Positions 1 to 41,564 of a DNA stretch of 41,564 nt are shown piece by piece (position 1 is the first letter of the stretch; every line of letters begins with the position of its first letter). Where the stretch lies: positions 1 to 41,564 of the forward strand of contig JAIOIH010000037.1 in the NCBI GenBank assembly GCA_019912395.1. Reading direction: 5' to 3'. The notes under the pieces are model-generated. The model was not told where the DNA came from. It did not search any database and saw only the letters and a program-made list of their open reading frames with translations. The position numbers and the translations under genes were made by a program. The DNA is from Flavobacteriales bacterium (GTDB lineage Bacteria > Bacteroidota > Bacteroidia > Flavobacteriales_F > PHOS-HE28).

Positions 1-22
1 TGTAAGCTCCCCCAAGATCAGG
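1..22 (+). repeat. Left terminal inverted repeat of the IS3 element
   Basis: Bases 1-22 start TGTAAGCTCCCCC and end GATCAGG. They match the reverse complement of 1417-1437 except for one substitution and a short indel region. Confidence 0.9.
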
Positions 23-67
23 TGTGCGGGATAGTAGAACCGCAAAATCAACCTGAACTTTGGGACA

Positions 68-334
68 ATGAGAAAGAGCAAATGGACGGAAGCGCAGATC
101 GTGGCGATGCTGCGCGAGCATGAGCAAGGCCGCAAGGTGGCCGACCTTTGCAGGGAACATGGCGTGAGCCAGCCGACCTTCTATCAGTGGAAGGCCAAGT
201 ACGGCGGCATGGGGGTGAGCGAGCTCAAGGAGCTGCGCGCCCTTCGCGAAGAGAACACCAAGCTGAAGCTGAAGGTGGCCGACCTCACCCTGGACAAGGA
301 CATCCTCAAGGAGATCTTGGGAAAAAAGCCTTAG
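68..334 (+). CDS. IS3-family transposase OrfA (helix-turn-helix subunit)
   Basis: This 88-residue protein has the IS3 OrfA pattern: an N-terminal helix-turn-helix (residues ~8-40, including GVSQPTFYQWKAKYGG) that recognises the terminal repeats, then a leucine-rich coiled coil (residues ~50-85) for multimerisation. The start follows the left repeat by 45 bp, where OrfA genes usually begin. It ends shortly after a run of six A residues, where ribosomes are expected to slip back one base to make the OrfAB fusion transposase. OrfA alone normally acts as a regulator of transposition. Confidence 0.93.
   Translation: MRKSKWTEAQIVAMLREHEQGRKVADLCREHGVSQPTFYQWKAKYGGMGVSELKELRALREENTKLKLKVADLTLDKDILKEILGKKP
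322..328 (+). other. Programmed -1 frameshift site A AAA AAG
   Basis: The heptamer is in the correct phase: in the orfA frame it reads as AAA AAG preceded by the last A of GGA. A slip of -1 moves translation into the orfB frame, continuing K-A-L-G-P-A-E-K. This is the classic IS3 slippery heptamer. The orfA stop follows at 332-334. Confidence 0.85.
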
Positions 335-1218
335 GACCCGCCGAGAAGCGAGAGATGGCACACTGGCTTGTGACGCAGTGCAAGCACAGTGTTCGGCGGG
401 TCTGCAAACTGCTGGGGCTGAGCCAGAGCGTATACCGTTACGTGCCCAAGCCAAAGGACGACATCGAGGTGATCGAGCACATGAACGCCTGGGTGGCCAA
501 GAAGCCCAGTTGGGGTTTTTGGAAGGTGTACACGCGGTTGCGCAAGGATGGGCGGGTAGTGAACCACAAACGGCTGCACCGGCTCTACACCACGGCCGGG
601 CTCAACCTGCGCCGGCCCACCAAAAGACGCGTGCCGGAGCGAGTGAAGGAACCACTGTGCCTTCCCATCGGTCCGAACATCACTTGGAGCATGGACTTCA
701 TGGCCGACCGGCTTTTGAACGGCACCAAGGTGCGCACCTTCAACGTGATCGACGACTTCGGCCGCGAGGCCCTGAACATCACGGTGGACACCTCGATCCG
801 GTCGCAGTACGTGATCCGTGAACTGGACAAGCTGATCGAGTGGCGTGGCAAGCCCGAACGTTTGCGCGTGGACAATGGCCCGGAGTTCATTGCCCATGAA
901 TTGGAACTCTGGGCAGAGCACAATGGCATCGGGCTGACCTTCATCGAGAAGGGGCGTCCCATGCAGAACGGTCTGGTCGAGCGCTTCAACAGGACCTACC
1001 GGGAGGAAGTGCTTGATGCCTACCTGTTCGAGGACCTTGAGCAACTGCGCGCCCTTACGGCACAGTTCATCTGGAGCTACAACCAGGAACGACCACACGA
1101 TTCCCTGCTTGACCTCACCCCGCGAGAGTTCCTGATGAAGTACGGGGCGATGCCGGCCTCATTTACCGGGAGCCGGACGCACTTTCCAACCTTCCTGCTG
1201 GACCAGCCTGCCGCGTAA
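325..1218 (+). CDS. IS3-family transposase OrfB / OrfAB C-terminal part (rve integrase core)
   Basis: This frame encodes the catalytic half of the transposase. The HTH_21-like segment (SVRRVCKLLGLSQSVYRY) precedes an RNase-H-fold integrase core with the DDE triad: Asp in the WSMDFM segment, Asp in RVDNGPEF, and Glu in the NGLVERFNRTYREEV segment. The C-terminal YNQERPHDSL signature is typical of IS3, IS407-like group. Translation is expected mainly through the -1 shift at 322-328; an internal ATG at 355 could give free OrfB. No frameshift or missing catalytic residue is seen. Confidence 0.93.
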   Translation, partial: KALGPAEKREMAHWLVTQCKHSVRRVCKLLGLSQSVYRYVPKPKDDIEVIEHMNAWVAKKPSWGFWKVYTRLRKDGRVVNHKRLHRLYTTAGLNLRRPTKRRVPERVKEPLCLPIGPNITWSMDFMADRLLNGTKVRTFNVIDDFGREALNITVDTSIRSQYVIRELDKLIEWRGKPERLRVDNGPEFIAHELELWAEHNGIGLTFIEKGRPMQNGLVERFNRTYREEVLDAYLFEDLEQLRALTAQFIWSYNQERPHDSLLDLTPREFLMKYGAMPASFTGSRTHFPTFLLDQPAA

Positions 1219-1416
1219 TGAGTTTTTCAAGGCATTGGACCAAAGGATGGGGCAGGGCAGATCGCCCCACACCCATTCCTCATCCTCCGGTCACCGGCTT
1301 ATCCCTGGCAGGTTGCTCTCCAGCAGTGCCTGCTTCCGTTATCACCGGCACAGCAAAGATCGAGGAACGACCAAACCAACATCCCGGCGAAATGCCGACC
1401 TTTAACAATCCGCGTA

Positions 1417-1437
1417 CCTGATCAGGGGAAGCTTACA
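1417..1437 (-). repeat. Right terminal inverted repeat of the IS3 element
   Basis: The reverse complement reads TGTAAGCTTCCCC then TGATCAGG, the partner of the left end. The last five coding bases and stop codon of the truncated minus-strand gene next door lie inside this repeat, which fixes the insertion boundary at about 1437. Confidence 0.9.
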
Positions 1438-1777
1438 AACGAACACCGGGCATTTTCCGCATCCTGATCTTCGCCAAGCTCGATTTCGCGTTGGCTAGGC
1501 TGTAGTAGTAGCTGGACTTGAGTAGCAGTGGCTCCAAGGCAGACTCGCTCGACTCCATGAAGGCAATGCTTCGCGTCAAGTCAGTCTCATTCCCGCTCTC
1601 CACACCCAAGTCGCACAAGAAGCCATATAACTCGGCCTCCTTGTATAAACGCTTGTTCGGCTCGATATCCTTAACATCGATGAGGCATTGCTCGATCAAT
1701 TGACGGACGCTCACATAGTCCTCTTGGTCAAGCAGCTTGTGCAAATGATCGAACAGTTCTTTCTCCATGGCTCTCAT
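1433..1777 (-). pseudogene. 5' fragment of an unknown helical (TPR-like) gene truncated by the IS
   Basis: About 112 native codons remain before the reading frame enters the IS right repeat and stops at 1433. The peptide is helical, with paired amphipathic helices (for example SSYYYSLANAKSSLAKIR), and resembles a tetratricopeptide-type N-terminus. Some HEPN-domain proteins (LA2681-like) have such TPR N-termini, but the diagnostic C-terminal domain is missing here, so this is only a suggestion. An alternative start lies at Met4. The rest of the gene should lie beyond the window's left edge if the IS is a simple insertion. It lies head-to-head with the HNH gene across 133 bp. Confidence 0.65.
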
Positions 1778-1910
1778 ATCGAAAATGCGTTTGCAATCGG
1801 CAGATTTGTTGTAGATCGGTCCTGCGGTAAAGTACGGCCAAGCTCAGGTCATCCAAGCTCATTTTTCAACAACGCGCACAGATGCATTAACCTGAGCATT
1901 CCTTTGTTGC

Positions 1911-2741
1911 ATGTCCAGAAGAGTACAGGTCGAAGGGATGTGCAGAATCTGTGGTACTGCAGGGCCACTCACATTTGACCACGTCCCACCGAAGCGCTGC
2001 TTCAACAATTTCCCCGGATACTATGAGGCATCCGTTGATACCCTCTTCGCTTTGGACAAGGCAGGCCAGTTTCCCGATATGAACACGGTTGTCGCGCAAA
2101 GGAAAGCGCGGAAATGGCAAGGTGGAATTGGCTTCAATAGCTTGTGTGGGTCATGCAACAACAATACGGGAAGCTGGTATGGAAATGCATTCGCGGAATG
2201 GGTTCATCAATCCATGGGCATACTGTTGAAGGCTAATGGGCAACCGTCTCTGATCTATCCCACGTTCTTCTTTCCACTGCGCGTCATCAAGCAAATCATT
2301 ACCATGTTTTTATCTATTGACGATGGCCATCTTCAAACGGACTATCCCGCGCTGCCCAAATTCATCCTCAATCGTGAGGAGCGATTTCTTGACAAGGCTT
2401 ACAAAATCTATGCATACTACAATTTCGAGGGATCCCCTCGTTACTTGCCTCGCACCTTTATGACAAATGGCAAGTCAACGGAGATGATCATCATGTCTGA
2501 GATCTCTTTTCCTCCATTCGGTTTCGTGCTTTCCCTGAAGGGTCCGAAGCCCGCACCAGAAATCACCGACATCAGCCATTTTACTCGGTTCAATTACGGC
2601 GAGTGGACGGACTTCTACCAACGATTTCCAGTTCTTCCAACACACCTCCCTAACATACCTGTGGACTATCGAACGAGACTGGAGATTGAAGAGGCAATTC
2701 GGTCGAGCAGGCAAGAGCGGATACGCCGGGGGCAAATGTGA
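1911..2741 (+). CDS. HNH-endonuclease-like protein
   Basis: This 276-residue protein has a zinc-ribbon HNH-like core in the N-terminal third: C11-x2-C14 (CRICG), then D23-H24 in LTFDHVPPKRC, then C79-x2-C82-N83 in CGSCNNN. These match the two cysteine pairs, the catalytic DH and the final N of HNH nucleases. Residues ~100-276 are not recognisable. The start is uncertain: Met10 (1938) directly precedes the cysteine motif and follows a GAAGGG stretch. Its base composition is clearly more AT-rich than the house genes, suggesting transfer. It converges on the type IIG gene, so a defence role is plausible but not shown. Confidence 0.7.
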   Translation: MSRRVQVEGMCRICGTAGPLTFDHVPPKRCFNNFPGYYEASVDTLFALDKAGQFPDMNTVVAQRKARKWQGGIGFNSLCGSCNNNTGSWYGNAFAEWVHQSMGILLKANGQPSLIYPTFFFPLRVIKQIITMFLSIDDGHLQTDYPALPKFILNREERFLDKAYKIYAYYNFEGSPRYLPRTFMTNGKSTEMIIMSEISFPPFGFVLSLKGPKPAPEITDISHFTRFNYGEWTDFYQRFPVLPTHLPNIPVDYRTRLEIEEAIRSSRQERIRRGQM

Positions 2742-2800
2742 AGAGGAGTTCTGACAGCACTTAGGGTTTCTTGTTTGCAGCGAACCATACCTCACATTGC

Positions 2801-2938
2801 CTATCTCCCCTCCGCCACCCCAACCTCGCCATTCGTAAGCCCATACAACGCATACACCAAGCCATCCACCTTGCCTTCCACATGGGCAATGCGATCGGCG
2901 ATTTGCGTGGCGCAGCATCGATAAGAATTTCGGATCAT
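2801..2938 (-). pseudogene. Leftover C-terminal tail of a type IIG restriction enzyme gene
   Basis: Just after the stop of the type IIG gene, on the same strand in another frame, a 45-codon stretch reads IADRIAHVEGKVDGLVYALY then GLTNGEVGVAEGR and a TAG stop. This is the usual end of Eco57I-like enzymes (…the helix ending ELYGLTEEE). It parallels the intact gene's own end, VEHFENRINEAVFELYNLT. It is GC-rich like the 5' half of the intact gene, not like the AT-rich 3' half. I infer it is the original tail, displaced when the specificity half was exchanged. Confidence 0.6.
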
Positions 2939-5745
2939 TTCAATGCATCCATCACTACACGTATTTCTTCAGCAGTCAAATTGTAAAGCTCAAAAACCGC
3001 TTCATTAATTCGGTTCTCAAAATGCTCGACCTTAACTTTCATGTCTTCATTCATGCCACGTCCTTGCTGTAAGAATTGGCTGTCTTTGAACTCGGTCAGC
3101 TGTCGCGCAATTTTCGCGATCCGTTCGCGCAGGGCAAGTTCATTCGCGGTCCGAGCGACTTTCAACTGAATATCGAGCAGGGCACTTTTCTTAACCTTTG
3201 GAAAGGTTTTCTTTTGGTCAGAATGAACCTTACTCCAATAGTAGCGGGTCAGCCAACTGTTCATGATACCCAAGATGTAGTACAAGTTCTCAGCCTCGGG
3301 AGAATCCCGGTAAACGTTGTATAATGAGTTCATCGCATACAACCCTCCTGGCACTATCGCTGCGATAGGGAAATGACCCACCTGTCGTATGCATATCCGC
3401 TGTTGTTCATGTATGGTCCTGTTTCCTCCGCTTTTCACTCCTTCAGGAGTAAACAGCGTGAACAAAGTCTGCGAACGCAGGCCGTATGGTTCTATGTCTG
3501 AACCATCGATGACTGGAACGTAGTGCTTACTGATCCTTCGTTCCGCGACATGCTTTTTACGATCCCATGCCTGAATTCCAAAATATGCGCCGCATGAATC
3601 CCCTAAAGGTCTTGATCCAGCCCTGATCTTCTCTAAAAGTCTTTTATCTGAGGAACTGACGTCCAAAGCAAAGTCTGCACGCTCATTCAAAATAAGAGAG
3701 CGTTGAAGCACGGGTTCCAGCGCTCTGGGCTTAAAAGCTTCGGCAACTCTAAAGACTTTGAAACTGTGCTTTGCACTAGAAGTGGTCTTGGCCAGTATGA
3801 AAACGCATGTATCTACACTAGCCTGATCGAAGACATTATAATCGAACAGAAGTATTTCGCTAAGCTTGGTATTCTCGAGGATGAACCGTCTCAGCGGCTC
3901 TGCATGAATATTCTTCAAGAAAGTGTTTGGTGTTATGTAACCCAGTAGCCCGCCCGTTCGCGTCAAGTGAACCGAACGTTCAATGAAAAGCTGATAGGTA
4001 TCAATCTTATACTTAGCCGTCAAATAATGATTTGTTGCATAAGTGAAAAAGTCGATTTCATTGATATTCTGGAGCAGAACGTACGGCGGGTTCCCGATCA
4101 CGGCATCAAAGCCTCCCTGCTTGAACACAGCGGGAAAGCTGCGCTTCCAATCAAAAGGCCGCACGCTTCGGGCGTCGCCATCGGGAAAGAGGTCGTACCA
4201 ATCCGGCGCGATCAAGCTGTTGCCGCATTGTATGTTGCGGTCCAGCGTAGGCAATACGCGGTCGTGGAAAAGGCCGAGCTGTTGGTTGATGCTGGCTTCC
4301 GTTTCGCCCTCCATACACTTGAGTAAAAGGCTCAGCTTGGTCACCTCCACGGCGTTCGCGTCGAGGTCCACGCCGAAAATGTTGTTCACGAGGATGCGCT
4401 TCTTTTCGGCGGTGGTAAGCTCGCCATCGGGCCGCAGCTTGTCGCTCTTCTTGCCGGTGCGCAATTTCTTCATGGCCCCGTACTGCTGCTTGTGCCAGTT
4501 AAGCAGGTGGTCGTACGCGCCCAATAGGAAACTGCCGCTGCCGCAGGCCGGGTCCACAATGCGCAGGTCCGCCACCTCGCTGGGTTTCTTACCCTTCACC
4601 AGTTCGCCCACCGTGTGCTGCACGATGTATTCCACGATGTACTGGGGGGTGTAGTACACGCCCCCGGCGTGGCGCACCTCGGGCTTTTTCTCAATGCGGG
4701 CACGGTGGCCGCTGTCGATGCGGATCTGCTTGCCCAGGAACTGCTCGTAGGCACTGCCGAGGATCTCCACGCTGATCACGCTGAACTCGTAGGGACTGGC
4801 CGGGTAGTAGAGTTCCTCGATGATGGTCTTCATCACCTTGTTGTCCACGGTGAGCGTTTCGCTCAGCTCATCCTTCTTGAAGTCGAAAAGTCCACTGTTG
4901 TAGCGGCGATCGGCATGCTGGAAGATGTCGAAGAGCTTCGGGTAATGGTCGCCCTTCTCCTTCAGGATGGCCTTCAGTTGGCCGTAGGGTTCCACGCCCC
5001 GATCCTCGGCGATGCGCAGGAAGATCAAGCGGTCTATGATGTGCTGCACCACGAAGTTGATGCCTTCCTCATCCAACTGCTTATTCCGCAGGCTGATGCT
5101 GGTGGCGAGGTAGGTGCGCCAACTGTCCAGGCTTTCCAGAAACGCCTTGTCCACGGTGCTGGTACCGCGCTTGTGTTTGTCGCTTTTCAGGTAGCGATCG
5201 AAGCTGCCTTTGAGCACCTGTTCTTTGCTGAAGGTCTCCCACAGGAAGTCGAACTCCTTGATGTACTGGTCGTAGGTGAGGTACTTCATGCGCGCCTTGC
5301 TGGCGCTGTCCTTCACCTCGGGTTTTTGCGTGCAATCGTAGACGCTGAACTCCTCGAAATCGGTGAGGATGCTCACGGGCAGTTTCGCGCTCCACGCATA
5401 GCGCCGCACTTGGTAGGCGGGCATCACGTCGGTCTTTACCTTCACGCTGGGCTTCTTGGCCTCCACGAAGAAGAGGCGCTTGCCCCCGGGCAGCCGGAAG
5501 CTGTAGTCGGGCGCCTTCATCGCACCCGCCACGCGCACCTTGTCCTCATGGATCACCTCGCGGTAGGCCTCCGCATAGCCTTGGCTGTTGTCCATATCCC
5601 AACCGAGCAGGCGGAAGAAGGGGTCTATGAAATCCTTGCGGACGAGGGCTTCGCTGTAATCGCTCCGCTTGTAGCTATCGTATTGCTCGTGGAACCGGGC
5701 CACGAGCTTTTCGAGCGCCGCTTTTGCTTCTTCCTTGGTGGACAT
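2935..5745 (-). CDS. Type IIG restriction endonuclease-DNA adenine methyltransferase fusion
   Basis: This 936-residue protein both cuts and methylates DNA. Order of parts: a PD-(D/E)XK nuclease (P79-D80 ... E95-A-K97); a helical linker; a gamma-class N6-adenine methyltransferase with motif I DPACGSGSF (398-406) and motif IV NPPY (552-555); and a C-terminal target-recognition region (~580-936). The start at 5745 was preferred over an upstream ATG (5931) because MSTKEEAK begins the conserved domain and a TACTTTCA promoter element lies 6 bp before it. The DNA is GC-rich up to about the NPPY codons (~4080) and AT-rich from there to the stop, suggesting that the specificity half came from elsewhere. 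No separate methylase or specificity subunit is needed or seen. Confidence 0.9.
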   Translation of the reverse strand: MSTKEEAKAALEKLVARFHEQYDSYKRSDYSEALVRKDFIDPFFRLLGWDMDNSQGYAEAYREVIHEDKVRVAGAMKAPDYSFRLPGGKRLFFVEAKKPSVKVKTDVMPAYQVRRYAWSAKLPVSILTDFEEFSVYDCTQKPEVKDSASKARMKYLTYDQYIKEFDFLWETFSKEQVLKGSFDRYLKSDKHKRGTSTVDKAFLESLDSWRTYLATSISLRNKQLDEEGINFVVQHIIDRLIFLRIAEDRGVEPYGQLKAILKEKGDHYPKLFDIFQHADRRYNSGLFDFKKDELSETLTVDNKVMKTIIEELYYPASPYEFSVISVEILGSAYEQFLGKQIRIDSGHRARIEKKPEVRHAGGVYYTPQYIVEYIVQHTVGELVKGKKPSEVADLRIVDPACGSGSFLLGAYDHLLNWHKQQYGAMKKLRTGKKSDKLRPDGELTTAEKKRILVNNIFGVDLDANAVEVTKLSLLLKCMEGETEASINQQLGLFHDRVLPTLDRNIQCGNSLIAPDWYDLFPDGDARSVRPFDWKRSFPAVFKQGGFDAVIGNPPYVLLQNINEIDFFTYATNHYLTAKYKIDTYQLFIERSVHLTRTGGLLGYITPNTFLKNIHAEPLRRFILENTKLSEILLFDYNVFDQASVDTCVFILAKTTSSAKHSFKVFRVAEAFKPRALEPVLQRSLILNERADFALDVSSSDKRLLEKIRAGSRPLGDSCGAYFGIQAWDRKKHVAERRISKHYVPVIDGSDIEPYGLRSQTLFTLFTPEGVKSGGNRTIHEQQRICIRQVGHFPIAAIVPGGLYAMNSLYNVYRDSPEAENLYYILGIMNSWLTRYYWSKVHSDQKKTFPKVKKSALLDIQLKVARTANELALRERIAKIARQLTEFKDSQFLQQGRGMNEDMKVKVEHFENRINEAVFELYNLTAEEIRVVMDALK

Positions 5746-5751
5746 GGGCTG

Positions 5752-5759
5752 TGAAAGTA
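5752..5759 (-). promoter_or_regulatory. Putative -7 promoter element of the type IIG gene (TACTTTCA)
   Basis: TACTTTCA lies 6 bp before the chosen ATG, resembling the Bacteroidota -7 element TAnnTTTG. Similar elements precede several other starts in this window at 4-6 bp, implying very short leaders. Confidence 0.4.
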
Positions 5760-5930
5760 GCCGGGGTGGGGGTGGCACTTCAGATATCGTGAAGGAGTAA
5801 CGAACAGGGGGTTTGTGGATAAGGGGAATGAAGGGAGGGGCGTGGTGGCGGTGACCAAGCCACCATCCCCGCGTTTGGAGCTGATCTGATTCCACGAATG
5901 ACTCGATTTGAAACGGACCTCGATAGTCCA

Positions 5931-5938
5931 TATCTTAG
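5931..5938 (+). promoter_or_regulatory. Putative -7 promoter element for the 66-residue gene (TATCTTAG)
   Basis: TATCTTAG matches TAnnTT of the Bacteroidota -7 consensus and lies 21 bp before the ATG at 5960. It is the main support for treating that small frame as a gene. Confidence 0.35.
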
Positions 5939-5959
5939 CCTATACCAAACAACTGAACC

Positions 5960-6160
5960 ATGAGCCAGAGTTGGGCATTCAAACAGCGAATACCAGGAAG
6001 CTTAGGGAGTATCCTTTTCTCCATGGCCGCTTTCGCTGAGGCGGACGATGTATACATTTTCGAACATGAGAGCTCAGGGCAAAAGATCCGAGTGATTGCT
6101 GGGAGTATGGAAGAAGCCGGAGAGAAAATAAGTGAGGGGGATTATGAGGATTATGACTAG
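5960..6160 (+). CDS. Small hypothetical protein (66 residues)
   Basis: No family is recognised. The peptide has a moderately hydrophobic N-terminal half and a very acidic C-terminus (EEAGEKISEGDYEDYD). The central segment YIFEHESSGQKIRVIAGSMEEA reads like a small beta-alpha domain. Support: a promoter-like TATCTTAG 21 bp upstream and a strong hairpin 15 bp after the stop. It is divergent from the type IIG gene; a role as a controller or antitoxin-like partner cannot be excluded but is not supported by any motif. Confidence 0.4.
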   Translation: MSQSWAFKQRIPGSLGSILFSMAAFAEADDVYIFEHESSGQKIRVIAGSMEEAGEKISEGDYEDYD

Positions 6161-6174
6161 CCCCCCCGCTGTCC

Positions 6175-6226
6175 CAAGTGTTCCTCGTGCTCCCGGTACT
6201 TCATCCGGGATGGCGAGGAGCACTTG
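6175..6226. terminator. Long hairpin between convergent genes (likely bidirectional terminator)
   Basis: CAAGTGTTCCTCG...CCCGG (6175-6196) pairs with CCGGGATGGCGAGGAGCACTTG (6205-6226) over 22 positions with about four mismatches around an 8-base loop. It sits between the 66-residue gene and the convergent nuclease gene. There is no U-tract, so termination in both directions is inferred from position and stem strength. Confidence 0.55.
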
Positions 6227-6243
6227 AGGCCATTATAGCCCCC

Positions 6244-7122
6244 TCAATGCACCACCCCCGCATCCACGCCCGCCTCCAATGAAGCCTGCAACGCCACGGG
6301 CAAGCCATTGAAAAAGTCCAAGCCCGTAACCGCTTCGATCTCGTCCACGCTGGTGCGGTAGTCATACCACGGCTGGGCATTGGCCTGCTGGGTGTTGGGC
6401 ATGTCCAAGGCGATGATGCGGGTATCGCTGGTGATGCGTTGGAGGTCGTCCTCGCCCACGGGGAGGATCAGCATCACCTTCCAGTAGCGCTCCGGCACGG
6501 TGATGCTGCCGTTGGCGATGGTGTACGTAATGCCGCCCAAGGAACCCGAGCCGCCGCTGCCGTAGCCACCGGCGTAGATGTATAGTTCATAGCCGGCGTA
6601 AGCGAGGTCCCGTGAGAAGCTCTCCAGATAGGCCCAAGTTTGTTGGTTCAGCACGGGGGCCTGCGGGCAGATGTTCGTCATGAAGAAGGTGGCAACATTG
6701 TCGGCATCGGTGGCGGTGCGGTCGCCGCTGGGGCAGAGGTGCCCACGATTGAAACCGGTGTTGGTATAGTTCCACGTGAAGGCCACGAAGTAGCCGTTGG
6801 GCAGCAAGGGGTCCGGCGAGAAGCAATCGCAGCGCGGCACCGGGCCGAGCCACTCACTGCTCAGATGCCAGGCTACCCAGCTGGCGGTGCCCCGGCTGTT
6901 GTCATAGGCCAAGCTGAACTGCGGCCTTTCGATGAGGTAGTTGTTGGCGAGCACCACCGAGGCGATGGCCCCGCTAGGGTTGCCCATCGTGAGCGGGTCG
7001 TTGGGGGCGGGCGCAGGCGGTGGCGTGGTGGCAGCAGGCGCGGCAGGCGGTTCGGGTTCTTCTTTCTTGCACCCGGCGCTGAGGATAGCGAAGGCAACTA
7101 CGAGGTAGGCTATGCGGGACAT
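6244..7122 (-). CDS. Lipoprotein DNA/RNA non-specific endonuclease (NucA / Endonuclease_NS family)
   Basis: This 292-residue protein starts with a lipoprotein signal (LSAGC, Cys18) and a Pro/Ala-rich linker (22-42), so it is probably anchored in the envelope or on the surface. The nuclease core shows the family signature as F-N-R-G-H-L-C-P-S-G-D-R (residues 124-135) with catalytic His128. Downstream are TNICPQ (149-154), Asn159 and the W163/LE pair, which together form the metal site. The usual first Asp of DRGH is Asn here, a tolerated variant in the family as far as I know, but worth noting. Such secreted enzymes usually scavenge nucleic acid. TATCTTGC lies 5 bp before the ATG. Expression appears monocistronic. 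Confidence 0.9.
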   Translation of the reverse strand: MSRIAYLVVAFAILSAGCKKEEPEPPAAPAATTPPPAPAPNDPLTMGNPSGAIASVVLANNYLIERPQFSLAYDNSRGTASWVAWHLSSEWLGPVPRCDCFSPDPLLPNGYFVAFTWNYTNTGFNRGHLCPSGDRTATDADNVATFFMTNICPQAPVLNQQTWAYLESFSRDLAYAGYELYIYAGGYGSGGSGSLGGITYTIANGSITVPERYWKVMLILPVGEDDLQRITSDTRIIALDMPNTQQANAQPWYDYRTSVDEIEAVTGLDFFNGLPVALQASLEAGVDAGVVH

Positions 7123-7127
7123 GGGGG

Positions 7128-7135
7128 GCAAGATA
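7128..7135 (-). promoter_or_regulatory. Putative -7 promoter element of the nuclease gene (TATCTTGC)
   Basis: TATCTTGC followed by CCCCC and the ATG at 7122 matches the spacing seen at 17631, 33658 and 27490, and suggests a leaderless or near-leaderless transcript. Confidence 0.4.
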
Positions 7136-7139
7136 GCAG

Positions 7140-7445
7140 CGTGCCTGCTGCTGAAGCGCCAAGAGACCTTTGGCCATGGCCTGAAGAGCCTGAATGCCGA
7201 AAAACTTGCAATGCCAAATACGGCCACAGACCAAGAGAGCCGAAGAGCCTGAAATGCCGAACGACCTGTAGAACCAAATGCACCAAAGAACCTGAAGAGG
7301 CCTGTAGCCACCTGCCCCGCTCAACCGAATGCCTGAAGAGCCTGAAAAACCAAGAGGCCTGGAACCGCCTGTGTCAGTTGTCAGTTGTCAGTTGTCAGGC
7401 TGACCGCGCCTGAATAGCGTTGATGCCAAGAGCCTGAAAGCTGAA
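7140..7445. repeat. Field of degenerate short repeats built on GCCTGAA / AAGAGCCTGAA
   Basis: In this non-coding stretch between the nuclease and WD40 genes the heptamer GCCTGAA occurs seven times (near 7179, 7188, 7247, 7330, 7339, 7409 and 7431). It is mixed with AATGCCGAA, AATGCC(A)AA, GAACC and AAGAG words at irregular spacing. Copies are neither equal in length nor regularly spaced, so it is not a CRISPR array or a simple tandem repeat. No gene is seen here. The upstream part of the nuclease gene's frame stays open only because of the repeat composition. Confidence 0.6.
7374..7397. repeat. Heptanucleotide tandem repeat (TCAGTTG)x3.4
   Basis: Three perfect and one partial copies of TCAGTTG are in direct succession. 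Such heptamer tracts are prone to slippage. It lies within the larger degenerate repeat field and outside any gene. Confidence 0.9.
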
Positions 7446-7470
7446 GAACCGGAGCGCAACACATCCAAAC

Positions 7471-8379
7471 TCACTCCACCTCCCACGCCACGATCCTCTT
7501 ATCATCCCCTGCGGTGATCAGCCGGTCGTTCCCCATCCACAGCAGCGCGTTCACCGAGTAGCCATGGCCGCCGGTGTTGCGGTCCATGCGGCGCAGCGGG
7601 GCGAAGGTGGCGGCATCCCAGAGCTTCGCAGTTTTGTCGCGGCTGGCGGTGGCGCACTGTTTTCCATCGGGACTGAAGGCCACGCGGTAGATGGTGTCCT
7701 TGTGCGCCGGGAATGCTTGCAGGGCCTTGAAGTCGGCATCGGTCCGCCAAAGGCGGAGGTGTCCGTCCTTGCCGCCGCTCACCAGCACGGGCTTGCCCGG
7801 GTGCCAGGCCACACAGTTCGCGCCGATAGCATGGCCGGGCAGGGTGAAGCGTTCGTTGAGGTCGGTGGGGTCGAGGATGCGGATGCTGCCATCGCCGCAG
7901 GCCACGGCCAGCAGATTGCCGTCGGCATTGAGGGCGAGGCCACGCACCTTATCATCCGTTAGGGGGATCTTGCGCTGGAGCGCGATGCGGTGCCCGCCTT
8001 CGCCGCTGGTGGTCCAGATGGAGATGGAGCCATCGCCGCCGGCAACCACCAACCTGCCATCGGGCAGTTGCTGGATGTCGAAGATGCCCTTTACATGTGC
8101 GCGTTCCAGCTGCACTTCCTCCCGTTCCACCAGGTCCACCACGTGCAGGCCACCATCTTCATCCCCGATGTACAGCAGCTCTTCACCGGGGCGGTGGAGG
8201 GCGAAAATGGCGCGGTTCACGCGGGCCTCCACAAGGCCTTGGTCGGGGTCGCTCATGTTCCAGCGCACCACGGAGCCATCGCCGCTGGCGCTGTGGAACA
8301 GGCCGGGCACGGGGTCGGGACAGAGCGCATAGATGGGGCCTTTGTGGCCGGTGAAACGGGTAGGGGCGGGGAAGGTCAT
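7471..8379 (-). CDS. WD40-repeat beta-propeller protein
   Basis: This 302-residue protein consists of about seven WD40 blades, beginning FTGHKGPIYALCPDP and ending KRIVAWEVE. Typical blade ends include GSVVRWN, GSISIWTT, GSIRILD, GHLRLWR, KTAKLWD and RIVAWE, with GH/DH-type turns between. There is no signal peptide, so it is probably cytoplasmic and a scaffold for protein contacts; no enzyme motif is present. The start at 8379 (MTFPAP) places the first strand so that the ring closes; an upstream in-frame ATG at 8457 would add an unrelated Trp/Arg-rich extension. It is divergent from the ABC transporter genes. Confidence 0.88.
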   Translation of the reverse strand: MTFPAPTRFTGHKGPIYALCPDPVPGLFHSASGDGSVVRWNMSDPDQGLVEARVNRAIFALHRPGEELLYIGDEDGGLHVVDLVEREEVQLERAHVKGIFDIQQLPDGRLVVAGGDGSISIWTTSGEGGHRIALQRKIPLTDDKVRGLALNADGNLLAVACGDGSIRILDPTDLNERFTLPGHAIGANCVAWHPGKPVLVSGGKDGHLRLWRTDADFKALQAFPAHKDTIYRVAFSPDGKQCATASRDKTAKLWDAATFAPLRRMDRNTGGHGYSVNALLWMGNDRLITAGDDKRIVAWEVE

Positions 8380-8536
8380 GGCGCAAGTTATCGTTGGGCG
8401 TCGCCGCCATGGTGATGTGGGCTGTAACCAACTCCATCCGTGCGCGTCCCTCCACAAGGCCGGGATTGGGACCGTTCATGTGATCCCTGACCCCACTTCC
8501 CGCACATTTCGCACCTTGCCAACGAAAACCACACCC

Positions 8537-9427
8537 ATGGACCTGATCATCAAAGGACTCAGCAAGACGTACGGCAACGGCGTGAAGGCGCTGGACAACG
8601 TGAGCCTGCACATCCCCACGGGCATGTTCGGCCTGCTGGGCCCGAACGGCGCGGGGAAGAGCACGCTGATGCGCATCCTCGCCACCTTGCAGGAGGCGGA
8701 TTCCGGAACGGCCATGCTCGGCGACATCGATGTGCTGAAGCAGAAGGACGAGGTGCGGCGGACGCTGGGCTACCTGCCGCAGGAGTTCGGTGTGTACCCC
8801 AAGGTGAGCGCCTACGAGATGCTGGACCACATCGCCTTGCTGAAGGGCGTAACGGTGAAGGGTGAGCGCAAGGACCTGGTGGAGGCGCTGCTGCAGCGCG
8901 TGAACCTGTGGGACCAGAAGAAGCAGCGCCTGAGCGGCTTCAGCGGTGGCATGAAGCAGCGCTTCGGCATTGCGCAGAGCTTGATCGGTGAGCCGAAGCT
9001 CATCATCGTGGACGAGCCCACCGCGGGCTTGGACCCCGGCGAGCGCAACCGCTTCTACAACCTGCTCACGGAGATCGGGGAGAACGTGGTGGTGATCCTC
9101 AGCACGCACATCGTGCAGGACGTGAAGGAGCTGTGCAGCAACATGGCGATCATCCACAAGGGCAAGCTGCTGTATGCGGGTTCGCCGGATGAATCGTTGC
9201 GCGGCATCCAGGGGAAGGTGTGGGAGAAGAGCATCGCCAAGAGCGAGCTGGAGGGCTATGCGGCCAGCGGCCGAATGATCAGCAACCGCTTGGTGGCGGG
9301 CCAACCGGTGATCCACCTGCTGAGCGACGAGCGGCCCGGCGAGGGCTTCGTAACGGCGGAGCCGAGCCTTGAGGACGTCTTCTTCAGCGCCATCAGCCGC
9401 AGCAACGCTGAATCCGTCGCACAATGA
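8537..9427 (+). CDS. ABC transporter ATP-binding protein
   Basis: This 296-residue ATPase has Walker A GPNGAGKS (residues ~34-41), a Q-loop (YLPQEFG), the ABC signature LSGFSGGMKQR, Walker B LIIVDEPTAGLDP and the switch histidine in STHIVQDV. It is of the ABC-2 exporter type. The C-terminal ~70 residues are a family extension. Its stop overlaps the start of the permease-peptidase gene by 4 bp (ATGA), so the two are translationally coupled and should form one complex in the inner membrane. The substrate is unknown. Confidence 0.95.
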   Translation: MDLIIKGLSKTYGNGVKALDNVSLHIPTGMFGLLGPNGAGKSTLMRILATLQEADSGTAMLGDIDVLKQKDEVRRTLGYLPQEFGVYPKVSAYEMLDHIALLKGVTVKGERKDLVEALLQRVNLWDQKKQRLSGFSGGMKQRFGIAQSLIGEPKLIIVDEPTAGLDPGERNRFYNLLTEIGENVVVILSTHIVQDVKELCSNMAIIHKGKLLYAGSPDESLRGIQGKVWEKSIAKSELEGYAASGRMISNRLVAGQPVIHLLSDERPGEGFVTAEPSLEDVFFSAISRSNAESVAQ

Positions 9428-12400
9428 CCCGGCGATTCTTCCTCTTTGAGGTGCGCTACTGGCTCCGGCAGCCGATGGTGTACATCTTCCTGCTCATCAT
9501 CGGCCTGCTGCCCTTTTTTGCCATCATTTCCGACAATGTGCGGATCGGCGGGGGCATCGGGAACGTCTTCAAGAACGCACCCTACGTGGTGTACCAGTTC
9601 TACGGCGCGATGTCCTTCATCGCCATCCTGATGGTAACGGCCTTCGTGAATGGCACGGCGATCCGTGACTTCACCAGTGACACGGCGCAGATCATCTTCT
9701 CCACGCCGGTCTCCAAGCGGAGCTACCTGGTGGGGAAGTTCCTCGGCAGCACCTTCATCGCCTCGCTGCCGCTGCTGGGCGTCTCGCTCGGCATGGTGCT
9801 GGGCAGTTGGTGGCCTTCGGTGGATCCCTTGCGCCTGGGGCCGAACCTGGTGCTGCCGCACTTGGAGGCCTTCTTCGTGATCGGCTTGCCGAACATCCTA
9901 TTCTCGGCGGCCATCATCTTCGCGGTGGCCGTGCTGCTTCGCTCCACCATGGCCTCCTTCATCACGGCCATTGCCCTCTTTGTGGGCTATTCCGTCGCCA
10001 TGACCTTCATGAGCGACCTGGAAAACCAGTGGCTCGGTGCCATGCTGGACCCCTTCGGCGGCGCGGCCACGGACCTGATCACGAAGTACTGGTCCGTGGA
10101 GGACAAGAACACGCGCCTGTTGCCCCTGGACGGGGTGCTGTTGTGGAACCGCCTGCTGTGGACCGGCGTGGCGGTGGTGATCTTCCTCTTCGGCTACCTG
10201 CGCTTCCGGTTCACCGACCGTGCACGGAAAGCCAAGCCGCTGGACCCGGACGAGACCACACCGGTACTGGGCAGCGGCGTGCTGCTGCCGAAAGTGGCCC
10301 TGCACCACGACCGCAAAGCGCAGCGCGTGCAGTTCCTCGCGCTGTTCCGCGGGGATTTCCTCGGCATGCTGAAGAGCACGCCCTTCATCATCATCATGAC
10401 CTTGGGGTTGGTGCAGCTCTTTGCGTCGCTCGCCTTCGTTACCAGCATGTACGGCAACACCACCTACCCGGTGACCTACAACGTGGTGGACCTGATGGAG
10501 GGGGCGCTCACGATCTACGTGCTGATCATCGTGGTGTTCTATGGCGGGCAGTTGATCTGGAAGGAGCGCGACCCGAAGATGGACGGCATCATCAACGCGT
10601 TGCCGATGGCCACGCGCACGGGCTTGCTCGCCAAGCTGTCCGCGCTCATCGGCATCGTCCTCGTGGTGTACCTCTTCGCCACGCTCGCGGGCATGACCAC
10701 GCAGCTGTTGAACGGCTACACCCGCCTGCAGCCCGGCGTCTACCTCACCTACTTCATCGTGCCCGGCGTGGTGAACTTCGCCTTCTGGGCGGCCTTGGCC
10801 ATCCTGGTGCATGTGATGGTGAACAACAAGTACCTCGGCTATTTCGTGTTCATCATCCTCTTCATCCTGAACATCTTCGGGTGGAGCGCGGTGGACGTAA
10901 GCTCGAACCTGGTGCGCCTCAACGGCTCCTCGGGCCTCACCTATTCGGACATGAACGGCTTCGGCCCCTTCCTCAAGGGCTGGCTCTTCTTCAAGGGCTA
11001 CTGGCTGCTGTTCGCCGCGTTGCTGATCTACAAGGCCTACCTGTACATGGTGCGCGGCAACGACACGGCCTGGAAGTGGCGGATCCGCAATGCGATGGGG
11101 CGGCTGAAGGGCTCGTGGCCCATGGCCGCGCTGATCGGCGGTGCATGGCTGGTGATGGCGGGCTTCGGCTACTACAACACCAAAGTGCTGAACACCTATA
11201 CCACCAGCGATGAGCAGGAGGAGCTGCAGGTGCGCTACGAGCAGGACTACAAGAAGTACGAGCACATGCCGCAGCCGCACTATACGGACGTGTCGTACTT
11301 CATCGACCTGGACCCGACCGCGCGCGCCATTTCCTATTCCGCGGAAATCGTGCTGCAGAACAAGGACAGCGTGGCCATCGACACGCTCCACTTCAACGTG
11401 CCGCACCGCATGGACGTGAAGATGGAGATCCCCGGTGCGGAACTGGTGCTGAACGACAGTGCCCTGGACCAACGGATGTACCGCCTGGCCACGCCGCTGC
11501 AACCGGGCGTGAGCATCCAGATCACCGTGAAGGGCGGCTGGCGCGCGAAGGGCATCCCGAACCGTGTGGAGTTTACCGGGATTGTGGACAACGGCAGCTT
11601 CTTCAACAACATGGACCTGATCCCGTCCATCGGCTATGATCCCAACGGGGAGATCCAGGACCGCGAGAAGCGCCGCAAGCACAAGCTGCCGCCGAATGAA
11701 CGCATGCAGAAGCTGAGCGATGATCCCGCGAAGCGGATGGACAACTATCTCATGCGCAACAGCGACTGGGTACACGTGCGCACCACCATCGGCACCGCCC
11801 CGGACCAGATCGCCATTGCACCGGGTTCCCTGAGAAAGGAATGGACCGCCGATGGCAAGCGCTGGTTCAACTATGAGCTGGACCACAAGGCGCTGAACTT
11901 CTACTCCTTCCTCAGTGCGCGATACGAGCTGGCACGGGAGACCTGGAAGGACCCGCGTGGCCAGGAGCCGGACGTGGCGCTGGAGGTGTACTTCCAGAAG
12001 GAGCACGGCGTGAACGTGCCGCGCATGCTGAACTCCATGCGCAAGTCGCTGGACTACTACACGGCGAACTTCGGTCCGTACCGGCAGAAGGAGGCGCGCA
12101 TCATCGAGTTCCCGCGCTATGCATCCTTCGCCCAGGCGTTCCCCGGCACCATGCCGTACAGCGAGAGCATCGGCTTCATCACCGACCTCACCGCGAAGGA
12201 GGACATCGACATGGTGTTCTACGTGGTGGCGCACGAGACCGGGCACCAGTGGTGGGCGCACCAGGTGATCGGCGCGGCCATGCAAGGCAGTACCCTGCTG
12301 AGCGAGAGCATGTCCCAATACTCCGCGCTGATGGTGATGGAGAAGGAATACGGCACGGACCACATGCGGAAGTTCCTGAAGTACGAAGGCGACAAATACC

Positions 12401-13053
12401 AGAACGCGCGCGGCTCCGAAGCGCTGGGCGAAACGCCGCTGATGACGGTGGAGAACCAGGGCTACGTCCACTACAACAAGGCCAGCGTGATGCTGTACAA
12501 CCTGCGCTCCTTCCTCGGCGAGGACACCTTGAACAGCGCGTTCCGCTCACTGGTGGACAGCTTCGGCTATGCCGATCCGCCCTGGCCCACCTCGCTCGAT
12601 TGGTACCGCGCCGTGAAGAAGGTGACGCCGGACAGCCTGAACTACCTGCTGGAGGACAACATCAAGTACATCACCCTGTACGACAACAAGATGATCGAGG
12701 CGAAGGGGAAGATGAACGCCGACAGCAGCTGGACGGTGACGATGAAGATGACCGCCGAGAAGGAGCACGCCGATTCATTGGGCAAGGGAACATCCATCCG
12801 CATGGACGACTGGATGGACATCGCCGTGGAACGCTGGCCAAGCTTCGGGAAGGACAAGGACCTGAACGACGTGCCGCTGGTGCAACAACGCGTGAAGCTC
12901 CATACGGGCGAGAACATGTTCATCTTCCATGTAAAGGGCAAGCCCTCCGCGGTCACCATCGATCCGGACCACCTGTTCTTCGATCGGCACCCGGACGATA
13001 ACCGGATGCGGGTGGAGGTGGAGGAGAAGGAGAAGGAGAAGGACAAGAAGTGA
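9424..13053 (+). CDS. ABC-2 permease fused to an M1-family (gluzincin) aminopeptidase domain
   Basis: This 1209-residue protein has two parts. Residues 1-~600 contain about a dozen hydrophobic segments in two sets, as in ABC-2 permeases. Residues ~610-1190 are a periplasmic-side M1-type peptidase: HETGH (937-941) followed by a downstream Glu in LLSES (961), preceded by the PGTMPYSESIGF segment in place of the usual GAMEN. The C-terminus is a short, highly charged EEKEKEKDKK tail. Similar permease-peptidase fusions occur in Bacteroidota. It forms a coupled operon with the preceding ATPase. Peptide processing linked to export, or mechanical coupling of the peptidase to the transporter, are both possible. 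Confidence 0.9.
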   Translation: MTRRFFLFEVRYWLRQPMVYIFLLIIGLLPFFAIISDNVRIGGGIGNVFKNAPYVVYQFYGAMSFIAILMVTAFVNGTAIRDFTSDTAQIIFSTPVSKRSYLVGKFLGSTFIASLPLLGVSLGMVLGSWWPSVDPLRLGPNLVLPHLEAFFVIGLPNILFSAAIIFAVAVLLRSTMASFITAIALFVGYSVAMTFMSDLENQWLGAMLDPFGGAATDLITKYWSVEDKNTRLLPLDGVLLWNRLLWTGVAVVIFLFGYLRFRFTDRARKAKPLDPDETTPVLGSGVLLPKVALHHDRKAQRVQFLALFRGDFLGMLKSTPFIIIMTLGLVQLFASLAFVTSMYGNTTYPVTYNVVDLMEGALTIYVLIIVVFYGGQLIWKERDPKMDGIINALPMATRTGLLAKLSALIGIVLVVYLFATLAGMTTQLLNGYTRLQPGVYLTYFIVPGVVNFAFWAALAILVHVMVNNKYLGYFVFIILFILNIFGWSAVDVSSNLVRLNGSSGLTYSDMNGFGPFLKGWLFFKGYWLLFAALLIYKAYLYMVRGNDTAWKWRIRNAMGRLKGSWPMAALIGGAWLVMAGFGYYNTKVLNTYTTSDEQEELQVRYEQDYKKYEHMPQPHYTDVSYFIDLDPTARAISYSAEIVLQNKDSVAIDTLHFNVPHRMDVKMEIPGAELVLNDSALDQRMYRLATPLQPGVSIQITVKGGWRAKGIPNRVEFTGIVDNGSFFNNMDLIPSIGYDPNGEIQDREKRRKHKLPPNERMQKLSDDPAKRMDNYLMRNSDWVHVRTTIGTAPDQIAIAPGSLRKEWTADGKRWFNYELDHKALNFYSFLSARYELARETWKDPRGQEPDVALEVYFQKEHGVNVPRMLNSMRKSLDYYTANFGPYRQKEARIIEFPRYASFAQAFPGTMPYSESIGFITDLTAKEDIDMVFYVVAHETGHQWWAHQVIGAAMQGSTLLSESMSQYSALMVMEKEYGTDHMRKFLKYEGDKYQNARGSEALGETPLMTVENQGYVHYNKASVMLYNLRSFLGEDTLNSAFRSLVDSFGYADPPWPTSLDWYRAVKKVTPDSLNYLLEDNIKYITLYDNKMIEAKGKMNADSSWTVTMKMTAEKEHADSLGKGTSIRMDDWMDIAVERWPSFGKDKDLNDVPLVQQRVKLHTGENMFIFHVKGKPSAVTIDPDHLFFDRHPDDNRMRVEVEEKEKEKDKK

Positions 13054-13143
13054 TCGGTGCCGGGAATAACCGGGATTGCACGAAGGATCCGAGGAGTTGA
13101 TGAAGATCAGCTTCGCGGACCGCATCGGTCCGGCCTATCGTAC

Positions 13144-13151
13144 TACCTTCG
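13144..13151 (+). promoter_or_regulatory. Putative -7 promoter element of the cobalamin operon (TACCTTCG)
   Basis: TACCTTCG lies about 15-25 bp before the first conserved riboswitch helix, the expected position for the transcript start of the B12 operon. It differs from TAnnTTTG at one position. No clear -33 TTG was found. Confidence 0.4.
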
Positions 13152-13164
13152 CCGCGCTGATGAT

Positions 13165-13400
13165 CCCCGTCTTAACAACCGGGGTTAAAAGGGAACCAGG
13201 TGCAATTCCTGGGCTTTTCCTGAAGCTGTAAGCCTGAATACCGAACCGGCACGAAGCCACTGTCAACCGCAAGGAAGATGGGAAGGCGTCGGGGAAGGAG
13301 GCGAGCCAGAAGACCTGTCACCGGCATAGTGGATGATCGCTTCCAGGAAAGAAGCGTGCTCCTGTGCCACGGTCCCCTCGGCACAAAAGCACCGGTATTC
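13165..13400 (+). promoter_or_regulatory. Cobalamin (B12) riboswitch
   Basis: The conserved elements appear in order: AAAAGGGAACC, GGTGCAATTCC, CCTGAAGCTGTAAGCC, GCCACTGTC, GGGAAGGCGTCGGGG, then the B12-box region GCGAGCCAGAAGACCTG at 13301-13317. A downstream hairpin (TGTGCC...GGCACA, ~13363-13385) may belong to the expression platform. It lies directly upstream of the surface protein-btuB-btuG genes and should switch them off when cobalamin is plentiful. No U-rich terminator is evident, so control may act on translation. Confidence 0.93.
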
Positions 13401-13439
13401 CTGGAGGTCTTGGAACAAGAAACCTCAACAAGGAATACC

Positions 13440-14555
13440 ATGAAAACAACCGGACACCTTTTCTCTCTTCTCGCTATCGCCGCCGGCACCTCGGCACACG
13501 CGCAATTCAACATCTCCGATGTGCAATACTGGATCGGTGCAGGCGCGGACAGTTCCGTGCTCGTGATCGATTTCCAGGACGGCACCGATGATGCCAGCTA
13601 CGCCTGGGGCTGGTTGCACAACGGCGGCACCGGCGAGGATATGGTGAACGCGATCGCGGCAGCGGACCCGAACCTTACCGTGGAGATCACCAGCGGTTTC
13701 CTCAACAGCATCGCGTACGGTAGCCATGCGGGGATCGGTGGGTCACCGGATTATTGGTCCACTTGGGATGGCACCAGCCTTGCGGACATGGTCTCCAACA
13801 TGGGGCTTTCGGCGGAGCTCGGCAACGGCGATTGGTTCGGTTGTTCCTACACCGATTTCAATCCCGCATTGAATCCCACGGAACCCATCGCTGCGTTCGA
13901 TCCCTTCGGCTTCACTGCTGCGGACGTCACATTCTGGGTGGGCACCGGAACGGACACCACCGTGCTGGTGGTGGATTTCCAGGATGGCACAGGTGCTTCC
14001 TCCTTTGCATGGGGCTACTTGTACTCGGGCGTGGTAACGGCGGAAACGATGTTGAACGATATCGCCGCTGCCGATCCGGAATTCGCAGTGGTCACCACGG
14101 GCGGCTTCCTCGGTGACGTGACCTATGGCGCACATGCGGGCATCGGCGGAAGCCCGAACTACTGGTCCACCTGGAGCGGCACGGACCTGAGCAACTGGAG
14201 CATGAACCTGGGCCTTGGCACCGAGCTGAGCAACGGCGACCTCTTCGGTTGCTCCTACACCGACTTCAGCCCTGCGCTTCGCCCCGGTACGCCCTTGGCC
14301 GCATCCTTCACCACCGGCATGCATGAAGCCACTGCTGCGCACGTGCAGGTATGGCCACAGCCCGCCACGGACGCAGTGAACGTGAGCACCACCGCACCGG
14401 GCCAACAGCCAGTGGCGATCCATGACCTCACCGGAGCCCGCGTGTACCAAGGGCAGACCAGCGGATCGGTCACCTCCATCGATGTGCGGGCCTTGGCACC
14501 GGGCCTTTATGTGTTGCACACCGGTGAGGTGAAGCGCACAATCATAATTCAATAA
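13440..14555 (+). CDS. B12-regulated two-repeat surface protein with T9SS C-terminal sorting domain
   Basis: This 371-residue protein has a signal peptide (cleavage likely after AHA, residue ~21), then two homologous ~140-residue repeats. Repeat 1 begins DVQYWIGAGADSSVLVIDFQ and repeat 2 begins DVTFWVGTGTDTTVLVVDFQ; both continue with DG...AWG, AAADP and HAGIGGSP.YWSTW. The last ~65 residues are a type-A T9SS sorting domain ending in a basic/hydrophobic KRTIIIQ. As first gene behind the B12 riboswitch it is probably exported to the cell surface to bind or help capture cobalamin or a B12-binding complex. I recognise the repeat as one seen in exported proteins of several phyla but cannot name a proven function. 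Start chosen for the signal peptide. Confidence 0.85.
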   Translation: MKTTGHLFSLLAIAAGTSAHAQFNISDVQYWIGAGADSSVLVIDFQDGTDDASYAWGWLHNGGTGEDMVNAIAAADPNLTVEITSGFLNSIAYGSHAGIGGSPDYWSTWDGTSLADMVSNMGLSAELGNGDWFGCSYTDFNPALNPTEPIAAFDPFGFTAADVTFWVGTGTDTTVLVVDFQDGTGASSFAWGYLYSGVVTAETMLNDIAAADPEFAVVTTGGFLGDVTYGAHAGIGGSPNYWSTWSGTDLSNWSMNLGLGTELSNGDLFGCSYTDFSPALRPGTPLAASFTTGMHEATAAHVQVWPQPATDAVNVSTTAPGQQPVAIHDLTGARVYQGQTSGSVTSIDVRALAPGLYVLHTGEVKRTIIIQ

Positions 14556-14623
14556 TGAAAGGGTGGGGGAGCGCGCGATGCGGCGTGCTCCCATTGCCCA
14601 GCTGAATACCTCATCACCCTACG

Positions 14624-16558
14624 ATGCGCTCCTGCCTACTGTTCCTCCTGTTCGTCCTGCTTGCCGGGACGCAGGTGCGTGGCCAGCAGACATTGGATAC
14701 CATCGCGCTACACAATGTGGTGATCGTGGCTCCTCGACTGTCCGACTTCGCCTCCGGCCTCAAGACGCAGGCGATCGATAGCGCCACCATGGCCCGCTAC
14801 CGCTCGGCGGACCTTGGCACCTTGCTGGAGATGGAAAGTCCGATCTTCATCAAGTCCTACGGGCTGGGCAGCTTGGCCAGCAGTTCCTTTCGGGGCGGCA
14901 GTGCCAACCACACGGCGGTGCTATGGAACGGCTTCAACATCGGCGGCCCGATGAACGGGCAGATCGATCTTTCGCTGGTACCCGTGGGCATCGTGGACGA
15001 GGTGAGCATCCAATACGGCGGTGCCAGCGCGCTCTGGGGCAGCGGTGCGGTCGGTGGATCGGTGCTATTGAACAGCACGCCCGTTTTCGACAGCGGCCTC
15101 ACCGTGGATGCCGGTGCTTCGTTCGGCAGCTTCGGCGACCGGCGGCAGCACTTTCACTTCGTGCGCAGCACGTCGAAATGGATCTCGTCCATCAGTCTCT
15201 TCAACACGGCTGCACGGAATGATTTTCTCTACTCCAACCCGGAGCTGCTTGGTACGCCCGAGCAACGGCAGCGCAACGCCGAACTGGCACAGTACGGCCT
15301 GCTGGCGGAGAACCATTTCCGGATCGATCAACGGCAGCGGTTGAGCCTGCGCTTCTGGTACCAGAACAGTGACCGGAACATTCCACCGATACTGGCGCAG
15401 GCGAACAGCAGCGCCAACCAGCAGGACCAGAGCTACCGTGCCACGGCGGAATGGCAACGGCTCGGCACCAAGGTGAACAGCTACGTGCGCGCCGCTTACT
15501 TCGACGAACGGTTGCAGTGGTACGGCACCAGCACGGACAGCGCGGCCAACAGCCGGTCGCGCACCCTGATCGCCGAAGCGGAAATGCGCATCCGGATCGC
15601 CAGCGGGCAACGCATCAACATCGGGCTCAACAACACCTTCGCGGAGGCGCGCTCCGATGGTTTTCCTGAGCGACAGCAACAGAACCGCACGGCACTCTTC
15701 GCTTCGTACCGGATCAACACCACCAACGAGCGCTCCAACACCACGCTCTCGCTCCGGCAGGAAATGGTGGCGCAGGAACTCGTGCCGTTCACATGGTCAT
15801 TGGGCGGCGAATACGAGCTGCGGAAATGGCTCACCGCGAAAGCGAACGTCGCCCGTGTGTATCGCATCCCCACCTTCAATGACCTGTACTGGACGCCCGG
15901 CGGAAACCCGGACCTGCTACCGGAAAGCGGCTACAGCGGCGAGGCAGGGCTGGGCGCGAAAGGGCAGCTGCGGCCGGGCGTAAAGGCCACCGCCGAGGGC
16001 ACCTTCTTCCAGCGCACCATGGACAACTGGATCATCTGGCTACCCGCCGGAGCGTACTGGAGTCCGCAGAACATCATGAACGTATGGAGCCGGGGCGTGG
16101 AGTTGCGCGGCGAACTGGCGTGGCGCGTGGGCGGAGCTACCATGAAGCTGGCCGCCATGACCAACTACGTCGTCTCCACCAACCAAACAGCGAAGACGGT
16201 GAACGATGCTTCCGTGGACAAGCAGTTGATCTACGTGCCGATCTACAGTGGGCACGGCAAGCTCACGGTGCGCTACAAGGGCCTGCTCGCCACTGCGGGT
16301 GTGAACTACACCGGCTACCGCTACACCAGCACGGACAACCGTGAATACCTCGATCCCTACGTGCTGGTGAACGCTTCCGTCTCGTACCGCATGTCTGCAG
16401 GCAAAAAGTACATCGCCGACCTGATGCTGCAAGGCTTCAACCTCTTCGATGCGGACTACCAAGTAATGCTGGGCCGGCCCATGCCACTGCGGAATTTCCA
16501 GATCGGCCTCAGCGTGCGATTCAACCAAGCCAATTCAACTCCGGAAGAACAGCCATGA
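14624..16558 (+). CDS. btuB: TonB-dependent cobalamin receptor, BtuB-type
   Basis: This 644-residue outer-membrane protein has a signal peptide (LLAGTQVRGQ), a plug domain (~25-150) with an early segment LHNVVIVAPRLS acting as a TonB-box region, the plug signatures SSSFRGGSANHTAVLWNGF and SIQYGGASALWGSGAVGG, and a beta-barrel to the end. It is a member of the vitamin B12/siderophore receptor group. Its place behind a B12 riboswitch and its 4-bp overlap with a BtuG-like gene make cobalamin the likely substrate. The C-terminus carries a short extra tail (NSTPEEQP) after the last barrel strand. Confidence 0.9.
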   Translation: MRSCLLFLLFVLLAGTQVRGQQTLDTIALHNVVIVAPRLSDFASGLKTQAIDSATMARYRSADLGTLLEMESPIFIKSYGLGSLASSSFRGGSANHTAVLWNGFNIGGPMNGQIDLSLVPVGIVDEVSIQYGGASALWGSGAVGGSVLLNSTPVFDSGLTVDAGASFGSFGDRRQHFHFVRSTSKWISSISLFNTAARNDFLYSNPELLGTPEQRQRNAELAQYGLLAENHFRIDQRQRLSLRFWYQNSDRNIPPILAQANSSANQQDQSYRATAEWQRLGTKVNSYVRAAYFDERLQWYGTSTDSAANSRSRTLIAEAEMRIRIASGQRINIGLNNTFAEARSDGFPERQQQNRTALFASYRINTTNERSNTTLSLRQEMVAQELVPFTWSLGGEYELRKWLTAKANVARVYRIPTFNDLYWTPGGNPDLLPESGYSGEAGLGAKGQLRPGVKATAEGTFFQRTMDNWIIWLPAGAYWSPQNIMNVWSRGVELRGELAWRVGGATMKLAAMTNYVVSTNQTAKTVNDASVDKQLIYVPIYSGHGKLTVRYKGLLATAGVNYTGYRYTSTDNREYLDPYVLVNASVSYRMSAGKKYIADLMLQGFNLFDADYQVMLGRPMPLRNFQIGLSVRFNQANSTPEEQP

Positions 16559-17610
16559 TCCGAAACCACTTCCTGGGCAAGGCCCTTCCGCTCGCGCTGA
16601 TCCTGTTCATGCTGATCACGCTTTCCGCCTGCCGGAAGGACAAGCCGGAGCAACCGGAGGAAACGCCGATCACCATCGGCAACGATCACGGCGTGTACAT
16701 CACCAACGAAGGCAACTTCCAGTGGGGCAATGCCAAGGTGAGCTACTATGACATCGCCACGGACAACGCGACCGAGGACCTGTATCAACCTGCCAACGGC
16801 GTTGCGCTCGGCGACGTGTGCCAATCGATGGTCCTCTTCAACAACAAGGCGTACGTGGTGGTGAACAACTCGGGCAAAGTGGTAGTTGTGGATCCGAACA
16901 CCTTCGTGGCCACGGCCACCATCACGGGCTTCACCTCGCCGCGCTACTTCCTGCCGGTGAGCAACGGCAAGGCCTACGTCACCGAGCTGTCCGGTAACGC
17001 CGTGCGCGTGGTGGACCTGAACACCCATACCATCACCGGCAGCATCCCTTGCGCGGGCATGACGCAGGAGCTGGTGTTGGCCTACGGCAAGGCGTTCGTC
17101 ACCAATGAAAGCAAGGCCTACGTGTATGTGATCGATACCGCCACCGATGCGATCACCGACAGTGTGCCGGTGAGCCGCGGCGGAAATTCCATCGTGGAGG
17201 ATGCCAACGGAAAGCTCTGGGTGGCCTGCACCGGTGGGAGCGGCACGTCCCCGGCACTCTACCGCATCGATCCACAAACGGCGCAAGTGGAGGCCGCGTT
17301 TACTTACTCCAATTCAGCAACGAACCCGTGGCGCTTGCGGATCAACGGCAGCAACGACACGCTGTACTTCCTTCGAGGTGGTGTGTACCGCATGGCCATC
17401 ACCGATGCTGCGGCGCCCGTGTCGGCGTTCATCCCCACCGACGGCCGCAACCTCTACGGCTTGGGCATCGATCCGAACACCGGCACCCTCTACCTCGCCG
17501 ATGCCGTGGACTACGTGCAGCGCGGCATGATCTACCGCTATCGCCCCGATGGGACATTGCTGGGCACTTTTTTCGCGGGGATCATCCCGGGCGGGTTCTG
17601 TTTCCGGTGA
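16555..17610 (+). CDS. btuG: BtuG-like surface lipoprotein, seven-bladed beta-propeller (YncE/DUF5074-like)
   Basis: This 351-residue protein has a lipobox LSAC (Cys26) and acidic linker, then repeated ~45-residue blades such as KAYVVVNNSGKVVVVDPNT, KAYVTELSGNAVRVVDLNT and KAYVYVIDTATDAI. This is the YncE-like propeller seen in BtuG. In Bacteroides, BtuG binds cobalamin with high affinity on the cell surface and sits as a lid on BtuB. Here the gene overlaps btuB by 4 bp under a B12 riboswitch, which supports the same role. The symbol is by context and fold, not by tested identity. Confidence 0.85.
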   Translation: MIRNHFLGKALPLALILFMLITLSACRKDKPEQPEETPITIGNDHGVYITNEGNFQWGNAKVSYYDIATDNATEDLYQPANGVALGDVCQSMVLFNNKAYVVVNNSGKVVVVDPNTFVATATITGFTSPRYFLPVSNGKAYVTELSGNAVRVVDLNTHTITGSIPCAGMTQELVLAYGKAFVTNESKAYVYVIDTATDAITDSVPVSRGGNSIVEDANGKLWVACTGGSGTSPALYRIDPQTAQVEAAFTYSNSATNPWRLRINGSNDTLYFLRGGVYRMAITDAAAPVSAFIPTDGRNLYGLGIDPNTGTLYLADAVDYVQRGMIYRYRPDGTLLGTFFAGIIPGGFCFR

Positions 17611-17630
17611 GACGAGGGGCTTTAACGAAG

Positions 17631-17638
17631 TACCTTCC
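17631..17638 (+). promoter_or_regulatory. Putative -7 promoter element (TACCTTCC) before the small membrane protein
   Basis: TACCTTCC lies 5 bp before the ATG at 17644 and is almost identical in sequence and spacing to the element before 33653. The small membrane protein may thus be transcribed separately from the B12 operon. Confidence 0.4.
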
Positions 17639-17643
17639 CCCCC

Positions 17644-18141
17644 ATGGACCTATTGCAACACACCATCGCCTGGTGCAAAGGCGAGATCTTCGAGGGCAAG
17701 ATGATCTTCCTGGCCGGGGCCGTCCTACTCCTCATCAGCCTCGCTTTTTGGAAGTTCGGGACCACGCCCTACGCCAAGGCGATCGTGGCCCCGTTGGGCG
17801 TTCTCGCTGCATTGATGCTGTTGGTGGGTATCATCATGAACGGCTCGAATACCGCGCGCATCCTGGAATTCACCGAAACAGCCACGGCCGATCCCATGGC
17901 GCATGCGCAAGCAGAGCTCGAACGCACTGAGGAATTCATCGCATGGTACCCGCGCACACGCTGGATCTTGTTCGGCGTGGCGGTGGCTGGCATGGTACTG
18001 GCGATGTTCGGCGGCTCGCCCTTGGGAAGGTCCATCGGGCTGGTGCTGATGTTATTCGTACTTCTCGGGTTCACGATAGACCACTTCAGTGAGGAGCGGG
18101 CCATGATCTACCATGAGCGGATCATGGAGGTGGTGGAATAA
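17644..18141 (+). CDS. Small membrane protein, four predicted transmembrane segments
   Basis: This 165-residue protein has hydrophobic segments at about residues 20-38, 46-65, 105-122 and 128-143, with a charged loop (~68-100, containing HAQAELERTEEFIAWYPRTR) between the second and third. No family with known function is recognised. It lies 33 bp after btuG on the same strand, so it could be read through from the B12 operon, but it also has its own promoter-like element. Confidence 0.75.
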   Translation: MDLLQHTIAWCKGEIFEGKMIFLAGAVLLLISLAFWKFGTTPYAKAIVAPLGVLAALMLLVGIIMNGSNTARILEFTETATADPMAHAQAELERTEEFIAWYPRTRWILFGVAVAGMVLAMFGGSPLGRSIGLVLMLFVLLGFTIDHFSEERAMIYHERIMEVVE

Positions 18142-18183
18142 CCTGCTCTACAGGCCGTGCCAGCATGGACTTGATCGCAAGAG

Positions 18184-18388
18184 TTCGCGTTAGTCCGGCA
18201 ATTGCTCAAGGATCGTACTCGTGGGCACCGTGCCTCCGATGTTCATCAGAATAGGATCACGGTCGTTCTGTATTCCGGTATACTTGACCACACCGCTAAG
18301 GCCAGTGTCCTCCTTGTAATAGCCGGGTGCGGTGGCCGTTGGGATCGCGATCGTTTTCGGCACCTGTGTATTTCAACTTGCCCGTCTG
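18184..18388 (-). pseudogene. Dead copy of the 3' end of the lysyl-oxidase-like gene
   Basis: This stretch is highly similar to 22553-22786, the stop codon and last ~75 codons of the large gene at 22561-26076, in the same orientation. It lacks 29 bp between two TCGCG repeats, which breaks the frame. It starts with the matching AGTTCGC just outside the stop codon and loses similarity near 18388. It encodes the NDRDPILMNxGGTVPTSTxL type of C-terminal module with no upstream gene. Confidence 0.85.
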
Positions 18389-18413
18389 TATTTGCTCGCG
18401 TAGCACAACGCGG

Positions 18414-18568
18414 GCACTCGCTCGGCTATTTGCCGAGTGAGTACATTCTAAGGCCTCCGGCCTGTCGCAGAACGGGTCTTGCAAAATTCAACAGGCGGGC
18501 CGGAGTCCCTATGCAGAACATGCCTACGGCACGCATGCGCACTCGGCAAAAAGCCGAGCGCGTGCGTG
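18414..18568. repeat. Palindromic element with two mirrored hairpins
   Basis: CGCTCGGC-tattt-GCCGAGTG (18419-18439) and CACTCGGC-aaaaa-GCCGAGCG (18540-18560) are each hairpins. They are also reverse complements of one another with one mismatch. Between them a second pair (CTCCGGCCTG and CAGGCGGGCCGGAG) gives an inner stem. The whole resembles a REP- or MITE-like unit, or a folded recombination site. The right hairpin lies just past the stop of the minus-strand gene at 18584 and could also end that transcript. Confidence 0.7.
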
Positions 18569-18583
18569 TGGGTGGAACAAATG

Positions 18584-19243
18584 CTATTCGCCGTCAGTAG
18601 GAATTGGATCATTATGAAGCACATCTCCTGTCGCTGAGAAAATGGAGCTATACCATTTTGGAACAGCTTCCAGTCCTTTACCCTCTAACCTCCCGACGAT
18701 CAGTACATATCTAACATCCTCAGGTTCCAAAAGACTTTCACTCGCCGCGCAGATCATTGCTTTGAACTGTTTCCGAGTTTCAGTGATAAGCGAACTGCTG
18801 TCTTTGCGGCCTGCGTCTTCAGTGTAAGTAATCAGCACCTTCAGCCTACTGCGAAGTAGTATCAGTTTGGCCATCTCTTCATAGCTTTTCCAGCATTCAC
18901 CCTCATGCTCGACCAGGATTTCATAAGTGGAGGGCCAGAAAAGACCCTTCCAATCTTTCTCCCAGTTTTCCCAACCAGGCGGGGTTCCCCAATTCGAATC
19001 CTTCTTCGCGACAACAAGGTCAACCTTCCATTCTTCCGTACGGTAGCGCCAAGATTTTCCAAGGTTCTTGACAAGATGGTCGCCCAAAGGACTGTCCTTT
19101 TCGGAGGCATGAGCCTCTCCGAGGATGCGAAGTGTCCAAGGCTTGTTTTTCTCGTGCCATGCGTCGTGCCATGTTTCACCGTTAAGGAACTTCTCCTCAC
19201 CAACGAACTCCCTCCAAACGCAAATGAATTTCTCCGCTTTCAT
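18584..19243 (-). CDS. Unknown protein with PD-(D/E)XK-like motif, partner of the AAA+/M41 gene
   Basis: This 219-residue protein has a Trp-rich N-terminal half. A central pattern reads K-V-D75-L-V-V, then Y-E108-I-L-V-E112-H-E114, then a helix SYEEMAKLILLRSRLKVLITYT. This order (Asp, Glu-x-Glu, helix, strand) resembles a PD-(D/E)XK nuclease core, but the canonical Lys is not evident, so enzymatic activity is uncertain. Its ATG overlaps the stop of the AAA+/peptidase gene by 4 bp, so the two are translationally coupled and likely act together. It is the last gene of the unit, followed by the hairpin near 18550. Confidence 0.75.
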   Translation of the reverse strand: MKAEKFICVWREFVGEEKFLNGETWHDAWHEKNKPWTLRILGEAHASEKDSPLGDHLVKNLGKSWRYRTEEWKVDLVVAKKDSNWGTPPGWENWEKDWKGLFWPSTYEILVEHEGECWKSYEEMAKLILLRSRLKVLITYTEDAGRKDSSSLITETRKQFKAMICAASESLLEPEDVRYVLIVGRLEGKGLEAVPKWYSSIFSATGDVLHNDPIPTDGE

Positions 19244-21171
19244 GCTTCAGTCAAATTGAGGGTTCCAATGTATTGCGATTCTTCAGCAGGGTTCAGCAGC
19301 TCCTCCAGCTCGCGCATGTTCAGCGAGCCTTTTTCCCGCAGGCGCTCCACACAACGATCGAAGAGTTCTTGCTGCCCTTCCAACGTGGCTATCGCCATGG
19401 CTTCGGCGGCTTCCATCCATTCGCGGGCTTGCCTATCCACCGCCGCCTGTGCCGTGCGAATACCCCCACTTGGATCTGCCGAGGGATGCTCCGCGAAATA
19501 CAGCGGCATGCCGCCCATGCCATGGTTCTTTACCATGTTCAGTGCGAAGTCCGTGGCCTGTTGTATGTCCCGTGTGCTTCCAGTAGACACGCCATCAGCC
19601 CCGAAGTGTATCCGCTCGGCGACCCATCCGCCCAACAGGCTCGCCAGTTCCGGAATGATCTCCGACCGCAGGTGCGGCATCTTGGGGCGACGGTCCCAAG
19701 CCACGAAGCCGACCACCTGTGGATCGCGCGTGCGGGCGCAGACCTGCAATGGCTTTTTGCCGCAGAGCAACATTCCGCAGAGCAAGTGTCCCACCTCATG
19801 CACGGCGGTCCGCGTGATCTGGTTTTCTCCCGTGTCGTGTGGGTCGTGGCGGACCACGGGTAATGGAAGTACGGCATCGTGTTCTTTACCATCCACCATA
19901 AGGCGGGCCACGTACCGGCCATCGGTGATGCCGAACGCAATGCTTGTGGCGGCTTCCGCACTAGGCAGGTCCATGGTTTGGGAAAGCAGCAGAGGCACGG
20001 TGTTCTGGACGGCTTGCACTACGGGCCGCGCTCCCAGCACGGCGATGGCGGATGTGCTGCGCAGATGGTCCACCAGAGCGTCATCCACGGTGATGCTGCG
20101 TTCGCAATGTGCCGAGAGCTTGCCGGTGAGTTCGTTCACTGCGTGCTGTACCAGTTTGTCCACCGTGGCTTTTCCGATGGGTGGGAACACAACGTGCGAC
20201 GCGCCTAATCGTCCTACTTGTTCAATGCGGAATAGCTCCGTCAACGCATTCTGGACACCGGCCAAGCCGATGTCGCGGTGGCGGTGCAGAAGCACATCGG
20301 GATCCAGTTCTGCCAGGGCTTCCTTCTCGGCTGTGTAGAGTTCATCCAAGTTGCCGGAAAGGATCACCAGCATCTTACTGGCATCCACCACCCGTGCGCG
20401 TTGGCTGTTGCGGAGCAACTCTTCAGTCCAGCTGAGGATCTCCTTCTCATTCATGGTGGAAAGACGGTCCTCGATCTCGGCGACCGATGGCTGGGGTTCA
20501 AGGTGCATTCCCCTGAAGGAGTCCCAGATGTCGTCGGGTATCCCCCAAGTTGCGTTCTGCGATCTGCTGTAGTGGGTTTGGACGAGTTCCTTGAATTTTT
20601 CGTGCCCCTCTACCACGCGCCCGCTGTGGATCCGCACACCGGCCCGCATCGCACGGGAGAACCGCCCTTCAAAGTCGATCACGTTCGATGCATGATGGAA
20701 ATGCGGCCATGTGATGATACGCCCCGAATCCAAGAGTTCCCATAATTCGCGAAGCGCGGTTGCTTCCTCTATATCAATGCCGTTTTCCTTGGTGCGGGCA
20801 CGTTGAAATTCATCCACTACAAGGACGAAAGGAGTGCCTGTCTGTAGCTTCTCAATACGCTCTATGAACGAACCAAGCCAGTATTCCTTCTGGCATTCCC
20901 CGGCATCGAGCCAGTAGGTGCGGTCCTCAAGTTCGGCGGCCTTCACCATGGAACGAATCAAGCTGCTCTTTCCCGTGCCGGTCATGCCCCAGAGGCCGAT
21001 GACTTGCGGACGGGACTGGGTTTCGGCGAAGCGGTACCATGGTGCGAAGGCATCGAGCAGTCGCTGGATCTCCGTGTCGATGCCGAAGTGATTTGTGCGT
21101 AGCCGATCGAACAGTCCGTTGAGTTTTGCGGTGCGATCGGCGAGGCTGGCGGGAATGGGTGAAGTGTGCAT
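19240..21171 (-). CDS. AAA+ ATPase fused to an FtsH-like (M41) zinc metallopeptidase
   Basis: This 643-residue protein has an AAA+ module with Walker A GMTGTGKS (62-69), Walker B VLVVDE (116-121), sensor-1 Asn274 (LSGNLDE) and a GAR sensor 2 (380-382). An M41-type peptidase follows: HEVGH (458-462) and the family block GGWVAER ... STGSTRDIQQAT with the third zinc ligand Asp535. There are no membrane segments, unlike FtsH, and the AAA+ part is only distantly FtsH-like (closer to Clp/HslU by the GARP sensor). Start 21171 is preferred: AATCTTGC lies 3 bp upstream, whereas the ATG at 21195 falls inside the palindrome. Flanked by a WYL regulator and a nuclease-like partner. Confidence 0.88.
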   Translation of the reverse strand: MHTSPIPASLADRTAKLNGLFDRLRTNHFGIDTEIQRLLDAFAPWYRFAETQSRPQVIGLWGMTGTGKSSLIRSMVKAAELEDRTYWLDAGECQKEYWLGSFIERIEKLQTGTPFVLVVDEFQRARTKENGIDIEEATALRELWELLDSGRIITWPHFHHASNVIDFEGRFSRAMRAGVRIHSGRVVEGHEKFKELVQTHYSRSQNATWGIPDDIWDSFRGMHLEPQPSVAEIEDRLSTMNEKEILSWTEELLRNSQRARVVDASKMLVILSGNLDELYTAEKEALAELDPDVLLHRHRDIGLAGVQNALTELFRIEQVGRLGASHVVFPPIGKATVDKLVQHAVNELTGKLSAHCERSITVDDALVDHLRSTSAIAVLGARPVVQAVQNTVPLLLSQTMDLPSAEAATSIAFGITDGRYVARLMVDGKEHDAVLPLPVVRHDPHDTGENQITRTAVHEVGHLLCGMLLCGKKPLQVCARTRDPQVVGFVAWDRRPKMPHLRSEIIPELASLLGGWVAERIHFGADGVSTGSTRDIQQATDFALNMVKNHGMGGMPLYFAEHPSADPSGGIRTAQAAVDRQAREWMEAAEAMAIATLEGQQELFDRCVERLREKGSLNMRELEELLNPAEESQYIGTLNLTEA

Positions 21172-21174
21172 ACC

Positions 21175-21182
21175 GCAAGATT
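21175..21182 (-). promoter_or_regulatory. Putative -7 promoter element of the AAA+/M41 operon (AATCTTGC)
   Basis: AATCTTGC followed by GGT and ATG resembles the TATCTTGC element at 7128-7135, with one change. It places the palindrome at 21190-21214 over the spacer and -33 region. Confidence 0.35.
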
Positions 21183-21189
21183 CAGAAAC

Positions 21190-21214
21190 CACCATGACAA
21201 AACATGTCGTGGTG
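21190..21214. promoter_or_regulatory. Palindromic operator candidate for the WYL regulator
   Basis: CACCATGAC (21190-21198) and GTCGTGGTG (21206-21214) form 9-bp arms with one mismatch around a 7-bp spacer. The site lies between the WYL gene stop and the AAA+ start, overlapping the presumed -33 region. WYL regulators of defence loci (BrxR, CapW) bind such inverted repeats. The link is inferred from position. Confidence 0.5.
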
Positions 21215-21224
21215 AAAACCGCGG

Positions 21225-22118
21225 TCACTTTCCGTACTGCCGGGCGGCTTCCAAGTGCGCCTGCTTGATCTCCTTGGCCAAGTACTTCGGCTCCAGCACA
21301 CGCACGGCATTGCCCAAGGCGAGGATGATCTGCCGCAGCTCGAAGTTGGCCATCACGAACAGCGTGATGGTGGCTCCGTCCTTGTCCTCTTCCTCCACCT
21401 GTTGGGAAGGATGCAGCGGCAGCGCCTTCGCGTATGGCGCCTGCATCGCATTGAAGCGCAGCACGATCCGCTCGGGCACTTCGGGGCTGGTGTCCACGCC
21501 GATCGCTTGGTCGTAGAGTTCGGCGATCTTCCTGTCGTACCGCTTGAATCGCTTGGCCAGCATGGTGATCTCTTTGATGCGGTCCAGGCCAAGTGCGATG
21601 GGGCGCACATGCTCCGCGCTCGGCCCGAGCACATACCAACGCCCGCGATACTCCTTGAGCAAATGCGGCTGGATGCGGAATCTCTTTGCGGTATCGGCGT
21701 AAAATTTCTGGTACAGCACCTTCACCTCCCTCCGTTCGCGGATGGCGCGTAGCAGCGGCGCAATGTGCTTGATACCGCGCAAGCGCCCCAGTTCCTCGAA
21801 ATGAATGTATCGGCGCAGCTCGCCGAGCCCTTGGCCGCCATCGCGCACCAGCTCCAACAGTTGGGCGCGCTCCAGCAGTTGCATCAGACCCGGCAGGTCC
21901 TCTTCATCCCCGGTGATGCTATAAGTGTTGCTGCTTCGGTCGTACACGGTATCCACACCGAATTCGTCGCGCAGTTCAGCGAGGTCGCGTTGTATGGTCC
22001 GGTAGTTCAGCTCAAAACCTTCGTCCGACAAATGCTCGCTCAACTCGGCGAGCGTTGGCGCGTGCTTGAGCCGCTCCAGGATGAGCAGGTAGCGTTTGAG
22101 CTTTCCTTGTTGGGACAT
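21225..22118 (-). CDS. WYL-domain transcriptional regulator
   Basis: This 297-residue protein has an N-terminal winged helix-turn-helix (LAELSEHLSDEGFELNYRTI, QRDLAELRDEFG), then a WYL domain (~120-200, with KVLYQKFY, RIQPHLLKEYRGRWYVLG) and a C-terminal WCX extension (~210-297). WYL domains sense ligands, often nucleic acid or nucleotides, and commonly control phage-defence loci. It is 53 bp upstream of the AAA+/M41 gene on the same strand, with a palindrome between. It may autoregulate and control the downstream pair. Confidence 0.92.
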   Translation of the reverse strand: MSQQGKLKRYLLILERLKHAPTLAELSEHLSDEGFELNYRTIQRDLAELRDEFGVDTVYDRSSNTYSITGDEEDLPGLMQLLERAQLLELVRDGGQGLGELRRYIHFEELGRLRGIKHIAPLLRAIRERREVKVLYQKFYADTAKRFRIQPHLLKEYRGRWYVLGPSAEHVRPIALGLDRIKEITMLAKRFKRYDRKIAELYDQAIGVDTSPEVPERIVLRFNAMQAPYAKALPLHPSQQVEEEDKDGATITLFVMANFELRQIILALGNAVRVLEPKYLAKEIKQAHLEAARQYGK

Positions 22119-22167
22119 GGTGGAGCGATCAGAAGGTTAGAAAGATTGCTTCGCTGTGCTCGCAAGA

Positions 22168-22320
22168 TCAGACAATGGGATACGCAGTGATCAGGCTTGT
22201 TAGTGCAAAGGAATGACCCTTGGCACTGTGTTGCTCGTTGCCTTGGGTATACCTTGCCGCTGGTTTCGCTTTTGTGATCGCGTTGACCATCGCCGCTACT
22301 GCAGTATCATCTATCCTCAT
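22168..22320 (-). other. Possible short-chain-dehydrogenase tail remnant (weak)
   Basis: A 50-codon frame includes TAVAAMVNAITKAKPAARYT. It resembles the C-terminal helix and RY-loop of short-chain dehydrogenases but has nothing else of the family. If real it is debris; the rest of 22119-22338 shows no gene. Confidence 0.2.
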
Positions 22321-22338
22321 CAACGTCGCTCCGCTTCA

Positions 22339-22560
22339 TCAGCCGTAGTTCGGATTCGGTTTCTTCAATTCCAGCCCACTGATATCGGGTTGACTATCGT
22401 TGTACGCGATGGTCCCGAACAGGGTCGCGGCGGCCAACAGTACTTCATCCCTTTCTGCTTTTTGCCCGCTCGGTCGTGAGCGCAAGAGATCCAGCAGTCG
22501 CTTCACTTCGGTCAACACGGTAGCATCATCGGAGGAAACCAGTTGTTGGACCAGTTCGCA
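22339..22560 (-). pseudogene. Antitoxin-like gene remnant lacking its start
   Basis: Directly after the TAA stop of the large gene, and in the same frame, 73 codons without a start read CELVQQLVSSDDATVLTEV, then KRLLDLLRSRPSGQ and GLELKKPNPNYG, ending at TGA. The ELxxQLxSSDDxxVLxEVxRLLDL helix is typical of the N-terminal part of type II antitoxins. The missing N-terminal residues were probably replaced by the 3' end of the large gene, so the junction looks like a recombination scar. No toxin gene follows. Confidence 0.6.
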
Positions 22561-25500
22561 TTAGTCCGGCAATTGCTCAAGGATCGTGCTGGTGGGTACC
22601 GTGCCTCCAAGGTTCATCAGTATGGGATCACGGTCGTTCTGCATTCCAGTATACTTGACCACGCCGCTTAAGCCAGTGTCCTCCTTGTAATAGCCGGGTT
22701 GGGTGGCCGTTGGGATCGCGCCTCCGATCACGTTCAGGATGGGGTCGCGATCGTTTGCGGCACCGGTGTATTTCAACTTGCCGTCCGTCACCACGTTACC
22801 GCTCCAGAGCATCATTTTGCCATCGAATGGAACGCGGGCATTCGTGCCCCACGTGGAGGTCAGCGCGCTTCGCAGGTCAACGATGGCAGGTGTTGCGGAG
22901 AGGGCCACCGGGTCCAGTGTCATCGCCCCGAAATGGTTCCGGTGCCTCACTGCAAGCTGGTAGTTACCCGCAGGGAGCTGCACTTGGACCGGAGCGGTCC
23001 CATCAAGCCCTACGATGTCCCCATCCCGCTGCAACAAGGCGCTTCGCGTGGCCAGCACGGCATATGGTGTGTTGGCGGAGCGCACCTGCACAAGCACCCA
23101 GTCCACGATGGCATCGGGACCGGTCACCATGAACACGGCGGGTGCCACTTGTTCCCCGCCACCCCCGTTCACCTGTGTGAAGCCGAGCGCGGAATAGGGC
23201 TCCGTCAGCGGGATCAAGGACAAGGCGCGCAAGTCGTCGCGCATGAGCTGATCGGTGGTGGAGTAGGCGCCCTGCAACCACACCTTCGGGCGTACGGCGA
23301 CCGTGTTCGGGATGAACGCGCAGCCGTCCACGATGCTGGTGGAAACGTTATTGGCCTTGTCGTTCACAATGTCGGTGATGCCGGCGATGCAGACGGTTGA
23401 GCTTGTGAGGGATGAATAGTTGATCCGGCAAAGCGGGATAAAATCAGCGTTCTTGATCAGGGAACTGTCGATATAGGAAAGGCCAATCACGCGCGAGCCA
23501 CCGGGTATGGACTCCGTTGCGATATCCCCGGCAAGGCCGGGGACGAGGTTCTGTACGCTTTGGATGGTAAGCCCGCTCATGGTGAATTCATATCCCAGCA
23601 CTCGGCAGTCGGGGTTGCGCACCAAGATGTCCACGGTCTTGGCGACAGGGTCGATGCTGCCCAGCTTCAGGTCCACTTGGCTTGCCGCATCCACCCAGCC
23701 GCGTGGAAATTCGGACCAGGGATGGTAATGGACCACGTGTTCGGTCTGGTCGTGGATATTTTGCTGATTGTAGCAGTTCGCCAATAGTGCGGCATCGGTC
23801 ACGGTAATGGCATTGTCCCCGTTCAGGTCATTGCACGGGGTCGGTGAAATTGCATTGTTGAGGATGGCGGTCACATATTCCTGCGCATCCAACTGGGTCC
23901 TGTTCCCATCATTGTTGAGGTCACCGGCCTTTGCAGAACCGTTGCATGCGCCGGTGCAATCGAAACGGGCGTCACCGAAAGGTTGCCCGAGGCAGTCCGT
24001 GTATGGCGGGCAGTCATTCTCCACGGTGAACGAGAGAACGTCCTGCGCGTCACGTGCAATGTTCAAACAGACCTGGGCGAAATTGTTGGAATAGTCCAGT
24101 TCATGTCTGCCGAGCGCATCCGGCGCATGTTGCCAATTGGTGCGGAGAACCAGGGTGTATTGCCCGGCAGGTACGTCCGTAATATCGATCCAGTTGCATG
24201 TGGTGCCGGAGCTGTAGATATCATAGCACCCTTTGCTGATGCCCATGTTGCTGCATCCGTACTGGGCGGTGAACCCCGAGTTGCAGCCCACGTCCATCAC
24301 GCAGAACCCGTTCTTGAAGCCCACCGGGATGGCGTTTCCGAGAGGGTCGAAGAGGATATAGTCCGCATAGCCGGCATAGTGCGCGTGGCCGTGGCAATTG
24401 TCGAAGTTGAACATGTCCGGCTGCGTACTTGGGTTGCCGATGTAATAATCGGTGTTCCCGATATTCTCGATCTTGGTGGTGAAACGTAGGACCTTGCGCA
24501 GCCCGAGCGCACGGGTGCAACCTTCCGCAGGTGCGCAGTTATCGGTGATGTTCACTGTACTTAGGTAGATGCTGCTGGCAAGGGCACTTTGGCTGATGAT
24601 GAGGTCCGGACCATCCGGGCAGGCGGGGTCACCGGGCGGGATGCAGCAGCCTGGGCAGGCGATGGTGGCCAAGGGGTCGTAGTTGCAGGAACCCGGATCC
24701 ATGCATCCTTCCACCGGCCCGTTGTAAATGATGGAAAAGGTGATCTGCCCGTTGCAATCACCTGCGTTGTCGCCCACCCTTAGATGGTGGACCGTTCCAC
24801 CTGGCATGTTGGCGTTGACCACGGCCTGGGTGCCGCAACCACCATTGTTGTCATCGGCGAACGTAGCCCCTTCCACGCCGTCGTTCAGTGTGACCTGGTT
24901 GCAGGCCATGTCATACAACCAAAGCCGCGTGTCGCAGGAATTGCTTCCGCACGTGGTAATGGAATAGGACCCGGTCTGGGGCGGCGTGAAGTCGTACCAT
25001 GCTTCGGTGCTCGGTGTAGTGACGGTGGCAAGTGTTACGGGATAGGATGAGCCGATAGGTGCCAAGGTCAACGGCAATGGGGATGAACACGAAAATCCGG
25101 GAGCGCAGTTGAACGTCGTTTCCTCGAATGACCCGAAGGTGCCGCCGGAAAAGATCAGGACCTGGTCCAGGTAGATCGCGTAAGCACCATATCCGTAACT
25201 GTTGTGGTAAATGCCGTCACCGGCGGTGTCATTGATGCGGAAGATCAAGCAGGTTCCGGTGGGTACGCATAGGGTGGTGCCCGTGGAGTTGTCGGCCGCA
25301 AGGACCGTGTTGGTGGCGCCGTTCTTCAAGGTCCATGTGGTTTCTTGCGGATAATTGTCCGCCACGATGTCGATACGTACCCGGCTTTGGCCGACTGGGC
25401 AACTATAATCGCAGGAACCGTCATTGATGTTCACCGACGGCACGTAGTTACTGGCGGTGACCTCGTTGCAACCGAACAGGGGTGACAGGTTCCCGACGAA

Positions 25501-26076
25501 CACATCATCGATGGCGATATCGCTGCGCTCCCCGCTGCCGGTCACCGCCCGGAACCGCAGGCGGAGGTTCGTTTGCGCGGCATAGGGGGAAAGGTCCAAC
25601 CAACCTTCTTTCCAATACTGGCCTTGATCCCCGCTAGCGCTCCAGAGGTCTTGGATGATCGATCCGTTCACGTCCAGGTCCACGGTCAAAGTGCCCATCT
25701 GGTTGCCGCGCATGGAGTACCAAAAGGTGAGGTATGGTGATGGGAGGGCGGACAAATTGAAACAAGGTGAGTTCAGGATCGCGGTCTTACCGGGTGTGTT
25801 GCCGACACCTGAGGCCTCCACGTACAGGTACGTGCCCGAGGTGCTGTTCGAGGTATGATCGCCGATGGGGCCGGTGGCTGCGGTGGGCGTGCCGTTCTTG
25901 TCCACCCACCAGTTCAGGTCGTCGCCCGTATCGTTGGCCCAGTTATTTGCGAACGTACCGGGAGTGCCGACAGTGAATCCGCTGAACGTTTGATCCGAGG
26001 GGAACGAGTTAATGCATTGCGCGGCCATGGTACCGGCGATGGCAAACAGGCCGATGGAAGAGAAAATGCGACGCAT
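22561..26076 (-). CDS. Large secreted multidomain protein with lysyl-oxidase-like domain and dockerin-like repeat
   Basis: This 1171-residue protein has a signal peptide (GLFAIAGTMAAQ), a MAM/jelly-roll-like region (~25-200), Cys-rich spacers and a pre-peptidase-like beta domain (~330-450). A lysyl-oxidase-like domain follows (~500-690) with the copper-site pattern NCHGHAHYAGYADY (~560-572), then GCSNMGISKGCYDIYSSGT and the CNWIDITDVPAGQYTL strand. A dockerin-like pair of D-x-N-x-D loops (DLNNDGNRTQ, DLNGDNAITV; ~705-755) comes next. It ends in a C-terminal module with two copies of KYTGxxNDRDPIL. Lysyl oxidases crosslink or deaminate lysine amines using copper; activity here is untested. The start at 26076 gives the signal peptide. 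The C-terminal module is not the common type-A sorting domain. Confidence 0.85.
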   Translation of the reverse strand: MRRIFSSIGLFAIAGTMAAQCINSFPSDQTFSGFTVGTPGTFANNWANDTGDDLNWWVDKNGTPTAATGPIGDHTSNSTSGTYLYVEASGVGNTPGKTAILNSPCFNLSALPSPYLTFWYSMRGNQMGTLTVDLDVNGSIIQDLWSASGDQGQYWKEGWLDLSPYAAQTNLRLRFRAVTGSGERSDIAIDDVFVGNLSPLFGCNEVTASNYVPSVNINDGSCDYSCPVGQSRVRIDIVADNYPQETTWTLKNGATNTVLAADNSTGTTLCVPTGTCLIFRINDTAGDGIYHNSYGYGAYAIYLDQVLIFSGGTFGSFEETTFNCAPGFSCSSPLPLTLAPIGSSYPVTLATVTTPSTEAWYDFTPPQTGSYSITTCGSNSCDTRLWLYDMACNQVTLNDGVEGATFADDNNGGCGTQAVVNANMPGGTVHHLRVGDNAGDCNGQITFSIIYNGPVEGCMDPGSCNYDPLATIACPGCCIPPGDPACPDGPDLIISQSALASSIYLSTVNITDNCAPAEGCTRALGLRKVLRFTTKIENIGNTDYYIGNPSTQPDMFNFDNCHGHAHYAGYADYILFDPLGNAIPVGFKNGFCVMDVGCNSGFTAQYGCSNMGISKGCYDIYSSGTTCNWIDITDVPAGQYTLVLRTNWQHAPDALGRHELDYSNNFAQVCLNIARDAQDVLSFTVENDCPPYTDCLGQPFGDARFDCTGACNGSAKAGDLNNDGNRTQLDAQEYVTAILNNAISPTPCNDLNGDNAITVTDAALLANCYNQQNIHDQTEHVVHYHPWSEFPRGWVDAASQVDLKLGSIDPVAKTVDILVRNPDCRVLGYEFTMSGLTIQSVQNLVPGLAGDIATESIPGGSRVIGLSYIDSSLIKNADFIPLCRINYSSLTSSTVCIAGITDIVNDKANNVSTSIVDGCAFIPNTVAVRPKVWLQGAYSTTDQLMRDDLRALSLIPLTEPYSALGFTQVNGGGGEQVAPAVFMVTGPDAIVDWVLVQVRSANTPYAVLATRSALLQRDGDIVGLDGTAPVQVQLPAGNYQLAVRHRNHFGAMTLDPVALSATPAIVDLRSALTSTWGTNARVPFDGKMMLWSGNVVTDGKLKYTGAANDRDPILNVIGGAIPTATQPGYYKEDTGLSGVVKYTGMQNDRDPILMNLGGTVPTSTILEQLPD

Positions 26077-26093
26077 GATGGTGGATTTTACCC

Positions 26094-26101
26094 GCAAAGT
26101 A
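26094..26101 (-). promoter_or_regulatory. Putative -7 promoter element of the lysyl-oxidase-like gene (TACTTTGC)
   Basis: TACTTTGC lies 17 bp before the ATG at 26076 and fits the same motif as other starts in the window. Confidence 0.4.
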
Positions 26102-26369
26102 TACGAATGGATCTATAATGCCAAGCAGATCGACGGAAACCGCTTCTCATTATGGAAAGGGACTATTGGACCCGAAAGGGGTATTATCAGGCTATTGCGG
26201 AAGACCGCTGAATGGGGCGGTAGGCCCACCAACACTTGTGGCGCGACTCCTGCATGCTAAAGCCATCCTCTGGTATTGCTCCTTGGTTCCCAGCGATATG
26301 AACGCCGCTTCGCACATTCGGAAGAACCGCCATACTGGATCTAAGCCTCACTGGCCTCAACCCTTTCAA
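26102..26369. other. Intergenic stretch, nothing recognised
   Basis: Between the divergent lysyl-oxidase-like and MBL-fold genes I see no convincing coding frame, repeat or RNA. It holds the two divergent promoter candidates at its ends. Confidence 0.5.
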
Positions 26370-26377
26370 TAGTTTTG
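26370..26377 (+). promoter_or_regulatory. Putative -7 promoter element of the MBL-fold gene (TAGTTTTG)
   Basis: TAGTTTTG is an exact match to TAnnTTTG, 68 bp before the ATG at 26446. No TTG is placed well for a -33 box. A purine-rich AGAGAGAA before the start may serve as ribosome binding site. Confidence 0.45.
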
Positions 26378-26445
26378 CGCGCCCTCTGCACCACATGCAA
26401 GGGAGACCCGAGCAGCAGCCCTGACCCGGTGGAAGAGAGAACTCC

Positions 26446-27453
26446 ATGGACAACGAACGTTACGCCTCCTCCCCGAACTTCGAGAACGGCAAGTTCAAGA
26501 ACCTGTTGCCTACCAACATGTCAATGTCCGCCGGCGACATGATGAAGACGTTGGCCGGGTTCATTGCAGGAGGCGAGGGACGCGCGCCGAAGCAGAAGAT
26601 CCACGTACTGCATCCGGACCCCAGGGTGATCGCTTCTCCCAACGGAAGCACTCGCTTGGTCTGGTTCGGGCACTCGGCGTTCCTGTTGCAGATCGACGGC
26701 TTGAACCTGCTGATCGATCCCATGTTCGGCTCCACGCCGGCGCCCTATCCGTGGATGGGCCGGTCCCGCTTCACCGACGGATTGCCCATCGCCATCGCCG
26801 ATCTGCCGGAGATCGATGCCATCCTGCTCTCACACGATCATTACGATCACTTGGACTATCGCTCCATCTTGGCACTGAAGACAAAGACAAAGGAATTCTT
26901 CGTGCCCTTGGGGGTAGGCATGCATCTGCGTTCATGGGGGATCGAGCCTTCGCGTATCCACGAGCTGGACTGGTGGGACGAGACCGGACTTGCGCACTTG
27001 CACCTAGCACTCACACCCGCACGCCACTTTTCCGGCCGCGGACTTACGGACCGCTTCTCCACGCTCTGGGGCGGTTGGGTGATCCAAGGGAAAAGGGACA
27101 ACATCTACTTCAGCGCGGACAGCGGCTACGGTCCGCACTTCGAACAGATCGGTGCCAAGTACGGACCGTTCGGCTTTGCGATGATCGAGTGCGGCCAGTA
27201 CAACGAGAAGTGGGCCGACATTCACATGCTGCCGGAGCAATCGGCACAAGCTGCGGTGGATGTACGAGCGAAGGTGATGATGCCGATCCACTGGGGCAGC
27301 TTCGCGCTGGCCATGCATACGTGGACCGATCCCGTGGACCGTGTAACGAAACAAGCGGATACGCTGGGGATGCCGATCATCACGCCGCGCATTGGCGCTG
27401 TGGTCGCACTGGATGCGTTGGGAGCTTTCCACGAGCGGTGGTGGCGGGAGTAG
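26446..27453 (+). CDS. MBL-fold metal-dependent hydrolase, NAPE-PLD/UlaG-like
   Basis: This 335-residue protein has the metallo-beta-lactamase signature SHDHYDHLD (H130, H132, D134, H135). A preceding strand pair VWFGHSAFLLQIDGLNLLIDPMF is typical of the NAPE-PLD-like branch. Further ligands are likely in TPARHFSGR, SADSGYG and PIHWGSF. No signal peptide is seen. Bacterial members hydrolyse phosphodiester or amide bonds of lipids or sugar phosphates; substrate unknown. It is followed after 49 bp by the two-component regulator, which has its own promoter element. Confidence 0.9.
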   Translation: MDNERYASSPNFENGKFKNLLPTNMSMSAGDMMKTLAGFIAGGEGRAPKQKIHVLHPDPRVIASPNGSTRLVWFGHSAFLLQIDGLNLLIDPMFGSTPAPYPWMGRSRFTDGLPIAIADLPEIDAILLSHDHYDHLDYRSILALKTKTKEFFVPLGVGMHLRSWGIEPSRIHELDWWDETGLAHLHLALTPARHFSGRGLTDRFSTLWGGWVIQGKRDNIYFSADSGYGPHFEQIGAKYGPFGFAMIECGQYNEKWADIHMLPEQSAQAAVDVRAKVMMPIHWGSFALAMHTWTDPVDRVTKQADTLGMPIITPRIGAVVALDALGAFHERWWRE

Positions 27454-27489
27454 AGATCGCTTTCCCGATCCTTTCCCAGATCGCCCCGG

Positions 27490-27497
27490 TAGCTTTG
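27490..27497 (+). promoter_or_regulatory. Putative -7 promoter element of the response regulator (TAGCTTTG)
   Basis: TAGCTTTG exactly matches TAnnTTTG and lies 5 bp before the ATG at 27503, so the transcript is probably leaderless or nearly so. This also fixes the start codon. Confidence 0.55.
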
Positions 27498-27502
27498 CCG
27501 GG

Positions 27503-28180
27503 ATGAAGATCCTGGTGGTAGAGGACGAACCCGGACTGGCCGAGGTGATCAAGCGATCCCTTGAACGCGAGCTTTTCATCGTGGAGCTTGCCGCCGACCA
27601 TGCCACGGCAGTGCGGAAGATCGCCGACTTCGAATATGACCTGGTCCTGCTGGACATCATGCTTCCCGGCGGTAGTGGCCTGGATGTGTTGCGCGCATTG
27701 AAGGAAGCGGGCAAGGGAGGCAACGTGATCATCATTTCGGCCAAGGATTCCCTGGAGGACAAGCTCGCGGGCCTGGACCTGGGCGCCGATGACTACCTCA
27801 CCAAGCCCTTCCACATCGCGGAGTTGAATGCACGGGTGCGTTCCGTGCTCCGGCGAAAGGCACTGGATGGCAGCAACACCATCGATGTTGCCAACCTGCT
27901 GCTGGATATGGATGAGCGAACGCTTGCGGTGGACGGACTGCCTGTGCCGTTGAACCGAAAGGAATTCGACATGCTCGCTTATTTCCTGATGAACAAGAAC
28001 AGGCTGGTGTCGCGCACCTCACTGGCGGAGCACGTATGGGGCGACCACGTGGACCAGCACGATGATCTGGACCTTGTGTATTCGCAGATCAAGAATTTGA
28101 GGCGCAAGTTGAAGCAGGCAAAGGCCGGAGTGGAGATACAGGCGGTGTATGGCATCGGCTACAAACTGGTGGAATCATGA
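27503..28180 (+). CDS. OmpR-family response regulator
   Basis: This 225-residue protein has a receiver domain with acidic pocket E7-D8-E9, phosphoacceptor Asp51 (LLDIMLP) and Lys in TKPF. A C-terminal winged helix follows (~128-225, with RKEFDMLAYFLMNKNRLVSR and YGIGYKLVES). It overlaps the kinase gene by 4 bp. The pair probably senses an envelope signal and may control the PepSY-like gene downstream. Confidence 0.95.
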   Translation: MKILVVEDEPGLAEVIKRSLERELFIVELAADHATAVRKIADFEYDLVLLDIMLPGGSGLDVLRALKEAGKGGNVIIISAKDSLEDKLAGLDLGADDYLTKPFHIAELNARVRSVLRRKALDGSNTIDVANLLLDMDERTLAVDGLPVPLNRKEFDMLAYFLMNKNRLVSRTSLAEHVWGDHVDQHDDLDLVYSQIKNLRRKLKQAKAGVEIQAVYGIGYKLVES

Positions 28181-29439
28181 GCCTGCTTTCCCGCTCCCTG
28201 AAGGCCCTTGCCCTGATCCTGCCGCTGCTCTTGGGCATCTGGGCCTTGGTGTTCTACCTCGTGATCATCGATGAGGTCCGGGAGAGCGTGGACGACGGCC
28301 TCGACGATCAGGCCGAGCTGCTGGAATACCGCGCAGAACGTGACAGTACGGTGCTTCTGGTGCGCGACCTCGGCTTGCACGGCTACGCGATCACGCCGTT
28401 GGATAACGCACAAGGCAAGGGACCAAGGAAGAGCTTTCGCGATACCACCCTGTTCATTCCCGCCGAGGGCGAAATGGAGACGGTGCGCCTCTTCAGCACA
28501 CATTTCAAACTGGACGGGCAACGCTATGCCTTGCAGGTATATACCTCCACGGTGGAGGAGGACGACCTGGTCGAGAGCCTCTTGAGCGCGCTGCTGGTGC
28601 TCTATGCCGTGCTATTGCTCACGGTGCTGCTGGTGAACCACGCCTTGTTGCGCCGTGTCTGGCGGCCGTTCCACAACATCCTGCACCAGATGAAGAACTT
28701 CCGCTTGGGCACGGGGGAACGCCTTCCGGACGTACCCACGGACGTGCGCGAGTTCAAAGAGCTGAAAGCAGCCGTGAACATCCTGGTGGGGCATGCGGCC
28801 GAGACATACAAGAACCAGCGCAGCTTCACCGAGAACGCCGCGCATGAGCTGCAGACCCCGCTGGCGATCGCCATCAACAAGCTGGAACTGCTGGCGGAAC
28901 ATGAAGGAAGTGAAGAGCAACGCATGCAGTCCATCGGCGAAGTGATCGCCTCGCTGGAACGCCTTACGCGCATGAACCGATCGCTGTTGTTGCTGGCGCG
29001 GATCGAGAACAAACAGTTCCCCGATGAACAACCCGTGGCGCTGGGCGATGTGTGCCGTAAAGTGGTGGAAGAGTTCACTGACCTGGCCCATCACCGCGAT
29101 GTGCAGGTGGAGGTAAGCGTAAGCAGTGACATTGAACGCCGCATGGAGCCCGGCCTTGCGCGCATCCTGATCAACAACCTGATCAAGAACGCCATTGTAC
29201 ACAATGTGCCCGGGGGCCGCGTGTGGGTGGAAGTTTCCCGGGAGCAGGTACTGTTCCGCAATACGGGCAAGGCCAAACCATTGGATGGGGACCGCGTCTT
29301 CGACCGCTTCCGGAAGGAGACCACCGCCGATGCGGGCACCGGCCTGGGCTTGGCCATTGCCAAGGCCATTGCCACCTCCTACGGGTTCACCCTTGCATAC
29401 GCGTATGCCGGTGAGCACCGCATGACCTTGCGGTTTTGA
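28177..29439 (+). CDS. Sensor histidine kinase
   Basis: This 420-residue membrane kinase has a transmembrane segment (~9-30), a periplasmic sensor region (~31-145), a second segment (~146-165) and a short linker. The H-box is ENAAHELQTPLA with phosphoacceptor His223; N-box NNLIKNAIVHN and G-box TGLGLAIAKAI follow. The F-box region is short (VFDRFRK). Its start overlaps the regulator stop (ATGA). Sensor ligand unknown. Confidence 0.95.
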   Translation: MSLLSRSLKALALILPLLLGIWALVFYLVIIDEVRESVDDGLDDQAELLEYRAERDSTVLLVRDLGLHGYAITPLDNAQGKGPRKSFRDTTLFIPAEGEMETVRLFSTHFKLDGQRYALQVYTSTVEEDDLVESLLSALLVLYAVLLLTVLLVNHALLRRVWRPFHNILHQMKNFRLGTGERLPDVPTDVREFKELKAAVNILVGHAAETYKNQRSFTENAAHELQTPLAIAINKLELLAEHEGSEEQRMQSIGEVIASLERLTRMNRSLLLLARIENKQFPDEQPVALGDVCRKVVEEFTDLAHHRDVQVEVSVSSDIERRMEPGLARILINNLIKNAIVHNVPGGRVWVEVSREQVLFRNTGKAKPLDGDRVFDRFRKETTADAGTGLGLAIAKAIATSYGFTLAYAYAGEHRMTLRF

Positions 29440-29497
29440 TCTTCCCAATTCTTTCCTGAATCACGTATTCCCTTTGTGAAAACAAACCGGAACAACC

Positions 29498-29941
29498 ATG
29501 AGAACCGCAAGCATCTTAGCAGCCCTGATGATCACCGCCAGCCCGCTGATGGCGCAAGACCTTACCCCCGCACAAGTACCCGCCGCCGTGATGGCCTCCT
29601 TCAACAAGGAATTCCCAAAGGCCATGGATGTGGAGTGGGACCTGAAAGGGACGCAGTACAAGGTGGAGTTCGAAACGGGCCTGCTGGGCGCCGACCATGA
29701 GGCGTGGTACGACGCCAACGGGAAGCAGCTCAAGCACAAGGAGGAGATCTCCGTGTCGGACCTGCCCGCAGCCGTGAGCGCGGCCATTGCCAGGGATTTC
29801 GACGGCTACCGCACGGATGATGTGGAACGCATCACACAGGACGGTACAACGAGCTACACATTGGAGCTGAAGAAGCTGAATGAGGAGTGGGAAGTAGCGT
29901 ACGATGCGAAAGGCATGCAGTTGGAGAAAAGACAGGACTGA
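29498..29941 (+). CDS. Secreted PepSY-like protein
   Basis: This 147-residue protein has a signal peptide (ILAALMITASPLMAQ) followed by two PepSY-like units: VPAAVMASFNKEFPKAMDVEW...YKVEF...YDANGK and LPAAVSAAIARDFDGYRTDDV...YTLEL...YDAKGM. Such small periplasmic proteins are common in Bacteroidota and are often encoded beside two-component systems, as here (58 bp after the kinase). A role in sensing or restraining a protease or kinase is suggested by the PepSY family, not shown. Confidence 0.85.
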   Translation: MRTASILAALMITASPLMAQDLTPAQVPAAVMASFNKEFPKAMDVEWDLKGTQYKVEFETGLLGADHEAWYDANGKQLKHKEEISVSDLPAAVSAAIARDFDGYRTDDVERITQDGTTSYTLELKKLNEEWEVAYDAKGMQLEKRQD

Positions 29942-30055
29942 CCCGCTACGGCGCCTCGACGGGCCTGATCGAATAGTGGTCGCCGCACTCACCTGGGAAT
30001 AGCAGGTCGGTGCGGCGGCTGCTTGTCGGGAGATGGTATTCTCCATCATTCGCAA

Positions 30056-30063
30056 TACCTTGC
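30056..30063 (+). promoter_or_regulatory. Putative -7 promoter element of the M36 protease gene (TACCTTGC)
   Basis: TACCTTGC lies 52 bp before the ATG at 30116, matching the TAnnTT(G)C variant seen at other starts. Confidence 0.4.
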
Positions 30064-30115
30064 AGTGGCTGATGCTGGCTCCAGCGAAGCTCCGCTACCC
30101 AAACCCCTCGTGCCA

Positions 30116-32737
30116 ATGAACCCTTTTTTACGCCGTGCCTTTCTGGTCCTTCTGGTTGCCATCACCAGCGCATTCACCTTCGCGCAGAACAGCGAAAGCG
30201 CCGTGCGCCAGTGGATGCTGGAGCAATATGCCGATCATGGCCTCACGAAGAGCGATGCGACCGATTGGCGCATCACCGACCAGTCCACGGATAAGCGCGG
30301 CATCACCTACCTGTACATCCGCCAGGAAGCGAACGGGTTACCGGTACACGGGGCCGTGGCCAACTTCGCATTGAGGAACGGCGAGGTGATCAACTTCGGG
30401 AACCGGCTGCAAGCCGATGTTTCCGGCAGGGTGGGTTCTTCTTCGCCCGGCATGCATGCGGCGGATGCAGTGCGCTCGGCAGCGCGCCAGCTGGGCCTTG
30501 CCGCGACCGATGTGCGTGTGACGGAACGAATATCGCACACGGAAGTGGTGCTTGGCCCCAGCGGCATTTCCCGCGATCCCATTCCCGCGGAACTGGTCTA
30601 TCAAGTAGTGGATGAAGGAGCGATCCCCTTGGCGTGGGACCTGGTGATCCGTGAGCTGGGCGGCGAACATTGGTGGCATGTGGCGGTGGATGCACAAAGC
30701 GGCAAGATCCTCCGTCAGATCGATTGGATCGTGAGCTGCACCGTACCCGCGGGCTTGGGCCGGCCGGGATACAATGCAGCGGTGGACCTGGTGCAGGCCG
30801 CGCCGCCGGTGCCCGCTGCGGCAGCCATGCCCCCGCCCGATGGTTCCGGCTATCGCGTGTTCCCGTTCCCTACGGAAAGTCCCGGCCATGGCCCCCACAT
30901 TTTGGTGAACGATCCCGCGGACCCGGTGGCCTCACCCCATGGCTGGCACGATACCGACGGCATGCCCGGCGCGGAATACACCATCACCCGTGGCAACAAT
31001 GTCTACGCTGGTGAAGACTGGGCCGACACGGACGTGATCGGCTACAGTCCGGATGGTGGCAGCGGCCTGATCTTCGATTTTCCGTTCACACCCCCGCAAG
31101 ATCCCGATGATTACATCGATGCGGCCATCACCAACTTGTTCTACACCTGCAACGTGCTGCACGACGTGTGGTACCACTACGGCTTCGATGAGGAGAGCGG
31201 GAACTTTCAGCAGACCAACTACACGGGTACCGGCCTCGGCGAGGATGCGGTCTATGCCCAAGCACAGGATGGCAGCGGTACCAACAACGCCAACTTCGGC
31301 ACGCCGGAGGACGGATCCCCCGGGGCGATGCAGATGTACCTGTGGCGTACCACCGAGGCCGATTCCTTTATCGTGAACAGCCCCATGGCGATCGCGGGTG
31401 ATTACACCATCGAGGTGGGAGGCTTCGGGCCTACGCTAACGTCCGGGGGCATTACGGCCGACCTGGTGCTGGTGCAGGATGATACCGCCCCGGCAAGCGA
31501 TGGCTGCGAGACCATCGTGAATGCGGCGGCCTTGTTCGGCAAGATCGCGGTGGTGGATCGCGGGTCGTGCACCTTCGTCAGCAAAGTACTGGCGTTGGAA
31601 GCTGCTGGCGCCATCGCCGTGATCGTGGTGAACAATGTGGGCGGAGCGCCGATCACCATGGGCGGCACCGATCCCGGTGGCATCACCATTCCGTCCGTCA
31701 TGGTATCCATGGCCAACGGGCAGACCATCAAGAACGCCATGCTGAACGGGGTGGTCAACGGCACGCTGAGAGGAGTAGGCACGGAGAGCTTGCGCGATAG
31801 CGACTTCGACAATGGCATCATTGCGCATGAGTATGGACATGGGGTCTCCAACCGCCTCACCGGTGGCCCGAACAATGTGGACTGCCTCGGGAACGATGAA
31901 CAAATGGGCGAGGGTTGGAGCGATTGGATGGGCATGGTGCTCACCATGCAAGCAGGTGACATCCCGCAAACAGGCCGAGGCGTAGGCACCTTCGTGAAGG
32001 CTGAGGGGCCCGACGGCCCGGGCATCCGGCCGGCGCCCTATTCCACCGACATGGCGGTGAACCCGTACACCTACGGCATCACCAACACCGGAGGTTTCCA
32101 AGGAGTGCATGCACGTGGCTTTGTATGGGCCACCATGCTCTGGGACCTCACATGGGACCTGGTGGACGAGGAAGGCTTCGACCCGAACATGTACACCGGT
32201 ACCGGCGGCAACAACACCGCCATGCGCTTGGTGATGGACGGCCTGAAGTTGCAACCCTGCGAGCCGGGCTTTGTGGATGGACGCGATGCGATCCTGCTGG
32301 CCGATGAACTGAACTACGGCGGTGTACACAGCTGCCTCATCTGGAAAGCCTTTGCCCGCCGCGGCCTCGGTTACAGTGCAACCCAAGGCAGCTCCCTCTC
32401 CTCGAACGATCAGGTGGAGGCCTTCGACATTCCGGCGGCCTGCCTATCGGTGGGCGTTCAGGAGGTAGCGCAACGACCCAACAGCTTCATCGTTGCGCCC
32501 GGTCCGGGATCCGCGCAGATGCAGCTGATGCCGGGTTCCGAGCTGGGCACGGATGCCACGGTCAGGTTGATCGGCATGGACGGCCGTTTGCTGCGCGAAG
32601 TGCGGATGCCGCGCGGGAGCACAACACTAACGCTCGACATGAGCAGCTTGGCACATGCGGCCTACATCGTGGAACTGGCTGCGGAGAACACACGCCCGGA
32701 GCGCAAGCGTTTCGTGTACTATATCACCGGATGGTGA
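30116..32737 (+). CDS. Secreted fungalysin-type (M36) metallopeptidase with PA insert
   Basis: This 873-residue protein has a signal peptide (VAITSAFTFAQ), an FTP-type propeptide (~25-200) and an M36 catalytic region with HEYGH (571-575) and the third ligand Glu599 in EGWSDWMG. A protease-associated domain (~450-545, FGKIAVVDRGSCTFVSK ... IPSVMVS) interrupts the catalytic part before the zinc motif. A C-terminal T9SS-like beta domain (~790-873) ends KRFVYYITGW. It is a digestive surface or extracellular protease. The start at 30116 provides the signal peptide; an earlier in-frame ATG would bury it. Confidence 0.9.
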   Translation: MNPFLRRAFLVLLVAITSAFTFAQNSESAVRQWMLEQYADHGLTKSDATDWRITDQSTDKRGITYLYIRQEANGLPVHGAVANFALRNGEVINFGNRLQADVSGRVGSSSPGMHAADAVRSAARQLGLAATDVRVTERISHTEVVLGPSGISRDPIPAELVYQVVDEGAIPLAWDLVIRELGGEHWWHVAVDAQSGKILRQIDWIVSCTVPAGLGRPGYNAAVDLVQAAPPVPAAAAMPPPDGSGYRVFPFPTESPGHGPHILVNDPADPVASPHGWHDTDGMPGAEYTITRGNNVYAGEDWADTDVIGYSPDGGSGLIFDFPFTPPQDPDDYIDAAITNLFYTCNVLHDVWYHYGFDEESGNFQQTNYTGTGLGEDAVYAQAQDGSGTNNANFGTPEDGSPGAMQMYLWRTTEADSFIVNSPMAIAGDYTIEVGGFGPTLTSGGITADLVLVQDDTAPASDGCETIVNAAALFGKIAVVDRGSCTFVSKVLALEAAGAIAVIVVNNVGGAPITMGGTDPGGITIPSVMVSMANGQTIKNAMLNGVVNGTLRGVGTESLRDSDFDNGIIAHEYGHGVSNRLTGGPNNVDCLGNDEQMGEGWSDWMGMVLTMQAGDIPQTGRGVGTFVKAEGPDGPGIRPAPYSTDMAVNPYTYGITNTGGFQGVHARGFVWATMLWDLTWDLVDEEGFDPNMYTGTGGNNTAMRLVMDGLKLQPCEPGFVDGRDAILLADELNYGGVHSCLIWKAFARRGLGYSATQGSSLSSNDQVEAFDIPAACLSVGVQEVAQRPNSFIVAPGPGSAQMQLMPGSELGTDATVRLIGMDGRLLREVRMPRGSTTLTLDMSSLAHAAYIVELAAENTRPERKRFVYYITGW

Positions 32738-32792
32738 TCCGGATGCTCAGGTCTTGAAGCGCACAATGGGCAGCCCGAAGTTGGTGCCGAGC

Positions 32793-33653
32793 TCACTCCT
32801 TCACCCAGCGCACCGGACGGAGGCCTTCATCGACGCGCACCAAGTACACGCCTGCCGGTAAATGCGCCGTGCTGATCGTTGGCTGCTCACCGTTCACGTG
32901 CTCATCCTGCACGATGCGGCCCGTGGCGTCGAAGAGGGTAGCGGTGTGCAATCCGGCGGGCAATGAAAGGATGATGTGATCGCTGCCGGGGTTGGGATGG
33001 ATCAATAGGTCGCGAGCTGCTTCCGCATCGCCGATCCCCGCCATCGAATTACAGCCATACTCCCATCCGTTTGCGCTGAATGTGATCTGGTCGTCGTTGT
33101 AGCAACGCATCCCGGTCGGCCCATCGATCAACCAGTTCGGGCAGAACATCATCATGTCCCAAGTAGATCCGATGCGTTCATATACGCGGTACCAGCTTTC
33201 CAGTTCGATCCAACGCAATGGAACGCCATCGATCACCGTAGTACCGGTGTCCTGCACTACGAAGGGCGCGCAGGTCGTATCAGTCACGTGCGGCGCATAC
33301 CAATGGTCACCGATGGAAGCCCCGAACCAATACAACGTATCCCACTGGTTGTCCTGCCAGAGGGAAACGACATCATCCTCTGTCCGCGTGATCATCGCAA
33401 CCGGCGAGTAGTTGATCTGCGGACCTGTCCAGTAGGGTGGATCCGGAAGCGGGAATTGAATGGCCGAATACTGGTCGATCACCTGCGCTTGTTCGCCGCC
33501 GATCAACGTATCGCCCACATACGTCAGCTGATGGTAGCCGTGCAGGTACATGCCGGCGTTGTAGGTCCATGTGGCACCGGGTGGGCACCAGGATTGGGCG
33601 TTCCCCGCCAAGGCGAAAAGGGTGAAAAGTAGGAGGAGGGAGGTGCGTGGCAT
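32793..33653 (-). CDS. Secreted protein with T9SS type-A C-terminal sorting domain
   Basis: This 286-residue protein has a signal peptide (LLFTLFALAGNAQ), a ~185-residue beta-rich body of unknown function with paired Cys and many Trp/Tyr, and a C-terminal sorting domain. The sorting domain starts DLLIHPNPGSDHIILSLP and ends PAGVYLVRVDEGLRPVRWVK. The start at 33653 is supported by TACCTTCC 4 bp upstream. The body resembles uncharacterised secreted proteins of Bacteroidota; no enzyme motif is visible. Confidence 0.85.
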   Translation of the reverse strand: MPRTSLLLLFTLFALAGNAQSWCPPGATWTYNAGMYLHGYHQLTYVGDTLIGGEQAQVIDQYSAIQFPLPDPPYWTGPQINYSPVAMITRTEDDVVSLWQDNQWDTLYWFGASIGDHWYAPHVTDTTCAPFVVQDTGTTVIDGVPLRWIELESWYRVYERIGSTWDMMMFCPNWLIDGPTGMRCYNDDQITFSANGWEYGCNSMAGIGDAEAARDLLIHPNPGSDHIILSLPAGLHTATLFDATGRIVQDEHVNGEQPTISTAHLPAGVYLVRVDEGLRPVRWVKE

Positions 33654-33657
33654 GAGG

Positions 33658-33665
33658 GGAAGGTA
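33658..33665 (-). promoter_or_regulatory. Putative -7 promoter element (TACCTTCC)
   Basis: TACCTTCC-CCTC-ATG here and TACCTTCC-CCCCC-ATG at 17631 are nearly the same in sequence and spacing, in two unrelated genes. Confidence 0.45.
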
Positions 33666-33989
33666 TGTGAGGAAGACGTGGCTTGGGCCTGAAGTGCTGC
33701 TTGAGGGGGAGCATGATGAGGGTTTGCTATTCCACCCCTGCCCTACGTCCGTACACGCGGGTCCGAAAGAAAGGGAAGGAGCTCCTTCTCCTCGCGTCAT
33801 TCGCCATCGAACAGGACATTCCACGGGCCATGCACGGCATTGAGTCCGACGCGCTGTGATCCCCCGGTCAGCATTGGTCCTTCTTGATGCATCGTGTAGT
33901 GTGCTCTCCACAGCGCATATCAGTGAAAGTCGTTTCCAAAGGGAGCCATACAAGGTTCCATTCTTGTTGGATCACGAAGTTGTTCGGCT
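33666..33989. other. Intergenic stretch, nothing recognised
   Basis: About 320 bp between the T9SS cargo gene and the outer-membrane protein gene. I see no convincing gene, repeat or RNA. Confidence 0.5.
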
Positions 33990-34559
33990 TCAGAAATAAT
34001 ATTCCACACCGAGCGCCAGGTTCCACAGTTGCGTGAACTTGACCTGCCGTTGACTGAGCCCGTACCAGAGGTATGTATCAAGGGATACAGCTTCAGCGGT
34101 CAGGAGCCAGCCACCTTCGGAGTTGATCCTCCCTGCACCAATACCCAGGCCCAAGAGGCCATGAATGGACTGCGGACTATAGAAACCCGCAGGATATTGA
34201 TCGGGTAGTGTGAGGAAGGTGATGCCCCCCAACTCCAGCATGGCAGAGAGCGAGGCGATCGGACTTACCGACCATTTTCCGATCCGGGGTTGATGGATCG
34301 GGAACCAGGATCCGTTGGCGCGGAGGATGGCAGCGTGCAGATCGGTTCCACCGTAGCGACCAGGATCGTATCCGTACATGGCCCCTAGCCGAAGGCGACC
34401 ATCAGGCAGGTTCCAAAGCATTCCCCCCGAGATCAAGCCCTGCATCCCGGCGAATTGCGTTCGGATGGTATAGCGCGGAGCGCGGCCGATCTCGCCATCG
34501 TCCTGCGCATTCGCATTCAATGCCATCAGGACCACCGATAGAAGGACTGGCAGCCTCAT
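33990..34559 (-). CDS. Putative outer-membrane beta-barrel protein
   Basis: This 189-residue protein has a signal peptide (LLSVVLMALNANAQ), alternating amphipathic strands and a terminal aromatic strand LALGVEYYF typical of outer-membrane barrels. No specific family recognised. Its start overlaps the stop of the metallophosphoesterase gene by 4 bp, so both are coupled. Length suggests about eight strands. Confidence 0.75.
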   Translation of the reverse strand: MRLPVLLSVVLMALNANAQDDGEIGRAPRYTIRTQFAGMQGLISGGMLWNLPDGRLRLGAMYGYDPGRYGGTDLHAAILRANGSWFPIHQPRIGKWSVSPIASLSAMLELGGITFLTLPDQYPAGFYSPQSIHGLLGLGIGAGRINSEGGWLLTAEAVSLDTYLWYGLSQRQVKFTQLWNLALGVEYYF

Positions 34560-35392
34560 GGAAGGAACACACGTTCGTGCAGGATGGTGTCCGGCCGGAT
34601 CGTTACGCGCAAATACTCTCTCCGAGGTGGCCATGGTGCTGTTGTCCACGTCGTACCACCGGAGAAAAGGCCTTGTGCATACACGTGCATATTCCCCATG
34701 AACACACCGGCCGGACGGTATTGGTCCATGATCGCGTCCAAGGTGGCGAGCGGTGGACCTTCCAACTGCACATCCGAAGGTTGAAGGTGCATGAATACGA
34801 AGGTCCTTCCATCGAACGGTTCGTTGAGGGCATGTCGCAACCATGCGTGGTCCACGGGTACCTCGCTCTCGAATTCCACATTGTCAAAGAGCATGAAACG
34901 CACTCCACCTGCATGGAATACGTGATTCCGCGGACCGAACATGCGCTCGTAAATGAAACGGCCGTTCGCCAGGTGGTCATGGTTCCCGATCAGCGATATC
35001 ACCGGCTTCGAAGACTCCACGACCATGCGCGCATACCATGTGAACTCGTGCGTGAGCGCCTGGTCCGTCAGGTCTCCCGCGACCACGATGAAACGGGAGA
35101 GCCCATCCGCATTGATATGTTCGAGCACATCGTTGAGGTCATCGTAATAGAAATGCGGATCGCTCACCACGGCGAAAGTGAAGGTGCCGACCTGGCTGCC
35201 CAGGTCTGCTTGAAGGTCGGATATGGCTGCGGCGTTCATGTCGCGCAGGTCCTCCGGAACGTCCACTTCCCAAGGGTTCATGACGAATACATCCTCACAA
35301 GCCGAAAGGCACGAGAGCAGGCCGACAAGGATCACAGCACGGATCGATCGTGCGCGGAGTGCGAGGCTGGGTTTCAACTTCAATTCTTGCAT
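34556..35392 (-). CDS. Lipoprotein metallophosphoesterase (calcineurin-like)
   Basis: This 278-residue protein has a lipoprotein signal (LSCLSAC, Cys32) and the metallophosphoesterase blocks SDPH (D78, H80), GDLTD (D107), GNHDHL (N137, H138), FMHLQP and GNMHVY; the last replaces the more common GHxH. It is probably anchored in the envelope and hydrolyses a phosphomonoester or diester. It heads a two-gene operon with the barrel protein. The substrate is not apparent. Confidence 0.85.
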   Translation of the reverse strand: MQELKLKPSLALRARSIRAVILVGLLSCLSACEDVFVMNPWEVDVPEDLRDMNAAAISDLQADLGSQVGTFTFAVVSDPHFYYDDLNDVLEHINADGLSRFIVVAGDLTDQALTHEFTWYARMVVESSKPVISLIGNHDHLANGRFIYERMFGPRNHVFHAGGVRFMLFDNVEFESEVPVDHAWLRHALNEPFDGRTFVFMHLQPSDVQLEGPPLATLDAIMDQYRPAGVFMGNMHVYAQGLFSGGTTWTTAPWPPRREYLRVTIRPDTILHERVFLP

Positions 35393-35739
35393 CGTTCAAG
35401 CGCTATCCTTGAAGTGTGATGGATCTTCAGGGGCCATACAGTCAGGCGGTAGGAAAATGACCCTCCGGGGAGCGTGGATGGGATGGTCCCCGCACAAGCC
35501 CGCAACATCCTTGGTCGGTGCGTTGTTCGGCCTGCCGTGGAAAGATACGCCGCAAATGGCGTTGCCGCCCTTGGTGTGCGCCTAAGGACACATGGCACTT
35601 GATGGCCATGGCTGTCGATCTCCAGTAGAAGCACCACTCAATACCTTCGCGGCATGCCACATCCCGTCGTTGAGCCGTACATCCTCTCCCACATGATCTA
35701 CCTGTGATAGGCAGGGCCGCGTCGTTACCTCCGAGAGTT
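35393..35739. other. Intergenic stretch, no gene recognised
   Basis: No convincing coding frame. Possible remnants cannot be identified, but the next bases are a broken piece of icmF, so this region may be part of an old rearrangement. Confidence 0.4.
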
Positions 35740-35860
35740 GTTCGATGGCCACGATGCCACCAACGATCCAACATACGGCGGACGGCGCATCATCCAGAGC
35801 AAGCGCAAAGCTGATCCGCCAGGGGTACGACCACAGTGTGGAGGAGGTGGTGAACACCGC
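35740..35860 (+). pseudogene. Degenerate fragment of icmF (B12-binding domain)
   Basis: This stretch matches 38198-38311 of the intact icmF in three blocks: GTTCGATGGCCACGATG, GGCGCATC.TCCAGAGC, and ACGACC.CAG.GTGGAGGAGG followed by TGGTGAACACCGC. It is 121 rather than 114 bp long, so the frame is broken. It has the same orientation as icmF, 2.4 kb upstream. The 246 bp from its end to the next gene show no gene. Confidence 0.85.
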
Positions 35861-36106
35861 TGAAACCGGGGTGCGGAACTGAACAGCCCTTGCCTCGGCC
35901 AATTTCCGCAGCGGAGCCAAATGGTTCCGGATGGTGGCCCATGCCAGCATGCCAACTGTGCTGTCCTGGGAGTCCACACGCGGTTGTGGAGCCCAACGCA
36001 TCCCGTTCGGCATGGTCATTCCGCGCCGGATTTTCTTTTTTGCAGGATTTTCGACAACTTCGAACGGCAATGGACCAGTGATGTCGAACCCATTTATCGA
36101 ATCGCC

Positions 36107-37345
36107 ATGATCCCTACCCGTACCCTCCCGTCCATTCTTCTCGCCGCATTCCTGGGAACCGCGCTCCACGCGCAGCAAACGGTGACCTCCGTCATGAACG
36201 GCATGGCCACGAACCCCCTGACGTGGGATTGCATCTGCCTGCCGGCTGCGGGTGATACGATCATCATCCAGCACGATGTCGCGCTGAACATCGATTACGG
36301 CGTCATGGGCGGTGCCTTGCGGGTGGACCCGGTGGGCAGTCTCGTGGAGATCGGTGCGCGCGGCCTCAGTGTGAGCGGGTCCGGCCAGTTGGAGATCTTC
36401 GGCTATTTCGAGGTTTCGGCCGTACTGATCGGCGCGGGTAGCAGTGCCACCAATGGCGGTACGGTGGTGAGCGATCGGGGCTGGAGCATCCATGGCAGTA
36501 TGGTGAGCAACGGGAGCATGTACGGGCTGGACAGCTTGCTGATCGCCATCGGCGGCGAGCTGCAGGCGAATGATACCCTTCAGGCCGGCGCGGTGGCCAA
36601 CCTCGGGGAGTTGACCGGCATCTCACCCGTCTACCAGTTCAACCTGATGTACAATGCGGGGCTCATGGAACTTTTCGGGGGTTCTCTCACTGTGGCGGTG
36701 GACATGCTGAACGCGGGTGACCTATCGCTGAACAACGTGAACGTCTCCATCGGCGATGACTTCGGGAACATGTCCGACATGACGTTGAGCGGCTTCATGA
36801 ACGTGGGTGACAACTTCTACAACGCTGACACCACCGGGCTTCTGATGCCCGCGCTCACCCTGAGCGGAACGATCCACACCCGCGACTGGTACAACGAAGG
36901 CCTCGTCAACGGAACAGGACGCTTCTGCGTGCAGGACACCACCATCAATCTTGGCGGCAGCGTACAGGGCACGGTGGACCTCTGCGATCAGTCACCGACG
37001 GTCGCCGTGCCGCCGTTCGTGGACTTCAATACCGGCAGCTTCGGACCGGGGGTCACGTTTTGTGCCGTTGGTGCGTGTGCCGTTGGTGTGCCGGATGGAC
37101 CACGCGTGGGAACGCTCACCCTGCGCCGGCCGGACGCGGACCATCTCCTGGTGATGATCGAACGCGGTCGCTTGCAGGATATCCATTTGGTGGACCCGGC
37201 CGGTCGGGTACTCCCCACGGCATACCAACCCATGGACGCCGGTGTGGTCATCGGCCTGGGGTCGCTACGTGCCGGGGCCTACAGTGTACGATGCATCTAC
37301 CGCGATGGCAGCGTGGCGGTGGGCCGGTTCGTCCTTGCGCGATGA
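36107..37345 (+). CDS. Secreted beta-rich surface protein, probable T9SS cargo
   Basis: This 412-residue protein has a signal peptide (LLAAFLGTALHAQ) and a repetitive beta-helix-like body with recurrent GxL/GxM turns (e.g. LSVSGSGQLEIFGYFEVSA, LTLSGTIHTRDWYNEGLVNG). A ~75-residue C-terminal domain (RVGTLTLRRPDADHLLV ... LRAGAYSVRCIYRDG, ending RFVLAR) looks like a divergent T9SS type-A sorting domain. The body opens TWDCICLPAAGDTIIIQHDV, a pattern common at the start of such surface proteins. No enzyme motif; probably adhesive or structural. Confidence 0.8.
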   Translation: MIPTRTLPSILLAAFLGTALHAQQTVTSVMNGMATNPLTWDCICLPAAGDTIIIQHDVALNIDYGVMGGALRVDPVGSLVEIGARGLSVSGSGQLEIFGYFEVSAVLIGAGSSATNGGTVVSDRGWSIHGSMVSNGSMYGLDSLLIAIGGELQANDTLQAGAVANLGELTGISPVYQFNLMYNAGLMELFGGSLTVAVDMLNAGDLSLNNVNVSIGDDFGNMSDMTLSGFMNVGDNFYNADTTGLLMPALTLSGTIHTRDWYNEGLVNGTGRFCVQDTTINLGGSVQGTVDLCDQSPTVAVPPFVDFNTGSFGPGVTFCAVGACAVGVPDGPRVGTLTLRRPDADHLLVMIERGRLQDIHLVDPAGRVLPTAYQPMDAGVVIGLGSLRAGAYSVRCIYRDGSVAVGRFVLAR

Positions 37346-37441
37346 GCGTGGATCTTGGTTGGGACAGGCGGATCGCCTGTTACAGCGATCGGAGCCGTGC
37401 TGTTCGATGCGGAGAGGATCCATCGGAATGAACCACCGATC

Positions 37442-38095
37442 ATGGGACTGAAGGTCATCATCACCGGTGCCACGGGTTACGTGGGCGAAGGCGTGCTGCT
37501 GGAATGCCTGGCGCATGGCGATGTGGAACAGGTGCTCGTGGTGGGCCGCCGCAGTTGCGGTTGCAGCCATCCGAAACTGCAGGAGCTGATCGTGCCGGAC
37601 TTCCTGAAGATGAACGATGCGAATGAGCAACTGCGCGGCTTCGATGGTGTGTTCTTCTGTTCGGGAGTGAGCTCTCTTGGCAAGAGCGAAGCCACGTATA
37701 CGCGCCTCACCTACGACACCGCGATGGCCTTCGCAAAGGCCGTGTTGGAGGTCTCGCCGCAGGCCACCTTCATCTATGTTTCAGGGGCGGCCACGGACAG
37801 CACGGAGAAGGGCCGCCAAATGTGGGCGCGCGTGAAGGGGCGCACGGAGAACGAGCTGTCCCGCTTGGGCTTCCGGCAGCAATTCAACTTCCGTCCGGGC
37901 ATTATGACCATCACACCCGGCATGCGCAATCCAAAGTGGTGGATGCGGATGCTGGTGCCGGTCTTCGCTCTGCCGGCACCGGGCATCACCAACTCGATGA
38001 AACAGGTGGGCCTGGCGATGATCCAGGCGGTGCAGCAGGGCTACCCGAAGAACGTGCTGGAGGTGAAGGACATCAAGGTGTTGGCGAAGGGGTAG
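37442..38095 (+). CDS. NAD(P)-binding Rossmann-fold protein (atypical SDR)
   Basis: This 217-residue protein starts with the dinucleotide-binding motif ITGATGYVGEG (~6-16) and shows the atypical SDR pattern FFCSGVSSLGKSEATYTRL and FIYVSGAATDS, then RVKGRTENEL with the Lys of the active region; the usual YxxxK tyrosine is not evident. Similar small proteins are annotated as NAD-dependent epimerases of unknown substrate. It lies 31 bp before icmF on the same strand but a separate promoter-like element precedes icmF. Confidence 0.85.
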   Translation: MGLKVIITGATGYVGEGVLLECLAHGDVEQVLVVGRRSCGCSHPKLQELIVPDFLKMNDANEQLRGFDGVFFCSGVSSLGKSEATYTRLTYDTAMAFAKAVLEVSPQATFIYVSGAATDSTEKGRQMWARVKGRTENELSRLGFRQQFNFRPGIMTITPGMRNPKWWMRMLVPVFALPAPGITNSMKQVGLAMIQAVQQGYPKNVLEVKDIKVLAKG

Positions 38096-38114
38096 GCGGT
38101 TGGGCGTTCACCTG

Positions 38115-38122
38115 TAATTTCG
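38115..38122 (+). promoter_or_regulatory. Putative -7 promoter element of icmF (TAATTTCG)
   Basis: TAATTTCG lies 4 bp before the ATG at 38127, one change from TAnnTTTG, with the same tight spacing as other genes here. Confidence 0.4.
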
Positions 38123-38126
38123 TCCC

Positions 38127-41100
38127 ATGTCGACTTTCGTCCAAGCCCCGCCCTACATCCCCACCCACAAGATCCGCATCGTCACCGCAGCTTCACTGTT
38201 CGATGGCCACGATGTCTCCATCAACATCATGCGGCGCATCCTCCAGAGCTCCGGCGCGGAGGTGATCCATTTGGGGCACGACCGCAGCGTGGAGGAGGTG
38301 GTGAACACCGCGATCCAGGAGGATGCGCAGGCCATCGCGATGACCAGCTACCAGGGCGGGCACATGGAGTATTTCAAGTACATGTTCGACCTGCTGAAGG
38401 AGAAGGGCGCGGGGCACATCAAGATCTTCGGTGGGGGCGGAGGGACCATCCTGCCGGAGGAGATCGAGGAGTTGGAGGCCTACGGCATCACGCGTTTGTA
38501 CCACCCCGACGATGGCCGTGCGATGGGGCTGCAGGGCATGATCAACGATATGCTGGAGCGCTGCGACGTGGACCACAGCGATGCGTTGCATGGGGAGGTG
38601 AAGGAGCTTTCCACTACCAACTGGCCGGCCATTGCGCGCTTGATCAGTTCGGCGGAGAACCATCCGGAGGTGTTTGAGAAGGTGGCCGATGCGGTGCATA
38701 AGCAGGCCGCCGCGAGCACCGCGCCCGTCCTGGGCATCACCGGCACGGGCGGGGCGGGCAAGAGCAGCATGGTGGATGAATTGATCCGCCGTTTTCTGCT
38801 GGACCAGAAGGACAAGACCATCGCCATCGTGAGCGTGGACCCGAGCAAGCGCAAGACCGGCGGGGCGTTGCTCGGCGACCGCATCCGGATGAACAGCATC
38901 CGCGGCGAGCGCGTGTACATGCGCAGTATGGCCACGCGCCAGAGCAACCTCGCGCTGAGCAAGCAGGTGAGGGAGGCCATCCTGGTGCTGAAGGCGGCGG
39001 GCTTCGACCTCATCATCATCGAGACCAGCGGCATCGGCCAGAGTGATACCGAGATCCTCGACCACAGCGACGTATCGCTCTACATCATGACGCCCGAGTT
39101 CGGCGCGGCCACGCAGTTGGAAAAGATCGACATGCTCGACTTCGCTGATGTGGTAGCGATCAACAAGTTCGACAAGCGGGGAGCGCTGGATGCCTTGCGT
39201 GACGTGAAGAAGCAGTACAAGCGCAACCACCTCCTCTTCGAGGCGAAGGACGAGGACCTGCCCGTGGTGGGCACCATCGCCAGCCAGTTCAACGACCCCG
39301 GCACCAACACGCTGTACGAGCGGCTGATGCGCAAGATCAAGGAGAAGACCGGCACGGACTTCCACAGCACCTTCCACGGTCACGACGAGATGAGCGAGAA
39401 GGTGTGGATCATTCCGCCGGCGAAGAGCCGCTACCTCAGCGAGATCTCTGAGAGCAACCGGAGGTACGATGAGCATGTGGACAAGCAGGCTACAATTGCT
39501 GATCAACTGTATGGCTTGTACAGTGCGGTGCACACCTTCGGTGGCCCGAACCTGCTCGGATCAGCCGAGGGGTCAATGGATCGATCAGCCAAGGGCTCGT
39601 CGGATATTTTGGCTGATCGACTGATCGGCTCATCGACCGATCCGCTTGAAGCTCTGACCAAGAAATTCCACGACATAAAAAAGGATCTCGACCCGCACCT
39701 CTGGGAGATGCTCACCGGCTGGAAGTCCGAGGAAGCGCGCTACAGCGGCGAGTTCTACACCTACACCGTGCGCGGCAAGGAGATCAAGGTGCCCAACCAT
39801 TCGGAGAGCCTCGCGCATTTGAAGATCCCGAAAGTGGCGCTGCCGAAATTCCGCAGCTGGGGCGACAAGGTGCGCTGGGCGATGCAGGAGAACACGCCGG
39901 GCTTCTTCCCTTACACCGCCGGCATCTATCCATTCAAGCGCACCGGCGAGGACCCCGCACGGATGTTCGCCGGCGAGGGCGGACCGGAGCGCACCAACAA
40001 ACGCTTCCACTACGTGAGCCATGGCCTGCCCGCCAAGCGCCTCAGCACCGCCTTCGACAGCGTAACGCTCTACGGCCACGATCCCGGTCGTCGCCCCGAC
40101 ATCTACGGCAAGGTGGGCAACAGCGGCGTGAGCATCTGCTGCCTGGACGATGCCAAGAAACTTTACAGCGGCTTCGACCTCAGCGACCCGAAGACCTCGG
40201 TGAGCATGACCATCAACGGTCCCGCGCCGATGCTGCTCGGCTTTTTCATGAACGCCGCCATCGATCAGAACTGCGAGAAGTACATCCGCGAACACAAGCT
40301 GGAGAAGGAGGTGGAGAAGAAGATCGCGGAGCGGTGGGAGGCGCGTGGGATCACGCGACCGAAATACGCCCTCACCCCCAACCCCCTCTCCCAGGGAGAG
40401 GGGGCTTCTGACGATCACTCGGTAGACGCGGACGAGGCGCATGCCTATATGACGGCTGACCCCGCTACCGCTACGAGGCTGATGGAGTATGCGAACAGCA
40501 TGCGGAAGAGTCCTACGGCAGCGGAGGACATGCTTTGGCAGGCGATCCGTGGCAACGCAACCGGTGGGCGCATCAGACGGCAACACATCATCGACAACTT
40601 CATTGTCGACTTCGTTTCGCTGCCGAAGCAATTGGTCATTGAGGTGGATGGCGATATCCATGACCTTAGCAAGGAACGGGATGCTGCCCGTACCGTAAGG
40701 CTCAACGAACTCGGCTTCGAGGTAATCCGCTTCCGCAACGAAGAAGTGCTGGCCGATGTCTCCAAGGTGAAGAAAGCCATTATCGAAGCACTAAAAGCAC
40801 GCCCAGATTTCTCCGAACGCGAGGCGCGGCATTCCACCCCTCTCCCTGGGAGAGGGGCCGGGGGTGAGGGCACATTACCCGAAGGCAACAACGGTCTAGG
40901 CTTGCTCCTCCTCGGCATCACCGGCGACCAAGTCCTCCCCGCCGACGTCTACGCCAAGATCAAGGCCGATACCCTCGCGCAGGTCCGCGGCACCGTCCAA
41001 GCCGACATCCTCAAAGAAGACCAGGCGCAGAATACCTGCATCTTCAGCACCGAGTTCGCGCTGCGGCTCATGGGCGACGTGCAGCAGTACTTCATCGACG

Positions 41101-41564
41101 AGAAGGTGCGCAACTTCTACAGCGTCAGCATCAGCGGCTACCACATCGCCGAGGCCGGCGCCAACCCCATCAGCCAGCTCGCCTTCACGCTCAGCAACGG
41201 CTTCACCTACGTGGAGTACTACCTCAGCCGGGGCATGGACATCAACGCCTTCGCGCCCAACCTCAGCTTCTTCTTCAGCAACGGCATGGACCCCGAGTAC
41301 GCCGTGATGGGCCGCGTGGCACGCCGCCTCTGGGCCAAGGCGATGAAGCATCGCTACGGCGCCGACGAGCGCAGCCAGATGCTCAAGTACCACATCCAGA
41401 CCAGCGGCCGCAGCCTCCACGCGCAGGAGATCGACTTCAACGACATCCGCACCACGTTGCAGGCGCTGTACGCCATCTACGACAACTGCAACAGCCTGCA
41501 CACCAACGCCTACGACGAGGCCATCACCACGCCCACGGAGGAGAGCGTGCGCCGCGCCATGGCC
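38127..41564 (+). CDS. icmF: IcmF-type acyl-CoA mutase fused to its G-protein chaperone, carrying two in-frame insertions; partial
   Basis: The 1146 codons seen are all open and run off the window. Order: B12-binding domain (~14-150, [16 protein letters not shown] with the cobalt-ligand His), a MeaB/ArgK-type GTPase (P-loop [12 protein letters not shown] at 203-214, [13 protein letters not shown] at 346-349), then the (beta/alpha)8 mutase domain (~520 on), whose ordinary sequence resumes at [20 protein letters not shown] and continues past [11 protein letters not shown]. This is the IcmF layout, which interconverts branched and linear acyl-CoA with coenzyme B12. Two features are abnormal: a palindromic insertion in the linker (~478-507) and a 168-residue insertion (748-915) containing a DUF559 endonuclease domain with Asp828 and Glu839-Val-Asp841. 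Whether the protein still folds is unknown; neither insertion breaks the frame. Confidence 0.92.
39556..39645. repeat. Palindromic insertion inside icmF linker
   Basis: TCGATCAGCCAA (39582-39593) and TTGGCTGATCGA (39610-39621) are perfect inverted repeats. They are nested between CGGATC (39558) and GATCCG (39640), with further small palindromes CTCGG-ATCAG-CCGAG and ATCGG-...-CCGAT. The encoded stretch, [18 protein letters not shown] and [13 protein letters not shown], is low-complexity and fits no conserved part of IcmF. It is probably an in-frame repeat insertion between the GTPase and mutase domains. Confidence 0.65.
40368..40404 (+). repeat. Left inverted repeat of the DUF559 element
   Basis: GCCCTCACCCCC-AA-CCCCCTCTCCC then AGGGAGAGGGGG. 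It also contains an internal palindrome CCCTCTCCC/GGGAGAGGG. The same kind of sequence is often seen beside DUF559 genes elsewhere. Confidence 0.88.
40837..40871 (-). repeat. Right inverted repeat of the DUF559 element
   Basis: The reverse complement reads GCCCTCACCCCC-GG-CCCCTCTCCC then AGGGAGAGGGG, differing from the left repeat by two substitutions and one missing C. Confidence 0.88.

Follow-up and report, generated by a model that had tools for sequence, protein, structure and literature searches.

The window, by which is meant the whole stretch of 41,564 nucleotides that was analysed from this Flavobacteriales genome, carries a three-gene cassette on the minus strand, with the following features in and beside it.

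21228..22118 (stop codon to 21225), minus strand: WYL-domain regulator, 297 aa, with WYL and WCX domains (Pfam; recurrence of the WYL gene)
21190..21214, minus strand: predicted WYL operator, an imperfect inverted repeat whose core recurs in relatives
19243..21171 (stop codon to 19240), minus strand: chimeric soluble AAA+ protease, 643 aa, ATG at 21171
19882..21171, minus strand: predicted Clp-type (HCLR) AAA+ module, residues 1-430 (fold comparison, ClpB_D2-small, conserved columns)
20422..20721, minus strand: variable insert, residues 151-250, between Walker B and sensor 1 (comparison of the window with L002)
19297..19818, minus strand: M41 zinc peptidase domain, residues 452-625, with H458, E459, H462 and D535 (PF01434)
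18587..19243 (ORF 18584-19243), minus strand: partner protein, 219 aa, possible PD-(D/E)XK-like nuclease
18386..18565, no strand assigned: multi-copy palindromic REP-like element (matches in its own genome and in L002, RNA fold)
18182..18349, minus strand: duplicated 3' end fragment of the neighbouring ORF 22561-26097, beside the cassette (identity)

The three genes are real and lie where the preliminary description had placed them (WYL gene 21225-22118, AAA+/M41 gene 19240-21171, partner gene 18584-19243, all minus). At 19240-19243 the protease stop codon shares 4 bp with the start of the partner gene, and 53 bp separate the WYL stop codon from the protease start codon. The gene debris and the palindromic element that had been seen beside the cassette were also found: the 168 bp at 18182-18349 are 91% identical to 22553-22720, and 18386-18565, with an RNA fold z of -5.2, belongs to a repeat family that matches the genome at 14 places, its own position and incomplete copies counted. 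A matching copy of this element also lies 3' of the cassette in L002, the locus of a relative whose protease is 84% identical, where the same three genes occupy another slot in the same chromosomal region.

The protease had been described as a soluble AAA+ ATPase fused to an FtsH-type peptidase. The peptidase part of this description stood, as the M41 domain matched PF01434 with 71.3 bits (cut-off 29.9; 1.3e-19), and the Walker A motif GMTGTGKS with K68 and the HEVGH motif at 458-462 are both present. Among 35 aligned family proteins, H458, E459, H462 and D535 are invariant and K68 nearly so. The ATPase part, on the other hand, is of the Clp (HCLR) type rather than the FtsH type. Residues 1-430 are predicted to fold like Clp-type ATPases, the model aligning to ClpB, ClpC, ClpX, ClpA and Skd3 with VIA-align Z of 20.5-23.0, and the ClpB_D2-small domain exceeded its Pfam cut-off, as did general AAA models including PF00004. 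Conserved columns of the family alignment support the ATPase motif residues, which we take to be Walker B D120 and E121, sensor-1 N274, Arg-finger R321 and sensor-2 R382. Contrary to this assignment, Foldseek hits ordered by E-value had FtsH chains on top. The protease differs from ClpB, ClpC, ClpX and Skd3 in having its own M41 peptidase and an insert of about 100 residues before sensor 1, and a pore loop of the G-Y-V-G type (G-x-[aliphatic]-G) between Walker A and B was not found in 21 bacterial and 4 viral sequences; threading by the protease is uncertain for this reason.

As in FtsH (TIGR01241) and AFG3/YME1, an M41 domain with HExxH and an Asp follows the AAA+ module, but the cassette protease has a Clp/HCLR ATPase, no membrane helices, an adjoining WYL gene and a variable partner. 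The absence of membrane helices reported earlier was upheld by a best 19-residue hydropathy of 1.08, whereas the two ordinary FtsH proteins that this genome encodes reach 2.24 and 2.34. The whole-chain FtsH model TIGR01241 gave 55.9 bits, below its cut-off of 600, with 451-621 as the best stretch. The ATPase fold, this family score and the hydropathy together rule out an FtsH paralogue. The protein is predicted to combine a Clp-type ATPase and an FtsH-type zinc peptidase in one chain. A soluble chain of this composition was absent among the literature matches listed, which cover subscription journals thinly. The preliminary description had not recognised the gene set as a named system, and indeed none of four libraries (Pfam, NCBIfam, PADLOC and PHROGs) holds the whole-protease family or any match to the partner. 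The PHROG matches of the protease were to single domains only, and PADLOC-DB 2.0.0 returned no significant match, with PDC-S01 (8.5e-4) and mad8 (1.6e-3) aligning to the region of the ATP site only.

Full-length relatives of the protease were present in 19/395 genomes of the class and 6/44 of its own order, the window counted, and were not found in the other 38 of these 44; the cassette is accessory and patchily distributed. M41 peptidases are housekeeping enzymes in most bacteria, and an ordinary accessory quality-control protease would fit a genome that also has two standard FtsH genes. We hold this to be the least probable explanation, with hardly any weight, as the protein is not FtsH, has a Clp-type ATPase without membrane helices and is not found in most genomes of the order.

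The comparison covered 21 bacterial protease loci, with one peptidase-only match (G380) outside this set and the G639 locus, which was obtained twice (L002 and L105; the proteins agree), counted once. Gene calls in the relatives were mechanical longest ORFs, with spurious ORFs mended by eye in G598, G402 and G691. The family also occurs on 37 contigs catalogued as viral (34 distinct proteins), 22 of them longer than 100 kb, and four viral proteins group inside the bacterial part of the protease tree. Viral contigs of jumbo-phage size are among its carriers. When the window protease was compared by tblastn to plasmids and phages, no place covered 80% of it, the matches listed being to the peptidase part only. 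One candidate, an 'AAA family ATPase' on a Pseudomonas plasmid, was an ordinary FtsH whose match to the profile is confined to the peptidase part.

The regulator matched the Pfam models WYL (2.3e-12) and WCX (2.8e-12), with a weak sub-threshold Arg_repressor match at residues 21-50 of its N-terminus. A WYL gene lies close by in 16/21 bacterial protease loci and in 0/37 viral loci. The palindrome noticed earlier between the WYL and AAA+ genes is real, and its core, CGACANNNTTTGKCR, recurs in distant relatives. The candidate operator reads CACCACGACA-TGTTT-TGTCATGGTG, with 10-bp arms, one mismatch and a 5-bp spacer. With at most one mismatch, the dyad CGACANNNTTTGKCG precedes the protease gene in 12 of the 16 loci with a WYL gene, in none of the 5 without and in 0/34 viral loci, and for this reason it is likely to be the operator of the WYL protein. 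The pattern was drawn up after 10 of the 12 sites were known, those of L109 and L116 coming from the scan, and the arms pair perfectly in only 5/12 sites. The site is absent from four WYL loci, and G402, the sixth locus of the window's own genus, has none and was excluded from the spacer alignment. The spacer is written as CGACA-N3-TTTG. In the 4.13-Mb genome the core matches at this one site, and a backwards control pattern likewise matches once.

According to the available text of PMC9122601, the WYL protein BrxR binds 11-bp repeats with a 5-bp spacer, a geometry that the candidate operator resembles. In the same text GmrSD is one of the effectors near which the WYL/BrxR regulators of defence islands occur, as in the cassette loci, although here a protease cassette would be controlled, from a site that lies between the WYL gene and the protease gene. 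The protease could also be a phage enzyme that has been domesticated and carries cargo genes, its partner functionally unlinked to it. This would explain the viral contigs, which lack the WYL gene, and the four viral proteins that group with the bacterial ones. Against this, the bacterial loci are marked by the WYL gene and the operator, and the partner shares 4 bp of its gene with the protease gene and has diverged together with the insert, which makes such an origin very improbable.

For the 219-aa partner, the D...ExE pattern of the preliminary description was confirmed: D75, E112 and E114, like E108 and K126, do not vary among four sequences, one of them that of the window. The acidic set D75, E112-x-E114 together with K126, with no K at the canonical D...(D/E)xK place, might be that of a PD-(D/E)XK-like nuclease. 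The AF2 model was unusable (pLDDT 37.5), and the nuclease fold is putative. No partner match was obtained among PDB sequences either, and no homologues were confirmed in viral contigs. The 219-aa family had been described as part of the unit. It is not a constant member, being present in 2/45 genomes of the order, and its relatives stand alone, without the protease, in two genomes (G452 and G643). The recurrent unit is the WYL regulator plus the AAA+/M41 protease, with a variable instead of a constant partner.

The partner gene varies by locus, being the 219-aa protein, a UDG-like protein, GmrSD or DUF2779. A GmrSD gene lies 3 bp downstream of the protease gene in G223, a UDG gene sits between the WYL and protease genes in G544, and DUF2779 is near the protease in four loci. 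The G552 protein, also assigned to a UDG-like family, has no Pfam match itself; of its six relatives, the five put to the test all had UDG as best match, below the cut-off. For proteins of G598, G601 and G402 (302 aa), which have no Pfam match, the UDG likeness was judged by eye only, and direct BLASTP with the proteins of G552 and G598 gave a weak match (E 0.006). PDDEXK_4 was found in two neighbour proteins (among the 25 commonest Pfam families listed), and an ADP-ribosylglycohydrolase lies near the protease in G402. In G700, a UVR-like segment was seen by eye. No confident partner could be assigned in G053, G194, G601, G596, G478 and G691.

Some WYL proteins, such as PafBC and DriD, sense DNA damage, and the cassette could be a DNA-damage or stress module in which a soluble ATPase-metalloprotease strips or cuts DNA-bound proteins while a glycosylase or nuclease treats the lesion. 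Such a module would be the bacterial equivalent of the pair of SPRTN/Wss1 and p97. The DNA-enzyme neighbours, including the UDG-like proteins and the UVR-like segment, and the WYL switch with its candidate operator agree with this. It is nevertheless rather unlikely, given the patchy presence (6/44 genomes), the GmrSD restriction enzyme in G223, and the partner swapping and co-diverging insert, which suit a conflict better.

When the window is compared with L002, the ATPase insert and the partner show parallel divergence. The identity was 43/100 for the insert and 107/215 for the partner, compared to 498/543 for the rest of the AAA+ protein and 276/297 for the WYL protein, in this one close pair and with insert limits (151-250) fixed after the windowed comparison had been seen. 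Fourfold sites differed at 12/23 positions in the insert and 31/43 in the partner, but at 54/271 in the rest of the AAA+ gene and 30/136 in the WYL gene. This co-divergence suggests that the insert recognises the partner. An addiction module, with a toxic partner, the protease as antidote and a cassette that maintains itself or its island, would also account for it, as well as for the 4-bp overlap, the different slots in the two related genomes and the duplication at the flank. Partner homologues occur without the protease, however, and an ATPase of 643 aa would be a rare kind of antidote, just as a WYL switch is not typical of such modules, so that this explanation appears quite improbable.

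The reading to which we give even odds (about 0.5) is that the insert recognises the partner and that the protease controls a DNA-attacking effector with an anti-phage role. The WYL protein would bind the dyad before the protease gene and set the expression of protease and partner, as its conserved site suggests. The variable insert would take the co-encoded partner as client, in keeping with their co-divergence, and the partner would be a DNA-attacking effector, interchangeable among loci, with a putative nuclease in the window. The protease would hold this effector inactive or at a low level in uninfected cells and free it upon infection, or would activate it by cleavage. In either case the effector would attack the DNA of the phage, or that of the cell.

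The preliminary description had proposed to check how often protease loci lie next to defence genes, and no clear enrichment was found in PADLOC beyond WYL itself. The 138 neighbours (145 ORFs picked, 12 judged spurious taken out, 5 put in, of which one is a DrmB fragment and another a WYL gene) matched 102 families, compared to 6 families for 129 control genes (of 154 ORFs picked in 14 regions, one in a protease-free genome and another some 10 kb away from a protease locus). This surplus consists mostly of WYL models and of many models matching one protein. With 25 of the 102 near families listed, about 11 distinguishable non-WYL proteins lie near the protease, one of them the DrmB fragment put in by hand, compared to at most 7 in the control. 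Enrichment is for these reasons not established either way. The Pfam listing likewise covers the 25 most frequent families of each set. Individual loci have known defence genes nearby, namely DrmB, PDC-S26 and HerA-like.

We know of no AAA+ protease in Brig1 or GmrSD systems. The DNA glycosylase Brig1 (available text of PMC11078745) and the type IV GmrSD enzymes are akin to the UDG-like and GmrSD neighbours of the cassette, and an ADP-ribosylglycohydrolase lies beside brig1 in that text, as it does near the protease in G402. In the accessible parts of PMC10924106, Dodola DolB has Clp-type ATPase domains (PF07724/PF10431), and IetA of IetAS has AAA and FtsH extracellular domains. The cassette differs from both in its single chimeric chain with M41 and in its partners; neither DolB nor IetA models were among the PADLOC matches, a library that may not include them. 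FtsH-ternary systems (PMC7159879, available text), which are predicted conflict systems, resemble the cassette in that an AAA+ component of theirs is named after FtsH. They are built on MoxR-vWA, together with a pair of FtsH-type ATPase domains, and neither feature was noticed in the cassette.

The cassette may represent an undescribed kind of anti-virus system. More tentatively, and with odds below even, it could belong to a new immune class, in which a Clp/M41 hybrid hub serves plug-in DNA-destroying effectors matched to a swappable insert, under a WYL protein and a CGACA-N5-TGTCG-like operator. The putative protease unites two AAA+ protease lineages, the Clp-type motor and the FtsH-type peptidase, in one soluble chain. 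The operator candidate opens a search for the regulon and the trigger, and the co-diverging insert and partner permit a direct genetic test of client recognition. If the protease does control swappable DNA effectors, regulated proteolysis would be a plug-in control layer of immunity.

The cassette at 18584-22118 was confirmed to carry, all on the minus strand, genes for a WYL regulator (297 aa), an AAA/M41 protease (643 aa) and a partner (219 aa), with the WYL and protease genes separated by 53 bp and the protease and partner genes overlapping by 4 bp. Hydropathy detected no membrane helix in the protease, in agreement with the soluble enzyme of the preliminary description. By Pfam, residues 452-625 matched M41 (1.3e-19) and residues 334-398 ClpB_D2-small (8.9e-5), and general AAA models exceeded their cut-offs in the N-terminal part; the FtsH family model covered the peptidase alone, at 55.9 bits versus a cut-off of 600. 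With an AlphaFold2 model from 35 sequences (mean pLDDT 82.7, pTM 0.72), Foldseek put FtsH chains at the head of the list when hits were ordered by E-value, with ClpB NBD2 appearing at rank 14 and below. VIA-align of residues 1-438 against ClpB, ClpC, ClpX, ClpA and Skd3 gave Z 20.5-23.0 with rmsd 2.9-5.6 Å; against FtsH chains both domains were superposed, with Z 21-22 and rmsd near 8 Å. Because of these scores and comparisons, we take the protease to combine a Clp-type motor and an FtsH-type peptidase. The M41 half of the fusion proposed earlier was thus retained, but the motor would be Clp-type rather than FtsH-type. D120, E121, H458, E459, H462 and D535 were invariant in an alignment of 35 family proteins. 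A GYVG-type pore loop was looked for in 21 bacterial and 4 viral family sequences and not found, so classical threading by this protease is not assured.

Profile searches of 395 genomes of the class detected full-length protease relatives in 19, a count that includes the window's own genome; among 44 genomes of the order to which the window belongs there were 6 with such a relative, every one from the same genus. Further full-length relatives were present in G265 and in G223, the latter among 244 genomes of another class, in which a second match (G380) was peptidase only. Contigs catalogued as viral held 37 chimera loci (L065-L101), 22 of them on contigs >100 kb; these chimeras have HExxH intact, and the iterated WYL profile found a regulator in none of the 37. 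A tree branch with support of 99/96 divided 16 WYL-linked bacterial proteins from 30 of 34 viral proteins; the other four viral proteins fell with the bacterial set, and a single bacterial protein, that of G265, fell with the viral set. In G265 (L036:2609-5574) the chimera gene abuts and follows a DUF4407 gene, and there is no WYL gene.

Applied to 20 fetched bacterial loci, the same WYL profile identified the regulator in 15, and it also did so in the window. Alignment revealed CGACA-N3-TTTG upstream of the protease gene in five of six own-genus loci, with a variable remaining spacer; the sixth (G402) has a different gene order and lacks it. Far relatives carry the same upstream element. The pattern CGACANNNTTTGKCG was scanned for in up to 350 bp around each protease start, with 200 shuffles per locus. 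At ≤1 mismatch it occurred in 12 of 16 WYL loci (no site exceeding 1% in shuffles), having been written after 10 of these 12 sites had already been seen, and in none of 5 loci without WYL or of 34 viral loci, where the best match had 3 mismatches. One locus without WYL (G468, on a 4.6-kb contig) had a best match with 2 mismatches (1% in shuffles). The 5-bp arms paired perfectly in five of the 12 sites, as CGACA/TGTCG (L034, L120) or CGCCA/TGGCG (L108, L109, L116). The WYL repressor BrxR is reported to bind 11-bp repeats that are 5 bp apart (PMC9122601); the window's candidate site has 10-bp arms with 5 bp between them. Because the operator core has a single match in the window's genome, the cassette's own site, this cassette may be the only target of the regulator.

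The partner had been called nuclease-fold-like; its D...ExE residues are kept in four family sequences (D75, E108, E112, E114 and K126 being common to all), but the window partner yielded no library match and no usable structure model. The order of these residues would fit a PD-(D/E)XK core in which the lysine has shifted position. Two of the four sequences stand without a protease (L128:8649-9521 and L129:8878-9609), that in L128 beside genes resembling, by eye, a PIN-type toxin pair. A 241-aa relative (47%, BLASTP) adjoins the protease in G639. Elsewhere the neighbours differ: a GmrSD enzyme 3 bp downstream of the protease in G223 (PADLOC HEC-06), a UDG between WYL and protease in G544 (1.6e-5), a UDG-like protein in G552 (likeness via relatives, itself without a Pfam match), and DUF2779 adjoining the protease in G458 and G585 and near it in G544 and G478. 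G691 has a DrmB fragment upstream of WYL, cut by the contig end; in G700 the WYL and protease genes are separated by genes for two small proteins, judged by eye to be PD-(D/E)XK-like and UVR-like; no clear name attaches to the neighbours in G053 and G194. In G429 (L117:5574-9655) the chimera, without WYL, follows genes resembling rtcB and prfH by eye, an RNA-repair-like context. In L119 (10219-13060) the chimera is preceded by genes for an ADP-ribosylglycohydrolase, a peptidyl-arginine deiminase and a protein that is UDG-like by eye, an arrangement with some likeness to the surroundings of brig1 (PMC11078745).

The gene debris and palindromic element claimed around the window cassette were both located, as a duplicated fragment and a REP-like repeat:

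18182-18349 and 22553-22720: duplicated fragment, 3' end of ORF 22561-26097 and its copy across the cassette
18386-18565: REP-like palindromic element, 14 genome matches including itself, strong predicted hairpin fold

The REP-like element also lies 3' of the cassette in L002, the G639 locus. The window genes 16555-17610 and 26446-27453, which are 8.8 kb apart with the cassette between them, have counterparts that sit side by side in L002; there the cassette occupies a different slot of this region, past the counterpart of 30023-32737.

The window and L002 proteases are 84% identical. Residues 151-250, an insert whose limits were chosen after inspecting windowed identities, are 43% identical versus 92% in the rest (p about 1e-26), and 12 of 23 fourfold sites differ there versus 54 of 271 elsewhere in the protease (p 0.001). 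The partners share 107 of 215 residues and differ at 31 of 43 fourfold sites, and the WYL proteins share 276 of 297 and differ at 30 of 136; 1.2 kb of conserved sequence lies between insert and partner. Since both are far more divergent than the rest, fourfold sites included, insert and partner look, in this one genome pair, like older alleles in a younger backbone. The simplest reading of this pair would be mutual recognition of insert and partner, or recognition by both of a common third party.

A role in defence is favoured by the WYL switch, the GmrSD and UDG neighbours, the patchy distribution and partner swapping, and by DrmB, PDC-S26 and HerA-like genes, each in single neighbourhoods. 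Against this, the comparison of neighbouring genes with control loci (PADLOC) leaves enrichment established neither way, and we know of no phenotype for the cassette. On balance, we give about even odds (roughly 0.5) that the cassette acts against phage through a protease-controlled DNA effector.
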